Assembly: GCA_937922805.1 (NCBI GenBank)
Contig: CALAJV010000015.1
Coordinates: forward strand, 62,001-126,000
Source of the DNA: an uncultured Acidimicrobiales bacterium
GTDB lineage: Bacteria > Actinomycetota > Acidimicrobiia > Acidimicrobiales > SZUA-35
Direction of reading: 5' to 3'
Length of the DNA: 64,000 nt
Below the pieces are notes generated by a model. That model worked only from the letters and a program-made list of their open reading frames with translations, had not been told where the DNA came from and did not search any database. This document shows positions 1 through 64,000 of the stretch, in pieces. Position 1 is the first letter of the stretch. Every line of letters starts with the position of its first letter. Made by a program: the position numbers and the translations under genes.

Positions 1-66
1 CCCCGTCACGGCAACCGCCGCTCCGGCATACACAAAAACCCGTCTGTTAAATCCCCGATGTAACAT
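1..66 (-). CDS. Start of a probable exported protein, cut by the window edge
   Basis: Reading leftward from an ATG at 66 there is an open frame of 22 codons up to the edge of the window. It begins M-L-H-R-G-F-N-R-R-V-F-V-Y-A-G-A-A-V-A-V. The twin arginine followed by a hydrophobic, alanine-rich run looks like the start of a Tat or Sec signal peptide. No convincing ribosome-binding site is visible upstream. The gene would be divergent from the carotenoid oxygenase. Only the first residues are visible, so no function can be given, and a chance frame cannot be excluded. Confidence 0.38.
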   Translation of the reverse strand, partial: MLHRGFNRRVFVYAGAAVAVTG

Positions 67-220
67 AGTCCGGCTATCGGCGGGCCCAAAGGGGGGCCTT
101 TAGTGAACTAGTACACATTGAAATTTCTAAAGCGTCGTTCAAACGGCTGGACTAGACGCCAACCAACCAGATCAGTCAGACTAAGGCCGTACAAAGATTT
201 CTTTGGAGGCATAGATCAAA

Positions 221-1585
221 TTGACTACCCAAGCTGAGCCGCAAGATGCACTTCCTTTTCACTTGCGTGGAAACTATGCGCCGGTCGCCGAGGAGGTAAC
301 CGCGGATGGACTCAATGACGAACTCACGGTAAGAGGAAACATTCCGGCGGAGTTGTCAGGCTTGTATGTGAGGAACGGGCCGAACCCCGCCTCGGGCACT
401 TCAGGCCATTGGTTCCTCGGCGACGGCATGCTCCATGGTCTGAAGATCGATGACGGCCGAGCGGCCTGGTATCGAAATCGTTGGGTGCAAACGAGGGCCC
501 TAAATGAACCTGATGCCAAGATGATCGACGACGTTGGGCAGGTTGATCTAACAATTGGCGTCAGCAACACCCACGTTGTCGGCCACGCCGGTCGGATTCT
601 GGCCTTGGTCGAATCAAGCTTTCCTTGCCAGGTTGACGCCCAACTCGAAACTGTAGGTGTTTACGATTTCGGTGGGCAGCTGACAAGTCCGATGACAGCG
701 CACCCGAAGGTTTGTCCAGTCACCGGTGAAATGCTCTTCTTTGGCTACGGCTTCTTCGCTCCATATCTGACCTACAACCGAGTCTCAGCCGAAGGTGTGC
801 TCGTTGAGTCCCGGGTTATTGAGGTTCCGGGCCCGACAATGATCCATGATTTCGCCATTACCAAGGATCATGTCATCTTTATGGATCTCCCGGTCGTGTT
901 CGATCTTGAACTGGCCATGAGTGGTTCGATGCCATACAAGTGGGACGACGACTACGGCGCCAGAGTTGGCATCATGGCTAGGAACAGCTCCAGCGGTTCA
1001 CCCCCAGCCGTGCAGTGGTTCGACATCGACCCGTGTTATGTGTTTCACACAATGAACGCCTTCGTTGGGTCTGACGGAACGGTCAACGTCGACAGTGCCC
1101 GCTATCCCAGTTTGTGGAAGGCAAACGCAAACGATTTCGAAAACGACGGGGCCCTCCACCGGTGGAGGTTCGACCTAGACACTGGTTTGGTCAGTGAGCA
1201 CAAACTCGACGACCGTCCAATCGAATTTCCACGGGTACCGGATTCTCTAGTCGGCTTGGAGAACTCGTTTGGGTACGCCGTGGCTTCGTACGACGAGGAG
1301 AACTCGCTGGTGAAGTACGACCTTTCAACTATGGAAGGCGAGGCCCATGACTTTGGTCAAAACAGGGTCCCAGGCGAGGCGGTCTTCGTGCCGAGCGAAG
1401 CTGGAACCGCCGAGGACGACGGGTGGCTCATGACCTACGTCTATGACAAACCAACTGAGAAATCCAGCTTTGTCATTCTCGACGCTCGAGATCTTAAGGC
1501 AGAACCGGTAGCCGAAGTTGAGTTACCGCAGCGGGTGCCGTACGGCTTTCACGGCTCATGGATCAGTTCCAACACGCAAAGTTGA
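221..1585 (+). CDS. Carotenoid oxygenase (RPE65/CCD family)
   Basis: A 454-residue non-haem iron dioxygenase of the carotenoid cleavage family, which splits a C=C bond of a polyene or, in some relatives, a stilbene. The four histidines that hold the iron in this family are all visible: H161 (TAHPK), H209 (MIHDF), H276 (FHTMN) and H444 (GFHGSW). The early ELSGLYVRNGPNP and GDGMLHG blocks are also typical. The likely start is TTG at 221, with GGAGG at 205-209 upstream. The length is normal for bacterial members. The last 37 bp overlap the end of the convergent thiQ. The substrate cannot be read from sequence; carotenoid-derived apocarotenoid or lignostilbene-type cleavage are both possible. Confidence 0.93.
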   Translation: MTTQAEPQDALPFHLRGNYAPVAEEVTADGLNDELTVRGNIPAELSGLYVRNGPNPASGTSGHWFLGDGMLHGLKIDDGRAAWYRNRWVQTRALNEPDAKMIDDVGQVDLTIGVSNTHVVGHAGRILALVESSFPCQVDAQLETVGVYDFGGQLTSPMTAHPKVCPVTGEMLFFGYGFFAPYLTYNRVSAEGVLVESRVIEVPGPTMIHDFAITKDHVIFMDLPVVFDLELAMSGSMPYKWDDDYGARVGIMARNSSSGSPPAVQWFDIDPCYVFHTMNAFVGSDGTVNVDSARYPSLWKANANDFENDGALHRWRFDLDTGLVSEHKLDDRPIEFPRVPDSLVGLENSFGYAVASYDEENSLVKYDLSTMEGEAHDFGQNRVPGEAVFVPSEAGTAEDDGWLMTYVYDKPTEKSSFVILDARDLKAEPVAEVELPQRVPYGFHGSWISSNTQS

Positions 1586-2643
1586 GCTAGATCTACAGCC
1601 ACCAAAAGTCGATCGCCTGCCACCACAGGTTGCCGACTGTCAAGATAGACCCAAGCTCTGTTTTGCGCGGCCGCGGTATCGTCGCCTCGGGCGACAACAC
1701 CGGCACGAACCCGGTACACCCCTTGATCGAATTCGACACGATCAACGATGGTAACGAGCGCCGCCGACGCTGACCGATCAGCTTCAGGCACGATTGACAA
1801 TGCTGGAACTGGAGTTACCACTCGCACGCTACCGACCGGCATTTCCATCGAATCGGGAATTGAACCCAACGCATACCCGTTCCATCGAACTTCACCTGTC
1901 GATGAGATGTCGACTGTCCAAATATTGCGGTGACCAAGAAATGTCGCCACGAATTCAGAATTAGGGCGGGCCCACAGTTCTGCTGGCCGGTCTACCGCCA
2001 GCAATTGGCCGTGATCCATAACCGCAATACGATCTGCCAACCCAAAGGCTTCGGTTTGATCGTGCGTGACGTAGAGAGCTGTTTGCCCAACGTCGCGAAG
2101 TACGCGGGCGAGATCATCAATGAGCTGAACCCGCAGTGGCCGATCGAGCGAGCCAAGCGGCTCGTCCAACATCAACAGGCCCGGCTTAGGTGCCAGCGCT
2201 CTCGCCAGGGCAACTCGCTGGGCCTCACCACCCGAAAGTGACCCGACTCGCCGATCTTGGTAGGCGCCCAGACCAACCATGTCGAGAAGCTCCACCGCTC
2301 GGCGGTTTCGTTGCGACCGAGACATCGATCTGGAGCTGAATTTCAATCCATATTCGACGTTGGCCACGACACTCAGGTGAGCAAACAACGCGTGGTCCTG
2401 AAACATCAAACCAAGATCGCGCCGGTGTGTGGGTACTCCCGATACGTCCTCGCCGCCGATAAGAACTCGTCCATCGTGAAGGGGTTGTAGACCGGCGATG
2501 ACGCGAAGCAAGGTCGACTTTCCAGAACCGCTGGGACCAACGACGGCGACGATTTCGCCGGATCCAACCGCGAGCGAGAGTTCGTCGACCGCGAGCTGAA
2601 CCCCGAAGCGGACTGTTGCTTCCTCAACCAAGACATCAGTCAT
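1549..2643 (-). CDS. thiQ: Thiamine ABC transporter, ATP-binding subunit
   Basis: The ATPase of an importer of the thiamine/iron/polyamine class. It has Walker A GPSGSGKST (about residues 36-44), the signature LSGGEAQR (136-143), Walker B LLMLDEP (156-162) and the switch histidine YVTHDQ. A C-terminal domain of about 120 residues resembles the regulatory TOBE-type tails of this transporter class, longer than E. coli ThiQ. I chose ATG 2643, preceded by AAAGGGGAG at good spacing, over a TTG at 2667. It is the last gene of thiB-thiP-thiQ. The family alone also fits ferric iron import; the TPP riboswitch upstream of thiB makes thiamine or a thiamine precursor the likely cargo. The 3' end overlaps the convergent carotenoid oxygenase gene by 37 bp. 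Confidence 0.88.
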   Translation of the reverse strand: MTDVLVEEATVRFGVQLAVDELSLAVGSGEIVAVVGPSGSGKSTLLRVIAGLQPLHDGRVLIGGEDVSGVPTHRRDLGLMFQDHALFAHLSVVANVEYGLKFSSRSMSRSQRNRRAVELLDMVGLGAYQDRRVGSLSGGEAQRVALARALAPKPGLLMLDEPLGSLDRPLRVQLIDDLARVLRDVGQTALYVTHDQTEAFGLADRIAVMDHGQLLAVDRPAELWARPNSEFVATFLGHRNIWTVDISSTGEVRWNGYALGSIPDSMEMPVGSVRVVTPVPALSIVPEADRSASAALVTIVDRVEFDQGVYRVRAGVVARGDDTAAAQNRAWVYLDSRQPVVAGDRLLVAVDLAQLCVLELIHEP

Positions 2644-2667
2644 GGGTCGTTCTCCCCTTTCCCTCAA

Positions 2668-4275
2668 TCACAGAAGTGAAAGCCCATCGGCTCGCCGCCA
2701 CTCAATGATGGCGGCCAGTGTCGCTACCAACAGCCCAACTACAACGCTCAAGGCTAAGGCCTGGCCGCGTAGTTGTGGCCCAGGAACGCCAAGGAGCCTG
2801 AAGATGGCAAGCGGAGCGGTAAACGAATCAGCCCCTCGGGCGAGGAACGATGTGGCTCCAAACTCGCCAATACTGACGGCTGCGGCCAGGCCACCGCCTG
2901 CCGCTAAGCCTCCTCGCGCTCGGGGCCAATCCACGGTAAACCACGCTCTAATTGGACTAGCGCCAAGAGTGGCTGCTGCTTGTCGGACCCGAGCGTCAGT
3001 TGAACGAAGAGCTGGAACAGTCGAGGCCATCACAAACGGCAGACCGATTACGGCGTGAGAGATCGGAACCAACCAAAGCGATCGACGTAGGTCGAATATC
3101 GCGAATCCGAGCAGATAACCGAACCCCAAGGTCACCGCTGAGATACCCAGCGGCAACAATGTGAAGGCTTCGAGAGCTCGTCCAACCCGGCCGCCCCGAA
3201 CCACAGTTATCGATGCGGCGAGACCAACCACAATGGCCAAACCAGCCGCAATGGCAGCAAAGAAAAACGAGTTAGTTAACGCGCCGATAGCGCTGACCGG
3301 CAAGAGATCGACCCGGGTAAACAGAGCCCGATAGTTTGCCAAGCCATAGCCGTTTGCACCCCGAAGCGACTGTTCGACCAGAATGCCAACCGGTGTACCG
3401 AACACGACTGCCGCTATCGCTATCACTGACCCCAGATGGATCTTGTGCCGCCACGCCGACACCGACGTCAGAGCACCTGTTCCCTTGCTGACAACGGAGT
3501 GACGCCGCTGAAAAACTGACGACGCTAGAGCCATGATTGAAACGGCGGCGATCTGGACCAATGACAACACCGCAGCAACATCGAACTCTTGTCGAGAGAT
3601 GGCATACCGAAATATCTCTGTCTCGATGGTGGCTGTCCGAAGCCCTCCGAGCACTCTGATTACACCAAAACTGGTGAACGAAAACAAAAAGACCAACAGC
3701 ATCGCTCCGACTATCACCGGCATCAGTTGACGGAACGTAATGGTGCGCCATGCCTCAAATGGCTTGGCTCCAAGCACTTGAGCCGCTTCTACTTGACGGT
3801 TATCTAGCGTGGCCCAGAAGCCCCCGACAATGCGCACAATAACTGCAACGTTGAAAAACACGTGAGCGGCTAGAACCGCGACCAAGGTGTGGCTTGGATC
3901 GACGCCTATTCGATCGAAGCTCGATCTGATGGCAGCGGCCACTACCACAGTGGGCAGTACAAAGGGGACAACAAAGGCGGAGCGGACCACTGCCTTGCCG
4001 CGAAACTGGTACCGGCCTAGTACATGAGCGATTGGTAGTCCGATAATCGTCGTGAGCGCGGCGGATACCAATGCCTGCCAAAGGGTGAACCAACCGACTC
4101 GGATAAGAGCCGGCCGGTTCAAGATATCTACTATTTGGGCGGCCGACGATTCCCCTAAACTGCGGCGTAGTACAGCAATCAATGGCCAAAGAACCAGCAG
4201 TCCAAGAAAAATCAACGGGGGCGCAGCTAGTAGCGAGCGCCCAAGTGATCTAACCAGAATCGTCTTTTTTAGCAC
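2668..4275 (-). CDS. thiP: Thiamine ABC transporter, fused permease
   Basis: A 535-residue inner membrane permease with two binding-protein-dependent transport domains in one chain, as in ThiP and FbpB. Each half has a run of hydrophobic segments and an EAA-type loop: EAAQVLGAKPFEAW in the first half and RQAAATLGASPIRAW in the second. These loops dock onto the ATPase. It lies 15 bp after thiB and its stop is followed 24 bp later by the thiQ start, so the three are one transcription unit. The gene order thiB-thiP-thiQ is the same as in E. coli. Family assignment is firm; thiamine specificity is inferred from the riboswitch. Confidence 0.88.
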   Translation of the reverse strand: MLKKTILVRSLGRSLLAAPPLIFLGLLVLWPLIAVLRRSLGESSAAQIVDILNRPALIRVGWFTLWQALVSAALTTIIGLPIAHVLGRYQFRGKAVVRSAFVVPFVLPTVVVAAAIRSSFDRIGVDPSHTLVAVLAAHVFFNVAVIVRIVGGFWATLDNRQVEAAQVLGAKPFEAWRTITFRQLMPVIVGAMLLVFLFSFTSFGVIRVLGGLRTATIETEIFRYAISRQEFDVAAVLSLVQIAAVSIMALASSVFQRRHSVVSKGTGALTSVSAWRHKIHLGSVIAIAAVVFGTPVGILVEQSLRGANGYGLANYRALFTRVDLLPVSAIGALTNSFFFAAIAAGLAIVVGLAASITVVRGGRVGRALEAFTLLPLGISAVTLGFGYLLGFAIFDLRRSLWLVPISHAVIGLPFVMASTVPALRSTDARVRQAAATLGASPIRAWFTVDWPRARGGLAAGGGLAAAVSIGEFGATSFLARGADSFTAPLAIFRLLGVPGPQLRGQALALSVVVGLLVATLAAIIEWRRADGLSLL

Positions 4276-4290
4276 CGTCGACGAGATTGT

Positions 4291-5511
4291 CTAGCGAAGA
4301 ACAATCTCGGCCCAACGCTCGGTCCAGTCTGATCGGTTGGCTTCGATCTCGGCTGGGCTCAAGCTGAGCGGGTCTCCGGGATCGGCAGCATGGGTCACGA
4401 ACAGATCCGGGACGACAGCTTTTGAGTTGGCCGGAGCAACGAACATGTTAAGAGGAATGTCCTCTTGGAATGTCTCTGACAACATAAAGTCGACCAGCAA
4501 ACCAGCCGCATCAGGTTGGTCAGTTCCAGCTAGGACACCGGCAAATTCGATTTGGCGGAAACAGCTATCGGTCAGCACGCCGGTTGGTGCAACGTCAGTA
4601 GGTGTTTCGGCAAACAATACAGCTGCTACGGGGCTAGACGCGTATGACGTAACCAGACTTCGGTCTCCGCCGCCGGCTATGAACTCGCCGTAGTATGCCT
4701 CGGACCAACCCGGGGTGACCGATACCCCCCCATCAGCGAGTTTTTGCCAATAGTCTTCCCAACCGTCCTCGCCGTACTTAGCAATGGTGGCGAGAAGAAA
4801 CGCGAAACCAGGAGAGGACGTCTCCGGGTTCTCAGTGACGAACTGCGACGCAAACTCTGGCTCAGCTAGGTCGTCGAGCGTTGAGGGCACAGTATCGCCC
4901 ACAGCGTCGATCCAATAATTCACACAAACATCGCCGACATCAATTGGTGTGACTCGGTATTCGGGGTCAAGCTGCAATTCGGTTGGAACATCGCTAAGCA
5001 AAGGCGACTTATGAGGAACAAACAGATCAGCATCGAGGCCTCGCTGCAAAAAGGTGTTATCTATTCCGAACAGCACATCAGCTTCGGGCTCGCCCGCCGT
5101 CAACACAGCCCGAGCAACCAGCTCGCCCGCGTCACCGCCCTGGATAACATTCACGTCCACCCCTGTCTCGAGGGTGAAGTTGTCAAAAAGGCCGTCGCTA
5201 ACCGAGAAGGAGTCGTGGGTTAGCAACGTTACTTCGGTGCCAGGCGCGATAGCTACCGGGTCGGAATTACTGTCAGAATCGTCACTGTCGTTGGCCCCTT
5301 CTTCCGAGCCAGGCTCTTCGTCGGCGCTTGCTTGATCAGAGCTGCCGTCACCGTCTTGACCGGTTCCGTTCTCAGTCTCTGAGTCGACTCCTGCCGGGTC
5401 GACCTCGTCTTGGTCAGCCGAAACGCCAGCTGTTTCCTCGCCCTCTGACGAGCAGGCGGCTAGCGTCAGTCCCGTTGCAAACGCGACGGCTACTAATTTC
5501 CGATAGTTCAT
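4291..5511 (-). CDS. thiB: Thiamine ABC transporter, substrate-binding lipoprotein
   Basis: An extracytoplasmic solute-binding protein of about 406 residues. It begins MNYRKLVAVAFATGLTLAAC, a lipoprotein signal ending in the lipobox LAAC. About 65 acidic and serine-rich residues follow as a flexible linker, then a periplasmic-binding fold starting near EVTLLTHDSFSVSDGLFDNF, which is the usual ThiB/TbpA opening. GDAGELVARAVLTAGEPEADVLFGIDN also fits. I chose ATG 5511 because GGGAG at 5517-5521 sits 5 nt upstream; the ATG at 5523 lies before that site and inside the riboswitch region. Expression is likely shut by thiamine pyrophosphate. Confidence 0.9.
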   Translation of the reverse strand: MNYRKLVAVAFATGLTLAACSSEGEETAGVSADQDEVDPAGVDSETENGTGQDGDGSSDQASADEEPGSEEGANDSDDSDSNSDPVAIAPGTEVTLLTHDSFSVSDGLFDNFTLETGVDVNVIQGGDAGELVARAVLTAGEPEADVLFGIDNTFLQRGLDADLFVPHKSPLLSDVPTELQLDPEYRVTPIDVGDVCVNYWIDAVGDTVPSTLDDLAEPEFASQFVTENPETSSPGFAFLLATIAKYGEDGWEDYWQKLADGGVSVTPGWSEAYYGEFIAGGGDRSLVTSYASSPVAAVLFAETPTDVAPTGVLTDSCFRQIEFAGVLAGTDQPDAAGLLVDFMLSETFQEDIPLNMFVAPANSKAVVPDLFVTHAADPGDPLSLSPAEIEANRSDWTERWAEIVLR

Positions 5512-5514
5512 AGT

Positions 5515-5606
5515 TTCTCCCATTCGCTGGCATTATCCAGATCAGGTTCAGCGGGTCGACAGCGATGCTGTCCTCTCAGCCCGGCATTTCCGAGCTCCCC
5601 GGTCTC
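5515..5606 (-). promoter_or_regulatory. TPP riboswitch (THI element)
   Basis: Read on the minus strand, the leader of thiB carries the strongly conserved thiamine pyrophosphate aptamer blocks in order: GGGGAGC near 5594-5600, GGCTGAGAGG, a small variable hairpin (GACAGC...GCTGTC), ACCCGCTGAACCTGATCTGG, then TAATGCCAGCG. The 3' edge of the aptamer runs directly into the thiB Shine-Dalgarno sequence GGGAG (5517-5521). No separate terminator hairpin is visible between aptamer and start codon. Control of translation initiation is therefore more likely than transcription termination. Confidence 0.95.
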
Positions 5607-5744
5607 TTTAATTTGCGAGTGCTGCTCTACAGCGCAGAGCCAACTGCTAGCTACTTGAGACGCCAGTTGGCGTGACACTCGTGGGACTATTCTAACCAAC
5701 CTGCTTGCTAGAAACACCTAGCGCTGAACGGCCAGGAGTTGGAT

Positions 5745-6257
5745 ATGGGCAGCAACTCCGGGACAATCGTTTGTATGACGCCAGCCGTTCGGCTCCTAAT
5801 TCAACGAGGGATTCCACATGAAGTTGCCGCCTACGACCATGACCCTGCATCGGAGTCGTACGGATTAGAAGCGGCTGACGCGCTAAACCTCGATCCAAAA
5901 ATGGTTTTCAAGACGCTGTTAGTTTCGATTGAGACCGGGCCTAACAAACGATCAGAACACGTTGTAGCGGTACTACCAATCACGCACAAGCTCGATCTTA
6001 AGGCTTTGGCCGTACACGCAACTGCGAAACGAGCTTTGATGGCCGACCCTATGGTCGCCCAGAGAATGACTGGCTACGTCGTTGGTGGAATATCACCGCT
6101 GGGACAAAAATCCAGTCTCAGAACATTTGTTGATAGTTCCGCCCTCGATCATCCACAAGTGAATGTCAGCGGCGGAAGACGGGGACTCGAAATCACAATT
6201 GCTCCTCGACACTTGATCGAACTTCTCTCAGCCAACGTCTGCCGCCTCGGAGCGTAA
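5745..6257 (+). CDS. ybaK: YbaK/EbsC-type aminoacyl-tRNA deacylase
   Basis: A protein of about 170 residues of the YbaK family, which clears mischarged Cys-tRNA(Pro) or Cys-tRNA(Cys) by deacylation in the cytoplasm. The opening TPAVRLLIQRGIPHEVAAYDHDP, the KTLLV stretch, the AVLPITHKLDLKALA block and the glycine-rich GYVVGGISPLGQK are characteristic, including the conserved KT lysine and the GG-SP-G motif. I chose ATG 5745 because AGGAG at 5734-5738 lies 6 nt upstream; the usual family start (MTPAV, ATG 5775) has no good ribosome site. It stands alone, divergent from thiB. Exact tRNA preference cannot be read here. Confidence 0.9.
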   Translation: MGSNSGTIVCMTPAVRLLIQRGIPHEVAAYDHDPASESYGLEAADALNLDPKMVFKTLLVSIETGPNKRSEHVVAVLPITHKLDLKALAVHATAKRALMADPMVAQRMTGYVVGGISPLGQKSSLRTFVDSSALDHPQVNVSGGRRGLEITIAPRHLIELLSANVCRLGA

Positions 6258-6348
6258 GAGAACATGGTCGCGATGTAACAGAGCTGGCCTCGATCTTGTT
6301 CACCGTGCCGAAACAAAAGGGAAACACACGTTCCTTACGGTTGAGACC

Positions 6349-6834
6349 ATGACCGTTGAGCTCTTGGATTGGCCTAACGAACCCGAACGCCGCCGTCTAC
6401 TTCGATCGGCCAACAAATGCTGCTTGCTGTTGGTCGCGGGCGACGCCCCACCCCCACAGGAAATCGGACCTCTCGAAGATTGGATTCGGCTGCCGAGCGA
6501 CAGCAGGGATATAGAGGCTCGTATTGCCTGTCTGGCCCACCGGGCTGTACCGTCGCGACCCACCCTTGATGACGATGGGATTCTCCGCACCTCAGCCGGA
6601 TTTGTCGTCATACCAGGCGTTGAAGCTCAGATCTTGACTGTGATGCTAGACCGGTTTGACCGCATCGCCGATTTGGACCAGCTGATGGAGGCGGGTTGGC
6701 CTGACCGTCGACCAAGCCGCAATTTGTTCGACGTTCATCTCCATCGTCTTCGCCGCCGTATCGGTCCAGCTGGACTCGAAATACGAACAGTTCGAAAACG
6801 AGGATGGATTCTACAGACGGCCCCGTTGTCGTGA
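6349..6834 (+). CDS. Orphan winged-helix regulator next to amt-glnK
   Basis: A 161-residue protein. The C-terminal 75 residues form an OmpR/PhoB-type winged helix: VEAQILTVMLDRFDRIADLDQLMEAGWPDRRPSRNLFDVHLHRLRRRIGPAGLEIRTVRKRGW contains the recognition helix (NLFDVHLHRLRRRI) and the wing ending in RGW. The N-terminal 80 residues have no normal receiver: the aspartate pocket is not evident, although the layout recalls a shrunken receiver as in GlnR-like regulators. It precedes the ammonium transporter on the same strand by about 180 bp. A role in nitrogen control is plausible from context only. The start ATG 6349 has a weak ribosome site. Confidence 0.72.
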   Translation: MTVELLDWPNEPERRRLLRSANKCCLLLVAGDAPPPQEIGPLEDWIRLPSDSRDIEARIACLAHRAVPSRPTLDDDGILRTSAGFVVIPGVEAQILTVMLDRFDRIADLDQLMEAGWPDRRPSRNLFDVHLHRLRRRIGPAGLEIRTVRKRGWILQTAPLS

Positions 6835-7012
6835 AAGACGTTGCGCCGCTGCCAGACCAAGCCCAGTGGCGCTGCATTTGACAGGCCAGACCATCACCGC
6901 TGCCCAAGTTCAGACTCGAGTAAGAAACAGGTGACCGAGGCGTAATCATCTGAACACAACGTCGAAAAGAAGCAGCCGTAGGTTCGGTAGCAACGAGATG
7001 GAGGTAATAGCG

Positions 7013-8509
7013 GTGACATCAACAGTTGTAAGATCGAACGCTGTCACGCCCGGTGCTGACAGCGTGACCGATATCAAAAAGAAGCTTAGAAATCGGAAAT
7101 TGCTTTTTGCTGTTCTGGCTATGGCCGTAACGTGGATGGCTACAAACAGTCCGGCGGGAGCTCAAGAGATTGCAGACCAGTACGACCGATCTAGCGCTAC
7201 CGGTGCCGGAGCGGTGAACATGGTTGTTCTCGACAACATATTCATCTTCTTTTGTGCCGTTCTGGTCTTGATGATGCAAGTCGGTTTCGCTTTGGTCGAA
7301 GCCGGGCTAACCCGATCGAAGAACGCTGCCAACATCATGATGAAGAACTTGATGGATGCCTGCATTGGTATTCTCATCTTTGCTGCTGTCGGGTGGGGAA
7401 TTGCCTACCCCGGGGATTTCAACGGCTACATCGGATCTGCTGGCGCCTTTATTGACGGGTTCTTTTCCGGCTCACTGGTGGACGTGAGTCCGGAAGCTCT
7501 GGCCGACGATGGGTTTTATCCACTGGCAGTTCCGGTGGATTTCTTGTTCCAGGCGGCTTTTGCCGCAGCAGCAGCAACGATCGTTTCCGGCGCCGTAGCT
7601 GGCCGGACCAAGTTTGTTGGTTACCTGACCTACTCGGTCATTATCACGGGCCTCATCTATCCAGTTGTCGTTAGTTGGAAATGGGGCGGAGGGTTCCTCG
7701 ACGAAATGGGTTTCATTGATTTTGCTGGATCAGGTCTCGTCCACATGACCGGTGGGTTTGCAGCGCTAGTCGGGGCCATGGTGATCGGACCTCGCCTCGG
7801 CAAGTTCTCGCCAGACGGAAAACCTCGGGCAATGCCTGGCCACAGCATTCCACTGGCTATGACTGGCGTGCTTCTTCTGTTTATCGGTTGGTTCGGATTC
7901 AATCCTGGGTCGCAACTACAAGCCGACATGGCAGTACCGATCCTCGGAGTGTTGACCGCGTTCGCTGCAGCGGCTGGAGGCGTCGCTGGCATGGCTACGT
8001 CGTGGATCGTCGGAGGTCGGCCCGACGTTTCGATGGCTGGCAACGGCATGTTGGCTGGACTTGTCGCTATATGCTCCGGCATTGGCGAAATGTCAGCGGT
8101 AGGCACAATCGCAACCGGCCTAGTCGCTGGCGTGGTCGTTGTCTTCTCGGTCTACGGCATTGAACGACTCAAGATTGACGACCCAGTCGGCGCCTTCTCG
8201 GTTCACGGAGTCTGCGGATTCTGGGGTCTGTTGGCGACCGGTCTGTTTGCCACGACGTCGCCCATAAACGGCGCCGAGGAAAGTGCAGGGCTGCTCTATG
8301 GAGGCGGTGCTGGCCTACTCATCGATCAGCTGGTCGGAGGGCTAGCTATCGCTGCCTTCGTTCTAATTACGACTGGAATCCTGTTCAGCGCCCTCAACTC
8401 GGTTGGCCTGCTGCGAGTATCACCGGCGGAAGAAACCGCTGGCCTCGACATCTCAGAGCATGGCAGCCCTGGCTACGCATCAGACATGCTGACAACATCA
8501 GCCCTCTGA
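7013..8509 (+). CDS. amt: Ammonium transporter
   Basis: An Amt/MEP/Rh channel of about 498 residues that conducts ammonium across the membrane. It has a cleavable-looking signal (RKLLFAVLAMAVTWMATNSPAGAQ), then about eleven membrane segments. Family marks include MQVGFALVEAGLTRSKNAANIMMKN, FQAAFAAAAATIVSGAVAGR, the pore-lining DFAGSGLVHMTGG and DPVGAFSVHGVCGFWG. The two conserved pore histidines lie in the last two motifs. I chose GTG 7013: GGAGG at 7000-7004 is 8 nt upstream, and the ATG at 6998 overlaps that site. glnK follows 91 bp later, the standard pairing in which PII plugs the channel when nitrogen is ample. Confidence 0.95.
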   Translation: MTSTVVRSNAVTPGADSVTDIKKKLRNRKLLFAVLAMAVTWMATNSPAGAQEIADQYDRSSATGAGAVNMVVLDNIFIFFCAVLVLMMQVGFALVEAGLTRSKNAANIMMKNLMDACIGILIFAAVGWGIAYPGDFNGYIGSAGAFIDGFFSGSLVDVSPEALADDGFYPLAVPVDFLFQAAFAAAAATIVSGAVAGRTKFVGYLTYSVIITGLIYPVVVSWKWGGGFLDEMGFIDFAGSGLVHMTGGFAALVGAMVIGPRLGKFSPDGKPRAMPGHSIPLAMTGVLLLFIGWFGFNPGSQLQADMAVPILGVLTAFAAAAGGVAGMATSWIVGGRPDVSMAGNGMLAGLVAICSGIGEMSAVGTIATGLVAGVVVVFSVYGIERLKIDDPVGAFSVHGVCGFWGLLATGLFATTSPINGAEESAGLLYGGGAGLLIDQLVGGLAIAAFVLITTGILFSALNSVGLLRVSPAEETAGLDISEHGSPGYASDMLTTSAL

Positions 8510-8576
8510 TTAACCCGAGTTCCAGCTCTACTCGAGCAAGCGTGTTCGAGTAGAGCGGGATTCGACTTGTCGCTAA

Positions 8577-8939
<363 letters not shown>

Positions 8940-9007
8940 TCTGGCCAAATTTGGAAACTGGCGCTCACCGCCACGCTGAAGTTTCCTATCTCGGCGGCTA
9001 CCCAAAC

Positions 9008-9051
9008 GAGCTGTGCCGATCGACCCAGTGTTGTGTCGATCGGCACAGCTC
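9008..9051. terminator. 17-bp perfect hairpin between glnK and soxR
   Basis: The arms 9008-9024 and 9035-9051 are perfect reverse complements over 17 bp around a 10-nt loop. It lies between two convergent genes, so a bidirectional terminator is the simplest reading. There is no T tract on either side, so it is not a standard intrinsic terminator; a barrier to RNA decay is also possible. Confidence 0.6.
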
Positions 9052-9081
9052 ACTGGCTGACGTCGACCCAATCGACCGGTT

Positions 9082-9552
9082 TTAAGACTCTGTTTCCGCC
9101 AACTCTGCCTCATCGGCTTGGTCGAGCAGGTAGTGGGCACCTGGCCCCTGACTGGCCGCCTGATCCCCGGGATTGAACACGCTACATGCGTCGAGAGTTT
9201 GACAGCCGCAACCAATACACGCCGACAGCTTGTCTCGGATCGCCTCAAGAACCGAGATTTGATAATCCAACTTTGGGCGCCACTGCCCGGCAAACGCTTC
9301 CCACTCATCTTTGGTCGGTGCTCGATCCGCGGGCAGATCTGCTAGCGACTCTCGAATCTCGGCCAGCTTTAGACCGACCTGCTGGGCCGCCCGTATGAAA
9401 GCGACCCGCCGCAACACGTCGCGGGCATACCGCCGCTGACCGCCCGAGGTTCGCCTAGAGACAATAAGGCCATTCTCCTCATAGAACCGAAGAGCTGACG
9501 TGGCAATCCCAATGCGAGCGGCTGCATCTCCAATGGTCAGTTCTTCGTTCAC
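9082..9552 (-). CDS. soxR: Redox-sensing MerR-family regulator SoxR
   Basis: A 156-residue MerR-type activator. The N-terminal winged helix (TIGDAAARIGIATSALRFYEENGLI...RRY) is followed by a dimerisation helix and the cluster C112-x2-C115-x-C117-x5-C123 (CIGCGCQTLDAC), which matches the spacing of the 2Fe-2S ligands of E. coli SoxR. FNPGD after the last cysteine is also conserved. GTG 9552 has a GGGGGA ribosome site 8 nt upstream. In actinobacteria SoxR typically responds to redox-active metabolites and controls a small regulon rather than soxS. No soxS or obvious target lies beside it; the neighbours are glnK and cysS. Confidence 0.92.
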   Translation of the reverse strand: MNEELTIGDAAARIGIATSALRFYEENGLIVSRRTSGGQRRYARDVLRRVAFIRAAQQVGLKLAEIRESLADLPADRAPTKDEWEAFAGQWRPKLDYQISVLEAIRDKLSACIGCGCQTLDACSVFNPGDQAASQGPGAHYLLDQADEAELAETES

Positions 9553-9602
9553 TATGTATTCCCCCTGTTTTAACCAAACCCGAAGTGCTAACCACGCACC
9601 GG

Positions 9603-10982
9603 TCAGGACAATGGCTTAAGTAGTTGGCCGTCAGCGCTGTCTTCGATGACCCAACCGGCTTCCGCTAGCTTGTCGCGCAACTCATCAGCTTTGGCGAAAT
9701 CTTTGTCGGCTCGGGCTTGTTGCCGCTGATCAGCCATAGTTTGAATATCTGGTGGAACCTCGGCTGCCGAGTCGTTCAGTTCAAGACCCAGAATTGCCGC
9801 GATTCTGCGGGCCGCAATGGCTGCGTCGACCGCTCGAACTTCATCGCCATCGTCAAGAGCAGTATTGGCATCACGAACTAGCCGAAACAGCAGATCAACC
9901 GCACCAGGTGTATCTAAATCGTTCTCCATAACTCTGGTGAATTCAGCTACCGCATCGACTCCCAACTCAGTGTTGTCGGTCGGTCCAGATGCCGCGACCT
10001 TAGCCGTGCGTCGGGCAAAGGTGTCGAGTCGCTCCAGCGCCGCTGAAGCATTCGATAACGTAACTTCGGTAACTTCAATCGGCGACCGGTAGTGAGACTG
10101 CAGTATCAACAATCGGTATACCCGAGGGTCGTACTGCTCGGTGAGGTCCAGTAGGTTCGAAACGTTGCCCAACGACTTGGACATCTTTTCGCCACCGAGT
10201 TCAACAAAACCGTTGTGCATCCAATGAGAGGCAAACTCCTTGCCGAGGGCTACCGCTTGCGCCCGCTCGTTCTCGTGATGCGGAAAGGCGAGGTCGAGCC
10301 CTCCAGCGTGAATGTCGAATCCTTCGCCCAAAATATCGAGACTCATAACCACGCACTCGGTGTGCCAACCCGGTCGCCCGCCTCCCCAAGGCGACGGCCA
10401 TGATGGCTCACCCTCCTTGGCCAACTTCCACAGCGCAAAGTCGGCCGGGTGCCGTTTTTCTGCACCAACAACGGCGCGGTCGCCACCGCCCTCTCGTAGC
10501 GACTCAAGATCTTGATTAGCCAGTAGGCCATATCCTTCGACTTGTTCGACACTCAAGTAGACGCCATCACTGGTGACATAAGCGCGATCGGCATCGAGCA
10601 ACGATTGAACCAGATCTACCATTTGTTCGACATACTCGGTTGCGTGAGGAATATGGTCGGGTTTGCGCACGTTGATTCGATCGAGTGCTCCCCACCAGAT
10701 CTCTTCGCATTTGATCGCAATCTCAGCAGGATCCCTTCCGTCTCGCTGACCGCGCTCAATAATGTTGTCGTCGATGTCGGTAATGTTCGACACGAAGGTC
10801 ACATCGAGACCAACCGATTCCAGAAATCGTCTGAGGACGTCATAAACCAGCACGTAGCGCCCATGACCGAGATGAGGCGCTGCGTAAACAGTTGGACCGC
10901 AAACGTAGATCGAGACCTTGCCTGGTTCCCGAAGCGAAAGAGGAACAACTTGCTTAGTAGCGGTGTCATAGAGCCTGATCAT
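9603..10982 (-). CDS. cysS: Cysteinyl-tRNA synthetase
   Basis: A class I synthetase of about 459 residues that charges tRNA(Cys). Visible are the ATP-binding HLGH in GPTVYAAPHLGHGR, the zinc-site cysteine in YVCGPTV, GWHTECVVM and HHENERAQ, and the KMSKS loop (GGEKMSKSLGN). The C-terminal domain ends with the usual RQQARADKDFAKADELRDKLAEAGWVIEDS. I chose ATG 10982, which gives the standard MIRLYDT opening; an upstream in-frame start at 11042 would add 20 unlikely residues. The anticodon-binding domain separates it from MshC, which lacks this part. It is divergent from modA. Confidence 0.95.
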   Translation of the reverse strand: MIRLYDTATKQVVPLSLREPGKVSIYVCGPTVYAAPHLGHGRYVLVYDVLRRFLESVGLDVTFVSNITDIDDNIIERGQRDGRDPAEIAIKCEEIWWGALDRINVRKPDHIPHATEYVEQMVDLVQSLLDADRAYVTSDGVYLSVEQVEGYGLLANQDLESLREGGGDRAVVGAEKRHPADFALWKLAKEGEPSWPSPWGGGRPGWHTECVVMSLDILGEGFDIHAGGLDLAFPHHENERAQAVALGKEFASHWMHNGFVELGGEKMSKSLGNVSNLLDLTEQYDPRVYRLLILQSHYRSPIEVTEVTLSNASAALERLDTFARRTAKVAASGPTDNTELGVDAVAEFTRVMENDLDTPGAVDLLFRLVRDANTALDDGDEVRAVDAAIAARRIAAILGLELNDSAAEVPPDIQTMADQRQQARADKDFAKADELRDKLAEAGWVIEDSADGQLLKPLS

Positions 10983-11154
10983 GACTCTCAACAATAGCGA
11001 CGTTATCGACCGCTCGGAGCCTAGTTTCTTCGACAGTTCCAAGGAACTGAACCCGACGGATCAGCCACGCCCAACCGTGACTGTTGCGGTCTGGCCATCG
11101 TATAGCTCAAGGGGCCAACCGCCTGGTTCAACGGTCCTGTACCCTCGGGTGTCT

Positions 11155-11970
11155 ATGGACATCGTTCGATTGGCAACCACATCGGCCCTGGTTGGCCTAA
11201 TTGTGGCTGGCGGTGTCTCCAGCTGCGGATTCGGCTCTGGTACCGCTGGCCTGGATGACGCCAGACCGACAACAGTTGATGTTTACGCAGCCTCGTCGCT
11301 CACTGACGTATATTCCGAAATCGAACAACGATTTGAAGATGCGAACCCCGATATTGACATCCGTCTCAATCTTGCCGGCAGCTCAACGTTGGCCCGCCAA
11401 ATCAACGACGGAGCTCCGGCCGATGTTTTTGCCCCGGCCGATCTGTCGATTCTGGATCAGTTGGAACCCAACATCATTCAAGCGTCGGTCACCCCGCCCG
11501 AACCGTACGCAAAGAATCGACTGGTTCTGGTTGTGCCTGCGGGCAATCCACAATCGATTGAGCAATTGATTCGTCTTGAGCAATCAGACATCTTGACCGC
11601 TAAGTGCATCAGCGGAGTCCCATGCGGCGATGCCACCGACAGAGGTTTGGCGTCAGCTGGAATTGAGCTGGGTCTCGTCACCGAAGAAACGAACGTGCGG
11701 TCGGTGCTAGCCAAAGTGGTTGCCGGTGAAGTTGATGCCGGGTTCGTCTACCAAACTGACGCCAAGGTAGCCGCTGAGGTCAATGTCGTTGAGGGCTTCG
11801 ACTCGCCCGCGGTCCAGCTGGTGGCGATCGACCTCAACGCTAGCCGGCCGCCCGACAGCGCCAGATCGAGTTCGGTCGAATCCAAAGAGGCATCAGCTCG
11901 CTTCGTGTCGTATATCGGCTCAGAACAAGCAGAGACGATTTTGACCAGTGCAGGGTTTGAACAACCGTGA
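11155..11970 (+). CDS. modA: Molybdate ABC transporter, binding lipoprotein
   Basis: A solute-binding protein of about 271 residues for molybdate/tungstate. It opens with a lipoprotein signal ending VSSC. The mature part begins VDVYAASSLTDVYSEIEQRFEDANPDIDIRLNLAGSSTLARQINDGAPADVFAPAD, the typical ModA start with oxyanion-binding serines. AGEVDAGFVYQTDA near the end is also family-typical. I chose ATG 11155 because the signal peptide starts there; the longer frame from 10981 overlaps the cysS start and looks non-coding. modB starts at 11967, overlapping the stop by 4 bp. Confidence 0.92.
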   Translation: MDIVRLATTSALVGLIVAGGVSSCGFGSGTAGLDDARPTTVDVYAASSLTDVYSEIEQRFEDANPDIDIRLNLAGSSTLARQINDGAPADVFAPADLSILDQLEPNIIQASVTPPEPYAKNRLVLVVPAGNPQSIEQLIRLEQSDILTAKCISGVPCGDATDRGLASAGIELGLVTEETNVRSVLAKVVAGEVDAGFVYQTDAKVAAEVNVVEGFDSPAVQLVAIDLNASRPPDSARSSSVESKEASARFVSYIGSEQAETILTSAGFEQP

Positions 11971-12743
11971 GTTCATCGATTAGGGCTGTCCCGCGGTCCG
12001 TGGTTGCGGTGGGCATCGTTGGCGTCACCGTCTTGGCCGTTCCCCTCGCTGCGATCATCTTCGAGGCGCCGTGGGCCGAAGTAGGAAGCCATCTCGGTTC
12101 GGCTGAAACTAAGAGTGCGATCCGGGTTTCAATGATCGTTAGCTTCTCCGCCGCCGCGCTGTCGGTCTTGCTTGGGGTTCCGCTGGCGTTCATCTTGGCC
12201 CGATCTAACATTCGCGGTAAGGCACTTCTGCGCACCGTGATCACCGTGCCACTCGTTTTGCCGCCGGTAGTCACCGGCGTCGCCCTGCTCGCTGGATTCG
12301 GTCGGCGGAGCGTTCTGGGCCAGCTGCTCGGTTTTGGGCTATCGAATTCAATGACCGGCGCTATTCTGGCAGCCACAATCGTCGCCATGCCCTTCCTCGT
12401 CCTCAGCGTCGAGGGATCGTTGCACTCGATCGATCCAGATTATGAACGGGTGGCAGCCGCTTTTGGCGCTCCACCACTGGCCCGATGGTGGCGTATCGGT
12501 CTTCCGTTGTCTCGGTCGGCCATTCTTGCTGGGGCGGTCCTGGCCTGGGCCCGGGCTCTGGGTGAATTCGGTGCCACCATCACATTTGCTGGCAATATCG
12601 CGGGAGTTAGTCGTACGCTTCCGCTCGAAATCGCCGTCGCGCTAGAGAGCGACCCGGGCCGAGCCACAGCCGTCAGCTTGCTCATGCTTGGTGTTTCTTT
12701 GGTGGTTCTCGTTACGCTACGGGACCGGTGGATACGACGATGA
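11967..12743 (+). CDS. modB: Molybdate ABC transporter, permease
   Basis: A 258-residue permease with about six membrane segments. The EAA loop ERVAAAFGAPPLARWWRIGLPLSR and GAVLAWARALGEFGATITFAGNIAG are the hallmark of ModB. The GTG start overlaps the modA stop (GTGA). Its own stop overlaps the modC start (ATGA), so translation of all three is probably coupled. Confidence 0.94.
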   Translation: MSSSIRAVPRSVVAVGIVGVTVLAVPLAAIIFEAPWAEVGSHLGSAETKSAIRVSMIVSFSAAALSVLLGVPLAFILARSNIRGKALLRTVITVPLVLPPVVTGVALLAGFGRRSVLGQLLGFGLSNSMTGAILAATIVAMPFLVLSVEGSLHSIDPDYERVAAAFGAPPLARWWRIGLPLSRSAILAGAVLAWARALGEFGATITFAGNIAGVSRTLPLEIAVALESDPGRATAVSLLMLGVSLVVLVTLRDRWIRR

Positions 12744-13459
12744 CCACCAGCGGGCTCTCTGTCGACCTCAAGACCACCGTGAACGATTTTGTACTTGCCT
12801 GCGAGTTCGAAGTCCCAGTAGGCGCCAGCTTGGCTGTCGTCGGCCCTAACGGGTCCGGCAAATCGACGCTCCTTAGCGCCCTCGCCGGACTAGTTGATGT
12901 CGATCGAGGCAGAGTGGTGATATCTGGCCATGTTGTCGTTGACTCGACCAAAGATCTAGTCGTTGCGCCGGAAAAACGTAGCGTTGCTATTGTCCCCCAG
13001 AAATCACTTCTCTTCCCGCACATGACTGTGGCCGAAAACGTTGCCTTCGGCCTCAGGTACCGTCCAGTCGAAGACGCTGAGTCCGCTATCAGTAACGTTC
13101 TTAAAGATGTCGGACTCGACCGGTTTCGCGACCGCAAGCCTGGCCAGCTTTCGGGCGGCCAGCAACAACGAGCATCTCTTGCCCGAGCCCTCGTTGTCCA
13201 ACCGAATCTGTTGCTGGCCGATGAACCATTGTCCAACGTTGACGCCGATAGTCGACACTCGCTCCGTTCGGTGATGGATCAGTGGCGGCCACCTACGCAG
13301 ACCCAGGTAATCGTGACCCACGGCCACCATCACGCCCAGGCCGCTGACCTGCTGGTTGGCTTAGAGGCCGGGCGGGTCGCTGCGTTCGGCGAGCCGAGAC
13401 AGCTGGCCAACGACACCAAATTGGATTGGCTCCGCGATCTGCTCCGTGCCAGCGACTAG
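12740..13459 (+). CDS. modC: Molybdate ABC transporter, ATP-binding subunit
   Basis: A 239-residue ATPase with Walker A GPNGSGKST, the signature LSGGQQQRASLARAL, Walker B LLLADEPLSNVD and the switch region VIVTHGHHHA. It is shorter than E. coli ModC and lacks the C-terminal molybdate-binding MOP domain. The Q-loop region (IVPQKSLLFPHMTVAENVAFGL) is normal. I chose ATG 12740, which overlaps the modB stop by 4 bp; GTG 12728 lies further inside modB. The operon supplies molybdate for molybdopterin enzymes; none is encoded in the window. Confidence 0.92.
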   Translation: MTTSGLSVDLKTTVNDFVLACEFEVPVGASLAVVGPNGSGKSTLLSALAGLVDVDRGRVVISGHVVVDSTKDLVVAPEKRSVAIVPQKSLLFPHMTVAENVAFGLRYRPVEDAESAISNVLKDVGLDRFRDRKPGQLSGGQQQRASLARALVVQPNLLLADEPLSNVDADSRHSLRSVMDQWRPPTQTQVIVTHGHHHAQAADLLVGLEAGRVAAFGEPRQLANDTKLDWLRDLLRASD

Positions 13460-13466
13460 AAATTAT

Positions 13467-13541
13467 GGAGAGGGGGATCGTGTTACATTTTCCGCTAGCC
13501 GCCACAAGCAACTGCGGGCCCGAACACGATCCCCTTTCTCC
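13467..13541 (+). terminator. Inverted repeat just after modC
   Basis: Eight bases after the modC stop, the stretch 13467-13484 is the near-perfect reverse complement of 13523-13541; the inner 12 bp (13473-13484 with 13523-13534) pair without mismatch. The loop of about 38 nt is long for a terminator and there is no T run. It may mark the end of the modABC transcript or stabilise it. The 297-bp space between modC and the next gene holds nothing else that I can recognise. Confidence 0.45.
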
Positions 13542-13755
13542 AAACAACCAGGTATGCCGAGCACGCGACTCAGCCCCACGACTGGTTGGACTCGAACACC
13601 ATTCCAGCTGTGGAGTCGTTCGTCAAGAGGCTCTTTTCTCATCTTGTGTGGCTCATGATTGAACCCGATGATTGGAGATCACTCAAGCTACTTGCACATG
13701 GTTCAGAATTGTCGTTCCGAAACCGCGCTGGCAAGCCGCTCAGTAGAGTTGACCT

Positions 13756-14697
13756 ATGACTGGATGGACTCTAAACGACATGCCAAGCCAACGAGGGCGA
13801 ACGGTCATAATTACTGGCGCAAATTCTGGAATTGGATTTGCCTTGAGTCGGGCCTTTGCCACGCAGGGTGCTGACGTCGTCATGGCGTGTAGGAATACGA
13901 GAAAAGGCGAAGCGGCTCGAGCAGTCGTCACAAGTGAGCTCCAACCCCGACTAACCGTCAAAGAACTTGACCTTGCCGTTCCTACATCAATCGAGCGGTT
14001 CGCGTCTTACATGTTTGACCACTTCGATCAGGTAGATGTCCTGATCAACAACGCTGGGATCATGGGCCCACCTCCCACGCTTACAGACCAGGGAGTAGAA
14101 TTACAGTGGGCCACCAACCATCTTGGTCCGTTTGCCTTGACCGGCCTTGTGTTGCCCCTATTAGCCGACACGCAAGGAGCTCGAATAGTCGCTGTTTCCA
14201 GTCTGGCTGCCAACGGCGGAACCATAACTAATCATGACCCGCTGAGCATCGATGGCTACTCGCGCTATGGGACTTACCAAGCCACGAAGCTGGCGAACCA
14301 AGTTTTCGCGGTCGAACTGCACCGTCGCCTGCACCGCGCCGGTAGCAGCACTATCTCGGTGGCCGCCCACCCTGGGGTCACTCACACTAACTTAGCTAAG
14401 AGTATTGGTTTACCCGTTCCTGGTTTCGAACGGGCAGCGCTGAGGGTCAGCGGTGCCGTTGCCCAGTCCCCGATCGATGGGGCCGGTTCGATTCTTCGAG
14501 CCGCTACCGACCCTTCTGTTGAGGGAGGCCAGTACTACGGGCCTGGCGGTCGCAACCAGAGGCGGGGCGCGCCGAAACAGATCCTGCTATCGCCCGGAGC
14601 AGCTAACGCTACGCTCGCTCGAGAGCTCTGGAACCAGTCGATGGACCTTAGCGGCGTCCGCTATTTGGAACCGGGGTCGTCTCGCCGACCAACATAA
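13756..14697 (+). CDS. Short-chain dehydrogenase/reductase (retinol-dehydrogenase-like)
   Basis: A 313-residue SDR. The Rossmann start TVIITGANSGIGFALSRAFATQGADVVMACRN includes TGxxxGIG. LINNAGIMG, the catalytic serine in VAVSSLAA and the Y-x3-K motif (YQATK) are all present. The pattern, with R after MAC and ELDLAVPTSIERF, is that of the retinol dehydrogenase/WWOX-like group, which has many uncharacterised bacterial members and prefers NADP(H). The substrate is unknown. The 3' end overlaps the convergent citrate synthase gene by 37 bp. Confidence 0.88.
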   Translation: MTGWTLNDMPSQRGRTVIITGANSGIGFALSRAFATQGADVVMACRNTRKGEAARAVVTSELQPRLTVKELDLAVPTSIERFASYMFDHFDQVDVLINNAGIMGPPPTLTDQGVELQWATNHLGPFALTGLVLPLLADTQGARIVAVSSLAANGGTITNHDPLSIDGYSRYGTYQATKLANQVFAVELHRRLHRAGSSTISVAAHPGVTHTNLAKSIGLPVPGFERAALRVSGAVAQSPIDGAGSILRAATDPSVEGGQYYGPGGRNQRRGAPKQILLSPGAANATLARELWNQSMDLSGVRYLEPGSSRRPT

Positions 14698-15875
14698 CGG
14701 GCCTTCGGCCTGAACCGCAGCGGCTGCTCGTTCAGTTCTTCGACCATGTGAGCTATCCACCCTGCGGTCCGAGCGATCGCCATTATTGCTTCGCCCGAGT
14801 CGGAGGTTGCCCCAGCCAAATAGCTCAGAGCGCCAACGGCGAAGTCGATGTTGGGCAGCTCATCCGACCTCGCTTGAATAATGTCTCGCACTTCGAAGAT
14901 AGTTGCTAATCGCCTATCTCGACTCCACCCGTCAACCACTTGGGCCATTACCGCTCCGTACCTGGGGTCTTGGGTGGTGTACACCATATGACCAAACCCA
15001 GGAGTGTGACCGGTCCGCCGCCTAGCTCGGCCTACTTCTTCGGCCACGTCATCCGCCATCTCAGCAGCGACGAACATATCGTGGACATCCATGCTGGCTG
15101 CGCCATGCAACGAACCTCCGATTATTCCCAGACCAGTATGAACGGCCGAGTACGGATCAGCTCGAACCGATCCGGCAACTCGAACCCCGAAAGTCGAACT
15201 GGCCAGGCCGTGATCGGCCAAAGCAACGAGAGCCCCGTTGAGTGCTTGACGGCGAATAGCTGTCGGCCGTTTAGAACTCAAACGAGGCCATAATCGATCG
15301 GCGACGGAACCCGATAGTTCACTCTTTTCTCCTGGCGAAACTATCGGTAACGAATCGACCATGACGCAGATCATTTGCCGGCCTGCGGAATAGACCGCCG
15401 ACTCGTTCAAATCGTGTCGCAGCGGATCAAACGCTGACGCCACAGTTACGCTCATCCGCAGGCGGTCAATTAGTGCCGCCCGGTTGGGCAGCGTTTTTTG
15501 TGCTTTGACTGCCGCACGAGTCGCCGTCTGACGATCGGGATGTTCGCTCTCAGGCCATGGCTGGGTCGATTGCCAAAGCCAATTGACTGCGTCTTCGAAT
15601 AAGACCCGATCAGCGATCATGGCTGATACATCACGACCTCGAAATAGCAGCGCTTGATCGTTTACTGATGTCACCCGCGAACTAATGATCGTTCCGAGCT
15701 CGCCCTCCCCAGCTCGACGACGTCGAGATCGGAACGACGCTATTTCATCGGCATCGAACAGGCTAGTACGACCGTCCAACGCTACTTGTCGGCCAATCAA
15801 GCCCCGACTGACATAGGCGTATAACGTGTCTCGTTTTACCCCAAGGCGGGCTGCCGCCTCTTCTGCGGTCAACAT
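14661..15875 (-). CDS. Citrate synthase family protein with N-terminal HTH
   Basis: A 404-residue protein of two parts. Residues 1-50 (LTAEEAAARLGVKRDTLYAYVSRGLIGRQ...RTSLFDADEIASF) form a MerR/excisionase-type helix-turn-helix. The rest is a citrate synthase fold with its three catalytic positions kept: His in GGSLHGAAS, His in PGFGHMVYTTQDPR and Asp in NIDFAVG. It could be an enzyme, a regulator that senses acetyl-CoA or oxaloacetate, or both. It is divergent from a second citrate synthase, with palindromes in the gap, so autoregulation is an attractive inference. As I recall, such divergent pairs recur in actinobacteria. Confidence 0.88.
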   Translation of the reverse strand: MLTAEEAAARLGVKRDTLYAYVSRGLIGRQVALDGRTSLFDADEIASFRSRRRRAGEGELGTIISSRVTSVNDQALLFRGRDVSAMIADRVLFEDAVNWLWQSTQPWPESEHPDRQTATRAAVKAQKTLPNRAALIDRLRMSVTVASAFDPLRHDLNESAVYSAGRQMICVMVDSLPIVSPGEKSELSGSVADRLWPRLSSKRPTAIRRQALNGALVALADHGLASSTFGVRVAGSVRADPYSAVHTGLGIIGGSLHGAASMDVHDMFVAAEMADDVAEEVGRARRRTGHTPGFGHMVYTTQDPRYGAVMAQVVDGWSRDRRLATIFEVRDIIQARSDELPNIDFAVGALSYLAGATSDSGEAIMAIARTAGWIAHMVEELNEQPLRFRPKARYVGRRDDPGSK

Positions 15876-15912
15876 TGTTCACCTGACCTTTCCGAATATT
15901 TCACCATCGACA

Positions 15913-15949
15913 TTGATGCAATCAACCTTGACTTGATCAATATTGTCAA
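15913..15949. promoter_or_regulatory. Palindrome cluster between the two citrate synthase genes
   Basis: The 102-bp gap between the divergent starts contains TTGATGCAATCAA (15913-15925), an inverted repeat, and a nested pair in which TTGAC (15928-15932) and GTCAA (15945-15949) flank TTGATCAA (15933-15940). Their repeated TTGA/TCAA core and position over both promoters suggest operators, perhaps for the HTH citrate synthase itself. Confidence 0.5.
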
Positions 15950-15977
15950 TGTAGTGCAAATCATCCACAGTGGAACT

Positions 15978-17168
15978 ATGACTTCAAAGCAGTCGCCCAC
16001 AAGTTCGAACCCAACAGCCTCCGATTCGCTGACCATCGAGTCTTCAAAAGCAACTCAAGTTCCCGCTGGCCTAAAAGGGGTGGTTGTGGCCAACACCGAA
16101 GTTGGAGCAGTCCGAGGGAACGAAGGCTTCTATCATTATCGGCAATATTCGGCACCGGTGTTGGCCCGGGAAAGGAACCTTGAATCAATTGCGTCACTTC
16201 TTGTCAACGGTCGGTTGCCTTCCGCTGAACAAGCTGAGCACTTTAGGTCTGAGCTAGGAGCTAGCCGCCTAGTCAAACCTGAAGTCGCAGCGATGATGAC
16301 TACCGTCGCTTCTATGGCTCCAAATCCACTGGCGGCGCTACGGATAGCTCTCCCAATGATTGCCGACGATACCCCGACTCTCGATCAGAACGCCGCTCAA
16401 AGGATGTCGGCCTGTCTTCAGATTTGTGCTGTCACGCCATCGATCTTGGCCGCTGCTTGGAGGGCACAGTCGGGCGTGACGCCGATCGCTGCCGATCCCA
16501 GCCTTGGGCACGCGGCCGATTTCGTGCGGATGGTCACCGGTTCGCAGCCAAGCGATGCAGCTACTCGGGCGGTGGAAATATATTTGGCGCTCACCATGGA
16601 TCACGGCTTCAACAATTCAACATTCGCCGCCCGCGTCATTACCAGTTCGGGGGCCAGTGTCAGCGCAGCTATTGGCGGTGCTATCGGTGCCCTATCTGGC
16701 CCCTTGCATGGCGGCGCTCCAAGCCGAGTGCTCGACATGGTTGAGGCGATCGGTAATCCCACCAACACCGAAGCCTGGGCCAAACAAGCTCTAGCCAACG
16801 GCGACAAAATCATGGGATTCGGCCATGCTGTCTATCGGGCCGAAGATCCCCGGTCAGACCTGCTCCGAGAAGTTTGTTTGGAGATCGGTGGGCCACTGGT
16901 TGCCAGAGCGCAGGAAGTGGAACAGCGAATGCTAGCTGTCCTTCGACAATGGAAGCCCAACACCGTCATCGTCACCAACGTCGAGTTCTATGCCGCCTTA
17001 GCGTTGCACCTCGCTGGAATTCCGCCCGAAATGTTCACGCCAGCGTTCGCTACCAGTCGCGTGTTCGGCTGGTGTGCTCACATCCTCGAGCAAGCGGCCA
17101 ACAACAAAATTATCCGACCGGCGGCCAACTACAGCGGCCCACCGGTAATGACCCTCTCCACCGTATGA
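15978..17168 (+). CDS. Citrate synthase
   Basis: About 396 residues of the short bacterial citrate/methylcitrate synthase type, joining acetyl-CoA (or propionyl-CoA) to oxaloacetate. Motifs: GPLHGGAPSRVLDM with the first catalytic His, IMGFGHAVYRAEDPRSD with the second His and the arginine, and TNVEFYAALAL at the third catalytic site, where the usual Asp is Glu. The C-terminal FGWCAHILEQAANNKIIRPAANYSGP is typical of actinobacterial CitA-like proteins. ATG 15978 is the likely start; the frame upstream to 15933 covers the palindromes. It may serve the TCA cycle or the methylcitrate cycle; no prpB or prpD is nearby. Confidence 0.92.
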   Translation: MTSKQSPTSSNPTASDSLTIESSKATQVPAGLKGVVVANTEVGAVRGNEGFYHYRQYSAPVLARERNLESIASLLVNGRLPSAEQAEHFRSELGASRLVKPEVAAMMTTVASMAPNPLAALRIALPMIADDTPTLDQNAAQRMSACLQICAVTPSILAAAWRAQSGVTPIAADPSLGHAADFVRMVTGSQPSDAATRAVEIYLALTMDHGFNNSTFAARVITSSGASVSAAIGGAIGALSGPLHGGAPSRVLDMVEAIGNPTNTEAWAKQALANGDKIMGFGHAVYRAEDPRSDLLREVCLEIGGPLVARAQEVEQRMLAVLRQWKPNTVIVTNVEFYAALALHLAGIPPEMFTPAFATSRVFGWCAHILEQAANNKIIRPAANYSGPPVMTLSTV

Positions 17169-17179
17169 GTAACTAGCCT

Positions 17180-18184
17180 TCACTCGGGGCTAGCAACAGA
17201 GTTCAAGACCCATGTTGAGGTGAGCATCGGCCCCTGGGCATCGTCGACGGAGACCCGACCCTGGCGGTACAGGCCCAGCAAATGTGAATAGACCGAATTG
17301 GCGGCCGCCCGCCACAATCGCTTATCGACATCGGCATACATTGGCGGCACGATCTTCTTAATCGTTGCTGGCCCATCCGATAAAGCGGCCACAATCTGCG
17401 CTTCTCGACTCAGCCGATGGTCGATGTAGCTTTGCACAAATTCTTGAGGCGAATCGATGGGTGCGCCGTGAGTGGGCCAGTACCGTTGATCGTCTCTAGC
17501 CAATAGTTTTTCTAAGCTGGCCATGTAATCAAACAAGTCGCCGTCCGGTGGCGAGATAACTGAGGTAGCCCAGCCCATTACATGGTCGCCGGTGAATAGG
17601 GCCCGCTCTTCGCGTAATCCGAAACAAACGTGGTTCGACGTATGGCCTGGTGTGTGGACAACGTCGAAGCTCCATCCGTTGCCTTCGATCACATCACCAT
17701 CACCAACCACGATGTCAGGCACAAAATGGACGTCCGGACCTTCTCGTTTCAGTTCGTCAGGAGTGTCGTTCCAGACCTTTTCGAATTCCTCTCGTTCTTC
17801 GGCGGTGAAGTACTCATCAAAACTGACCTTGTCTAACGGGTCTGATTCAGGGACTGGGCCGTGAGGTCCGAATCCGTATGTCTTCGCGCCGGTCCGCTCT
17901 TTAATTTGGGGAACCGCAGCAGTGTGATCAGTGTGCGTGTGCGTCACCAGAATGTGAGTAATTCGCTCGTCCGGGCCCAGGCCTTCGAACAACGCGTCTA
18001 GGTGCACATCAAGAGGCGGGCCAGGGTCGATTATGGCCAGCTCACCGCGGCCAATCAGGTACACCCCGGTCCCAGTGAACGTAAACGGGTTTGGGTTCTC
18101 GGCCACCAACCTGCGGATCAGAGGAGAAACCTGTTCGATCTGGCCATACATCGGCTCAAATTTTCGGTTGAAGGCAATACCCAT
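17180..18184 (-). CDS. Metallo-beta-lactamase-fold hydrolase (LACTB2-like)
   Basis: A 334-residue MBL-fold protein. The metal-binding motif is HTHTDH (in ILVTHTHTDHTAAV), followed by VVHTPGHTSNHVCF, ALFTGDHVMGW and the late histidine in YWPTHGAP. A C-terminal domain of about 90 residues with helices and a basic wing (LYRQGRVSVDD) resembles the winged-helix tail of the LACTB2 group, whose members cleave RNA, thioesters or other esters. The gene comes 15 bp after an 89-residue protein that is itself coupled to a thioesterase gene, so an acyl-CoA or acyl-ester substrate is possible but unproven. Confidence 0.88.
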   Translation of the reverse strand: MGIAFNRKFEPMYGQIEQVSPLIRRLVAENPNPFTFTGTGVYLIGRGELAIIDPGPPLDVHLDALFEGLGPDERITHILVTHTHTDHTAAVPQIKERTGAKTYGFGPHGPVPESDPLDKVSFDEYFTAEEREEFEKVWNDTPDELKREGPDVHFVPDIVVGDGDVIEGNGWSFDVVHTPGHTSNHVCFGLREERALFTGDHVMGWATSVISPPDGDLFDYMASLEKLLARDDQRYWPTHGAPIDSPQEFVQSYIDHRLSREAQIVAALSDGPATIKKIVPPMYADVDKRLWRAAANSVYSHLLGLYRQGRVSVDDAQGPMLTSTWVLNSVASPE

Positions 18185-18199
18185 TGCTGCTCCCAGTTC

Positions 18200-18469
18200 C
18201 TAAAGTGGCCCATCGGTGGGCATGATGCTGGTGAATATTAGTCGGCCCCGTCGTCCAAGCTCAGCTCGATAACGTCGCTCACCGTTGACTACGATGAATA
18301 GCAGCCCTTCTGCCGTTCGATCAATTTCGAACGGAACGCCGATGGCGTCGAGAACCTGTTCGTAGTCGTCGCGCAGCACCGACTCAAGCGTCGTTGCCGT
18401 GATCGTTCGGTCAAAGAGGTCACCATCGATCTCGACCCAGTCCTCTCCCCCGGTCCCGACGAAGCTCAC
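18200..18469 (-). CDS. Small conserved-looking protein, unknown function
   Basis: An 89-residue acidic protein that I do not recognise. Its start GTG overlaps the thioesterase stop by 4 bp (GTGA), and the metallo-hydrolase follows 15 bp later, so it sits in the middle of a tight operon. It has no signal peptide, membrane segment or cysteines. The layout, a helix (ATTLESVLRDDYEQVLDAIGV) followed by two strands (GLLFIVVNGERRYRAELGRRGRLIF), suggests a compact alpha/beta domain. Translational coupling supports it being a real gene. Confidence 0.68.
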   Translation of the reverse strand: MSFVGTGGEDWVEIDGDLFDRTITATTLESVLRDDYEQVLDAIGVPFEIDRTAEGLLFIVVNGERRYRAELGRRGRLIFTSIMPTDGPL

Positions 18470-18981
18470 GTCTCAACAGCCTTGACCTCGCTGGCACCCG
18501 CTTCGCCGACGCCTAGCTGCTGCACAACAAGCGGAGCAAGGTTTTCGAACAGCCACGGTGGAGGCCGAGTCGGACGTCCATCGCTGCCAGTCACTGCCGT
18601 TGTGATCTCAGCCGTGACAAGGAGTTGGTCGCTTTCCACTCCGTTTAGATCGGTGCTACGCCGAGAGATACGTTGACGCCAAATTGCGCTGGCCCGCTTC
18701 ACTTGGCCAATCCTGGTATCGACTACTAGCAGGTCGTTTGGTCCAGCCGCTTGTCGGAACCGGACGTCTACGTGCGTGACGACAAGCTGAAAACCATTGA
18801 CAGCAATTTGATCCAGAGCCAGCCCGCAAAATGCAAGAGCTTCCGTTCTCCCAAACTCCAGGTAAGAAAAGTACATGGCGTGGTTGACATGACCATACGG
18901 GTCAAGCTCGCCGAATCGGACTTTGAATTGAACATTGTGGCCCTGAGCATCAGCTGGCCTGGTAGCAGACGATTGGGTCAT
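18466..18981 (-). CDS. Acyl-CoA thioesterase, hotdog fold (4HBT family)
   Basis: About 171 residues. The core VRFGELDPYGHVNHAMYFSYLEFGRTEAL is the 4-hydroxybenzoyl-CoA thioesterase/YbgC signature, with the catalytic Asp in the DPYGHVNH loop. RFRQAAGPNDLLVVDTRIGQVKRASAIWRQRI is the rest of the hotdog sheet. It hydrolyses acyl-CoA thioesters in the cytoplasm; the chain preference cannot be read. I chose ATG 18981; a GTG at 19005 would bring the start to within 1 bp of the divergent CoA-transferase start. Two genes downstream are transcribed with it. Confidence 0.87.
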   Translation of the reverse strand: MTQSSATRPADAQGHNVQFKVRFGELDPYGHVNHAMYFSYLEFGRTEALAFCGLALDQIAVNGFQLVVTHVDVRFRQAAGPNDLLVVDTRIGQVKRASAIWRQRISRRSTDLNGVESDQLLVTAEITTAVTGSDGRPTRPPPWLFENLAPLVVQQLGVGEAGASEVKAVET

Positions 18982-19006
18982 ATGGATTAACACCGTAGTC
19001 GGCACT

Positions 19007-20311
19007 ATGTTCGTCTACATGACTGCACGCGAAAATGAGCAAGCTGATCCGAGCTCTTCAGACGCCGGAAATGGTAGCTCCGGACCCGACGGGGCCGACG
19101 TCGCCTCTGATGCTCACGCCACCACCGGTGAACGACAGAATCCGGCCGAACCATCTCACCGCCCCCTTGACGGACTTAATGTGGTTGAGCTGGCTCAATG
19201 GATAGCCGGGCCGTCGGCCGCTGGTCTAATGGCCGACTGGGGTGCCAATGTAATCAAAGTAGAACCTCCGAGAGGCGACCCGCAGCGGAGCATCTTTGCT
19301 TCAGTTGGCGTTGATAAACCAATGCCAAACCCGGCGTTCGCACAAGACAATCGAGGCAAACGTAGCATTGTGCTTGACTTGGGCGATACCGAGGCCAAAG
19401 TGAACTTTCACGCGTTGTTGGCTCAGGCCGACATCTTCATCACCAATCTTCGCCCCGACGCGCTCGATCGACTCGGACTAAACCCAAACCAACTGATCGA
19501 GCAATATCCTCGGTTGATCGTGGGGGCTCAGTCTGGATACGGGTCAGTCGGCCCGGCCCGAGACATACCGGGTTACGATATCGGTGCCTTCGTCGCCAGA
19601 ACTGGAATCGCCTCCACCAATAGGCCCATCGGCGAGCCACCAATAAATCTCAGAAGCGGCATTGGAGACCACACGACTGGTGTTACCACCTGCGCTGGCC
19701 TGCTAGCTGCGCTTTATGAACGAACAGTAACCAACAAGGGGAAAGTCGTTGAAACGTCGTTGTTCCAGACCGGACTGTACGTCGAATCAATGGACCTTGG
19801 GACCCAACTAACGCTAGGACGAATCGGAAGAATGCGGCACCGATCCGAAAGCAGAACGCCGCTTGCTAACTCCTATCAATCGAGCGACGATCAATGGTTC
19901 TACCTGATCGGAGTAGAAGCACAACGACACTTTCCGGGTATTTGTGCTGCAATCGAAAACCCAGATTTGGCTAACGATGAGCGATACCGCTCGGCGGCTC
20001 TAATTCGCAAAAACGGACAAGACCTAATAGCGCTACTCGACACCGCGTTTGGCTCGAAGCCCTTGAGTCACTGGGCCGCCAAATTCGACGAGCACGATGT
20101 TTGGTGGGCGCCATGCCAAACGCTGGCCGAGGTAGCGGTAGACCCTCAGGCACTGGCGTTAGACTCGTATTTGGCTACGGTCGAGGGGGACGAGGTCGTC
20201 ACGACAGTCGCTTCACCGGTCCGGTTCGATGGACAGACGATGCCCCCATCGGGGCCCGTACCCGCGCTCGGTCAACATACGAACGAAATTCTTGACGAGC
20301 TAGCAGAGTAG
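19007..20311 (+). CDS. Class III CoA-transferase (CaiB/BaiF family)
   Basis: 434 residues; the enzyme domain starts near residue 53 (RPLDGLNVVELAQWIAGPSAAGLMADWGANVIKVEPP), which is the classic family III opening. The catalytic aspartate is D191 in DIPGYDIGAFVARTG. TRPDAL-like NLRPDALDRLGL and the ending PVRFDGQTMPPSGPVPALGQHTNEIL are also typical. The first 50 residues are hydrophilic, Ser/Asp/Gly-rich and probably disordered; a later true start is possible. It moves CoA between organic acids; alpha-methylacyl-CoA racemases share the fold, so the exact reaction is open. It is divergent from the thioesterase. Confidence 0.88.
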   Translation: MFVYMTARENEQADPSSSDAGNGSSGPDGADVASDAHATTGERQNPAEPSHRPLDGLNVVELAQWIAGPSAAGLMADWGANVIKVEPPRGDPQRSIFASVGVDKPMPNPAFAQDNRGKRSIVLDLGDTEAKVNFHALLAQADIFITNLRPDALDRLGLNPNQLIEQYPRLIVGAQSGYGSVGPARDIPGYDIGAFVARTGIASTNRPIGEPPINLRSGIGDHTTGVTTCAGLLAALYERTVTNKGKVVETSLFQTGLYVESMDLGTQLTLGRIGRMRHRSESRTPLANSYQSSDDQWFYLIGVEAQRHFPGICAAIENPDLANDERYRSAALIRKNGQDLIALLDTAFGSKPLSHWAAKFDEHDVWWAPCQTLAEVAVDPQALALDSYLATVEGDEVVTTVASPVRFDGQTMPPSGPVPALGQHTNEILDELAE

Positions 20312-20383
20312 GTTAGGTTAGCAAAACCGACCGTAGCCAGCTCGTTCGCCCTAGAACCGAGCCAGCTACGGAGGACTAGTCGA

Positions 20384-22207
20384 TCAACGCAGCACAGTTC
20401 CGGTTTCTGTAAACTGGGCCCCGTCTCGACCGGCAACTGGTTTGTCTCCGACGTTGTTTCGAGCCACAGAACCGGTCGTATTGAATCGAAATTCGATACA
20501 GAACCTAAGGTTGTCGTTTGTATTGCACGTGTTGTTTTCAACGACGGTGCGGGGCGAGTCCCAAACAATTATGGCACCATCAGAATTCGCAGTCCGGTTA
20601 GCACTCAACAGGCCGGGAGTAATTGTTGTAGTGTTGCCAGCTACTCGGCCGCCGGAGTGACTGTTGCCGCTCGGCTCGGTTCCAAGTCCTAAAGCGATTG
20701 ACCGGACAACGTCAACGAAGGTGTTGTTTTCGATGATTGTGTTTTTGGAACCTCGCCACATCAGGATTGCTGGCGACCACAGATGAACATCGGTGTCACG
20801 GGTATGGAAGTTGAAGAAGTGGCTGTTTCTGATAACCCAATTAGATCCACCATGGACATCAATGGCTTGGACGTATCCGGTTCCTGGACCATGATCGGTG
20901 CGAGGCGTACCGTTGGGATATCCGATAGTCAAGTAGTTGACGTTGCCGTTGTCGGTTCCGTTGCCCCAGGTTGGGCCGGCGTTCGCCTTTAGGTGCTGCT
21001 CGCCAGTGTCCAGAAGCATCAAGTTGTAGAAACTAGGAGACTCTGAGCCGTAGTTAAGGTTGATGGCGTGGTAGTAGACATCAGTAACGGTCAGGTTTTG
21101 TACTGCTAGATTCTTTGCGTTCGTCCAGATCCCATGAGGGACGTCGCCATAGTTGGCGTTGTCCATGCCTCGCCCTTTCAAGACAACCGCGTCACACCGG
21201 GCGCTGTCGCCTCGAATGGTTATGCCATCACGCTTGACAATTAGGGTTGAGCTGAGACTGTATACGCCCGGCTTAATCAGGATCGTGGTGCCACTTGTTG
21301 CCGCCCCCACCGCGGCTTGTAGCTCTGGCTCGGAACTAACCCGGACTACTGAACCTGATGGCGCCGGCAACGCCGGGGCGTTTCGACATGACCCTTTTTG
21401 AGCGCCCGGAGCAGGAGCCGAGGCAGGAGCAGAAGACGATGTGTTTGTGGTTGGCGTCGGTTCCACCGGGTCTTTCGGTTTACTAGCAGTAACCGACGGC
21501 TTCGTGGCATCGGTTGAGCCGACCTCAGCTACGGTTGTAGACGGTACCGACCCCTTTGACCCACTGCCGGGTCTGTCGTTCTTCTCGGTTGATGAACCAG
21601 ATTTCGTATCGCCGCTCTTTGTATCGCCGCTCTGTGTATCGCCGCTCTGTGTATCACCGCTTTTTGCATCACCACTCTCGGGTTCGGTGCTGTTGGAGTC
21701 ACTGCTGTTCGAATCGTTACTGGACGGGGACGAACTGCCAGAGTCGTCGCCGCTACTAGTTTCCGCGCTCATTGAGCCGGGCTTAGCACTAGCCGCAGTC
21801 GATGTCGTCTGCTGGCTAGAAGCGACTTCGCTTGGGTCGCCATTGTCGGATTCGCCTGGTTCATCGGAATCGGCTGAATCGGTGGTTTGATCACCGTTTG
21901 GTACTACAAGCGCGTTCGAATCGGACTCAGACTTGGCCGTAATGGGGTAGGAGTCAGTTGGTTCATCGGTCTCGCCGCCATTGGTAGACTGCTTGCTCGC
22001 ACTGGAGGTACATACCACTGTCTCCCCCGCCGCTCCATCGACTACCGAAGCTGGATCGCAATCCGAGTCTGACCTCGTCATGGTCACAACTGCGACGATG
22101 GCAACTGCAGCCACCAACGTAGCCACACCCATCACCAAAAACGGATTTCGTACCGACCTGATGGCCGACAAATATGTACCGACTGTGGAACGCATCGCCC
22201 TACTCAC
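20384..22207 (-). CDS. Membrane-anchored beta-helix (pectate-lyase-like) protein
   Basis: A 607-residue surface protein in three parts. Residues 20-45 (NPFLVMGVATLVAAVAIVAVVTM) form one membrane anchor. Residues 50-280 are a Ser/Asp/Thr/Pro-rich stalk with five tandem five-residue units of the SGDTQ/SGDTK type. From about residue 290 (VVRVSSEPELQAAVGAATSGTTILIKPGVYSLSSTLIVKRDGITIRGDS) a right-handed parallel beta-helix begins, with the repeated Asn/Val rungs of pectate lyases and polysaccharide-binding proteins. Pectate lyase-type calcium site residues are not clear, so catalysis is uncertain; it may bind or cut a glycan. GTG 22207 or ATG 22195 may start it. Confidence 0.82.
   Translation of the reverse strand: MSRAMRSTVGTYLSAIRSVRNPFLVMGVATLVAAVAIVAVVTMTRSDSDCDPASVVDGAAGETVVCTSSASKQSTNGGETDEPTDSYPITAKSESDSNALVVPNGDQTTDSADSDEPGESDNGDPSEVASSQQTTSTAASAKPGSMSAETSSGDDSGSSSPSSNDSNSSDSNSTEPESGDAKSGDTQSGDTQSGDTKSGDTKSGSSTEKNDRPGSGSKGSVPSTTVAEVGSTDATKPSVTASKPKDPVEPTPTTNTSSSAPASAPAPGAQKGSCRNAPALPAPSGSVVRVSSEPELQAAVGAATSGTTILIKPGVYSLSSTLIVKRDGITIRGDSARCDAVVLKGRGMDNANYGDVPHGIWTNAKNLAVQNLTVTDVYYHAINLNYGSESPSFYNLMLLDTGEQHLKANAGPTWGNGTDNGNVNYLTIGYPNGTPRTDHGPGTGYVQAIDVHGGSNWVIRNSHFFNFHTRDTDVHLWSPAILMWRGSKNTIIENNTFVDVVRSIALGLGTEPSGNSHSGGRVAGNTTTITPGLLSANRTANSDGAIIVWDSPRTVVENNTCNTNDNLRFCIEFRFNTTGSVARNNVGDKPVAGRDGAQFTETGTVLR
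21606..21680 (-). repeat. Five 15-bp tandem units in the beta-helix gene
   Basis: Five consecutive 15-bp units (gtatcgccgctctgt and close variants on the plus strand) encode the stalk repeats. Units 2 and 3 are identical and the outer ones differ at a few bases, as expected for slippage-prone growth and decay. The unit keeps the reading frame. Confidence 0.9.
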
Positions 22208-22370
22208 CCGTCGGTGGCCTGATCCGTTCCATTTTGAGCATATTTCTTTCGGTTACAACCTCTCACTGTTCTCGGTGGCTCGCCGTCTTGCTAGCGGTCC
22301 TACCGAATGAGTTCGGGTGGGCTGCTCAGCCATCTCCCGTAGTAACCGCAGTGCCGAAATGGACTTGCCG

Positions 22371-23345
22371 TTAGTGTAAGTAGCCGATCGTTGTCTCGAT
22401 ATCTTGGGTCGCGTTCAAAAGGTCCCACCCCGGTCGGCGAGACCCGTCATAGGCAGTAAAGGTGTGGTCGAGTGCTGGCAATATGGCCGACCGATGCCAA
22501 TAGTCCTCGTCGTCGGGCGGAGCGAGAAACACCATCGGACTGGTCCGGCCGTATGTCTTGTAGGCGTTCTGAGCGGCATCTTGGAAGACCTCTTGCATCG
22601 TGCCTGGTCCACCGGCCAGAAATACAATCCCGGACAAAGCAATGGCTAGCAAACCGTCTTCCCGCTCGCTGTTCGAAAAGTACTTGGCGATATGAGTTGC
22701 GAACGGGTTCGACGGTTCATGACCGTAGAACCATGTCGGGACCGACAGGTTGTCTACCGGATCTTTGATGCTAGCCACGACCTCAAGAGCGACGGCAATA
22801 AAGTTGTCTGCGTCGGTGGCAAAGTCAGGGGCGGTCGACAGTTGGTCTAGCATCTGGTCCACTTCCGCTACCGACGAATTTGACGAAGCAGCACCAAAGT
22901 TTGCCGCTTCCATCGCTCCTGGTCCTCCGCCAGTGACCACACATCGGCCGCTGGCGGCGATGCTTCGGCCGAGCATTACCGCCTGACGATATCCTTTGCT
23001 GCCGCGCCGAAGCGCATGGCCACCCATGACGCCGACCAGTCGATGGTCTTGACGAAATTCATCGAGAGCGACGGTAATCCCGTGGTCATGCAACCGTTGA
23101 GCCAATGCTTGCACAGGGCCGATCGGCGGATCTCCGGCTTTTCGGGCCAGCCGATAAATCTGTTGATCAATAGTCGCCGAGAACGAATTGCTGGATTCGA
23201 ATCCAGCGTACAACTCTTGTTGGCGGTAGAGCCGGAGCGGCGTTGCATCGTAGGGTAATTCACCGAGTTCGGGCGATAAGGCGGCAATTAGTTGATCGAC
23301 CTCAGAAACCCACGCTGGAACCGGTAGACCAGAGTCACTTGTCAT
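22371..23345 (-). CDS. LOG-family (lysine decarboxylase-like) protein
   Basis: A 324-residue Rossmann-like protein. The two LOG motifs are present: GRCVVTGGGPGAMEAANFGA and VFLAGGPGTMQEVFQDA, the second matching the PGGxGTxxE active-site signature with A for the first P. LOG enzymes are phosphoribohydrolases that release cytokinin-like or purine bases from nucleoside monophosphates. This protein is longer than the 190-residue plant-type LOG, with an extra 80-residue N-terminal part and an insert around residues 160-220, so it belongs to a less studied branch (often called TIGR00730-like). The substrate is unknown. It stands alone. Confidence 0.85.
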   Translation of the reverse strand: MTSDSGLPVPAWVSEVDQLIAALSPELGELPYDATPLRLYRQQELYAGFESSNSFSATIDQQIYRLARKAGDPPIGPVQALAQRLHDHGITVALDEFRQDHRLVGVMGGHALRRGSKGYRQAVMLGRSIAASGRCVVTGGGPGAMEAANFGAASSNSSVAEVDQMLDQLSTAPDFATDADNFIAVALEVVASIKDPVDNLSVPTWFYGHEPSNPFATHIAKYFSNSEREDGLLAIALSGIVFLAGGPGTMQEVFQDAAQNAYKTYGRTSPMVFLAPPDDEDYWHRSAILPALDHTFTAYDGSRRPGWDLLNATQDIETTIGYLH

Positions 23346-23458
23346 CCGACGAACACTAGCCGCCGCAGCTCACCGAGCGCTCGGTTTCGGGCCAATCGGC
23401 TCCCCGGCAACCCAATCGATTCCACATTCGGGCTGACTAAGGCGATATCTTAGGGTTC

Positions 23459-23764
23459 ATGGATTTTGCAATAAGCGACCTAGCTATGGATGTTGTTCGA
23501 GACAAAGGTGGCACGGTTGCCATCGATTACATTCAACCAATTGGTTGAGGCGGCGTTTCTGCGGTGTCGGTCGACACCTACCTCAAAGGCAAGAACACCT
23601 CTAACTACAAACGCATCCACCATGAAGACATCACAATAATGGTTGCTCAAGTTCTGGCGCAGAACTCAAGCAAGGTCGAATTGGTCACCAAGAAAAAGTT
23701 GCTGGGCTCGAAACTAGTTGCGGTCGCCCACCACAAACACACCGCCGCCTGTCGCCACGACTAA
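23459..23764 (+). CDS. Candidate small selenoprotein with in-frame UGA
   Basis: A frame of 101 codons from ATG 23459 to TAA 23762-23764, broken only by TGA at 23546-23548 (codon 30). The first part reads MDFAISDLAMDVVRDKGGTV then AIDYIQPIG; the part after the UGA reads GGVSAVSVDTYLKGKNTSNY and ends HHKHTAACRHD. Both halves look like real protein in the same frame, and the UGA falls in a Gly-x-Gly turn after a strand, where a redox Cys would fit. A SECIS-like hairpin follows at once. The N-terminus recalls small HesB/IscA-like proteins, but I cannot assign a family. A gene caller would give only the part from GTG 23564 (66 aa). The alternative is a pseudogene with a nonsense mutation. No good ribosome site precedes the ATG; a leaderless transcript is possible. 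Confidence 0.66.
23546..23585 (+). promoter_or_regulatory. Bacterial SECIS-like hairpin after the UGA
   Basis: Beginning 15 nt after the UGA codon at 23546-23548, GGTGTC (23563-23568) pairs perfectly with GACACC (23573-23578) around the loop GGTC (23569-23572). In the E. coli fdhF SECIS the apical loop is also GGUC, and the distance from UGA to loop is 18 nt there and 20 nt here. TGAGG (23546-23550) can also pair with CCTCA (23581-23585), placing the UGA in a basal stem. No other hairpin of this kind is needed to explain the coding sequence. Confidence 0.62.
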
Positions 23765-23796
23765 CTACCCCACCGACACGGCGACAAAACAGTAAA

Positions 23797-23830
23797 GACC
23801 CGCACCAACCTTTCACGGAAAGCGCGGGTC
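23797..23830. terminator. Hairpin between the candidate selenoprotein and the DUF533 gene
   Basis: GACCCGC (23797-23803) pairs with GCGGGTC (23824-23830), and inside it CTTTC (23810-23814) pairs with GAAAG (23818-23822). It lies between convergent genes and probably ends one or both transcripts. There is no long T run. Confidence 0.5.
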
Positions 23831-23855
23831 CGACTGTTGTCGTTGTCGTGTTCGG

Positions 23856-24425
23856 TTAGATCTGGTCTACGCCGAGCTCATCGTGGATAGCGTTACGACT
23901 ATTTTCGTCAATGCCCATAGCGGTGGCCAGAGTTCGTAAGTAGTCGATCTCTTTACCGTTGTCGACCTCAATCGATAGTAGCGAAACGACATAGGCATCA
24001 ACTGCTAGTCCGTCGGGCACCATCTTGGCGATATCTTCGGCTGGGATAAATGGCGAAGACAGCTCGCTGCTGAGAAACGCCTGCTCTTTACTAGTTACGT
24101 CTTCGCCGAGCTCTCCGAGAATTTGATCAATCTCAGATGAGTCAACATGGCCATCGGCCTTGGCCGAGTTTGCCATAGCTCTCACCAAGAATTCGGCGTC
24201 CGCCTCTGTCATCTGGTCGCCGTCGGCTTCAGAATCACCGTCGCCGCCGCGATTAAGAAGGCTGCCGAGACCAGATTTCCCTGACCCTAGGGCAGAGCCT
24301 AACTTTCGACCACCGAGCATCGCCCCGGCCATGCCACCGATCATCGCTCCAGTTCGACCGCCAACCATGCCACCAAGCATGCGGCCGCCTTGACTTCCAA
24401 GCAAGCTTCCGAGGAGTCCAATCAT
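23856..24425 (-). CDS. DUF533/TerB-like protein
   Basis: A 189-residue protein. The first 60 residues are glycine-rich with repeated GGM/GAM patterns (GGRMLGGMVGGRTGAMIGGMAGAMLGGRKLG), which look like a membrane-active or low-complexity segment. Residues 70-189 (TEADAEFLVRAMANSAKADGHVDSSEIDQILGELGEDVTSKEQAFL...) form a helical TerB-like domain as in the DUF533/YebE family, with an acidic ADGHVDSSE loop that may bind metal. The function of the family is not known. GGAAGGG 8 nt upstream of ATG 24425 supports the start. Confidence 0.84.
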   Translation of the reverse strand: MIGLLGSLLGSQGGRMLGGMVGGRTGAMIGGMAGAMLGGRKLGSALGSGKSGLGSLLNRGGDGDSEADGDQMTEADAEFLVRAMANSAKADGHVDSSEIDQILGELGEDVTSKEQAFLSSELSSPFIPAEDIAKMVPDGLAVDAYVVSLLSIEVDNGKEIDYLRTLATAMGIDENSRNAIHDELGVDQI

Positions 24426-24599
24426 AATTATCGCCCTTCCAATCTAGGTTCCAGACCAGTCTAGTCTCGGATTACCCGTTAGATAATCGAGCTAACAAAA
24501 AGACCGAAATGGGCGATTTGTAACAATGAGGTTCCGCTCTGGTCGAACGATTTACCGGCGGAGCTACAGTGATCCGGTGATCAATGCTGGGACCTACTC

Positions 24600-25961
24600 A
24601 TGACTGACGGCAGCAGCGGCTCAACTATCGAACTGGGAGCCGATGAGCCCCAAGATAGCGACACTGGAGACAAGCGAGAAATCTTCGGCTGGAAGATGTA
24701 CGACTGGGCCTGGTCGGCGTTCTCGACCACAGTCGGCACCGCGTTGCTTGGGCCGTATCTCCTAGAATTGGCAAAAGACAACGGTGGAGTAAACCTTCTT
24801 GGCTGGCAGATAGATGCTGGCTCATTTTTTCCCTTCACCGTGAGTATGTCGGCCATCATGCAGGTGTTGGCCTTGCCGTTAATCGGAGCCATCGCCGACC
24901 ACACGGATCATAAGAAGCGGCTCATGATGGCGATGGCGTATGGCGCCAGCTTGTGCACCATGGCGATGTTCTTCATCGTCGGTTCAACGGTGATTCTCGG
25001 CGGGGTACTATTCATCCTCGCCTCCATCGGGTTCGCCGCCGCCGGTGTTGTCTACAACTCCTATCTGCCGGAGATCGCGCCACCCAACCTTCGAGATCGC
25101 GTGAGCTCCGCCGGATTCGCCTACGGATATCTTGGAGGCGGACTTTGGCTCGCAGCCAACTTTGTTTTCGTTGTTCTCATGGAAGACACCGGGCTAGCGG
25201 TGCGACTTTGCCTTGGTCTTACTGGCCTATGGTGCGCATTGTTCTTTGGCTTCCCTCAACGACTAATTCAGAAGCGACCCGCTAGTCGGCAAAAACCGAG
25301 CGATATTGGTTGGCTCGCCTTCAGTGTTCGTTCAGTGCTGGCAACTGGCAAGGAAATGGCTAAGAAGTATCCGGTTGCTTTCAGGTACCTTCTGGCCTAC
25401 CTCATCTTCAATGATGGCATCTTGACCGTAATTGTTATCGCTGGTTCATTCGCCGCCGACGAACTGAATGCTGAAAGTGAGCAGCTCCTCACCCTCGTTC
25501 TCCTCATTCAGTTTGTCGCCATTCCAGGTGCCCTTGCCTTCGGGCGTATTGCAGAGCGTGTCGGTTCGAAGAAAACACTGCTTATCAACCTCGGGGTTTG
25601 GGCCGGGTTGGTTATCTACGCCTACCTGGAACTCGATTCGATAACAAAGCTCTGGTACATGGGAGCGGTCCTGTCATTGGTCTTAGGCGGCTCGCAGGCA
25701 ATTAGCCGCTCGCTGTACTCGCAAATGATCCCGGCAGCCAAAGAGGCCGAGTACTTCGGGTTCTACGAAATTGCTTCTCGCGGCACGTCATGGATCGGTC
25801 CCGCTGCGTTCGGGATTGTGAACCAGATCACCGGGAGCCAACGCCAAGCTATCCTTGCTCTCATCTTGTTCTTCGTCGTCGGAATCGGCCTACTTATTCC
25901 GGTAAACGTTCGCAAGGGAATGCTTGACGCCGGAAACGATCCGGACGCAATCAAGATTTAG
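24600..25961 (+). CDS. UMF1-type MFS transporter (Atg22-like)
   Basis: A 453-residue major facilitator of the UMF1 family. The opening EIFGWKMYDWAWSAFSTTVGTALLGPYLLEL is the family's diagnostic YDWA block. About twelve membrane segments follow, with the MFS-type loop GAIADHTDHKKRLMM between helices 2 and 3 and RIAERVGSKKTLL in the second half. Yeast Atg22 exports amino acids from the vacuole; the bacterial members have no settled substrate. There is no linked enzyme, so cargo is open. The first 25 residues are acidic and cytoplasmic. Confidence 0.88.
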   Translation: MTDGSSGSTIELGADEPQDSDTGDKREIFGWKMYDWAWSAFSTTVGTALLGPYLLELAKDNGGVNLLGWQIDAGSFFPFTVSMSAIMQVLALPLIGAIADHTDHKKRLMMAMAYGASLCTMAMFFIVGSTVILGGVLFILASIGFAAAGVVYNSYLPEIAPPNLRDRVSSAGFAYGYLGGGLWLAANFVFVVLMEDTGLAVRLCLGLTGLWCALFFGFPQRLIQKRPASRQKPSDIGWLAFSVRSVLATGKEMAKKYPVAFRYLLAYLIFNDGILTVIVIAGSFAADELNAESEQLLTLVLLIQFVAIPGALAFGRIAERVGSKKTLLINLGVWAGLVIYAYLELDSITKLWYMGAVLSLVLGGSQAISRSLYSQMIPAAKEAEYFGFYEIASRGTSWIGPAAFGIVNQITGSQRQAILALILFFVVGIGLLIPVNVRKGMLDAGNDPDAIKI

Positions 25962-26034
25962 TATCGGTTGGCCCGACTCGTCGGGCTGCTCGGGTGGTTG
26001 CCAACAGTCGGTCGGACGCGTTGTAACCGGGGTG

Positions 26035-27537
26035 CTATTCGTCGCGGGTGACCTGTACGTCGTGGGGATGGCTTTCTCGCAGTCCAGCACTGGTTACCTT
26101 GGTAAGGCGAGTTTTGCTTCGCAAGTCTTCGAGATTGGCAGCGCCGGCATATCCCATACCTGAACGCAGTCCGCCCACGAGCTGACCTACGAGTTCCGCC
26201 AGCGAACCGGCATACCGGACTCGAGCCTCAACTCCTTCTGGAACGTGCTTGCCTTGCCCCTGACCGGTGGCATAGCGATCGGCCGCTCGACCTCGCATTG
26301 CTCCAGCCGAACCCATCCCTCGGTACGTCTTCCACATAGAACCGTCGACTAGCTCAAGCTCGCCCGGAGCCTCGTCTACCCCGGCTAGGGCGTTACCGAG
26401 CATCACCGCATCAGCACCAGCGACAAACGCCTTGACGATGTCGCCCGAAGTCACGACGCCGCCATCAGCGATGATAGGGACACCTCGTTCACGGGCGATC
26501 TGTGATGACTCGTAGATCGCTGAAAGCTGGGGCATTCCGGCACCAGCTACGATGCGGGTAGTACAGATCGACCCTGCACCGACCCCGACTTTAACGGCAT
26601 CGGCTCCAGCCTCGATTAAGGCCAATACGCCTTCGCTGGTAACTACGTTGCCACCGACAACCTTCACATCTGGCCACTTCTGTTTCACGGTTGAGACCGT
26701 GTCAACGACTCCCCGGGTATGGCCATGGGCAGTGTCGACGACCAGCAGGTCAACCCCTGCATCTACCAGGGCCTCTGATCGTTCGATGGCATCGGCCACA
26801 CCAATGGCGGCGCCGACTCGGAGTCGACCGCTGTCATCAAGTGATGCGTGAGGCTTTTCGATTCGTTTCGTTATGTCTTTAACAGTGATTAGGCCCTCGA
26901 GCCGACCCTCGCTATCAACCAAAGGAAGTTTCTCGATGCGGTGCTTATGAAGGACCGCTACTGCATCTTCAAGTGACGTGCCAACCGGCGCGGTAACCAG
27001 ATTCTGCGTTGTCATGAAATCAGTGACCGGCCGGTGGTCTTCGGCGTCGGTGCAAAATCGAACATCTCGGTTAGTCAAGATCCCGACGAGACGGCGGTCG
27101 GGCGCCGTTATCGGCACTCCGGAAATGCTGTGCCGGGCCATGATGATCTCGGCCTCGGCCAGGGTCGCTGTTGGAGGGAGGCTAACTGGCGCGGTAATCA
27201 TCCCGGCTTGCGCTCGCTTAACTCGATCGACCTGGATTGCCTGCTCTTCGACCGTCAAGTTTCGGTGGAGGATGCCAATCCCGCCCTCACGTGCTAGCGC
27301 TATGGCTAACGGTGCTTCGCTGACGGTATCCATCGCCGCTGACATAAGCGGAACGCTTAGCTCTAGTCCACAAATAGAGGTGGCAGTAGTCACCTCTCCT
27401 GGCAGCACTTCGCTCCAGCCCGGCACGACGAGGACGTCATCGAACGTTAAGGACTCAAATCCACTGAAGAGGTCATGGTTTCGGCTACGTCCAGCGCCGT
27501 CGCCGCTCATTCGGTCTGATTGGGACTCTTCCGACAT
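26035..27537 (-). CDS. guaB: IMP dehydrogenase
   Basis: A 500-residue enzyme that oxidises IMP to XMP with NAD+, the committed step to GMP. The order is: barrel start GFESLTFDDVLVVPGWSEV, two CBS domains (about residues 110-230, MITAPVSLPPTATLAEAEIIM... and FMTTQNLVTAPVGTSLEDAVAVL), then the catalytic part with GVGAGSICTTR carrying the active-site cysteine, DGGVVTSGDIVKAFVAGADAVMLG, and the flap YRGMGSAGAM. Both CBS domains are intact, so nucleotide control is likely. It lies downstream of purN with a 188-bp gap that shows no clear signal, so it may have its own promoter. Confidence 0.96.
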   Translation of the reverse strand: MSEESQSDRMSGDGAGRSRNHDLFSGFESLTFDDVLVVPGWSEVLPGEVTTATSICGLELSVPLMSAAMDTVSEAPLAIALAREGGIGILHRNLTVEEQAIQVDRVKRAQAGMITAPVSLPPTATLAEAEIIMARHSISGVPITAPDRRLVGILTNRDVRFCTDAEDHRPVTDFMTTQNLVTAPVGTSLEDAVAVLHKHRIEKLPLVDSEGRLEGLITVKDITKRIEKPHASLDDSGRLRVGAAIGVADAIERSEALVDAGVDLLVVDTAHGHTRGVVDTVSTVKQKWPDVKVVGGNVVTSEGVLALIEAGADAVKVGVGAGSICTTRIVAGAGMPQLSAIYESSQIARERGVPIIADGGVVTSGDIVKAFVAGADAVMLGNALAGVDEAPGELELVDGSMWKTYRGMGSAGAMRGRAADRYATGQGQGKHVPEGVEARVRYAGSLAELVGQLVGGLRSGMGYAGAANLEDLRSKTRLTKVTSAGLRESHPHDVQVTRDE

Positions 27538-27725
27538 TTCAGATACCCCTATAGGTCAAAGCTCGCCTTAGTACGACACTACAATACGCGCAAAACTAAA
27601 GCATCTGCGGGGCCGAGTCCAGAATTTCTGCTTTCGTACTATTACCCAGCTCTACTCGAAACCAATATTTGGTACCAGTAGTTGAGAGCACGGTTAATGA
27701 CCGACAGGGTTGAGAAGTCGCTGTA

Positions 27726-28355
27726 CTAGTTCTGTCCACTTAGAACAGACCGAATTGCCTCGACCAGAATTCGATGTTCGACCTTGTGCACTCGCTGTTC
27801 GTAGCTGGCGAGATCCTCGCCCGGTTCGAACACGATCTCTTCCCAGGCAATAACGGGTCCGCTGTCAACGCCCTCGTCTGGTACATAGTGAACCATGACC
27901 CCGCCACTGCTAACTTCGCCTCGTTGCCATGCCTCGTACGCTCGGCCAATCGCACCCAACCCTGGGAAGGCGCCGGGCTTAGCCGGATGGAGGTTAATGA
28001 CGGTGTGATGACTCAGCAGGTTCGAGCCAAGAATGAGGTTCCATCCGGCTAGAACAACCAGGTCGGCCCCAACGAGACTTGCTTCGTACGCCACTTGAGT
28101 ATCGTAGGAATCCCGTTGTTCGCGGGTAGCTCCGCGGGGGCTACCCCCAGGAAACGGCATGACCTTTACCGGGACCCCAGCCTCCTCGGCTCGGGTTATG
28201 CCGTAAGCATCCGGGTTGTTCGAAATCACCAGCGCAATTTCGGCTGGGAGCGACGGCGGCTCACCTTCTAGCCTCGGAGCACAGGCGTCGAGAATGGCCT
28301 GTAGGTTCGTTCCTGACCCAGAAATCAAGACCACAAGGCGGTATGGCTTAGTCAT
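27726..28355 (-). CDS. purN: Phosphoribosylglycinamide formyltransferase
   Basis: About 209 residues. It adds a formyl group from 10-formyl-tetrahydrofolate to GAR, step 3 of purine synthesis. VVLISGSGTNLQAILDAC is the phosphate-binding start; NLHPAKPGAFPGLGAIGRA carries the catalytic His and Asn; VHYVPDEGVDSGPVIAWEEI carries the catalytic Asp. I chose ATG 28355, which has GGGGAG just upstream; a TTG at 28367 is also in frame. It follows the purD-purM fusion by 23 bp. Confidence 0.95.
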   Translation of the reverse strand: MTKPYRLVVLISGSGTNLQAILDACAPRLEGEPPSLPAEIALVISNNPDAYGITRAEEAGVPVKVMPFPGGSPRGATREQRDSYDTQVAYEASLVGADLVVLAGWNLILGSNLLSHHTVINLHPAKPGAFPGLGAIGRAYEAWQRGEVSSGGVMVHYVPDEGVDSGPVIAWEEIVFEPGEDLASYEQRVHKVEHRILVEAIRSVLSGQN

Positions 28356-28378
28356 AACACTCCCCAACGACCGGTCGA

Positions 28379-30682
28379 TCAGATTAGGGTTACACCGCTA
28401 CCGGCAATTACTTCGCCAATAACAGTCGTAGGCTCAGGGACCGCTTTCTGGAATGCTTCTAAATCTCCCGGCTCAACGATGGCGATCATACCGACGCCGA
28501 GGTTAAATATCTGATGAGATTCGTGCTTGGTCAAACCAGCCAACCTTGCCAAGTGGGTAAATAGCGGCGGCCATTCCCACGACCCAGTTTCAACCTGGGC
28601 TCCGCAACCTTCCGGAAGAACTCGTGGCAGGTTGTCAATGATCCCACCGCCGGTGATATGGGCCAGCGCTTGGATCAAATCCTGGTCAAGCGCATCCGAC
28701 AATGGCTCAAGGTAGCTTCGGTGAGGTTCGAGTAACGCTTCTCCCACCGTTTCACCGTTACCTCCCGGCAGCGGCGAGCTTAAGTCTTCTCCAGATACAA
28801 CCTTACGGGCGAGGGAATAACCGTTCGTGTGAAGCCCGGATGAACCGAGAGCTACCAAAATTTGCCCAGGGGCAACGGTCGGTTTTGGTAGCAGGTCCTG
28901 TCGGCTGACAGCCCCGATCATCGTTCCCGAAACGTCAACCGACCCAGAAGTCAACACATCTGGCATTTCTGCTGTTTCACCACCGAGAAGAATGCAATTG
29001 GCGTCACGGCAAGCAGCGGCCATCCCCTCGAGGATTCGCGCGACAACATCTGGCGACAGCGATGCGGCAGCAATGGTGTCTAGAAAAAACAGCGGCCGAG
29101 CGCCCTGCACGATCACGTCATTGATTCCGTGATTGACAATATCTGCGCCAATTGATTCCCAAATGTCGAGCTGTTCGGCGATGACGGTTTTGGTGCCGAC
29201 TCCATCGGTACTGGCGACCAAAAGCGGGTCTTTGAGTCCCGATAGTGAGGCAAGATCGAATACACCACCAAATCCGCCGATCCCACTTACGACTCGTTCA
29301 TCATGGGTGCTAGCAACCGAAGCGGAAATTCGCTCGGTGACCGTCTTCGCTGCTTCAAACGAAACCCCCGCTTTGGCGTAAGCGTCTCCCTCGGAGCCCG
29401 GAGCGGCGCCGGCGGCCCGAGGTGCGTGGCGCCAGCCAATGTCGGTGCGGGCAAACAGCTCCGGGCCGACCAGATCATCGACGACGCTATAAACCCGGTC
29501 GAGGGCAGCAGCTAGATCTGGGCCGGTTCCAGTTATAGACAGTACCCGACCGCCGGTGTTGGCGACCCGTCCGTCGACAACCGACGTTGAACTATGGACG
29601 ACGTTGACGTGCTCGGGGGCTTCAACCTGGGGAATTTCAATTCCGACCGCTGGCGATGTTGGATACCCTCGGGCCGCTACCACTACTGTCGCTGCCGTTA
29701 CATCAGTGGCGAGATCTAAGTTAGTGTCTTCGAGCTTGCCGGTTGCGGCGTTGTAGAGCAACTCGAGCACGTCAGATTTGATTAGAGGGAGTAGGACCTG
29801 CGTTTCTGGATCACCGAATCGACAGTTGTATTCGATCAACCGAGGACCATCGGCAGTTAGCATTATTCCGGCGTACAACACACCGACGTATGGCATGCCC
29901 TCGGCCGCCATGCCGTCTACCACTTTGGTTAGAAACTCTTCGATCAAATCGGGTTCGAGCGATGCCATTCCTGGGACGGGGGCAAACGCTCCCATCCCGC
30001 CCGTGTTCAAGCCAGTGTCACCATCGCCTACTCGCTTGTGGTCTTGGGCTATTCCCAATGAAACAACTGTCGAGCCATCAGCTAACCCAAACAGTGAGAT
30101 CTCTTCGCCCTCGATGCACTCTTCAACGACAATCGTGGCGCCAGCATCACCCATCGTTCGATCCGCGAGCAGGTCGTAGATGGCCCGCTCAGCGGCGATC
30201 GTGCTCTCGGGAATGATCACGCCCTTGCCTGATGCCAGACCATCAGCCTTGACTACGACCGGCTTGCCGAGCGCTTCAACCCATTCCAACGCCGGACCAA
30301 CGTCAGCAAAGGACTCTGCCGCCGGTCCGGGAATCGAATGGCGAGCAGCGAATTGCCGCGCGAACGACTTCGACCCTTCAAGCTGAGCGGCTGCTTTCGA
30401 CGGCCCGAAACAGGCAACATCAGCTTCGGCCAAAGCATCGGCGATGCCAGCAACGAGCGGGCCTTCTGGGCCAACCACAACTAAGTTGACGGCGTTGGCT
30501 CGACAAAAGGAGACAACCGCCTCGTGATTGTCGACATCGAGGTCAACATTATGAGCCGAAGTCCCGGCGTTGCCGGGAGCAACATAGAGCTCGCCTAGCA
30601 TTTCTGACGAGGAGATGGCCGTCGTCAATGCATGTTCCCGGCCGCCTGAGCCGATGACCAAGACATTCAATTTCGCATTCAT
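28379..30682 (-). CDS. purDM: Fused GAR synthetase and AIR synthetase (PurD-PurM)
   Basis: A 767-residue fusion. Residues 1 to about 425 are PurD: VLVIGSGGREHAL, the ATP-grasp core KPVVVKADGLASGKGV, GGMGAFAPVPG and LIEYNCRFGDPETQ. After a short Ala/Gly/Ser-rich link (PRAAGAAPGSEGD), residues 435 to 767 are PurM: YAKAGVSFEAAKTV, STDGVGTK, NHGINDVIVQGARPLFFLD, CILLGGETAEMP, GLHTNGYSLAR and HITGGGIIDNLPR. It therefore makes GAR (step 2) and AIR (step 5). Eukaryotic GART has the order PurD-PurM-PurN in one chain; here purN is the next gene. No frameshift or stop lies at the junction. Confidence 0.95.
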   Translation of the reverse strand: MNAKLNVLVIGSGGREHALTTAISSSEMLGELYVAPGNAGTSAHNVDLDVDNHEAVVSFCRANAVNLVVVGPEGPLVAGIADALAEADVACFGPSKAAAQLEGSKSFARQFAARHSIPGPAAESFADVGPALEWVEALGKPVVVKADGLASGKGVIIPESTIAAERAIYDLLADRTMGDAGATIVVEECIEGEEISLFGLADGSTVVSLGIAQDHKRVGDGDTGLNTGGMGAFAPVPGMASLEPDLIEEFLTKVVDGMAAEGMPYVGVLYAGIMLTADGPRLIEYNCRFGDPETQVLLPLIKSDVLELLYNAATGKLEDTNLDLATDVTAATVVVAARGYPTSPAVGIEIPQVEAPEHVNVVHSSTSVVDGRVANTGGRVLSITGTGPDLAAALDRVYSVVDDLVGPELFARTDIGWRHAPRAAGAAPGSEGDAYAKAGVSFEAAKTVTERISASVASTHDERVVSGIGGFGGVFDLASLSGLKDPLLVASTDGVGTKTVIAEQLDIWESIGADIVNHGINDVIVQGARPLFFLDTIAAASLSPDVVARILEGMAAACRDANCILLGGETAEMPDVLTSGSVDVSGTMIGAVSRQDLLPKPTVAPGQILVALGSSGLHTNGYSLARKVVSGEDLSSPLPGGNGETVGEALLEPHRSYLEPLSDALDQDLIQALAHITGGGIIDNLPRVLPEGCGAQVETGSWEWPPLFTHLARLAGLTKHESHQIFNLGVGMIAIVEPGDLEAFQKAVPEPTTVIGEVIAGSGVTLI

Positions 30683-30811
30683 GTAACGTGCCTGCCTGTT
30701 ATTTTTGCGTGCGTACGTGTTAGTAGTATCACTGCATAATTCCGTTCAACTTCTGTTCCCGACGATGATCTGAGATACCCATGACCACCGTCATGTCATC
30801 ACCTATGGGAC

Positions 30812-32239
30812 CTATCCAAGAACACCGTCGAACCGTTGCTTTGATGTGTTCAACGAAAGCTGAACCGGTAACGGGTAGTCGCCGGTGAAGCAAGCGTTGC
30901 AGTAGCCATCGTCTCGGCCAAGGGCTTTCATCATTCTTGGGACCGAGAGAAAACCGAGCGTGTCAGCTCCGATGTGGTCACAGATCTCTGGAACTCCGAG
31001 TTGGTGAGCAATCAACTCCTCGTACGTACCCATATCGACGCCAAAGAAGCAGGGGTGTGCAATCGGTGGACATGTGATTCGAACGTGGACCTCAGTGGCT
31101 CCCGCATCGCGAATCAGTCGAACGAGCGGGCCAGAGGTAGTACCTCTTACGATCGAGTCATCGACAACTATCACTCGTCGACCGGCGATGTTTTCGGGCA
31201 ATGTGTTGAACTTCAACGCAACACCTTGACGTCGCAATTCATCGGTTGGTTCGATGAAGGTCCGGCCGATGTAGCGGTTCTTGACAAATCCCTCGTTGTA
31301 AGGGATGCCTGAGACGTCGGCGTATCCGATGGCTGCCGGCATCGACGAGTCAGGAACCGGAATGACCACGTCGGCCTCGACTGGATGCTCCCGAGCTAGC
31401 TCTTCGCCAAGCTTTTGGCGGGCTTGGTGGACCCGCATTCCGTCCCACATCGAATCGGGTCGAGAGAAATAGATGTGTTCGAACGTACAACGGGCTTGGA
31501 CCGGCTTGGCCGCAACTGCCCGATGACTTCGAGCAATCGAGCTTTGCATTACCACAATTTCGCCAGGTTCTACCTCTCGAATAGCCTGACAGCCAAGTGT
31601 GTTGAGGGCACCAGTCTCAGAGGCAGCAACATGGCCCCCCGACGGAAGGCGTCCCATTGACAAAGGCCGGAAACCCCACGGGTCGCGGGCGACAATTACT
31701 TTGGTGGCAGCAATGATCGCTAACGAGAACGCGCCTTCCCACTGCGGCATCACTGAAGCGAGCCGCTCCTCCCAATTTGCTCCCTCGGCCGCAGCAAGCA
31801 TCAGCGCTAAGACTTCGGAATCTGATGAGGATTGAAGGCCAGCGCCGCGCTCCAATAACTTTGTGCGCAATCGGTCAGCGTTCACCAAGTTGCCGTTGTG
31901 AGCAACTCCTAGCGGACCGTGTATTGTCTCGACGACATACGGCTGGACGTTTCGCTCCGAGTTGGCTCCGGTCGTCGAGTACCGAGTGTGGCCGATAGCC
32001 AAACCACCAACTAGCGGATCGAGAGTACCGGGCTGAAATACCTGGCCAACCAATCCTTGATCTTTGTGAAGTCGAACAGACCGGCCATCGGCGGCGGCAA
32101 TTCCTGCCGCCTCCTGACCCCGGTGCTGCAACGCATACAGCCCAAAAAACGCTTGCGATGCCGCGTCGTTTTTGGGACTAGCTATTGCGATGACGCCACA
32201 CTCTTCTCTCGGTCGGTCGAGATCAGCAGGCTCACTCAT
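30812..32239 (-). CDS. purF: Amidophosphoribosyltransferase
   Basis: A 475-residue enzyme for the first committed purine step, turning PRPP and glutamine into phosphoribosylamine. The N-terminal nucleophile is C14 (EECGVIAIA), exposed after removal of a 13-residue propeptide. GLYALQHRGQEAAGI belongs to the glutaminase half. The phosphoribosyltransferase half has VIVVDDSIVRGTTSGPLVRL, the PRPP loop. Late cysteines (CPPIAHPCFFGVD, YCNACFTGDYP) fit the iron-sulphur cluster of Bacillus-type PurF. It lies in the purine set with about 90-130 bp gaps either side. Confidence 0.96.
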   Translation of the reverse strand: MSEPADLDRPREECGVIAIASPKNDAASQAFFGLYALQHRGQEAAGIAAADGRSVRLHKDQGLVGQVFQPGTLDPLVGGLAIGHTRYSTTGANSERNVQPYVVETIHGPLGVAHNGNLVNADRLRTKLLERGAGLQSSSDSEVLALMLAAAEGANWEERLASVMPQWEGAFSLAIIAATKVIVARDPWGFRPLSMGRLPSGGHVAASETGALNTLGCQAIREVEPGEIVVMQSSIARSHRAVAAKPVQARCTFEHIYFSRPDSMWDGMRVHQARQKLGEELAREHPVEADVVIPVPDSSMPAAIGYADVSGIPYNEGFVKNRYIGRTFIEPTDELRRQGVALKFNTLPENIAGRRVIVVDDSIVRGTTSGPLVRLIRDAGATEVHVRITCPPIAHPCFFGVDMGTYEELIAHQLGVPEICDHIGADTLGFLSVPRMMKALGRDDGYCNACFTGDYPLPVQLSLNTSKQRFDGVLG

Positions 32240-32331
32240 TTATGCTCCCGATGTGTGTTGTGCGCCGACGATCAGCTGGTGCTGGGCCGTTGCCATGTGA
32301 GGGGTGGAATCGGGAAGTGGCACGACTCTCA

Positions 32332-33297
32332 TCAAATTGCCGCTTCATTTGCCGATGCTATATACAACTCAAGGTTCTTTTCTAATCGATCCGCCGCCGG
32401 CAACTGGCCTGGGCTGAAGGTTTCACCCGTCAACGACTCAAAAATTTTCACGTACCGGGCCGAAGTTTCATCCCAAACTACTTGCTCAAGCTTAGGCGGC
32501 TCGCCGTCGCCCTGGTACCCGAGGGCCCGCAAAGCCAGCCGAACCGGTTCTTTGTCATAGCCCTCCGGCGCTTTCCCGCTAGCTAATCGTTCATCCAAGG
32601 TGTCGGCGGCCCAGAACCGCGACGAGTCGGGCGTGTGCACCTCGTCGATTAAGAGAAGCTCACCGCTTGGGCTAAGACCAAATTCGTACTTGGTGTCGGC
32701 CAAGATAAATCCAGCAGCTGCCGCTATCTCGGTCCCCCGGGCGAACAGGCTGAGCGCCACTTGTTGAATCTCCGCCCACAGACCACGGTCGACGAGGCCA
32801 CTGTCGGCCACTTCAGCACAGGTGATCGGCTCGTCGTGGCCGCCGTTGGCTGCCTTAGTCGTTGGCGTAATAAGGGGTTCATCGAGAGGACCGTGTGGGG
32901 TCAACCCATCGGGCAACTGGTATCCATAGAGCAGCCGCTCCCCTGCCTGGTACCGAGGCAACAAAGCGGTCGAGGTACTTCCGGTAAGTCGGGCTCGCAC
33001 GACTACTTCAATCGGTAGCGGCGTTGCATCAACCGCAATTAGGGCGTTCGGATCTGGAATCTCAATAACGTGATTGGCGACAATATCTTCGGTTTGGCTG
33101 AACCACCAGGCGGCAACCTGGTTGAGGACCTGCCCCTTGTACGGCACCAAGCCAATGATGTGATCAAAGGCACTAAGGCGGTCAGTGGTTACCAGCAACC
33201 TACGCTTGTTTGGGAGCGGCCATGCCTCCCGCACTTTGCCGGAGGTCTTTCCCACAAGATCGAAATCGATTGACTCCAGCGTCGGGTCTAATCCCAC
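32332..33297 (-). CDS. purC: SAICAR synthetase
   Basis: A 321-residue enzyme that joins aspartate to CAIR, step 8 in bacteria. GKVREAWPLPNKRRLLVTTDRLSAFDHI is the ATP-binding opening, EVVVRARLTGSTSTAL the substrate loop, and FILADTKYEFGLSPSGELLLIDEVHTPDSSRFW the catalytic core. It is about 80 residues longer than E. coli PurC and resembles the longer, yeast-like type, which is common in actinobacteria. The GTG start has a poor ribosome site, so the exact start is uncertain. The purE and purK needed to make CAIR are not in the window. Confidence 0.94.
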   Translation of the reverse strand: MGLDPTLESIDFDLVGKTSGKVREAWPLPNKRRLLVTTDRLSAFDHIIGLVPYKGQVLNQVAAWWFSQTEDIVANHVIEIPDPNALIAVDATPLPIEVVVRARLTGSTSTALLPRYQAGERLLYGYQLPDGLTPHGPLDEPLITPTTKAANGGHDEPITCAEVADSGLVDRGLWAEIQQVALSLFARGTEIAAAAGFILADTKYEFGLSPSGELLLIDEVHTPDSSRFWAADTLDERLASGKAPEGYDKEPVRLALRALGYQGDGEPPKLEQVVWDETSARYVKIFESLTGETFSPGQLPAADRLEKNLELYIASANEAAI

Positions 33298-33342
33298 GCC
33301 TTACATGATGGCATCCAGAATGACCTTCCCGCGCTTTTTAAC

Positions 33343-33363
33343 AAAAAGTACAAGTTACTTTTT
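33343..33363. promoter_or_regulatory. A/T-rich palindrome between purQ and purC
   Basis: AAAAAGTA (33343-33350) and TACTTTTT (33356-33363) are perfect reverse complements around CAAGT. It sits in the 119-bp gap before purC. On the minus strand it could be a weak terminator after purQ or an operator for purC. Confidence 0.4.
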
Positions 33364-33416
33364 GGCTCGATTTCCAGCATCGGGCCACTTTGGAAACCCC
33401 CGGACGGTTACACAGT

Positions 33417-34187
33417 TCAGCTAGCAGCCGCTTTCACCCCGGCGCTGAACAAACCAAGGCACGATCCGGTGCCAGCTTCGGCGTTGCGGCGGGCTCTAAG
33501 CGGATCCTGGCGCCGAAATACGTGGTCTTCGGGGTGAGGCATAAGGCCAAGGATCAGTCCGCTGGCATCAGTTACTCCGGCAATGTCGACGTCGGAACCG
33601 TTGGGATTGGCTGGATACGAGCCGTTGGCCGGCCCTCCACTGGCGTCGACGTAGGCAAAAGCAACTTGATCGGCAGCCACTAGCTGGGCCGCGTCGTCTC
33701 CAACGAAGCGACCTTCTCCGTGAGCGATTGGGCATCGGAGATCTTCGTTCAGCTCTGAGGTCCAGACCGAGCGTGATGACCGAGGAGAAAGCGTAACCCA
33801 TCGACATTCGAATCGACCGTTGTTATTTTCGGTCAAGCTGGCGAGCTGGTTTCCGGGCAGAAGGCCCGCTTTCACTAGCGCCTGGAAGCCGTTACAAATG
33901 CCGATAATCGGCATTTCTCGCTCGACGGCCTCATTCATTTGATCGGCAAACCAACCGGAGAGGTCAAGGCCAAGCAACCGACCTGCACCCAAAGCGTCGC
34001 CATAGGAGAATCCTCCTGGTAAGGCCAGAATCTGATGGTCAGCCAATTTCGTTTCGCCTGTTCGAATCGCTTCGAGCGGTACTTGAGCCGTGACAGCGCC
34101 GGCAGCTTCGAAAGCAATAGCCAGTTCAGCGTTCCGGTTAGTTCCCGGAGCAATCGGAATTAGTACCGAGGGGGTCATCGATGTCAT
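33417..34187 (-). CDS. purQ: FGAM synthase, glutaminase subunit
   Basis: A 256-residue class I glutamine amidotransferase. LALPGGFSYGDALGAG and PIIGICNGFQALVKAGLLPG carry the oxyanion loop and the nucleophilic cysteine; GLMPHPEDHVFRRQDPL has the catalytic His and Glu region. It supplies ammonia to PurL. Its start overlaps the purL stop by 4 bp (33417-34187 against 34184), so the two subunits are probably made in step. The separate glutaminase marks the small, multi-subunit form of FGAM synthase. Confidence 0.95.
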   Translation of the reverse strand: MTSMTPSVLIPIAPGTNRNAELAIAFEAAGAVTAQVPLEAIRTGETKLADHQILALPGGFSYGDALGAGRLLGLDLSGWFADQMNEAVEREMPIIGICNGFQALVKAGLLPGNQLASLTENNNGRFECRWVTLSPRSSRSVWTSELNEDLRCPIAHGEGRFVGDDAAQLVAADQVAFAYVDASGGPANGSYPANPNGSDVDIAGVTDASGLILGLMPHPEDHVFRRQDPLRARRNAEAGTGSCLGLFSAGVKAAAS

Positions 34188-37099
34188 TGTCCTACCTCGC
34201 TGGTAATCGCGGTGTTCTTAAATGCACTGCCAACCGATTCCAGGCCAACTCGAAGGTCCTGCCCATTAGCGGTGAGCTGGAGTTCGCCGCTGTCAGTGAC
34301 TGAGCCGACTCGATCTGCTGCTGGAACCAGGCTAGCGAATCGATCTTGTTGATCTGGGGCCACCTCGACTAAGTACCGGCCTGGTCCTTCACCGAACATG
34401 ATTGCGTCCGCACCGACTTGGCTGTCTTCAAGCTGCAGCTCAAGACCGAGCCTTCCAGCAAACGCCCATTCGGCCGCGGCGACGGCGAGACCTCCGTCCG
34501 ACAAGTCGTGGGCGCTAACTACCAGTCCTTGCCTTATGGCTGCGAACAGTTGTCTGTGATGTCCAACTGCGTCTGGGTTCGGGGCCGGAACCGGACCTCC
34601 GAGGTCGGTACCGATGACCTCGTCGTGATAGCTGGCTCCGAGGTTCCCGGCCGCCGGGCCGATTAGCCAAACATCGTTGCCGGCCGAAACCACGCCAGTT
34701 GCTGGCACCTTGTCGACATCGGGAGTGATGCCTACAGCCGTGATAATCAGGGTTGGGGTTACCGGATCTCTGGTTTTTCCTCCGGCACCATCTTCGACGA
34801 CGAACTCATTGAACAATGAGTCTTTGCCCGAAACATACGGCGCGCCCTGAGCGAGAGCGGCATCATGACAGCCTTTGCAGGCTGCAACCAGCTGACCAAG
34901 TGTCTCTGGGTGAGTCGGATTTCCCCAAGCAAAGTTGTCGAGAAGCGAGAGCTGGTCGGGGTCGGCACCGCCAACAACTGCGTTGCGAACAGCTTCGTCT
35001 ACCGCCGCCCAGGCCATGGCTTCACAGTCGTGGCGACCAATCAAGATAGCCGAACCAATGCCGACGACGGCACCGGCGACAGGGCCGACGTCGCCCATGG
35101 TGGCGGTTCCGGGCGGAACGATTACTGTTCCGTCTGCCGGTCCGTCTTGTTCGACACCGCCATAGGGACGGATGACCGTTCCACCCAGAATTTCGTGGTC
35201 GTAGGTTCGAATCACCTCTTCGTTTGATCGAACCGAAGGGTGGGCCAGAATCGCAAGCAGAATCTCCTCGGCCGACATGGCTTCGTCCTCGCTCGCTTCG
35301 GAGCGAGGAAGGCGAGGTGAATCGGCCAAAGACGCTTTGAGCCGTAGCCGAGGTCGACCATCGTGGAGGAACGTTGTGTTTAGATCGATGAAGTTCACGC
35401 CCCCGGTCTTCACCTGTAGGCGGCCGTCACCAGTAAACTTGCCAATGACAGCAGCTTCGACTTGCCATTTCTTGGCGAGTTCGAGAAGCGGACCCGGGTC
35501 GGGCACGGCCAGAACCATCCGCTCTTGAGCTTCAGAAAGCCACACTTCCCACGGGGCCAGTCCGGGGTATTTCCGAGGAACTGTCTCTAGATCGACCTCG
35601 GCCCCAAGCACCTCGGCCATTTCGCCCACCGCGGATGAGAGTCCACCAGCGCCGCAATCGGTTATAGCGGTGTAGAGTCCCATTTCCCGGGCAGCCAGCA
35701 CCAAATCGATCAGGCCTTTCTCAACAACTGGATCCCCAATCTGCACCGATGATCCAGCAACGTCGGCGGTATCAGTCGTCATTGATTGGGATGAAAACGT
35801 TGCACCACCAACTCCGTCACGTCCAACTGCTCCGCCCAACACAACAATAAAGTCACCAGCTTGGGCGTTTGTCGGATTCGAGCCGCGGGGCAATAGACCA
35901 ATACAACCGGCGAATACCAGCGGCGTTGTGGTGTACGAAGGATCATGCAAGATCGACCCGCCAATATTCGGGACGCCAATCTTGTTTCCGTAGTCGCCTA
36001 CTCCAGCTATCACACCGCTGCGAATTCGCTGCGGATGGAGCACGCCCTCAGGCACATCAGCTGGAGGCAGATCTTCTGGCCCGAAGCAGAGAATGTCGGT
36101 AATGGCAATCGGTTGAGCCGAGACGCCGAGGATGTCTCGCACTACTCCCCCAACACCGGTATTGGCGCCTCCGAATGGCTCAAGAGCCGACGGGTGGTTA
36201 TGGGTCTCAGCCTTTAAGGCCAGGTCGTAGGTGTCATCAAAGTGGACTATTCCTGCATTGTCGACGAACGCACTTTCTACCCAAGGGGCGTCGATAGCGT
36301 CGGTCGCTCCTCGCAAGTAGGTTTTTAGCAGACCGTCGATTTCGCCGTCGTCGGTTTCGATTACGGCTCGGAAGGTCTTGTGTGAACAGTGCTCGCTCCA
36401 CGTCTGGGCCAGCATCTCTAGTTCGGCATCGGTTGGTTCACGACCCTGCTCGCCAAACCACTCTTGAATCACAACCATCTCGTCACCGGTCAAGCCGAGG
36501 CGCCGCTGTTGGCTCAGTTCTACCAGTCCGTCGTAGCCAAGGCCGGTCAACGTAATGAAAGCGGTTGTGCCATCCACAGCTCCTTGGTCGGCGTGGGAGG
36601 GTGGAAGAGCTTTGTATGCCCACCGCTCGATTACATCGTTATGGAGCACCCGTTCAATGAGGAGTTCAGTTTCGGCCGGCGACAGCTGGCCCTCAATGAA
36701 CCAGCGTTTGGCCACGGCCCCGGCCTCGATCGGAAGTCCGAACTGAGCCGCCGCCCGAACTAGCTCAGCACCTTCTCTATCGGTCACACCAGGTCGCAGT
36801 CCGGTCTCGACGACGATGACGCCGGCTTCTGGTTGGTGGCCGTCGCGATCTACCCACCATTGTCCGACTGGTTCAATGAGAAGTCGATCAGCCAGACGGG
36901 CCGTCTCTTCGGTGGTCAAATTGGATCGGATATGACCAACTCGAAATTCCACGATTCGGTCGACGGCAATGCCAAGCATGTGCGCCTTGGCCTTAGGGCC
37001 ATCCGAGCTGCGATCGTCCCTGCCGGGACCAATCACGAACGCTCGATCGGCCATTTCGCCGGCCGATCCGACAGTTCTTGTTGTGTGTGTGTCACTCAT
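34184..37099 (-). CDS. purL: FGAM synthase, large subunit with PurS-like N-terminus
   Basis: About 971 residues; converts FGAR to FGAM (step 4). The first 210 residues hold two PurS-like segments, VDRIVEFRVGHIRSNLTTEETARLADRLL and GVIVVETGLRPGVTDREGAELVRAAAQFG, so no separate PurS is needed. The PurL core follows: WSEHCSHKTFRA, AETHNHPSALEPFGGANTGVGG, GDFIVVLGGAVGRDGVGGATFSS, CGAGGLSSAVGEMAE and SAHDLSDGGLAVAAAEWAF. This is longer than the 730-residue Bacillus PurL and shorter than the 1300-residue E. coli form. The start is not certain: ATG 37099 (MSDTHTT) is preferred to a start at 37132, but neither has a clear ribosome site. Confidence 0.93.
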   Translation of the reverse strand: MSDTHTTRTVGSAGEMADRAFVIGPGRDDRSSDGPKAKAHMLGIAVDRIVEFRVGHIRSNLTTEETARLADRLLIEPVGQWWVDRDGHQPEAGVIVVETGLRPGVTDREGAELVRAAAQFGLPIEAGAVAKRWFIEGQLSPAETELLIERVLHNDVIERWAYKALPPSHADQGAVDGTTAFITLTGLGYDGLVELSQQRRLGLTGDEMVVIQEWFGEQGREPTDAELEMLAQTWSEHCSHKTFRAVIETDDGEIDGLLKTYLRGATDAIDAPWVESAFVDNAGIVHFDDTYDLALKAETHNHPSALEPFGGANTGVGGVVRDILGVSAQPIAITDILCFGPEDLPPADVPEGVLHPQRIRSGVIAGVGDYGNKIGVPNIGGSILHDPSYTTTPLVFAGCIGLLPRGSNPTNAQAGDFIVVLGGAVGRDGVGGATFSSQSMTTDTADVAGSSVQIGDPVVEKGLIDLVLAAREMGLYTAITDCGAGGLSSAVGEMAEVLGAEVDLETVPRKYPGLAPWEVWLSEAQERMVLAVPDPGPLLELAKKWQVEAAVIGKFTGDGRLQVKTGGVNFIDLNTTFLHDGRPRLRLKASLADSPRLPRSEASEDEAMSAEEILLAILAHPSVRSNEEVIRTYDHEILGGTVIRPYGGVEQDGPADGTVIVPPGTATMGDVGPVAGAVVGIGSAILIGRHDCEAMAWAAVDEAVRNAVVGGADPDQLSLLDNFAWGNPTHPETLGQLVAACKGCHDAALAQGAPYVSGKDSLFNEFVVEDGAGGKTRDPVTPTLIITAVGITPDVDKVPATGVVSAGNDVWLIGPAAGNLGASYHDEVIGTDLGGPVPAPNPDAVGHHRQLFAAIRQGLVVSAHDLSDGGLAVAAAEWAFAGRLGLELQLEDSQVGADAIMFGEGPGRYLVEVAPDQQDRFASLVPAADRVGSVTDSGELQLTANGQDLRVGLESVGSAFKNTAITSEVGQ

Positions 37100-37317
37100 T
37101 CTGGCTAGTTCGTCCCTCAGACATAGGATCACGGGTATTTAGTTAGACGACACGTAGTATTCCGAGCTAGTTATCTTGTGCCGAGCTACTCATTAGGTAT
37201 ACCGCAAGCTAGGCGAAGAACCAGCTAATTGGACGGCTGAGGCCGAACATAAACGTAAACAGCTCGGCCCAACCGGCTGGTCAAGAACCAGGGGTCAGAA
37301 ATCTCAGGCAGTTGCCG

Positions 37318-38172
37318 CTACTCGTCGACTACTGGATTGACGAGATCACCAATACCTGAAATAGAAACGGTTACCTCGTCACCAGCAACTAGCCATCGAT
37401 GGGGAGTCCGCCCCAACCCAACTCCAGAAGGTGTGCCGGTTGCGATTACATCGCCCGGCTGCAGGGTCGTGAACGTTGAGCAGTAGGAGATAATGGCGGC
37501 GACATCGAAAATCATCAGATCGGTTGATGAGCGCTGCAGCACCTCACCGCTAACGGTCGTGGTTAAGGTGAGCGACGATGGGTCGGGCACCTCATCAGTC
37601 GTCACAATCGACGGGCCCCAAGCCCCAGTTCTGTCAAAGTTCTTTCCGGGAGTGAACTGCGTTGTGTGACGTTGAAAATCTCGAATTGAGCCATCGAGAA
37701 AGCATGAGTAACCAGCCACTACCTCCAACGCTTTTTCAGCCGCCACGCGGCGGGCGGAGCTGCCAATGACTATCGCCAGTTCTCCCTCGTAGTCGAAGTT
37801 GGTGCTAGCTCGGGGCCGAACAAGTGGTTCACTTGGCCCAACCATCGATGAGGCAAACCGGGTAAAAAGTGTCGGATAGTCTTCCGGCTTACCAGCGCTA
37901 TCGAGTTCGGTGATGTGATCGACGTAGTTGCGACCAACACACAAGATCCGAGGCGGTTTTTCAATCGGCGCCGTCAGTTCAATCTCGGCCAGCGGGATGG
38001 TCGATGCTTCAGCGATCATGCTGTTCAGTTCCGAAAACTGCCCAGAGTCAGACACCGCTGCCAGTAAGGTAATCACATCGGCAAAGTCGGAATTGAGCAC
38101 ATGAAGATGATCATCCTGCAATACTCCGAAGACTGAGTCTCCATTGGTCGATTTGGCTGAGGCGATACGCAC
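37318..38172 (-). CDS. Fumarylacetoacetate hydrolase family protein
   Basis: A 284-residue FAH-fold protein. After an N-terminal domain of about 70 residues, the catalytic part opens ILCVGRNYVDHITEL; metal ligands appear in FDYEGELAIVIG (Glu residues), and YSCFLDGSIRDFQRHTTQFTPGKNFDRTGAWGPSIVT and VIATGTPSGVGLGRTP are typical. Members act as acylpyruvate hydrolases, oxaloacetate decarboxylases or 2-hydroxyhepta-2,4-diene-1,7-dioate isomerases, so the reaction cannot be fixed. It is alone on this strand, 145 bp before purL would begin. Confidence 0.88.
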   Translation of the reverse strand: MRIASAKSTNGDSVFGVLQDDHLHVLNSDFADVITLLAAVSDSGQFSELNSMIAEASTIPLAEIELTAPIEKPPRILCVGRNYVDHITELDSAGKPEDYPTLFTRFASSMVGPSEPLVRPRASTNFDYEGELAIVIGSSARRVAAEKALEVVAGYSCFLDGSIRDFQRHTTQFTPGKNFDRTGAWGPSIVTTDEVPDPSSLTLTTTVSGEVLQRSSTDLMIFDVAAIISYCSTFTTLQPGDVIATGTPSGVGLGRTPHRWLVAGDEVTVSISGIGDLVNPVVDE

Positions 38173-38282
38173 CCGACTGACGCTAGCGGCCAGAAAGCAA
38201 CCAAGCGAACGGATGCCATCTCAACATCAGCAATTTGCAACGTTGGCGAACCGTCCAAATGAGAGAGCAGCTTGAGGAACAG

Positions 38283-39182
38283 ATGAAACGTAAAAGCGAG
38301 TCCAGCCAAACTCACTCAACAGATAACGACAAACGCCGAGTAGTACCTCATCTTGTTGTCACCGATCTTGACGGCACTCTTTGGGACCCTTCAATCAAGT
38401 GTCATCCAGCGACGCTAAAAGCGCTAGCGCAACTTGTCCAACGCGAGATTCCTGTTCTGGTCGCCACCGGTCGCCGGGCCAATAGCGCGCAGCTAGGATT
38501 AAGCCAGAACGGCCTGTGTCTGCCTACCGTACTTTTAAACGGGGCGCTCGGAATCGACTTCCCGATCAAGCACCAGTTTCACATTCAACCGTTCACCGAC
38601 GCCCAAACTAAAACTGCGATCGATATCTTCGAGCAGCTAGACGTTTCACCCTCCGTTTACCTAGCCGACGGCCGGGTAGCCGTCGGCAAAAACACAACAA
38701 CCAGCCCAGCCCACCGTGGCCTTCTCGGCGACGATGTAACGGCACTAGAACCAGCGGAGGCTACCGGCCAATCGGATGCGTTGTCGTTCATATTTCTCTC
38801 TCAACGCCACGACGCGTTGGCTCCGCTAGTCAGCGCGGTCGAAGCGTCGACGGTTCAAGCAAAAAGCAGTTCTGGCCCACCAACACGGTGCGCCGACTAT
38901 TCCTTTTACCAAGACCCCTTGTTTGGCGGCTGGTCGCTTCACATGCACCCTCCAGGTATTTCCAAAAGAGAAGGCATCGAGGCCTACCTCGAATACGCCA
39001 ACCTGGCCCCAGACCAAATAGTTGCCTTAGGCGACGGGACCAACGACCTCGAGATGCTAGAGATGGCTGACCTCGCCTTGAGCATGGAAGACGCCTCCCC
39101 AGAGGCAAAAGCCTTGGCCGATGTCATCATTCCGCCCCCCAAGCAGGGCGGCTGGGCCCGAGTTATAGACCACCTGGGCTAG
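38283..39182 (+). CDS. Cof-type HAD phosphatase
   Basis: About 299 residues of the Cof subfamily of HAD hydrolases. Motif I is VVTDLDGTLWD with the nucleophilic Asp, motif II VLVATGRR, and motif IV VALGDGTNDLEMLEMADLALSM. The C2-type cap lies between. Such enzymes remove phosphate from sugar phosphates, flavin or pyridoxal cofactors. I chose ATG 38283 with GAGGA just upstream; the ORF extends back to 38235. A second HAD protein follows. Confidence 0.86.
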   Translation: MKRKSESSQTHSTDNDKRRVVPHLVVTDLDGTLWDPSIKCHPATLKALAQLVQREIPVLVATGRRANSAQLGLSQNGLCLPTVLLNGALGIDFPIKHQFHIQPFTDAQTKTAIDIFEQLDVSPSVYLADGRVAVGKNTTTSPAHRGLLGDDVTALEPAEATGQSDALSFIFLSQRHDALAPLVSAVEASTVQAKSSSGPPTRCADYSFYQDPLFGGWSLHMHPPGISKREGIEAYLEYANLAPDQIVALGDGTNDLEMLEMADLALSMEDASPEAKALADVIIPPPKQGGWARVIDHLG

Positions 39183-39250
39183 CGTCACCGCTCGACCGGG
39201 GCGCCAATACAGCCTCGATCGACCAGCAGCCTGACCCTAGCCGGTACTGT

Positions 39251-39907
39251 GTGAATGTGAGCGGCAGTTTTGTTCTTGGGGTGGATCTTGATGGTGTATG
39301 CGCCGACTACACCAACGGTTTTCGCGACGTTGTCGCGGTCGAGAAAGGGGTTGACCCAACGACGCTCAAACCACCACAAAGGTGGGGTTACGACCATTGG
39401 GGACTCGACGAGCACGAGTTCATGAGGCTGCACAAATTCGCCGTCACCGAAAAACGGATGTTTCGAACCATGGCGATGCTGCCTGGTTGTGACGACGCCC
39501 TATGGCGACTGTCGGACTTGGGAGTTTGGATTCGGGTGATTACCCATCGGCTTTACACCAACTGGGGCCATGCCATCGTTGTTTCCGACACCGTAGCTTG
39601 GCTCGACGAAAACAGAATTCCCTATCGCGACCTCTGTTTTCTCGGCGACAAACCTCAGGTCGAGGCCGATGCCTACATCGACGATGCCCCTCACAACATT
39701 GACGCACTCCGTCGAGCTGGCAATACCGTGATTGTTTTCGACCAACCCTATAACCAAAACATTGATGGCCTTCGAGCCGGCAGCTGGGAGGAGGCCGAAC
39801 AAATTGTGTCGCAGCTAGCAGCGGAGAAAGATGCTGTACAACCGCAACTACCCGGCATCGATGCCGGCGCAGACCGGCTCGAACGAAAGAAGAGAGATTC
39901 GAGCTAG
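39251..39907 (+). CDS. HAD phosphatase of the 5'-nucleotidase (NT5C) type
   Basis: A 218-residue protein. GVDLDGVCADYTNGF is the DxDG nucleophile motif of 5'(3')-deoxyribonucleotidases, VWIRVITHRL the second motif, and DICFLGDKPQVEADAYIDDAPHNI-like CFLGDKPQVEADAYIDDAPHN the acidic motif IV. The layout differs from the neighbouring Cof protein, so it is not a tandem duplicate. The last 30 residues are hydrophilic. Specific substrate unknown; dephosphorylation of nucleotides would fit the purine setting, but this is inference. GTG 39251 is the likely start. Confidence 0.82.
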   Translation: MNVSGSFVLGVDLDGVCADYTNGFRDVVAVEKGVDPTTLKPPQRWGYDHWGLDEHEFMRLHKFAVTEKRMFRTMAMLPGCDDALWRLSDLGVWIRVITHRLYTNWGHAIVVSDTVAWLDENRIPYRDLCFLGDKPQVEADAYIDDAPHNIDALRRAGNTVIVFDQPYNQNIDGLRAGSWEEAEQIVSQLAAEKDAVQPQLPGIDAGADRLERKKRDSS

Positions 39908-39944
39908 CGGGCACTCCATCCGGGCATTAGCCACCGAAGAGACG

Positions 39945-40184
39945 TTAGGCGACCGCTACTGATTCACAGGCTCGCTCAAGTTGATCGAGGATGGCAAGCC
40001 ACCAACCGTTGGCTACTGTCGTCCGGCCTGGGACATCAGTTAAGACCCGATCGATCTCGGTAATCAAAGACGGCTCAGACGCTGCGGCCAACCGAAGATC
40101 AAGTAGATGATCGGTGACCCGAGATTTGTCGCTTACTTCACCGTCTATGTCGTTTCGGAGTTCTTGAATCAGTGTTTCGATCAC
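39945..40184 (-). CDS. Small helical protein, unknown function
   Basis: A 79-residue frame that I do not recognise. It is rich in leucine and acidic residues with regular helical spacing (IETLIQELRNDIDGEVSDKSRVTDHLLDLRLAAA... WWLAILDQLERACESV). There is no signal or membrane segment. The GTG start has a weak ribosome site. It fills the gap between the nucleotidase and cpaF. It could be real; composition alone supports it. Confidence 0.48.
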   Translation of the reverse strand: MIETLIQELRNDIDGEVSDKSRVTDHLLDLRLAAASEPSLITEIDRVLTDVPGRTTVANGWWLAILDQLERACESVAVA

Positions 40185-40386
40185 AAAGCAATCTTGGCAG
40201 CTTCTGCCCTCATGCGATAGATCAGCAGGCGAGCTTGCCTATCGGTTCGCCTCATTAAGGCTATTTGTCCACTCCAGATGTGGTTGTCGATGGGTCTTGT
40301 TGGCTACCGAAACAGGGCTCAACCGACTATCTGAGTAACAAACGAACGCTGCTAGTAGCTGGCCTCTTCGCCGTCGGACCATGCCA

Positions 40387-41772
40387 TCACGAGATCCAAG
40401 GACCGTATTTCTTCATCTTGAACATGGAAGGGTCGAGCGATGCTCCATTCTTTTCCATCTTGTCGGCGTTCTTGGGAGTCTCCCCCGTTGGTCTAAGCAG
40501 TTGACGCCCTGAGTCAGCGAGTGAGTAGTCAAGGGCATACAGCTCATTTAGCAGGACGCCGTCACCGCTAGCTCCGTTGACCTCGGCGATGCTACTCACT
40601 ACCCGTGCCCCAGAGCGGAGTCGTTCCAGCTGAACGATTACGTCTACTGCGGAAACAATTTGTTCGCGAATAGCACGAGATGGTAGGTCAAATCCGGCCA
40701 TCATGACCATTGTCTCGATTCGGGAAAGGGCGTCTCGGGGCGTATTGGCGTGCAGGGTAGTAAGCGATCCATCGTGACCGGTGTTCATTGCTTGCAGCAT
40801 GTCGAGTGCTTCGCCGCCGCGGCACTCGCCCACAATGATGCGGTCCGGTCTCATTCGCAACGAGTTACGAACCAATTCTCGTGTTCCGACCGCGCCAACC
40901 CCTTCAACGTTGGCGGGACGACATTCAAGCCGTATGACGTGACGCTGCCTGAGCCTCAACTCCACCGCATCTTCGATGGTGACGATTCGGTCAGTGTCTG
41001 GGATGAAGCCGGACAAAATATTGAGGAACGTCGTTTTGCCCGTGCCGGTACCTCCCGATACGAGAATGTTGAGCCTGCCGACAATAGCAGCCTGGAGGAA
41101 CGTCAGTGCTTGTCGGCTGAGTGAGTTTCTTTCAACCAGGTCAGCGGCGGAGAGGCCGTCCCGGCTGAATTTTCGAATCGTCAGTGACGCACCGTCAACT
41201 GCGAGCGGAGCAATTATTGCGTTGACCCGCGAACCGTCGGGTAACCGGGCATCGACCATCGGTGACATCTCGTCGACTCGGCGGCCGATCGACGACACGA
41301 TTCTCTGTATTATCTGCCGTAGATGGGCGTCCGTTCGGAAGACAATGTCGGTGAGAACGATTTGGCCATCCCGTTCGACATAAATCGAATCAGTTCCGTT
41401 GACCATGATTTCGCTGACAGATGGATCTTCTAGCAGTGCCTCGATTGGGCCATAGCCGACCACATCGTTGGTTACATCGGTCAGAATTTTCTGTCGTTCC
41501 GATCGGGTAAGAGGCAGATTTTCTTTCTCGATCAGCCCGGCAAGCTCTTCGGTTACCCGTTGCCGCAACTCGCCGGGCCCGATGCCTTCAGCAGTGAGAG
41601 AAGCCCCAATAACTTCCACGAGCTGGATTCGGGCCCGATCGACAAAGCTCTCAATTGGGCTGATCGCCTGCGCCGCGGCCGATGGTTTGGGGGCAAAGTC
41701 TCTGGTGTGGCGCGTCGGGGCCGACGGCTGGCTAGAGCCAAGCTCGTTGAGTACTCGTCCTAACCCTGCCAT
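40387..41772 (-). CDS. cpaF: CpaF/TadA-type secretion ATPase
   Basis: A 461-residue ATPase of the type II/IV secretion family. The N-terminal 160 residues lead to the hexamer domain: FLNIL after Walker [11 protein letters not shown], the Asp box [14 protein letters not shown], Walker [41 protein letters not shown] with the His box. It powers assembly of Flp-type pili or related export. Its ATG overlaps the cpaE stop by 1 base (TAATG), so the two are coupled. The tadB/tadC membrane genes and the pilin that normally follow are absent here. Confidence 0.92.
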
Positions 41773-43004
41773 TACCAGAACCGCCGTTTCTGACCAGCTT
41801 CGGGTTGGGCCGAAGGTACCTCTGCTTGAACGCCAGTGATAGTGGCGGCCAACTCGGTGAAGGGCGCCAAAGGAAGACCTCGAGATTTCGACTCTAGAAA
41901 CGGGCTTCCTAGATTGGTTGCTTGAAGAAACTGGCGGTCCGCTGGGATGACAAAATCGACGTCAAGACCGAGAATGTCTTCAGCGTTAGCGACGGTGACA
42001 CCCGATTTACTGTCGGCCTTGTTGAGGACGAAATGTCTTCGAGCCGAATCAAGCCGGGCCGCGGCAAATGCTTCAAGGTGCCGGTCGAGGGTTCGGAGCC
42101 CACCGACATCGGGGGTGGCAACAAGCACCAGCTCTTTCGAAGCTTTGACTGCCGTCACAGTGGCGTCGGTCGAACCCGGGCCGGTGTCGACTACAACGTA
42201 TCGAAACAGGTTCGACAGCATTACTAGCGTGTCGAACAAGCTAGCTTGATCAATCATTTCAGCGTCTAGCAGCGAAGCTGGCGCTGGTAGAACGAATAGC
42301 CCACTGGCATGAGAGCTGAGGGTCATCTTTAGCGTGGTTGGATCTTGGTATGAGTTTGGCCCGGCGACGTTGGCCACCGACCGAACTGCTTCCAAATTCA
42401 GCACGTCGGTCACCTCTCCCGCAACTAGGTCTAGGTCGACCAAAACCACCTCGCCCGGATTTATCTGGCAAAGCGCTAGCGCCAGGTTTACTGCGACGGT
42501 CGTCTTGCCAGTGCCCCCTTTAGGACCGATGATGGTTATCGTTCCACCGTTCCAATCGTCTTCAACTGGCGCTTGGGTATGCTGGCGGCGCAACTCAAGT
42601 GATTGCACCAGCGCTGTGACATTTTCTGCTAGCACCTGTATGCCATCGCCATGCGGATCGAATACATCCCGAACCCCGGCACGGACTGCTGAAACCAAAA
42701 ACGTTGGAGTATTTAGTCGGTAAGCCAAGCATTCGATCTCCGGGTGCGATGTTCGCAACACCGTTGCCAACGAAAGCGTAAACGACTCTTCCACGTCAGG
42801 TCCCAAGATCGCGATTTCAGACCGGTTGGCGACCAGGCCATCGACGACAGCCTCGACGGTGGTGACGTCATCGTAGGAGATACGGGTCACCGCCGTTGTG
42901 CCGCTCAACAGCGAATGAAGGTCAGAAAGAGCCTCATCCCGACTAACGATCGACGTTCGAATCACGACCGGTCCCTGGCCCCGGAGATCGCCACCGAAAA
43001 ACAA
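41772..43004 (-). CDS. cpaE: CpaE-like localisation ATPase
   Basis: A 410-residue protein. The first 130 residues resemble the receiver-like domain of CpaE/TadZ (ILGPDVEESFTLSLATVLRTSHPEIECLAYRL...AGVRDVFDP), without a clear phosphorylation site. Then comes a MinD/ParA-type ATPase: GPKGGTGKTTVAVNLALAL (deviant Walker A), VVLVDLDLVAGEVTDVL and YVVVDTGPGSTDATV. It probably places the secretion machine at a cell pole or other site. It is followed directly by cpaF. Confidence 0.88.
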   Translation of the reverse strand: MFFGGDLRGQGPVVIRTSIVSRDEALSDLHSLLSGTTAVTRISYDDVTTVEAVVDGLVANRSEIAILGPDVEESFTLSLATVLRTSHPEIECLAYRLNTPTFLVSAVRAGVRDVFDPHGDGIQVLAENVTALVQSLELRRQHTQAPVEDDWNGGTITIIGPKGGTGKTTVAVNLALALCQINPGEVVLVDLDLVAGEVTDVLNLEAVRSVANVAGPNSYQDPTTLKMTLSSHASGLFVLPAPASLLDAEMIDQASLFDTLVMLSNLFRYVVVDTGPGSTDATVTAVKASKELVLVATPDVGGLRTLDRHLEAFAAARLDSARRHFVLNKADSKSGVTVANAEDILGLDVDFVIPADRQFLQATNLGSPFLESKSRGLPLAPFTELAATITGVQAEVPSAQPEAGQKRRFW

Positions 43005-43248
43005 ACGTTCAGATCAACCAAGCACACTCCGGTCGTAAGGATTTGCCAGGACTCATTACCTACCACACTGAGGAATCGACCCTACGGCCGCCGAACTTTA
43101 GCTAACCCCTCCCGAGACCAACTCAAAGTGACCAAGATGGCGAAAAGGTGGAGCCCGTCTGACTTTGCCTCTACCCGCTGATTGGAGTTGCTACTCTTGT
43201 CAAAGCAGGCGTTGTCCCCAGTGTTGTTCGATAAGATATCTGGTTCCT

Positions 43249-43728
43249 ATGGCATCACAAACGATTGCCGCACTCGCCCGCTACCAGGCCACAATTACGA
43301 TTCAAGCTAGCTTTTGGGAATTAGCTGGTCTTGGATCTGCACTAGTTCTGGCTTTCGTGTTCAGTTGGGCCGCCGTCGCTAAGCTTCGTGACCAGACCAA
43401 CACCATCGCCGACTTTGCCTCCCTCGGCCTTCCTCGACCGCGGCTGCTGGCAACGGTTGTTCCAGCGTTGGAAATCATGGTCGCAATTCTGCTGGCGCTC
43501 TGGCCTGGGTGGGGTGGCGTGGCCGCCTTCACATTGCTCGTTGTGTTCACGACCGTTCTGGCCACCATCATCAAGTCTGGGGTGACCGCCGCCTGCGCCT
43601 GTTTCGGCGGTACGAGTTCTCACCCGATTGGGATTCGACATCTGCTCCGCAACGGGGGCCTTCTCTGCTTGGCCATCGCTGCCACTACCGTCGGCCCGTG
43701 GCTCGGCGACCTAATCAGCTGGGTCTAG
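43249..43728 (+). CDS. MauE/DoxX-like membrane protein
   Basis: About 159 residues with four hydrophobic segments (ELAGLGSALVLAFVFSWAAVAKL, LLATVVPALEIMVAILLALWPG, VAAFTLLVVFTTVLATII, NGGLLCLAIAATTVGPWL). AVAKLRD, the PxxE helix (VVPALEIMVA) and the cysteine pair in ACACFGG are the marks of MauE-type proteins, which help disulphide formation in partner proteins. I chose ATG 43249; the upstream Cys-rich extension from 43165 looks non-coding. No linked thioredoxin is seen. Confidence 0.8.
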   Translation: MASQTIAALARYQATITIQASFWELAGLGSALVLAFVFSWAAVAKLRDQTNTIADFASLGLPRPRLLATVVPALEIMVAILLALWPGWGGVAAFTLLVVFTTVLATIIKSGVTAACACFGGTSSHPIGIRHLLRNGGLLCLAIAATTVGPWLGDLISWV

Positions 43729-43851
43729 CAACGACTACGTTGCGACGCCAACAAAAATGGCTAGAGCGAACGCAACCTGCGATGCTCTAATCATGAAGTT
43801 GCTAATGAGGACAGGATCCGTTCCAGCGAGCGAGTACTCAGCGGTAGCCTC

Positions 43852-44688
43852 GTGACCGATATAAAATCGATGGGACTCTATCGTAACGTTGACCGGGTTT
43901 TGACTGACCTCGCCGCTTCTGGGATAGACACCACCGATCGGCTCACTGTCGACGACCTAACCCAGTACGACCAGTATCACTACGAAGGAACCGACGCTGT
44001 CGACGATGCAATTTTCGGTCTCGGAGCCAACGACTCAACAAACATCCTCGATGTTGGGTCTGGACTTGGTGGTCCGGCTCGGTACATGGCCCAAAAATGC
44101 GGCACCAAAGTAACCGCTCTCGAGCTCCAAACAGACCTCCATCAATTGGCGAACGATTTAACCAGTAGATGTCAACTGCAACACCTCGTCACCCACAGTC
44201 ATGGCGACATACTGACCGGTATCGCTGGCGTCGACCGATACGACGGCTTGGTCTCGATGCTCTGCTTCTTACACATACCTGATCGGGCAACGCTGCTCGC
44301 TCGGTGCGCCCAAGCATTGAAACCAAACGGCAAAATCTTCATCGATGACTATTTCGCCCGATCTCCCTTGACCGCATCAGATTCGCAAATGTTGGCCGAG
44401 TCAGTATTTTGCTCCTACCTCCCCGACCTTGCGACTTATCGATCTGACCTAGAAGGTGCCGGCTTCACATCGATCACGATCGTTGATAAGACCAAAGACT
44501 GGACCGAGTTTGTAGCGAGCCGTTATTCAACGTTTGCTAGTATCCGGTCAGAACTCGAGCATCGATACGGCCGAGCAACAGTTGCCCAGCTAGACCACTT
44601 CTACCAAACCGTGGCCGCCCTATTTCAAGCTGGTAATCTCGGCGGCCTACGGCTGACAGCGACCGTGACGAAGCCAACGCATTCGTAA
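43852..44688 (+). CDS. SAM-dependent methyltransferase
   Basis: A 278-residue class I methyltransferase. Motif I is NILDVGSGLGGPARYMA and motif II-like KVTALELQTDLHQLA; LVSMLCFLHIPDRATLLARCAQALKPNGKIFIDDYFA is the conserved core. The opening QYDQYHYEGTDAVDDAIFGLGA and the overall length resemble glycine/sarcosine and related small-molecule N- or C-methyltransferases. The substrate is not readable. The start GTG 43852 is the one in frame; its ribosome site is weak. Confidence 0.85.
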   Translation: MTDIKSMGLYRNVDRVLTDLAASGIDTTDRLTVDDLTQYDQYHYEGTDAVDDAIFGLGANDSTNILDVGSGLGGPARYMAQKCGTKVTALELQTDLHQLANDLTSRCQLQHLVTHSHGDILTGIAGVDRYDGLVSMLCFLHIPDRATLLARCAQALKPNGKIFIDDYFARSPLTASDSQMLAESVFCSYLPDLATYRSDLEGAGFTSITIVDKTKDWTEFVASRYSTFASIRSELEHRYGRATVAQLDHFYQTVAALFQAGNLGGLRLTATVTKPTHS

Positions 44689-44907
44689 CCAGTAGTTGGC
44701 GGCCCAACACACATCAGGCCACTACTTCATTCGTAGTGCTGTCTTGTCGCCCCAAGCCATTCCGTGATACAACACGACGATACACCAGCAGAGCTGCAAC
44801 GATCCGATTCGTTGTTCGTAAGGAACTATTCGCTGCTCGCTGCCTACCAAATTTTGATCGAACAGCACCAGTGACGGATCAAGCATCGAATTTCTAAGGG
44901 GAAACGA

Positions 44908-45648
44908 ATGGATCTCGGACTTGAAGGCAAACGAGCACTAATTGCGGGAGCGTCAGCTGGACTGGGATTCGGCTGCGCTGCCGCGTTGGCGGCTGAGGGG
45001 GCGAAGGTCGCAATTGGCAGCCGGTCCAAAGAACGTATCGACCTGGCGGCGGCAAAGCTCGACGGGGCCGTTGGTTTGGTCGCCGACGTCAGCTCAGCTG
45101 TGGGGGCGGCTGAGTTTGTGGAGCAAGGAGCCGAGGCACTCGGCGGCCTCGACATTCTTATCGCCAACGCTGGCGGCCCACCAGCAGGAGGATTTGGCGA
45201 CGTCGAAGTCGAAGCTTACATGGACGCCATCAACTTGAATCTCATGTCGACGGTGGCGATGGTTAAGGCCGCTGTACCTTTAATGAAGCAGAATAGCTGG
45301 GGTCGAATCGTCGCCATCACCTCGATCTCGGTCCGCCAACCAATGGACCAACTAATACTGTCGAACACGGCCCGAGCGGGAGCTACCGCCTTTCTCAAGA
45401 CGGCGGCTACCGACGTTGCACAGCATGGGATTACGATTAATTCGCTCCAACCGGGATTGCACCGAACAGCTCGCCTCGAAAATCTCGGAACCGACTTAGA
45501 AGCAGCCGCCAACTCGCTGCCAGCCAGACAGCTTGGAACCGCTGAAGACTTCGGTAAGGTGGCCGCCTTCCTTTGCTCTGACGCCGCCAAGTTTATGACC
45601 GGCGTCGCGATACAAGTTGACGGCGGCTCATACCCCGGTCTCCAGTAG
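44908..45648 (+). CDS. SDR-family protein with an altered catalytic triad
   Basis: A 246-residue protein close to FabG-type reductases. The cofactor motif GASAGLGFGCAAALAAEGAKV and IANAGGPPAGG are normal, and the C-terminal GVAIQVDGGSYPGL is typical. At the active site the sequence is AITSISVRQPMDQLILSNTARAGATAFLKT: the serine is there, but the expected Y-x3-K is replaced by LILSNTARA. I recall similar LSNxxR forms in a known side branch of the SDRs, so it may use another chemistry or be non-reducing. GGGGA lies upstream of ATG 44908. Confidence 0.86.
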   Translation: MDLGLEGKRALIAGASAGLGFGCAAALAAEGAKVAIGSRSKERIDLAAAKLDGAVGLVADVSSAVGAAEFVEQGAEALGGLDILIANAGGPPAGGFGDVEVEAYMDAINLNLMSTVAMVKAAVPLMKQNSWGRIVAITSISVRQPMDQLILSNTARAGATAFLKTAATDVAQHGITINSLQPGLHRTARLENLGTDLEAAANSLPARQLGTAEDFGKVAAFLCSDAAKFMTGVAIQVDGGSYPGLQ

Positions 45649-45750
45649 ACCGAATCCACCAACGGCAACCAACTCGCAGAACCGATCTCGACGACCTGTC
45701 GATGGATCCGAAATTGGGAGTTGCTTGGCCGGTCTAGCTATTGTCAACCC

Positions 45751-46518
45751 ATGGAAGACGGAGCAAGAAAGACGATTTTGATAACCGGCGCTGGCACCGG
45801 GTTCGGTCGAGGGGCGGCCATTACGTTGGCTGAACTCGGCCACGACGTTATTGGGGGAACGCTAACCGTTGAAGAAGCCGACGATCTAGACCAAGCCAAC
45901 AACAACCTACAAGGCCGCAAGCTCGACATTACCGACCCAGCCGATCTAGAAAAGGCCAGCGATCTCGACGTTGATGTTCTCCTCAACAACGCCGGCCGAG
46001 GCCAACTTGGCCCACTTACTGACATTGACATGGACCTTGTCAGGCAAGTGTTCGAAGTAAACGTGTTCGGCACGATGCGAATCACCCAGGCGGTAGCCCC
46101 GGCTATGAAGGCCAAGGGTGCAGGCCGCATCGTTGTCGTTTCCTCCATCGCTGGGCTCTTCAGCGGCCCGCTAACTGGCCCCTATGCCATGACCAAGCAC
46201 GCCTTGGAGGCCTACACCATGTCGCTACGAGCAGAAATGGGCCAGCATGGGATAGAGGTTTGCAAGCTCAACCCAGGCCCCTATGCAACCGGATTCAATG
46301 ACGCCATGGTCGATGGAGTCGACTCCCAACTCGCAGCGACAGACGGAGGACCGCAAGAACTGGCGCTCGCGGCGAGCACCCGGGAACGAATGCTCGGCAA
46401 CCAAGCAAACCCCGATGAGGTCGTGGATGCCATGGTCGAGCTGTGCACTGCGACCGAAGTGCCATACGAGACGTTCAAGCCCGACAATATTCTGGAACGC
46501 TATGGGGTCAGTCGGTAG
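45751..46518 (+). CDS. Short-chain dehydrogenase/reductase
   Basis: About 255 residues. ILITGAGTGFGRGAAITLAELGHDVIGG is the cofactor fold, LLNNAGRGQLGP the structural NAG motif, VVVSSIAGLFSGPLTGPYAMTKHALEAYTMSLRAEM carries Ser, Tyr and Lys of the active site. The GTGFG rather than GxGxG spacing and the missing basic residue after the second strand leave NAD versus NADP open. Start ATG 45751 is preferred over 45721. It follows the altered SDR by 102 bp and precedes a thiolase, so lipid or keto-compound metabolism is likely. Confidence 0.87.
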   Translation: MEDGARKTILITGAGTGFGRGAAITLAELGHDVIGGTLTVEEADDLDQANNNLQGRKLDITDPADLEKASDLDVDVLLNNAGRGQLGPLTDIDMDLVRQVFEVNVFGTMRITQAVAPAMKAKGAGRIVVVSSIAGLFSGPLTGPYAMTKHALEAYTMSLRAEMGQHGIEVCKLNPGPYATGFNDAMVDGVDSQLAATDGGPQELALAASTRERMLGNQANPDEVVDAMVELCTATEVPYETFKPDNILERYGVSR

Positions 46519-46615
46519 AAGGTTGACTGCATTTGATTCTCGGTGTTTCCGGCTAAAGCGAGCATCATGAAATTCGGCCGTTGTCCCCCCATTACCTGAT
46601 TCAAACCCTAATCCA

Positions 46616-46646
46616 TTACAGTGTAAGATTCGCAGTGTAATCACTG
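46616..46646. promoter_or_regulatory. Two palindromes upstream of the thiolase gene
   Basis: TTACAGTGTAA (46616-46626) is a perfect palindrome around a central G, and CAGTG-TAAT-CACTG (46633-46646) is an inverted repeat; both share the CAGTGTAA core. They lie 120-150 bp before the thiolase start, which suits an operator for a dimeric repressor such as a TetR-family fatty-acid regulator. No such regulator is encoded next to it. Confidence 0.45.
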
Positions 46647-46766
46647 TGTATCTCGCAGCGTCAGAACACTCGCTCGGCGGAGCAAGTTAGCTTGTGAACA
46701 GCAACCCCAGATCAAGCTAGAATCCTGAACGCTGCAATACCGCAACCGCGAACAGAAAGCAGGCCA

Positions 46767-47972
46767 ATGGCTGAGCCAGTAATCGTTTCAACTGCTCGGA
46801 GCCCAATAGGGCGAGCATTCAAAGGAAGCCTAAAGGAAGAGCGCCCGGACGACATCACCGCCCAAATCATTAACGCGGCGCTCGACAAAGTACCATCGCT
46901 CCCCCGCGACCAGGTCGAAGATCTGATGTTGGGCACTGGCTCGCCTGCTGGCGAACAAGGGTTCAACATGGCTCGGGTGGTGGCAGTTATGGCTGGTCTC
47001 GACAACGTTCCTGGGGTGACCGTCAACCGTTACTGCTCCTCGTCGTTGCAGACCATTCGCATGGCTGCCCATGCCATTAAAGCCGGCGAGGGTGATGCGT
47101 TCATCGCAGCCGGAACCGAGTTCGTGAGCCGCTACGGCCACGGCGCATCCGACAACGGCGAAGCCGTAAACAGCATCTTCGGCGATGCCATGGCTAGAAC
47201 CATGAGTCGCTCCGAAGCAGGAGCTGAGACCTGGAGTCCGCCCGAAGGTCTGCCCGATGTTTACATCTCCATGGGCCAGACGGCAGAAAACGTTGCCCAG
47301 CAAGAGAACGTTAGCCGCGAGGATCAAGACGCTTGGGGCGTTCGTAGCCAAAACCGAGCCGAAGAAGCGATCAACCGAGGCTTCTTCGAAAAAGACATCA
47401 CCCCCGTGACCCTGGCCGATGGGACGACCTTAGCGACCGATGACGGCCCCCGAGCCGGAACCACCGTCGAGGGGGTCAGCCAACTGAAGCCAGTATTTCG
47501 GCCTGACGGCACCGTCACCGCCGCTAACGCATGCCCGCTTAACGATGGTGCGGCCGCCGTTATCGTGATGAGTGACACCAAAGCAGCCGAGCTTGGAATC
47601 AAACCGTTGGCACGGATTATTTCGTCGGGAGTGACTGGCCTCAACCCTGAGATCATGGGCCTTGGTCCGATCGAAGCTGTTCGCCAAGCCCTCAAACGAG
47701 CTGGCATGACCATTGATGATGTCGACTTAGTCGAGATCAACGAAGCGTTTGCAGCCCAGGTTCTGCCGTCGGCTGCTCACCTCGGAATCGATCACGACAA
47801 GCTAAACGTGAATGGCGGAGCAATTGCGCTTGGTCACCCGTTTGGCATGACCGGAGCTCGGATAATGACCACCCTTATCAACGGGCTCGAAGACGCTGAC
47901 AAAACAATAGGTCTAGAGACAATGTGCGTCGGAGGCGGCCAAGGTATGGCCATGCTTATCGAGCGTGTGTAG
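46767..47972 (+). CDS. Acetyl-CoA C-acyltransferase (thiolase)
   Basis: A 401-residue thiolase. The nucleophile is C90 in NRYCSSSLQTI, GGAIALGHPFGMTGARI carries the second-site histidine, and CVGGGQGMAM the final cysteine. It either cleaves 3-ketoacyl-CoA in beta-oxidation (FadA type) or condenses acetyl-CoA. DDVDLVEINEAFAAQVL is also conserved. No 3-hydroxyacyl-CoA dehydrogenase/enoyl hydratase is beside it, so the pathway role is not fixed. A strong intrinsic terminator follows. Confidence 0.94.
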   Translation: MAEPVIVSTARSPIGRAFKGSLKEERPDDITAQIINAALDKVPSLPRDQVEDLMLGTGSPAGEQGFNMARVVAVMAGLDNVPGVTVNRYCSSSLQTIRMAAHAIKAGEGDAFIAAGTEFVSRYGHGASDNGEAVNSIFGDAMARTMSRSEAGAETWSPPEGLPDVYISMGQTAENVAQQENVSREDQDAWGVRSQNRAEEAINRGFFEKDITPVTLADGTTLATDDGPRAGTTVEGVSQLKPVFRPDGTVTAANACPLNDGAAAVIVMSDTKAAELGIKPLARIISSGVTGLNPEIMGLGPIEAVRQALKRAGMTIDDVDLVEINEAFAAQVLPSAAHLGIDHDKLNVNGGAIALGHPFGMTGARIMTTLINGLEDADKTIGLETMCVGGGQGMAMLIERV

Positions 47973-48072
47973 TTTCGCCTAGCCTGATAGCGTCATGCCG
48001 CTTGGACGAAACACGTTCGAGAATGTAACGTAGATCGGTATCGGCTAGTCAGATAGTTGAATACTCTCCCCT

Positions 48073-48107
48073 TTGAAGCCCCGGTTCGCCGGGGTTTCAA
48101 CATTTTT
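48073..48107 (+). terminator. Intrinsic terminator after the thiolase
   Basis: A 12-bp stem (48073-48084 with 48089-48100, one G-U pair) capped by the stable TTCG tetraloop, followed by a T run at 48103-48107. This is a textbook Rho-independent terminator for the plus-strand thiolase unit. Confidence 0.9.
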
Positions 48108-48169
48108 CCTCTTGCGTGGGGAAAACTGAACCAGTTCTTGGCTAGTACTCAGGGGGTATCGGCGTAGGC

Positions 48170-48496
48170 CTAACCGTCGGCGCTGGGGCCAACGGTGGTG
48201 CAATCTCCGACTGCACCAGTCAAAAACTCGTCGAAGCCAGGAACTCCATCTTCACTCTCCAGCTGCTCGTACGACTGAGCTGAGAGCTTTTTCAGGGCAT
48301 CGTCGTTCTCGCCGTACTCGCCAAATATTGCATCAGCAATGCATTCGGCCTCGACCTGAGTGAACCCGTCTTCACGAGCCAAAACGTCGACTAACTCTTC
48401 TTGACTGCCGGCTCCTTCAGAGCAGCCGGTGAGAAGTAGCCCAGCGGCGACGGCCCCAAGCCCAAGTATTTTCTTAGATCGGATGAAAGACATCAT
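48170..48496 (-). CDS. Small secreted lipoprotein
   Basis: A 108-residue protein. The N-terminus SKKILGLGAVAAGLLLTGC is a lipoprotein signal with lipobox LTGC. The mature part of about 80 residues is acidic with two cysteines (AECIADAIFGEY and VGDCTTVG) that could form a disulphide, and a pattern EELVDVLAREDGFTQVEAECIADAIF seen in small actinobacterial lipoproteins. Function unknown. It faces the thiolase gene across a terminator. Confidence 0.78.
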   Translation of the reverse strand: MMSFIRSKKILGLGAVAAGLLLTGCSEGAGSQEELVDVLAREDGFTQVEAECIADAIFGEYGENDDALKKLSAQSYEQLESEDGVPGFDEFLTGAVGDCTTVGPSADG

Positions 48497-48621
48497 TGCG
48501 CTATTTCTAGCTATATACAGGCCGTATTGCTACCACTCGGCACCAGCCGCAATAAAACAACCGGCAAAACCGAACCGGGGTTGATCCAACTCGGAGCGTA
48601 GAAAGCCTAAGATCTGCCGTA

Positions 48622-49761
48622 GTGCCCTCGACACAGCCCACAGACCCATCCTCAGAACCAACAACTGAGGCGACTGGCGATCCATCCCAGACTGATCAGC
48701 GGGCTCCGGAGGCTGGTTTCCCGGCGGCGCTGTCCCGTCGTCACGCGCTCAAGCTGGGCGGTGCGGCCACACTAGCGGCTGGGGCAAGCCCGCTGCTCGC
48801 TGGCGCTGCTTCGGCCACCGTCGGTCAGAACAAGGCGGTGACGGATGCCTTACGCCCAGCAATACTGCCCCGCCAAGAGTGGGCCGGGGGCCTGCCATTT
48901 GGCCAACTCACGCCAGAGGAAGACGTCCGCTTTCTGCTCGTTCATCACACAGCCTCCACTAACGACTACGGCCCCGACGACGTTGCCTCCACGATTCGGG
49001 GGTTTCACTCTTTTCACACTGGGGCTGAAAAAGGGTGGCCCGATGTGGCCTACAACTTTTTTGTCGACCGGTTCGGCACAATTTGGGAAGCGAGAGCGGG
49101 CAGTATCGAGTCGGCCATCAGAGGCGACGCCACCGGCGGCTCGCAAGGATTCGCACTTCTGATCGCCCTAATCGGAGACCACTCAACCGAACCGATTAGT
49201 GACCCAGCGTTTGCCGCTCTAGCTCAGCTGCTGGCCTGGCTCGCTGAGCGCCACGGGGTTGATACCACCCCTGGAGCTACCGTTAACTTCATATCCAGGG
49301 GTTCAAATAAGTGGCCGAGCGGCTCAGAAGTTACTGCAAGAACCATCTCCGGCCACCGCGAGATGTCATCCACCCAGTGTCCAGGGAATCTGGCCTTCGC
49401 CGTCCTTGACGAAGATCTTCCGGTCGCGGTAACCGAACTGCGGCTTGGGTCGGGACCGCTAGATCTATCGACGACAACTTCTTCTTCAACCACGACGCCG
49501 TCGTCTAGTACCAACGAATCAGAAGCGACTTTTACTACCGATCAACCTTCACGAGTAACGTCTTCAACCACCGAGCGAGCGCTCTCGGACACCGCACCTG
49601 GCGATGTCACATCAGCACCGTTCGATACCGCCGTTCAACAGCGACGATGGATTCGGTTCGCTTGGGGCGGAGCGGGTTTAGCTGCGCTGGCAGCCGCCAG
49701 TTCAGCGCTCATCAAACGAAGACGGCAGGCTGATCGAGACCTAGAAGATCGCAGTATTTGA
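48622..49761 (+). CDS. PGRP-type N-acetylmuramoyl-L-alanine amidase, Tat-exported and tail-anchored
   Basis: 379 residues. A Tat signal has the twin arginine at residues 39-40 (SRRHALKLGGAATLAAGASPLLAG). The peptidoglycan-recognition domain follows (ILPRQEWAGG, FLLVHHTASTNDY, VAYNFFVDRFGTIWEARAG, ISGHREMSSTQCPGN), with the zinc ligands His, His and Cys visible. Then come a Ser/Thr-rich stalk and a membrane helix near the C-terminus (IRFAWGGAGLAALAAASSALI) ending KRRRQ. It should sit outside the membrane and cut stem peptides from murein. Start GTG 48622 is an assumption; no strong ribosome site is seen. Confidence 0.88.
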   Translation: MPSTQPTDPSSEPTTEATGDPSQTDQRAPEAGFPAALSRRHALKLGGAATLAAGASPLLAGAASATVGQNKAVTDALRPAILPRQEWAGGLPFGQLTPEEDVRFLLVHHTASTNDYGPDDVASTIRGFHSFHTGAEKGWPDVAYNFFVDRFGTIWEARAGSIESAIRGDATGGSQGFALLIALIGDHSTEPISDPAFAALAQLLAWLAERHGVDTTPGATVNFISRGSNKWPSGSEVTARTISGHREMSSTQCPGNLAFAVLDEDLPVAVTELRLGSGPLDLSTTTSSSTTTPSSSTNESEATFTTDQPSRVTSSTTERALSDTAPGDVTSAPFDTAVQQRRWIRFAWGGAGLAALAAASSALIKRRRQADRDLEDRSI

Positions 49762-49812
49762 AATGACGTGCCCAGAACGGGGTCAGAAAGAACGTTAGAA
49801 CAAGTGTCAGGA

Positions 49813-49905
49813 GCAGTGCTAGAAACTGTGCCGAAACAGTGTCAACAGGGCCGTGATCAGTAACTCTGCCTCTAGGTTCGATGGCCTAGCGGCAGTGCTA
49901 GAAAC
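49813..49905. repeat. 14-bp direct repeat before the debranching gene
   Basis: GCAGTGCTAGAAAC occurs at 49813-49826 and again at 49892-49905, both within 140 bp of the debranching-enzyme start. It may be a binding site pair or chance. The rest of the 186-bp gap shows no gene. Confidence 0.4.
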
Positions 49906-49947
49906 AAAGCTGGTTAAGCGGCATCGATCCGAGGCCGATCAACGAAT

Positions 49948-52104
49948 GTGGATAATTTGACTCTCCCAGACAACTCACCATGGTCCTTTGACGGGGAAAG
50001 CGCCCCTGTAACCACGTCTGGGCCGGCAGTAACCCTTGTAGACGGCCGAACTTTTTGTATCTCAGAGACCAGCGGCAACATCTCCGACCACGGCCCTCAA
50101 GGCCTTTTCGTGCTTGATACCCGCTACATAAGCGGACTCAGATTTTTGATCGATGGCGATCCAATTGAAACGCTCGGTGTCGATCAACAGAATTCGTTCT
50201 CAGCTAGCTTTGTCGGCCGGCATATAGGAGCAGTAAAGGTCGCTGATACTCCAACCGTCGCCGTAAGGAACCGGCAGCTGGACTCTGGCCTATCTGAGCA
50301 ATTAGAAGTCCGCAACTATGGTGAGGAGTCGGCCATTCTGCTTGTCTCATTGATCATAGACGTTGACTTCGCCAACTTATTTGCGGTCAAAGAACGAAGG
50401 GTGCCGGATGATATGGAGGTGATTCGAACCCACGACGAGACTGGAGTGTGGTTCGAGCCGGTAGATCGCCGAGCCATTGGCCTTCGAGTCGAATCAGATG
50501 TCACCCCGAACATGACCGAGCCGGGACGCATGGATTGGACAGCCGAGATCGAGCCTGGTGGAACTTGGTCGACCACAGTCCAGTTCACGCCGTGGCTGGC
50601 AGGCAAGCCGGTGACCAGCTCAGAAGAGCAGAACAATGTCGCCCCGGGCAAACGCCTGGATGACTGGATTCAGAAGATGCCGGTGATTGGCAGCGACAAC
50701 AACGCAGTCAACGCCTGCACGGCCCAATCGCTAGCCGACTTGGCATCACTCCGCATCTTCGACCCTAAGCACCCCGATCAGCCTGTGGTCGCCGCCGGTG
50801 CCCCCTGGTTTATGACCTTGTTCGGCCGCGACTCGTTGATCGCGTCCTGGATGGCGCTCCTGGTTGACCCTGATCTAGCCGCTGGAGTAGTACAGACCTT
50901 GGCCCGGTTCCAGGGGACCAAAGTTAACCCTGCTACCGATGAGCAACCGGGCAAGATCATGCATGAGATTAGGTTCTCCGATGCCAGTTCGGCTGCTCTT
51001 GACGAAGGTGAGCTCTACTACGGAACCGCCGACGCCACGCCCCTATTCGTTATGCTCCTGGGCGAACTCAAGCGATGGGGCGCAGCCGACGACGTTGTCG
51101 AAAGCCTCTTACCTAACGCCGACCGGGCTCTTCAATGGATGACCGACTACGGCGACACCGACGGTGACGGCTACATCGAATACGAACGGTCGGCCGAGAC
51201 CGGTCTCGCCAACCAAGGGTGGAAGGATTCGTGGGACGGGGTTCGTTATGCCGATGGCACTGTGGCTACCGCCCCGCTCGCCCTTTGCGAGGTGCAAGCC
51301 TACGCCTATGCTGCTTACCGGGCCCGGGCTCGATTGGCTGAGGACGATGGTGACTTTGAAACCACACGGCATTGGGAAGCCAAAGCGGCAACGTTGCGGG
51401 AGCGATTCAATCAAGATTTTTGGATCGCCGAAAAAGGCTGGTTCGCAATCGGGCTTGACGCCGACAAGAAGCCTATCGATTCGCTGACGAGCAATATCGG
51501 TCATTGTTTGTGGGCTGGCATCATCGACGATGATAAAGCTGCAATCGTGGCTGAGAAGCTGATGAGCGACGAAATGTTCAATGGTTGGGGCACCAGAACA
51601 ATGGCTTCCAACACTCCGGGCTATAACCCGACTGGGTACCACGTCGGGTCGGTCTGGCCCCATGACACCGCGATCGTTGCCGCTGGGCTTATGCGTTACG
51701 ATCAGGTAGAGCCAGCTCACAAGCTGATGATGGCATTGTTCGAAGCGGGCGAACGCAGCGGTGGCCGCCTGCCAGAGTTGATGGCCGGATTCGGTCGAGA
51801 CGAGTTCGACAGCCCAATGGCTTATCCGGCTTCGTGCTCACCTCAAGCCTGGTCAGCTGCTGCGCCGTTGTTGCTCTTGCGTTGGATGCTTCGCCTAGAC
51901 CCGTGGTGTTCCAAAGGACGTTTGTGGGCTGATCCGATTCTGCCTCCGGGTATCACTCGGTTGAAGGTCAGCGAAATCCCGATCGGTGGCGCCAGAATTT
52001 CGGTGACGGTCGAGAACGGAGAGATCGAAGTGGAAGGCCTTCCTCAGGGAGTCGAGCTCATGCGAGGACTTCGACCAGGACGGCCCCGGGATCGCTGGAC
52101 GTAG
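49948..52104 (+). CDS. Glycogen debranching-type amylo-alpha-1,6-glucosidase
   Basis: A 718-residue enzyme. An N-terminal sandwich domain (about 1-260, VTLVDGRTFCISETSGNISDHGPQGLFVLDTRYIS) is followed by an (alpha/alpha)6 barrel with the characteristic GAPWFMTLFGRDSLIASWMALL, DTDGDGYIEYERS, NQGWKDSWDGVRYADG and HVGSVWPHDTAIVAAGL. Glycoside hydrolases of this fold act on glycogen branches or on other alpha-glucosides. A GT4 glycosyltransferase on the other strand is the nearest partner. The GTG start is assumed. Confidence 0.9.
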   Translation: MDNLTLPDNSPWSFDGESAPVTTSGPAVTLVDGRTFCISETSGNISDHGPQGLFVLDTRYISGLRFLIDGDPIETLGVDQQNSFSASFVGRHIGAVKVADTPTVAVRNRQLDSGLSEQLEVRNYGEESAILLVSLIIDVDFANLFAVKERRVPDDMEVIRTHDETGVWFEPVDRRAIGLRVESDVTPNMTEPGRMDWTAEIEPGGTWSTTVQFTPWLAGKPVTSSEEQNNVAPGKRLDDWIQKMPVIGSDNNAVNACTAQSLADLASLRIFDPKHPDQPVVAAGAPWFMTLFGRDSLIASWMALLVDPDLAAGVVQTLARFQGTKVNPATDEQPGKIMHEIRFSDASSAALDEGELYYGTADATPLFVMLLGELKRWGAADDVVESLLPNADRALQWMTDYGDTDGDGYIEYERSAETGLANQGWKDSWDGVRYADGTVATAPLALCEVQAYAYAAYRARARLAEDDGDFETTRHWEAKAATLRERFNQDFWIAEKGWFAIGLDADKKPIDSLTSNIGHCLWAGIIDDDKAAIVAEKLMSDEMFNGWGTRTMASNTPGYNPTGYHVGSVWPHDTAIVAAGLMRYDQVEPAHKLMMALFEAGERSGGRLPELMAGFGRDEFDSPMAYPASCSPQAWSAAAPLLLLRWMLRLDPWCSKGRLWADPILPPGITRLKVSEIPIGGARISVTVENGEIEVEGLPQGVELMRGLRPGRPRDRWT

Positions 52105-52220
52105 GCACCGAAAACAAAATCGGCGATCCTGATACTTCCCGAACGCTCACGTCCGGGCTGCCATAGTTGCTCGATGGACTGTCGGCGTCGGGTTGTGAAG
52201 CTGGTGACCCAACATCATCA

Positions 52221-52252
52221 AAAGAGCCTGACTCTGGTGAGTCAGGCTCTTT
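52221..52252. terminator. Strong two-way terminator between the glucosidase and glycosyltransferase
   Basis: A perfect 14-bp stem (52221-52234 with 52239-52252) around TGGT lies between two convergent genes. It is A-rich on one side and T-rich on the other, so it can stop both transcripts. Confidence 0.85.
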
Positions 52253-52287
52253 CTTGAAGATCTCGCCCCACGCGATTCTGGATGAGT

Positions 52288-53361
52288 TTAGTTGAATGAA
52301 ACAGCTAGCCCATCTTGTTCGATGGCGTGAGATAGCGGCTGTAGCTGTTGCGCTTTCTCATAGAAGGCAACGTGGTCTTCAACCATTCTACCCATCGAGA
52401 ATGTTGTCTCGATTTCATTGCGGCATGCAGCTCGGTCGATCGTGTCGACCTGCTCAACCGCTGCGATCATCTCGGCTTCGGTCGAACAAACAAAGCCAGT
52501 GCGTCCCGGGGTTACGATCTCTGGAACGGAGCCGCACGGAGTAGCAATCACCGGCGTGCCGCACGCCATTGCCTCGATCATGACTAGGCCAAACGGTTCG
52601 GCCCATTGAATCGGGTTGAGAAGCGCCGTTGCCCCACAGAGAAGCTCGAACTTCTCACCAGTGTTCAATTCGCCTAAGTACTCGATGCCGTTGCCAAGCA
52701 GCGGACGAACTTCGGCTTCGAAATATTGATGCTCGAGATTTTCTCGCATCTTGGCTCCGATTAGTAGCGGCATACCAGCTTCTCGAGCCACGTTGATAGC
52801 GGTATGAATTCCCTTGGCTGATGCCATCCGACCCAGGCAAGCAAGATATCCACCGTTGCCGTCGCCGACCGGGAAATGGCTCGGGTCGATGCCGTGGTGG
52901 ATCACCTGGCTGACGTTGATGTCAGGATCTGCGGTGCTTGCCTGGTGCCTAGAAATCGATATTAGGGGCACGCCTCGGTCAGAGACTTCTCGCCAAATGT
53001 CCATTGTGTCGTGGGCGAACGGTCCGTGGTTTGTGGTAACCACTGGAGTGTCGCTCAGTTCTTTGGACAGCATCGGCCCGATGACGGTGTGATCGTGGAT
53101 CACGTCGCAGTCTTCGACGGCCTCGTATGCCGCCAAGACGTGCCGGAGCTCAATCGTCGTTGTGCCGATCAGCATCCCTTCTGACTCATCCAGCAAGTGC
53201 TTCCGAGGAACGGGACATGTGCTATCGCCGGTTGTGAATAGCTCGACGTCATGACCTGCTGCCAGCAGACCTCTCGCTAGCGTGTCCACAGCCAGTTCGG
53301 TGCCGCCGTAGGCTGGCGGAGGCACAGGAACCCAAGGTGGTGCGACAATGCCGATCTTCAT
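52288..53361 (-). CDS. Group 1 (GT4) glycosyltransferase
   Basis: A 357-residue GT-B enzyme. The N-terminal MKIGIVAPPWVPVPPPAYGGTELAVDTLARGL is the acceptor-side start with its Gly-rich loop; DHTVIGPM and TTNHGPFAHD follow. The nucleotide-sugar half has LACLGRMASAKGIHTAI and the EPFGLVMIEAMACGTPVIATPCGSVPEI block (the E-x7-E motif). It transfers a sugar from a nucleotide donor to an acceptor such as a glycan or lipid. It converges on the debranching enzyme. Confidence 0.9.
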   Translation of the reverse strand: MKIGIVAPPWVPVPPPAYGGTELAVDTLARGLLAAGHDVELFTTGDSTCPVPRKHLLDESEGMLIGTTTIELRHVLAAYEAVEDCDVIHDHTVIGPMLSKELSDTPVVTTNHGPFAHDTMDIWREVSDRGVPLISISRHQASTADPDINVSQVIHHGIDPSHFPVGDGNGGYLACLGRMASAKGIHTAINVAREAGMPLLIGAKMRENLEHQYFEAEVRPLLGNGIEYLGELNTGEKFELLCGATALLNPIQWAEPFGLVMIEAMACGTPVIATPCGSVPEIVTPGRTGFVCSTEAEMIAAVEQVDTIDRAACRNEIETTFSMGRMVEDHVAFYEKAQQLQPLSHAIEQDGLAVSFN

Positions 53362-53580
53362 GTTTGCTCCAATCGTATGTTGCTTGCTGCGAACACGATC
53401 GGCATCGTCAAGGCGGACTTAAATCCCCAGAACAAGCAACAAGAATGTCGACGCAACCTAGCCCTAATCAGCGATAAGGCAGCAGGCGGCCCAACACCGA
53501 CCTAGCCACACCGTTTCCAGCCGATGTTCGAATTCCTATCAACCTGTTTGAACCGGCCACAAATGAGCCGATAGATACAC

Positions 53581-54363
53581 ATGTCGGACAAACTGCCTAC
53601 GTCAGGCAACAACCAGCAAATCGATCGATCTGTCCTTTCGACGCAAGCCGAGGTCGACATCGATTTAGCCGACCCCCACCTCGAACTAGATCTCGACTAC
53701 AGCGTTGATGAGTCCGGCGCCAGCCAAGTCGATGACAACAACATCAACGACTTCAACGACTTCAACGACTTCAACGACTTCGAAAACGACGACATCAACG
53801 ACATCGATGATGGAATCGACCTCGATGACGAACTGCTGCGGCCAGGCGATGATGATCCGCTCAAAGCCGAGGTAGCTCTGGCGTTGTTCGAAGTAACGCT
53901 GAGCCAGGTCCGCCAAAGAGAACTCGAACGGCAAGCTTCGTCTTCGCTATGGCTGAGCCATCATTGGCCCCAAGACTACGCCGAGAAGTGCGTCAAGATC
54001 GGTCGACGGCAGATATGTCGCCGATGCGCAGCGCTGTATCCGCTGGGATTCCTAACTGCGCTGCTCAGCGTTATCGGACTACCTTTGTGGCCTGCAACGT
54101 TGGATCCGATGATGATCTGGATCTTGTGCATACCCGCGACCATTGCCTTTGTCGGAGAAGCAATTGGATTATTCAAATACTCACGCCGATGGCAAGTTGC
54201 CACGATGCTCATTGCGGCTCTGGCTTTCGGAAAAGCCCTAGGCTACGAGCTCGAAAACAGATGGAGCCCGGAGTTTTGGTGGCCAATAGCCATCTTTGGC
54301 GGAACGTGGTTTTTGGCCTCGGTATTCAGCGCCAAGACCGCTCCGGTTCGTCGAACTCGCTAA
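53581..54363 (+). CDS. DUF2085 membrane protein with an Asn-Asp-Phe repeat linker
   Basis: A 260-residue protein. Residues 1-110 are acidic and low in complexity, with tandem NDF units. The rest is a DUF2085-type domain: LSHHWPQDYAEKCVKIGRRQICRRCAALYPLGFLTALL carries the conserved His and three Cys residues, then four hydrophobic segments. The cysteine pattern suggests metal or haem binding, but the family function is unknown. Start ATG 53581 lacks a strong ribosome site. Confidence 0.82.
   Translation: MSDKLPTSGNNQQIDRSVLSTQAEVDIDLADPHLELDLDYSVDESGASQVDDNNINDFNDFNDFNDFENDDINDIDDGIDLDDELLRPGDDDPLKAEVALALFEVTLSQVRQRELERQASSSLWLSHHWPQDYAEKCVKIGRRQICRRCAALYPLGFLTALLSVIGLPLWPATLDPMMIWILCIPATIAFVGEAIGLFKYSRRWQVATMLIAALAFGKALGYELENRWSPEFWWPIAIFGGTWFLASVFSAKTAPVRRTR
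53746..53781 (+). repeat. Four tandem 9-bp units coding for Asn-Asp-Phe
   Basis: Four exact copies of AACGACTTC in frame. The identical codons show a recent expansion, and copy number may vary between strains. Confidence 0.92.
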
Positions 54364-54410
54364 CAGGCCGACTCGTACAGCAACACAACCGAAGCCAACC
54401 TAACAACAGG

Positions 54411-55205
54411 TCAGCTCTGACGAAGCGGAACAATGACCACCCCACCATCAGGGGCGTCCATTACTTTCACCGGAGTCCCATAGTGGGCGGACAGAAGTTC
54501 CTCGCTAAGTACCTCGGCGTTAGGTCCGTCGGCCGCGACGCGACCGTCTTCCAACAAGACCGTTTTATGACCAAACCGACTAGCTGTAGTTAAATCATGC
54601 ATGGCCGCGATTACCGTGAGCCCATGTTCAACTCGAAGCTCATCGACTAATTCAAGAACGGCTATTTGATTACCGAGGTCCAAAGCGCTGGTTGGTTCAT
54701 CGAGAATGAGTGTGCCAGCCTCCTGAACCAAAGCTCGCGCCATCCCCACTCGTTGGGCTTCACCCCCAGAAAGCTCGGCGACGGCTCGATCAGCTAACGA
54801 GTCAAGGTCAAGGCGATCAAGGATCGCGGCTACATGATCCCGGTCGGATTTACTCTCATGGTTAAACCAGTTCAAATGAGCTGTTCGACCAAGCAGAACA
54901 TACTCGGCCGTCGTCATCCCTTCTGGGAACTCCGACCGCTGGGGCACATACGCGACCTGACGAGCTAACTCCCGACCTCGATACGCGTGCTTTCCGAACG
55001 TGATCGAGCCGTCGTAAGGCACAACGCCGACAATGGCTTTGAGGATCGTCGATTTGCCAGCGCCATTGGCGCCAATGATGGTCGTCCACTGACCACTCTC
55101 GGCGCTGAACGTCACCCCAGACAGAATTTCAGCATCACCATATCGAACTGTGAGATCCTGAACATTGACAGAACGACTGTGCCTGGGTCTACCCTTGGCC
55201 CGCAT
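54411..55205 (-). CDS. btuD: Cobalamin ABC transporter, ATP-binding subunit
   Basis: A 264-residue ATPase of the FecE/BtuD class. Walker A is IGANGAGKST, the signature ELSGGEAQRVGMARAL, Walker B TLILDEPTSALDLG, and the switch VIAAMHDLTTA. The ATG follows the btuC stop without a gap (TAA-ATG). The B12 assignment rests on the riboswitch upstream of btuF; siderophore or haem import share the fold. The first 12 residues are basic and may be a false start. Confidence 0.9.
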   Translation of the reverse strand: MRAKGRPRHSRSVNVQDLTVRYGDAEILSGVTFSAESGQWTTIIGANGAGKSTILKAIVGVVPYDGSITFGKHAYRGRELARQVAYVPQRSEFPEGMTTAEYVLLGRTAHLNWFNHESKSDRDHVAAILDRLDLDSLADRAVAELSGGEAQRVGMARALVQEAGTLILDEPTSALDLGNQIAVLELVDELRVEHGLTVIAAMHDLTTASRFGHKTVLLEDGRVAADGPNAEVLSEELLSAHYGTPVKVMDAPDGGVVIVPLRQS

Positions 55206-56453
55206 TTATCGAATCAGTCCTCGGTTGCGCCAAAGGACGTAGGCAAAGAACGGGGCACCGAAAAAGGCGGTCACAACGCCAATCGGTAACTCGGCACCGT
55301 CGACCAGATTCCGGGCCCCAGCATCGGCTAGGACTACGAACACCGCCCCCAAAATCGCTGAAAGAGGGAGCAGAACCCGGTAACTCGAACCGACAACGAG
55401 CCGAACGAAGTGGGGAACGATTATCCCAACGAAAGAGATGAGACCACTTACCGATACCGCCGCGGCGGCTAACAATGAACTGGCGATCAGAAGAACAATC
55501 CGGACCCGTCGAACCGGTACTCCAAGTGCTTTTGCGTCATCGTCGCCTAAACGCATCACGTCGAGCTGACGGCGAAAGGCAAGAATCACACCCCCACAAA
55601 TCACAACGTAAGGGGCCAGCAATCCAACCTCACCCCAGCCAAACGTCCCGAGTCGCCCAAGTATCCACGAGTAGACCTCGAGCAAAACATCTGAGTTACG
55701 TTGCATCACGAATGTCTGCAGCGCGGTAAAAAACGACGCTGCTGCAACTCCGGCCAAGAGCAACGCAGCCGACGACCGACCCGCCCCAAAGCCAAGGACG
55801 GTTGAAACTGTCACCGCGATCATGGCCCCGAGGAAGGCCGCTGCCGGTAGGACATGAACGGGGCCCCAACCAAACTGCAAATCGAACACGATGGCCAAGG
55901 TGGCCCCAAGTCCGGCGCCGGCCGCGACGCCGAGCAAGTAGGGATCGGCCAAGGGATTACGAAAGACGCCTTGGTAACTCGCCCCACTCAGTGAGAGCGC
56001 CGAACCAACCAGAGCGCCAAGTACAGTCCGAGGTAGCCGCCATTGCCAGACGATGGCCTGCTCAGCTTCGGTCAAGTTGGACTCGATCGAAACGAACGGC
56101 AGTCGACCGAGTAAATCTCGGACGACATCGAAGAAGTCGACGCCGCTACTCCCCAAAGAAACCGAGAATGACATGGCCAGAACTAGCGCCAGCAAACTAA
56201 CTACCAGCGTGGTCCGGCTCAGCCGGAAAGCGTTGACTGTTGCCCCGGCTACCGCGGCGGACGGGGTGAACGCCCTATTCGCTGATTCGTTCTCTACTTC
56301 GTCCTTGTCCGACTGAAACAACCCACTGGCAGGCTGCTTCCCCTTCTCCGGGTTAACTGAGGCAGTTTCGGCACCGAACGCGCAAGCGCCTAGTCCATCG
56401 ACAGCTGATGCTGCAGATTCAGACTTCGCGTCCAACGCGTTCGATGCCGACAT
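55206..56453 (-). CDS. btuC: Cobalamin ABC transporter, permease
   Basis: A 415-residue FecCD/BtuC permease, about 80 residues longer than E. coli BtuC because of a hydrophilic N-terminal extension (residues 1-70). The core has about ten membrane segments. WQWRLPRTVLGALVGSALSLSGASYQGVFRNPLADPYLLGVAAGAGLGA is the family block, GLISFVGIIVPHFVRLVVGSSYRVLLPLSAILGA the second conserved block and LPIGVVTAFFGAPFFAYVLW the end. It lies 8 bp after btuF. Confidence 0.9.
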   Translation of the reverse strand: MSASNALDAKSESAASAVDGLGACAFGAETASVNPEKGKQPASGLFQSDKDEVENESANRAFTPSAAVAGATVNAFRLSRTTLVVSLLALVLAMSFSVSLGSSGVDFFDVVRDLLGRLPFVSIESNLTEAEQAIVWQWRLPRTVLGALVGSALSLSGASYQGVFRNPLADPYLLGVAAGAGLGATLAIVFDLQFGWGPVHVLPAAAFLGAMIAVTVSTVLGFGAGRSSAALLLAGVAAASFFTALQTFVMQRNSDVLLEVYSWILGRLGTFGWGEVGLLAPYVVICGGVILAFRRQLDVMRLGDDDAKALGVPVRRVRIVLLIASSLLAAAAVSVSGLISFVGIIVPHFVRLVVGSSYRVLLPLSAILGAVFVVLADAGARNLVDGAELPIGVVTAFFGAPFFAYVLWRNRGLIR

Positions 56454-56461
56454 AAAGACTG

Positions 56462-57520
56462 TTAGGCCGGAACTAGGGTGTCGACTATGGCTTGCATGAA
56501 TTCAACGATACGTGGACCCCAGCGAGATGCGATATCGGCATCAACCTGAACAACACGACCGTCCGTTACTGCGGAAATGCTTTCCCAACCGGGCCGGGCA
56601 ACGATGTCATCGGCGCTATAGCTGGCTTGACTGGTGAACACTATGAGGCCGGGGTCAGCGGCGATTATTGACTCACCGTCTACTAGTGGAAACCCGCTGC
56701 CGTCATCGAGGGGGTCGGCGATATTTTCCAGTCCGAGCGTCGCGTAGACTTGCCCGATGAAACTATTGGATGTTGCGGTGTAGAACGAATCGTCGATCTC
56801 ATGAAAGACCTTGACTGGCTCATCCGACTCGGGCAGATCGGCCAGAATTTCCTCGATACCAGACCGAAGAGCGGCATTAGCCTCGGCTGCACCATCAATT
56901 TGACCGGTGGCGATTCCCAATTGACCGATTTGATCGTAGGTGTCATCAAACGAGGCAGCAGCTGGGAGCACCAGAACCGGCACTCCGGCGCCAGTCAGAC
57001 CGGCCGACACATCTTCTGGTAAGCCTGAAGTCAAAACTAGATCCGGGCTCAGGGCCAAAATCGCTTCTAGATCAGGAGCGAAGCCATCGAGAGTACCTTC
57101 TGGTGCTTCCGGTGGGTAGTTGGAGTAGGTGTCCACGGCCGCAATTTGAGCGCCAGCGCCAATGGCAAAGGCCATTTCAGTTGCCGTTGGCGACAACGAC
57201 ACGATTGTTGTTGGCGCTTGCTCAATTACAACCTCGCCAACAGCCGAATCAATCGTGACTGGAAACTGACTACCGGCATCTTCAGAATCGGCATCTTCAG
57301 AACCAGCGTCTTCAGAGTCGCTAGCGTTTTCGCTTGACCCGGCCGCTGGTTCTTGGCTGTCATCAGCCGTTGTTTCGCTGCTTGAACAACCAACAGCGGC
57401 AACTGCCATCGCCACCAGCAGCAACAGGAACGAGAACCCGCTACGACGGCGCCTGCCCTCGGCCCGAGCCGTCGACTCTTTCGCAGACGACTTGTCGAAA
57501 CACAACTTTTCTACACGCAA
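56462..57520 (-). CDS. btuF: Cobalamin-binding lipoprotein
   Basis: About 352 residues. A lipoprotein signal (SGFSFLLLLVAMAVAAVGC) is followed by an acidic repeat-like linker (SEDAGSEDADSEDAG), then a helical-backbone binding fold: TIVSLSPTATEMAFAIGAGAQIAAVDTYSNYPPEA is the BtuF/FepB start, PDLEAILALSPDLVLTSGL the usual follow-on. The start is TTG 57520: GGAGG at 57529-57533 lies 8 nt upstream, while the frame extends uselessly to 57601 through the leader. Expression should fall when B12 is plentiful. Confidence 0.9.
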   Translation of the reverse strand: MRVEKLCFDKSSAKESTARAEGRRRRSGFSFLLLLVAMAVAAVGCSSSETTADDSQEPAAGSSENASDSEDAGSEDADSEDAGSQFPVTIDSAVGEVVIEQAPTTIVSLSPTATEMAFAIGAGAQIAAVDTYSNYPPEAPEGTLDGFAPDLEAILALSPDLVLTSGLPEDVSAGLTGAGVPVLVLPAAASFDDTYDQIGQLGIATGQIDGAAEANAALRSGIEEILADLPESDEPVKVFHEIDDSFYTATSNSFIGQVYATLGLENIADPLDDGSGFPLVDGESIIAADPGLIVFTSQASYSADDIVARPGWESISAVTDGRVVQVDADIASRWGPRIVEFMQAIVDTLVPA

Positions 57521-57528
57521 TGTATTTA

Positions 57529-57545
57529 CCTCCGTTGCTCGGAGG
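57529..57545 (-). promoter_or_regulatory. Hairpin that buries the btuF ribosome-binding site
   Basis: On the minus strand CCTCCG (57545-57540) pairs perfectly with CGGAGG (57534-57529) around AGCAA. The second arm contains the Shine-Dalgarno GGAGG. This looks like the output of the cobalamin riboswitch: bound aptamer favours this hairpin and blocks translation. Confidence 0.75.
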
Positions 57546-57604
57546 GAACATCGCTGACCGTAGTCGACGAGGCTTATCCTTACTCCGAGGATTTCACTCA
57601 CTTA

Positions 57605-57720
57605 CTCAACTCAGGCGACCTGGCTTGCACCCTTCGAGGATGACTACAGTTGCGGGACAGCACCGGGATCTAACCGGATTTCGCTGAATTGAATAAACTG
57701 ACCCTTTAGGTAGGCCAGCG
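57605..57720 (-). promoter_or_regulatory. Cobalamin riboswitch
   Basis: Read on the minus strand, the leader carries the conserved blocks of the adenosylcobalamin aptamer: GCGAAATCCGG near 57674-57684, the CCCGGTGCTGTCCCGCAACTG block (57645-57667) and the B12 box AAGCCAGGTCGCCTG (57612-57626). They are in the right order and spacing. It lies upstream of btuF-btuC-btuD. The ends are approximate. Confidence 0.92.
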
Positions 57721-57729
57721 GATCGACTA

Positions 57730-58114
57730 TACCGGACCACTGCTGAAGACACGTCCAGTCGAGCAGAAAGGTCGGGGCCAACCACCGGAGGGAATGGTGA
57801 TTGACCCCGAGATTTCTAGTTTCGCCAAAGAGACAAAACGAGAAAGACTGGACTGATGACGCCGCAACTGCAATCTGAGTCGCGAACTACGGTCAAAAAG
57901 ATTCGGTTGTGACAAGCGACCTAGAATCACCCCGTAAGCAACGGGAAGAAATCGTCTCGCAGCCTATTTTCTGTCGCCACATCAAACCAGACTGCTTGCA
58001 CAAGCGATCATGAGCGTCAATCAATCGTCCAGCGCTACGACTGACTAGTCTTATCAAGGTGCTAGCACGGGTGCCGAGCAGGGCAAGACACATTGTGGTT
58101 GGACCGAAACCGGA
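57730..58114. other. Gap between btuF leader and menC
   Basis: About 385 bp with no recognisable gene, tRNA or repeat on either strand. It must hold the divergent promoters of the cobalamin operon and of menC. Short frames on the minus strand (for example near 57893-58234) look like chance. Confidence 0.6.
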
Positions 58115-59236
58115 ATGAACCACGTTTTCGACCGAGCTGAGGTCCGGCTTCTTGAGCTTCCGCTGACGGAACCTTTCGTGGCCAGCCACGGCACCACTCA
58201 CACCCGGACGTTGGCCGTTGTCCGAATCTCTCAAGGCCAGCAGGTCGGGTGGGGTGAATGTTCGGCTCTTCCGGCCGCAACCTACACCAGCGAATCGGCC
58301 CGAGGCGCCTTCACCGCTTTAGCCGAACAGCATCTACCGGAAGCACTTTCTCGTGCACCAGAACCAGAGATGTCCGGCAACCAAGACCCTACTCACAACC
58401 TGGCGCTGGACCAGCCGATGGCCCGAGCCGCCATCGAGATGGCGATGCTCGATCTTCACCTCAAAGCGGCAGGACATTCGCTGGCCGACCACCTCGGAGT
58501 CCAGCTACGTTCGGTTCCGGCCGGAGTCAGTCTCGGCTTGGATCAAGTTAAAGCGACAGCAGCCAAAGTGGCTCGCTTTGCCGACGACGGGTTCGGGCGA
58601 GTAAAACTCAAAATTCAGCCGGGCCATGACGTTCGACTGCTCGAAACAGTTAGGGCCCAAGCCGACAACATCACTATCCAAATCGACGCCAACGGTTCGT
58701 ATCGAAACGAACATGTCGAGCATCTGGCAAGCCTTGCTCACCGTTTCGGAGTCGAAGCAATTGAGCAACCATTCGCACCGGATGACATCAACTCCGCCAC
58801 CAAACTAGTCGGGTTAGTTGGTCCGTCGAACATTCACGTGGTCGCTGACGAGGCGGCGATGACGATTGACGATGTTGAGCGACTTGACCGCTCCTCAAGT
58901 TTGACGGCAGTTTCGATCAAGCCACCACGGTTCGGCGGCATCAGGGCTGCGGTTTTGGCCCACAACCTTTGCGCTACCCGCGGTATCGCCGCAACCGCAG
59001 GCGGAATGCTTGAATCCGGACTTGGTCGCCATGCGCTAGCCGCCATAGCTGGCCTCCCGCACTTCTCTATTGTCGGAGATGTATCTCCGGCCCGCAGATG
59101 GATACGAACAGATCCGTGGCCTGATCTTCAATTCTCCAACGGCCGAATTGCTGTTCCAATCGGGCCAGGCATTGCACCACCCCCCGACGAGACTGTTCTC
59201 GATCTCCTTACGGTTGAGCGCGAAGTCATCACCTAA
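58115..59236 (+). CDS. menC: o-Succinylbenzoate synthase
   Basis: A 373-residue enolase-superfamily enzyme that dehydrates SHCHC to o-succinylbenzoate in menaquinone synthesis. The N-terminal cap begins AEVRLLELPLTEPFVASHG. The barrel has the catalytic lysines in VKLKIQPG, metal ligands in IQIDANGSY, AIEQPF and VVADEAAM, and the second-site lysine in AVSIKPPRFGG. The fold is shared by dipeptide epimerases and N-succinylamino-acid racemases; nearby menD, menB and menH make menC the best reading. The 3' end overlaps menH by 4 bp. Confidence 0.9.
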   Translation: MNHVFDRAEVRLLELPLTEPFVASHGTTHTRTLAVVRISQGQQVGWGECSALPAATYTSESARGAFTALAEQHLPEALSRAPEPEMSGNQDPTHNLALDQPMARAAIEMAMLDLHLKAAGHSLADHLGVQLRSVPAGVSLGLDQVKATAAKVARFADDGFGRVKLKIQPGHDVRLLETVRAQADNITIQIDANGSYRNEHVEHLASLAHRFGVEAIEQPFAPDDINSATKLVGLVGPSNIHVVADEAAMTIDDVERLDRSSSLTAVSIKPPRFGGIRAAVLAHNLCATRGIAATAGGMLESGLGRHALAAIAGLPHFSIVGDVSPARRWIRTDPWPDLQFSNGRIAVPIGPGIAPPPDETVLDLLTVEREVIT

Positions 59237-59994
59237 ATCGGTCCGCCGGTTCTGGCCACGAAGTCCCGTACGGTTTGGGCTACCAACGCTGGTTGTTCCA
59301 GATGGATGGCGTGAGTTCCGGTCGGAACCGCCATTTCAACGTGAGCATTGTTTGCTCCGGTGACAATCCGATGCCCTATCTCAGTGAACTTATGATCGTC
59401 GCTTCCCGCCACAACAAGTAGCGGCATCGTTAGCTCGCCGAGCCGATCCCAAAGCGACTCTTGAGCCCCAGTTCCGCAGTTTCTCAGTGACGCTGCTAGA
59501 CCTTCGGTTCGATTCAACAGTCGTTGATCCCGACAAGCTACTTGCTCAGTCAATCCGGCGAACAAGGGCAAACTCAGCCAATTGTCGAGAAAGGCCGGTA
59601 GCCCACCGCGTATCAGACCCTCGGCCAGTTCGGCGTCTCGTTCGCGCCGTTGAGCCCGCTCGGCCTCATCATCGATTCCAGCCGTGGCTCCAATCAGAAT
59701 CAGCCGAGACACGCTGGATGGGGCAGCCAACGCGGCATGCAAGGCCATACGTCCGCCCATCGAATAGCCTAGGTAGGTGGCTGTCTCGCCGACATCCAGG
59801 AGCAGCTCAGCGGCTTCCCAAAGAGAGGAATCATCATGGCCTGATTCCCCGTGTCCTGGACAGTCGACCAACAATACTTCGTGATGGCGGGCCAGGTCCT
59901 CGGCTAGCGGCCCCCAGCACTGCCGGTTTTGGGTGAACCCGTGCGCCATCACAATCCGGGGCCCGCTGCCGATACGTTCAGTATGGAGTGTCAC
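59233..59994 (-). CDS. menH: Alpha/beta hydrolase, probably MenH
   Basis: A 253-residue alpha/beta hydrolase. The oxyanion start VMAHGFTQNRQCWGPLAEDL, the nucleophile elbow GYSMGGRMALH, the Asp in VVAGSDDHKFTEIG and the His in GTHAIHLEQP are complete. In MenH, SHCHC synthase, the same triad eliminates pyruvate from SEPHCHC. The family is broad, so the function rests on its place between menC and menD. It is on the opposite strand to both. Confidence 0.78.
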   Translation of the reverse strand: MTLHTERIGSGPRIVMAHGFTQNRQCWGPLAEDLARHHEVLLVDCPGHGESGHDDSSLWEAAELLLDVGETATYLGYSMGGRMALHAALAAPSSVSRLILIGATAGIDDEAERAQRRERDAELAEGLIRGGLPAFLDNWLSLPLFAGLTEQVACRDQRLLNRTEGLAASLRNCGTGAQESLWDRLGELTMPLLVVAGSDDHKFTEIGHRIVTGANNAHVEMAVPTGTHAIHLEQPALVAQTVRDFVARTGGPI

Positions 59995-60117
59995 ACCTTC
60001 ATAGTGCCATCAATCCCTCCGGCAATCGCGCCAACGGCGACGCCAGTCTCCTACTTCCAGGTGACGACTTCGGCCCGATCTTTCGGGGCGACCAATTTCT
60101 GGGTAGCTTGAAGGACA

Positions 60118-61815
60118 ATGACGGCCGGAGCAACATTTTGTGCAACCTTGGTTGATGAGTGGATAAGGGCCGGTATTACCGAAGCGTTTGCCGCACCTGG
60201 TTCTCGGTCAACCCCGCTGGTGTTGGCCTTGGCCAATGACAAACGAATCCGCCTCCACATGTTTCACGACGAACGGTCAGCCAGCTTTGCTGCCCTCGGC
60301 CATGGAGTCGCCACCGGCGAACCGGCAGTAGTGACGTGCACCAGCGGAACCGCCGCCGCCCACTTTCATGCCGCCGTCATCGAGGCGGATCTGTCGTCGG
60401 TGCCGATGATCGTGTGCACCACTGACCGGCCGCCGGAACTAATCGGCATCGGTGCGCCCCAAACGATCGACCAAGCCCGACTGTTCGGTTCGACCACGCG
60501 GTTCTACTGTGAACCAGGAGTCCCTGACGCGGCCATTAGTGATGCGTGGCGTTCGATGGGAGCTCGGCTCGTAGTCGAAGCTCTCGGGGCCAGCGGGCAA
60601 CCCGGACCAGTCCATGCCAACCTCGCGTTCCGCGACCCGTTGGTCGGCGAACCTCACGAGTTACCGGCTGGGCGCCCACATGGAGCAGCATGGCATCAGT
60701 GGCCAACTGCTCTCCCAGGAGCCATGACCGAGGTAGCAGCGTCCGACGATTTGATTCAAGAACTGTGGAGTCGAATGCGAGGTCTGCCCGGAGTGATTGT
60801 TGCCGGGAACGGAACAACAGACCCATCAGGAGTTCTCCAACTAAGTCGTCGTCTAGGTTGGCCGTTGCTGGCCGACCATCAATCAGGATGTAGGGTAGAA
60901 GGTCAATCAATCGCTCACTTCGAGTCGTTGCTGCGCAGCGATACCTTTCGACAAACGGAACAACCAGCCGTTGTGCTTCGATTTGGTCGAACACTGGCGA
61001 GCAAGACGTTGTCGCAGTGGATTGATGTGCTACCGGCTGAAATAATTGCGGCCGCCGCCCCCGGCGAATGGGTTGACCCGGAGCGTCAGTCTTCGGTGGT
61101 AGTGCCCGAGCTTGGACTAGCCAAAGGCTTGCTTGGCCGAATCCCCCAAGATTATCGATCGGATACGTTGGCCACCCAATGGCTCACCTGTGACGATCTC
61201 GCCGCCGACGCGATTAGCGCCACACTGGCCGGCTATCCCGAGGTGACCGAACCGGATGTTGTTCGATCAGTTGTGGACGGTTTGCCGGCCGGAGCAGCGC
61301 TCATGGTCGCTTCGTCTATGCCAGTTCGAGACCTTGAATGGTTCGGAGCGAACCGGCGAGATCTCCGAGTCTTCGCCAATCGAGGCGCCAACGGCATCGA
61401 TGGGTTAATCGCAAGTTCGATTGGCGTAGCTCTGAGTGGGGCCAGGACAACTCTGCTCATTGGCGATGTGGCCTTCCTTCATGACTGTTCCTCCTTAGTG
61501 ATCGCCAGTCGTCGACCGATTGATCTGACCATCGTCGTAATCGACAATGATGGTGGCGGCATTTTCTCGTTTCTCCCGCAAGCAACGGAGGTGCCGCGAC
61601 CAGTCTTTGAAGAGCTGTTCGGCACCGCTCACGGAGTCGATCTGATAGCCCTGGCCAAAGCCCAAGGCATCGCTGCCGATCCTTGGACGGTCGAAGCATT
61701 TCAGCGGTCTCAAAAACAGGGAGGCGTCTCAATCCTGGTCGCCAAAACCAACCGTGACGATAATGTGATCGTCCACGACGCGCTCCATGAGGCAGTCGAT
61801 CAAGCACTGAACTAA
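60118..61815 (+). CDS. menD: SEPHCHC synthase
   Basis: A 565-residue thiamine-diphosphate enzyme, the first dedicated menaquinone step, joining isochorismate and 2-oxoglutarate. AFAAPGSRSTPLVLAL with the catalytic Glu region, VVTCTSGTAAAHFHAAVIEA, and the ThDP motif GDVAFLHDCSSL...VVIDNDGGGIFSFLPQ are diagnostic for MenD. It depends on thiamine, linking it to the thiamine importer elsewhere in the window. The start ATG 60118 has AAGGA close upstream. Confidence 0.95.
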   Translation: MTAGATFCATLVDEWIRAGITEAFAAPGSRSTPLVLALANDKRIRLHMFHDERSASFAALGHGVATGEPAVVTCTSGTAAAHFHAAVIEADLSSVPMIVCTTDRPPELIGIGAPQTIDQARLFGSTTRFYCEPGVPDAAISDAWRSMGARLVVEALGASGQPGPVHANLAFRDPLVGEPHELPAGRPHGAAWHQWPTALPGAMTEVAASDDLIQELWSRMRGLPGVIVAGNGTTDPSGVLQLSRRLGWPLLADHQSGCRVEGQSIAHFESLLRSDTFRQTEQPAVVLRFGRTLASKTLSQWIDVLPAEIIAAAAPGEWVDPERQSSVVVPELGLAKGLLGRIPQDYRSDTLATQWLTCDDLAADAISATLAGYPEVTEPDVVRSVVDGLPAGAALMVASSMPVRDLEWFGANRRDLRVFANRGANGIDGLIASSIGVALSGARTTLLIGDVAFLHDCSSLVIASRRPIDLTIVVIDNDGGGIFSFLPQATEVPRPVFEELFGTAHGVDLIALAKAQGIAADPWTVEAFQRSQKQGGVSILVAKTNRDDNVIVHDALHEAVDQALN

Positions 61816-61890
61816 GTTACTCACCGTGTTAAGGCTGCGTATTCTGACTAACGTTCGCCTCACAACCATCGATTCGCTGACAGGAGAGCA

Positions 61891-62802
61891 ATGACCACCG
61901 AGAAGGTATCCGACATCTTCCGACCCGAAGACTGGGATGACGTTCCCGGTTTCGATTTCACTGACATTACGTACCACCGAGCCAAGAATGTTGGTGCGGT
62001 CCGGATTGCCTTCGATCGACCGGAAATCCGCAACGCCTTTCGACCACACACGGTGGACGAGTTGTATCGCGCCCTTGATCATGCTCGCCAAGCAACCGAC
62101 GTTGGAGCGGTTCTGCTCACTGGTAACGGGCCTTCGCCGAAAGACGGTGGTTGGGCTTTTTGTTCTGGCGGCGATCAGCGAATTCGAGGCAAAGATGGTT
62201 ACCGCTACGCCGAGGGCGAAACTGCGGAGTCAATCGATCCGGGCCGAAGTGGTCGACTCCATATCCTCGAATGTCAGCGTCTAATCCGAATGATGCCAAA
62301 AGTTGTCATTTGTGTCGTGCCCGGGTGGGCGGCTGGTGGAGGCCATAGCCTTCATGTCGTATCAGATTTGACTATCGCCAGCGCCGAGCACGCTCGATTC
62401 AAACAAACCGATACTGACGTGGCAAGCTTTGATGGAGGGTTTGGTTCGGCTCTGTTGGCTCGCCAAGTTGGACAAAAGGTAGCGAGAGAGATCTTCTTCC
62501 TCGGCCGGACCTACACCGCGCAAGAAGCGCAACGCCAAGGAGTCGTCAACGCAGTAGTGGCCCATGCTGACCTCGAGGCTGAAGCGCTCCAGTGGGCGGC
62601 CGAAATCTGTGCCAAGAGCCCAACCGCACAAAGAATGGCCAAGTTTGCTTTGAACTTGATTGACGACGGTCTGGTGGGCCAGCAGGTCTTCGCCGGGGAG
62701 GCAACGCGGCTAGCCTATATGACCGAAGAAGCCCAAGAAGGACGCGATGCGTTCCTTGAAAAACGAGATCCCGACTGGTCCTCGTTTCCCTACCACTTCT
62801 GA
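61891..62802 (+). CDS. menB: 1,4-Dihydroxy-2-naphthoyl-CoA synthase
   Basis: A 303-residue crotonase-fold enzyme that closes the naphthoquinone ring. GWAFCSGGDQRIRG, PGWAAGGGHSLHVVSDLTIAS, TDTDVASFDGGFGS and the C-terminal DPDWSSFPYHF are the MenB marks; Asp and Tyr of the catalytic group lie in the third and fourth motifs. It follows menD by 75 bp. menE, menA, menF and menG are outside the window. Confidence 0.95.
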   Translation: MTTEKVSDIFRPEDWDDVPGFDFTDITYHRAKNVGAVRIAFDRPEIRNAFRPHTVDELYRALDHARQATDVGAVLLTGNGPSPKDGGWAFCSGGDQRIRGKDGYRYAEGETAESIDPGRSGRLHILECQRLIRMMPKVVICVVPGWAAGGGHSLHVVSDLTIASAEHARFKQTDTDVASFDGGFGSALLARQVGQKVAREIFFLGRTYTAQEAQRQGVVNAVVAHADLEAEALQWAAEICAKSPTAQRMAKFALNLIDDGLVGQQVFAGEATRLAYMTEEAQEGRDAFLEKRDPDWSSFPYHF

Positions 62803-62815
62803 ACAACCGTACGAG

Positions 62816-63295
62816 TCAACTAGTTAGCGGCGGAATAACAATTCCTCGCCGGTTCAACGACCAGCCGAGCTCAAGCTGAGCTGGTTCGTCTACCCCAGCG
62901 ATAAGTAAGCGATCATCGCTCCACTGATAAATTGCTTTCTGCCCAAACTTGGCTCCGATTTCGATCGCGACTTCAAGGTCAATGTTCAAAATGGCAAAAC
63001 CTGGTTCGGCAAAGCCGCCATCGATTGCACTTCCGACACTGTCGAGACACTCGTGATCGAGCAACATTGTCTCAAGCTGCTGATGTCGAGATTGATTTCG
63101 TTGCTCCAAAACATCAGCGGAGACAGTCGAGTCGATCGAACCTCCAGGGTTGTACGCGGTCACGATATGTACCGCATTGTCGAATGGGAACGACCCCACT
63201 TGTCCTACTTCGTCGGGGCGCAGAACAGCCGAGCCCGATTCAAGCTCGAGGGTTACTACCGCCAGCGCAAACGCAGCCCAAATCTCATCCATCAC
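62816..63295 (-). CDS. DUF3293 protein
   Basis: A 159-residue protein of no known function. VHIVTAYNPGGSID near residue 43 and the C-terminal AIEIGAKFGQKAIYQWSDDRLLIAG match the DUF3293 pattern (the AYNP turn and the GQ-A-Y-W motif), with GFAEPGFAILNID between. It has no signal or membrane segment. It converges on menB, 13 bp apart. Confidence 0.75.
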   Translation of the reverse strand: MMDEIWAAFALAVVTLELESGSAVLRPDEVGQVGSFPFDNAVHIVTAYNPGGSIDSTVSADVLEQRNQSRHQQLETMLLDHECLDSVGSAIDGGFAEPGFAILNIDLEVAIEIGAKFGQKAIYQWSDDRLLIAGVDEPAQLELGWSLNRRGIVIPPLTS

Positions 63296-63352
63296 CTAGC
63301 CGACTGTACTGGGTCGTATCGTCAACCTAGTTGCCAGCCGGTTATATACCGA

Positions 63353-64000
63353 TCAGCCCAAAACGTCGGATGCGGCTAGGACATACCCAAGGGCCGCCAT
63401 CCCCATGAGCGCCAAGAACGTGATAGCGGCATAACCGGCCGCCCGGGTCACAGTAACTACTTGTGAGCGCCGTTTCGACCTCGTCCCGCTCGGCTTGAGC
63501 TCTCGTTCCTTAGTCGCCGCAGTCTCCGACCTCGGCGACCGAGCCGGAGTATCCGACGTCAATTTGGCCGCCGACCGAGGACGTAGGGCATCGTCTTTCG
63601 GGCCGGCTGACTTAGCTTCTTCGGCGGCCCTAGCTGCTTGCACCGCGGACGATGGCGGCCGACCAAGTCGTTTGTTAGCTGGCTTTGGGTTTATAGGAGG
63701 CGGCTCATCCCGTGTGGATTCAACTGGTCTCGGTTGCGGAACACCATTCAACAAAATCGGTTGATGATCGACTTGTCTGTCATCAGTTCTCGGAACAGTG
63801 AAGTCTTGTGTTTGTTGTCTATCTGCCCTAGCCGAGTTCGGTTCTTCAGTGGATGAGTTCGGCTCAGACTTCAACGGTGGTGAAGGTGGACCTGACGAGT
63901 CGTTTTCATCTGGTTCGTCTACGTCTGGCTCGGCCACGTCCGATTCAGCCACGTGCGGCTCGGCCACATGCGGCTCAACTACCTCCGGCTCGGCCACGTC
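63353..64000 (-). CDS. Repeat-rich protein with C-terminal membrane helix, cut by the window edge
   Basis: At least 215 residues; the frame runs off the right edge and the true start is not seen. The visible N-terminal part has units of five residues of the A-E-P-x-V type. A Pro/Ser/Thr/Lys-rich, probably disordered stretch follows. The last 40 residues carry a basic stretch (SKRRSQ) and one membrane helix (AAGYAAITFLALMGMAALGYVLAAS). Function unknown; the layout suits a membrane-anchored regulator or cell-envelope protein. Confidence 0.7.
   Translation of the reverse strand, partial: DVAEPEVVEPHVAEPHVAESDVAEPDVDEPDENDSSGPPSPPLKSEPNSSTEEPNSARADRQQTQDFTVPRTDDRQVDHQPILLNGVPQPRPVESTRDEPPPINPKPANKRLGRPPSSAVQAARAAEEAKSAGPKDDALRPRSAAKLTSDTPARSPRSETAATKERELKPSGTRSKRRSQVVTVTRAAGYAAITFLALMGMAALGYVLAASDVLG
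63921..64000 (-). repeat. 15-bp tandem repeats at the right edge
   Basis: Five and a third degenerate 15-bp units (for example acgtgcggctcggcc on the plus strand) encode the A-E-P-x-V repeats. The array continues beyond the window, so its full length is unknown. Confidence 0.85.

Follow-up and report, generated by a model that had tools for sequence, protein, structure and literature searches.

A probable selenoprotein with a predicted IscA-like fold in an uncultured Acidimicrobiales bacterium

A 101-codon frame with one in-frame UGA, encoded in a 64,000-nucleotide stretch of DNA from an uncultured Acidimicrobiales bacterium (contig CALAJV010000015.1; the whole stretch is referred to here as the window), almost certainly specifies a selenoprotein, a conclusion that stands on comparative evidence and not on biochemistry. 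Taking the data as a whole, the best explanation, and one that we consider fairly probable, is that the gene encodes a selenol-based redox selenoprotein built on an IscA-like scaffold, redox chemistry being its most likely role. The features on which this reading draws are collected in Table 1.

Table 1. Features of the selenoprotein gene and its surroundings (window coordinates)
Feature	Position	Strand	Remarks
TATCTT, possible sigma-A -10 element (inferred)	23446..23451	+	7 nt before ATG; leaderless mRNA
Predicted selenoprotein gene	23459..23764	+	101 residues with Sec30; ATG start at 23459, TAA stop at 23762-23764; frame kept across UGA, purifying selection on both sides
UGA codon 30, predicted to be read as selenocysteine	23546..23548	+	UGA or Cys only in relatives
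Putative SECIS hairpin GGUGUC-GGUC-GACACC	23563..23578	+	6-bp stem, apical loop GGUC at 23569-23572
Cys98, C-terminal Cys (HTAACRH)	23750..23752	+	second UGA there in Chloroflexi relatives and L067

A reading frame conserved across UGA

The frame comprises 101 sense codons, the UGA included, and this single UGA is flanked by Gly29 and Gly31 (G-U-G). A 66-residue open reading frame that starts at GTG 23564 is also present and is what a gene caller would keep. The original prediction, made from the letters of the window, had described the frame, the position of its UGA between two glycines and the truncated caller product, and its coordinates and residues were correct throughout.

The first search, through 61 genomes drawn from the genus, family and order of the window's bacterium, recovered a relative in 32 of them, with the whole 101-residue frame conserved through the UGA at 36–72% identity. 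Exactly one in-frame TGA occupies the codon-30 position in 30 of these 32 relatives, and selA is present in all 30 UGA-carrying genomes; the other two relatives (G015 and G025, from one genus) have Cys (TGT) at this position, and both genomes are without selA. Wider searches added relatives from Chloroflexi and from one 'Acidobacteria' metagenome bin, as well as three further Cys forms within the same phylum (L094, L095 and L097), two of whose three genomes are without selA. Conservation of the frame through the UGA extends to three reported phyla; a search for plasmid or viral relatives of the protein found none. Altogether, no residue besides Sec or Cys was seen at the site, and the Cys form, carried by five relatives, coincides with the loss of selA in four of the five genomes. 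Genome G481 (L094) has selA, yet its protein is of the Cys form. On either side of the UGA, silent differences between the window gene and its relative L002 far outnumber those that change an amino acid (pN 0.17 and pS 0.94 on the 5' side, pN 0.21 and pS 0.54 on the 3' side).

The putative SECIS hairpin starts 20 nt after the UGA. According to the published rules, a bacterial SECIS element has a stem of 4–16 bp and a loop of 3–9 nt whose first two positions include a G, lies 16–37 nt from the UGA and has a minimum free energy of -7.5 or lower (PMC13188914); the hairpin at 23563-23578 lies within all of these bounds, with its 4-nt loop, 6-bp stem, 20-nt distance and -9.3 kcal/mol. Among 42 non-identical UGA-bearing sequences (37 for the Ser codon), the hairpin codons are frozen at synonymous sites, with GTG in 42/42, TCG in 37/37, GTC in 42/42, GAC in 41/42 and ACC in 40/42. 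The counts are not independent, given that the sequences are related, but the sequences come from both Acidimicrobiia and Chloroflexi and share only about 40% identity at the protein level. Equally conserved residues outside the hairpin drift in codon (Gly at +14, for example, is GGC in 29/42), and the stem is broken in all five Cys-bearing genes, which retain only three of the six pairs. When the window stretch was recoded at random with synonymous codons drawn from local usage, all six pairs formed in 10.6% of draws and the exact hairpin in 0.44%. The pattern TGA-N12..24-GGTGTCGGTCGACACC has 27 matches in 26 of the 61 genomes, nearly all of them in this gene, and its reversed control has zero matches in the 61 genomes. 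One match, at G026:C77:43149-43180, is the only one outside the gene family. Rfam returned no SECIS match for the hairpin, the hit being a chance snoRNA, and since single-sequence folding of the 71-nt stretch is not significant (z -1.3), the case for a SECIS element rests on codon conservation.

The machinery for selenocysteine insertion is encoded in the window's own genome: selA and selB adjoin each other (G000:C4:104990-107265), a tRNA-Sec with anticodon tca (UCA) is present, and the selD gene (L073, G000:C4:6795-7718) is of the Sec type, with a UGA of its own in the motif UGCKLAP, and is itself a selenoprotein gene. Models for selB, selD and tRNA-Sec also match weakly in Sec-less genomes, and matches were counted only above the curated cut-offs. 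The ribosome would read the UGA at codon 30 as Sec with the aid of SelB, tRNA-Sec and the hairpin that closely follows the codon.

These data bear on two ways of reading the UGA as something other than Sec. That the frame is a pseudogene, or two unrelated short frames around an ordinary stop, finds in its favour only that gene callers see a stop, and is refuted by the conservation data, namely the frame kept across three reported phyla, the purifying selection, the frozen hairpin and the full Sec machinery; we regard it as hardly credible. Decoding of the UGA as Trp or another residue, whether by a variant code or by plain readthrough, has a negligible probability as well and is rejected on conservation: no support for it was found, the homologues have Cys and never Trp, and both the tRNA-Sec with its UCA anticodon and the SECIS-specific codon constraint argue against it. 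By the same comparative measure, the frame is a real selenoprotein gene and more than a product of chance. The original prediction of one selenoprotein spanning the UGA had named homologues across the codon, a SECIS element and selA, selB, selD and selC as the support to look for, and an ordinary non-Cys codon in close relatives as evidence to the contrary; it is borne out by the homologues in 32 of 61 genomes, where only UGA or Cys was seen, by purifying selection on both sides, by the bacterial-type hairpin downstream of the UGA and by the complete set of genes in the same genome.

Family placement and predicted fold

The NCBIfam model NF041239 ('CC/Se motif (seleno)protein') matches residues 1-78 of the window protein with 33.1 bits (E 4.5e-8), under its curated cut-off of 40 bits, and the model also finds each of the 45 aligned relatives at E <= 0.1. 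NF041239 features a Cys immediately ahead of the Cys/Sec; this Cys is absent here, where Gly29 precedes Sec30. L066, which scores above the cut-off, has the motif GCCGG, and in the MAFFT alignment its two Cys flank a gap beside the Sec column, the exact register being set by eye. With a score below the cut-off and no Cys before the Sec, the protein is therefore not an NF041239 member by NCBI's rule and, judged from these profile matches, is a distant relative that forms a sister subfamily. The original prediction had left the family unnamed; the protein is related to the known NF041239 family of hypothetical (seleno)proteins, although its score lies under the cut-off. NF041239 is a hypothetical protein first predicted in Moorella. 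A 2026 review describes it only as a hypothetical protein, with no fold or function given (PMC13188914). Neither Pfam nor a sequence search of the PDB returned a match for the window protein, Pfam was equally without a match for 45 relatives, and TIGR01911 (HesB-like selenoprotein) has no match among the 45 alignment members at E <= 0.1.

The AlphaFold model, obtained with a 45-row alignment, has a pLDDT of 83.3, a pTM of 0.72 and the topology E-H-E-E-E-E-H-E-E, with a C-terminal tail of low confidence (pLDDT 37-61). Every Foldseek match at E <= 0.001 is SufA, IscA or HI1723, and VIA, run on the predicted model, gives Z-scores of 9.2 for SufA, 9.1 for IscA and 8.2 for DsrR, the next unrelated fold following at 2.2. 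When the profile is compared by hhalign with that of A-type carriers from this bacterial family, IQPIG-U aligns with VRPGG-C and Sec30 with the Cys of CSG, at a probability of only 42% and an E-value of 2.6e-4. With hmmscan, the A-type carrier model PF01521 has no match at E <= 1 for the 45 members. We consider it very probable that the window protein has an IscA-like fold, and the predicted model, together with the weak profile alignment, would let Sec30 occupy the position of these carriers' first cluster-binding Cys.

Most relatives end in a short tail with one Cys (HxH...CRH); this Cys is missing from L026 and L028, so that the family as a whole does not depend on Cys98. A second in-frame UGA replaces the codon of the C-terminal Cys in the Chloroflexi relatives L045, L047, L048, L050 and L052-L055 and in L067, where it is followed by AH, SH or QH and the stop. 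Several of these two-UGA relatives have a strong hairpin 3' of the second UGA, in the 3' UTR, the best being GGAGCACC-GGUC-GGUGCUC in L067 and GUCCGGC-GGUC-GCCGGAC in L054. Exchange of Cys and Sec is seen at the positions of both Sec30 and Cys98, and on the sequence data the two-UGA relatives probably contain two Sec residues, each UGA being served by a SECIS element.

IscA binds its cluster or metal through Cys35, Cys99 and Cys101. The main rival to a redox role is a selenium-containing metal or Fe-S carrier, in which two subunits would use Sec30 and Cys98 (or Sec) as ligands of a [2Fe-2S] cluster or a metal ion, with help from the His residues of the tail. Such a carrier would fit the predicted IscA/SufA fold, the location of Sec30 at the first ligand Cys and the His- and Cys-rich tail HHKHTAACRH. 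However, the three ligand Cys of A-type carriers, one internal and two in a C-terminal CxC, are replaced here by Sec30 and a single tail Cys, and that Cys is itself lacking in two relatives. An ordinary A-type carrier with CGCG is already present in all 13 family genomes that were checked, including the window's own, and the window protein is therefore not the household carrier. The SigR-type promoter of the relatives, considered below, would suit redox defence at least equally well, although Fe-S repair genes can likewise respond to stress. On balance, we regard a carrier function as rather unlikely.

Promoters and a possible role in thiol stress

The sequence GGAA(N)-N17-19-GTT occurs in 18 of 47 upstream stretches of 80 nt, where 0.4 would be expected from shuffles, and in 15 of the 47 it ends 6-13 nt before the start, nearly always with N18. 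Many relatives at the family level thus carry such a promoter, of the leaderless kind, immediately ahead of the gene. The SigR consensus of Streptomyces is GGAATN18GTT (PMC2375139), and SigR and SigH control thiol homeostasis and the response to oxidative stress (PMC10012870). A stricter, leaderless version, GGGAAT-N18-GTT-N7..12-ATG, was found in 31/31 family genomes, with few matches in the reversed control; leaderless SigR-type examples are L098, L104, L109, L110, L115, L116, L120, L128, L132 and L140. The genes sampled behind the motif, some of which resemble chance matches, include those for thioredoxin, redoxin/TlpA-like, OsmC, CMD/AhpD-like, glutaredoxin, Rv2466c-like and SelO proteins and ECF sigma factors, and in the window's own genome the motif precedes genes for redoxin, OsmC and DUF427. 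Since the motif stands before thiol-redox and ECF sigma genes across the family genomes, a SigR-type promoter is at work in the family. No SigR-type motif was found in the 250 bases upstream of the window gene, nor is one seen ahead of the copies in its genus, and the link to thiol stress is for that reason drawn from the relatives. The window gene and its genus have a sigma-A-like TANNNT 6-7 nt ahead of the ATG, and 14 of 27 relatives have a TANNNT 5-8 nt ahead of the start. Elsewhere in the window, on the minus strand, there is a TPP riboswitch (RF00059, 60.8 bits; 5501-5611).

The promoters of the relatives suggest that the protein helps the cell to cope with oxidative damage to thiols. In the mechanism that we propose, Sec30 would act as a reactive selenol and form a selenylsulfide with Cys98, its counterpart in Chloroflexi would form a diselenide with the second Sec, and the protein would belong to a SigR-type response by which this bacterial family meets thiol-oxidative stress. 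A thiol/selenol redox role in thiol stress is the function that we somewhat favour. More tentative is the combined picture of IscA-fold selenoproteins with Sec at one or both cluster-ligand positions, belonging to a SigR-type thiol-stress regulon, in which a carrier scaffold was turned into a selenol or diselenide enzyme and, in Chloroflexi, two UGA codons each have their own SECIS element. The same scaffold could also serve another selenium chemistry, as a selenium-sulfur transferase or as a binder of soft metals or organic electrophiles. Several functionally uncharacterized selenoproteins are part of metal-detoxification or sulfur pathways (PMC13188914), and no dedicated or conserved operon partner was found, the gene's neighbours varying between genera; yet none of these neighbours points to metals or sulfur transfer, and we deem this reading improbable.

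The relatives' promoters provide a first functional lead for the family, and the predicted IscA/SufA fold is the one now assigned to a selenoprotein family that has been listed only as hypothetical. The gene also adds a selenoprotein subfamily that curated models miss, so that it would be cut or lost in annotated genomes. The exchange of Sec and Cys at two places of one scaffold, likely two-Sec proteins included, makes it testable how Sec arises on a metal-carrier fold.

Comparison with known systems

The window protein shares with NF041239 a Sec or Cys at, or adjoining, the same site, and differs from it in the G-U-G motif and the added C-terminal His/Cys tail. Judged by its name, TIGR01911 is a further HesB/IscA-type protein with Sec (PMC13188914), but its motif is UxGP, whereas that of the window protein is GUG. 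To the IscA/SufA/ErpA carriers (PF01521) the protein is linked by its predicted fold (Z about 9) and by the position of the first reactive Cys or Sec, and from them it is set apart by about 10% identity, the lack of a Pfam match and a C-terminus without CxC. With respect to the SigR/SigH regulon of Actinomycetes, although the motif was not seen before the window copy, the promoter of its relatives, GGAAT-N18-GTT, is identical to the published SigR consensus.
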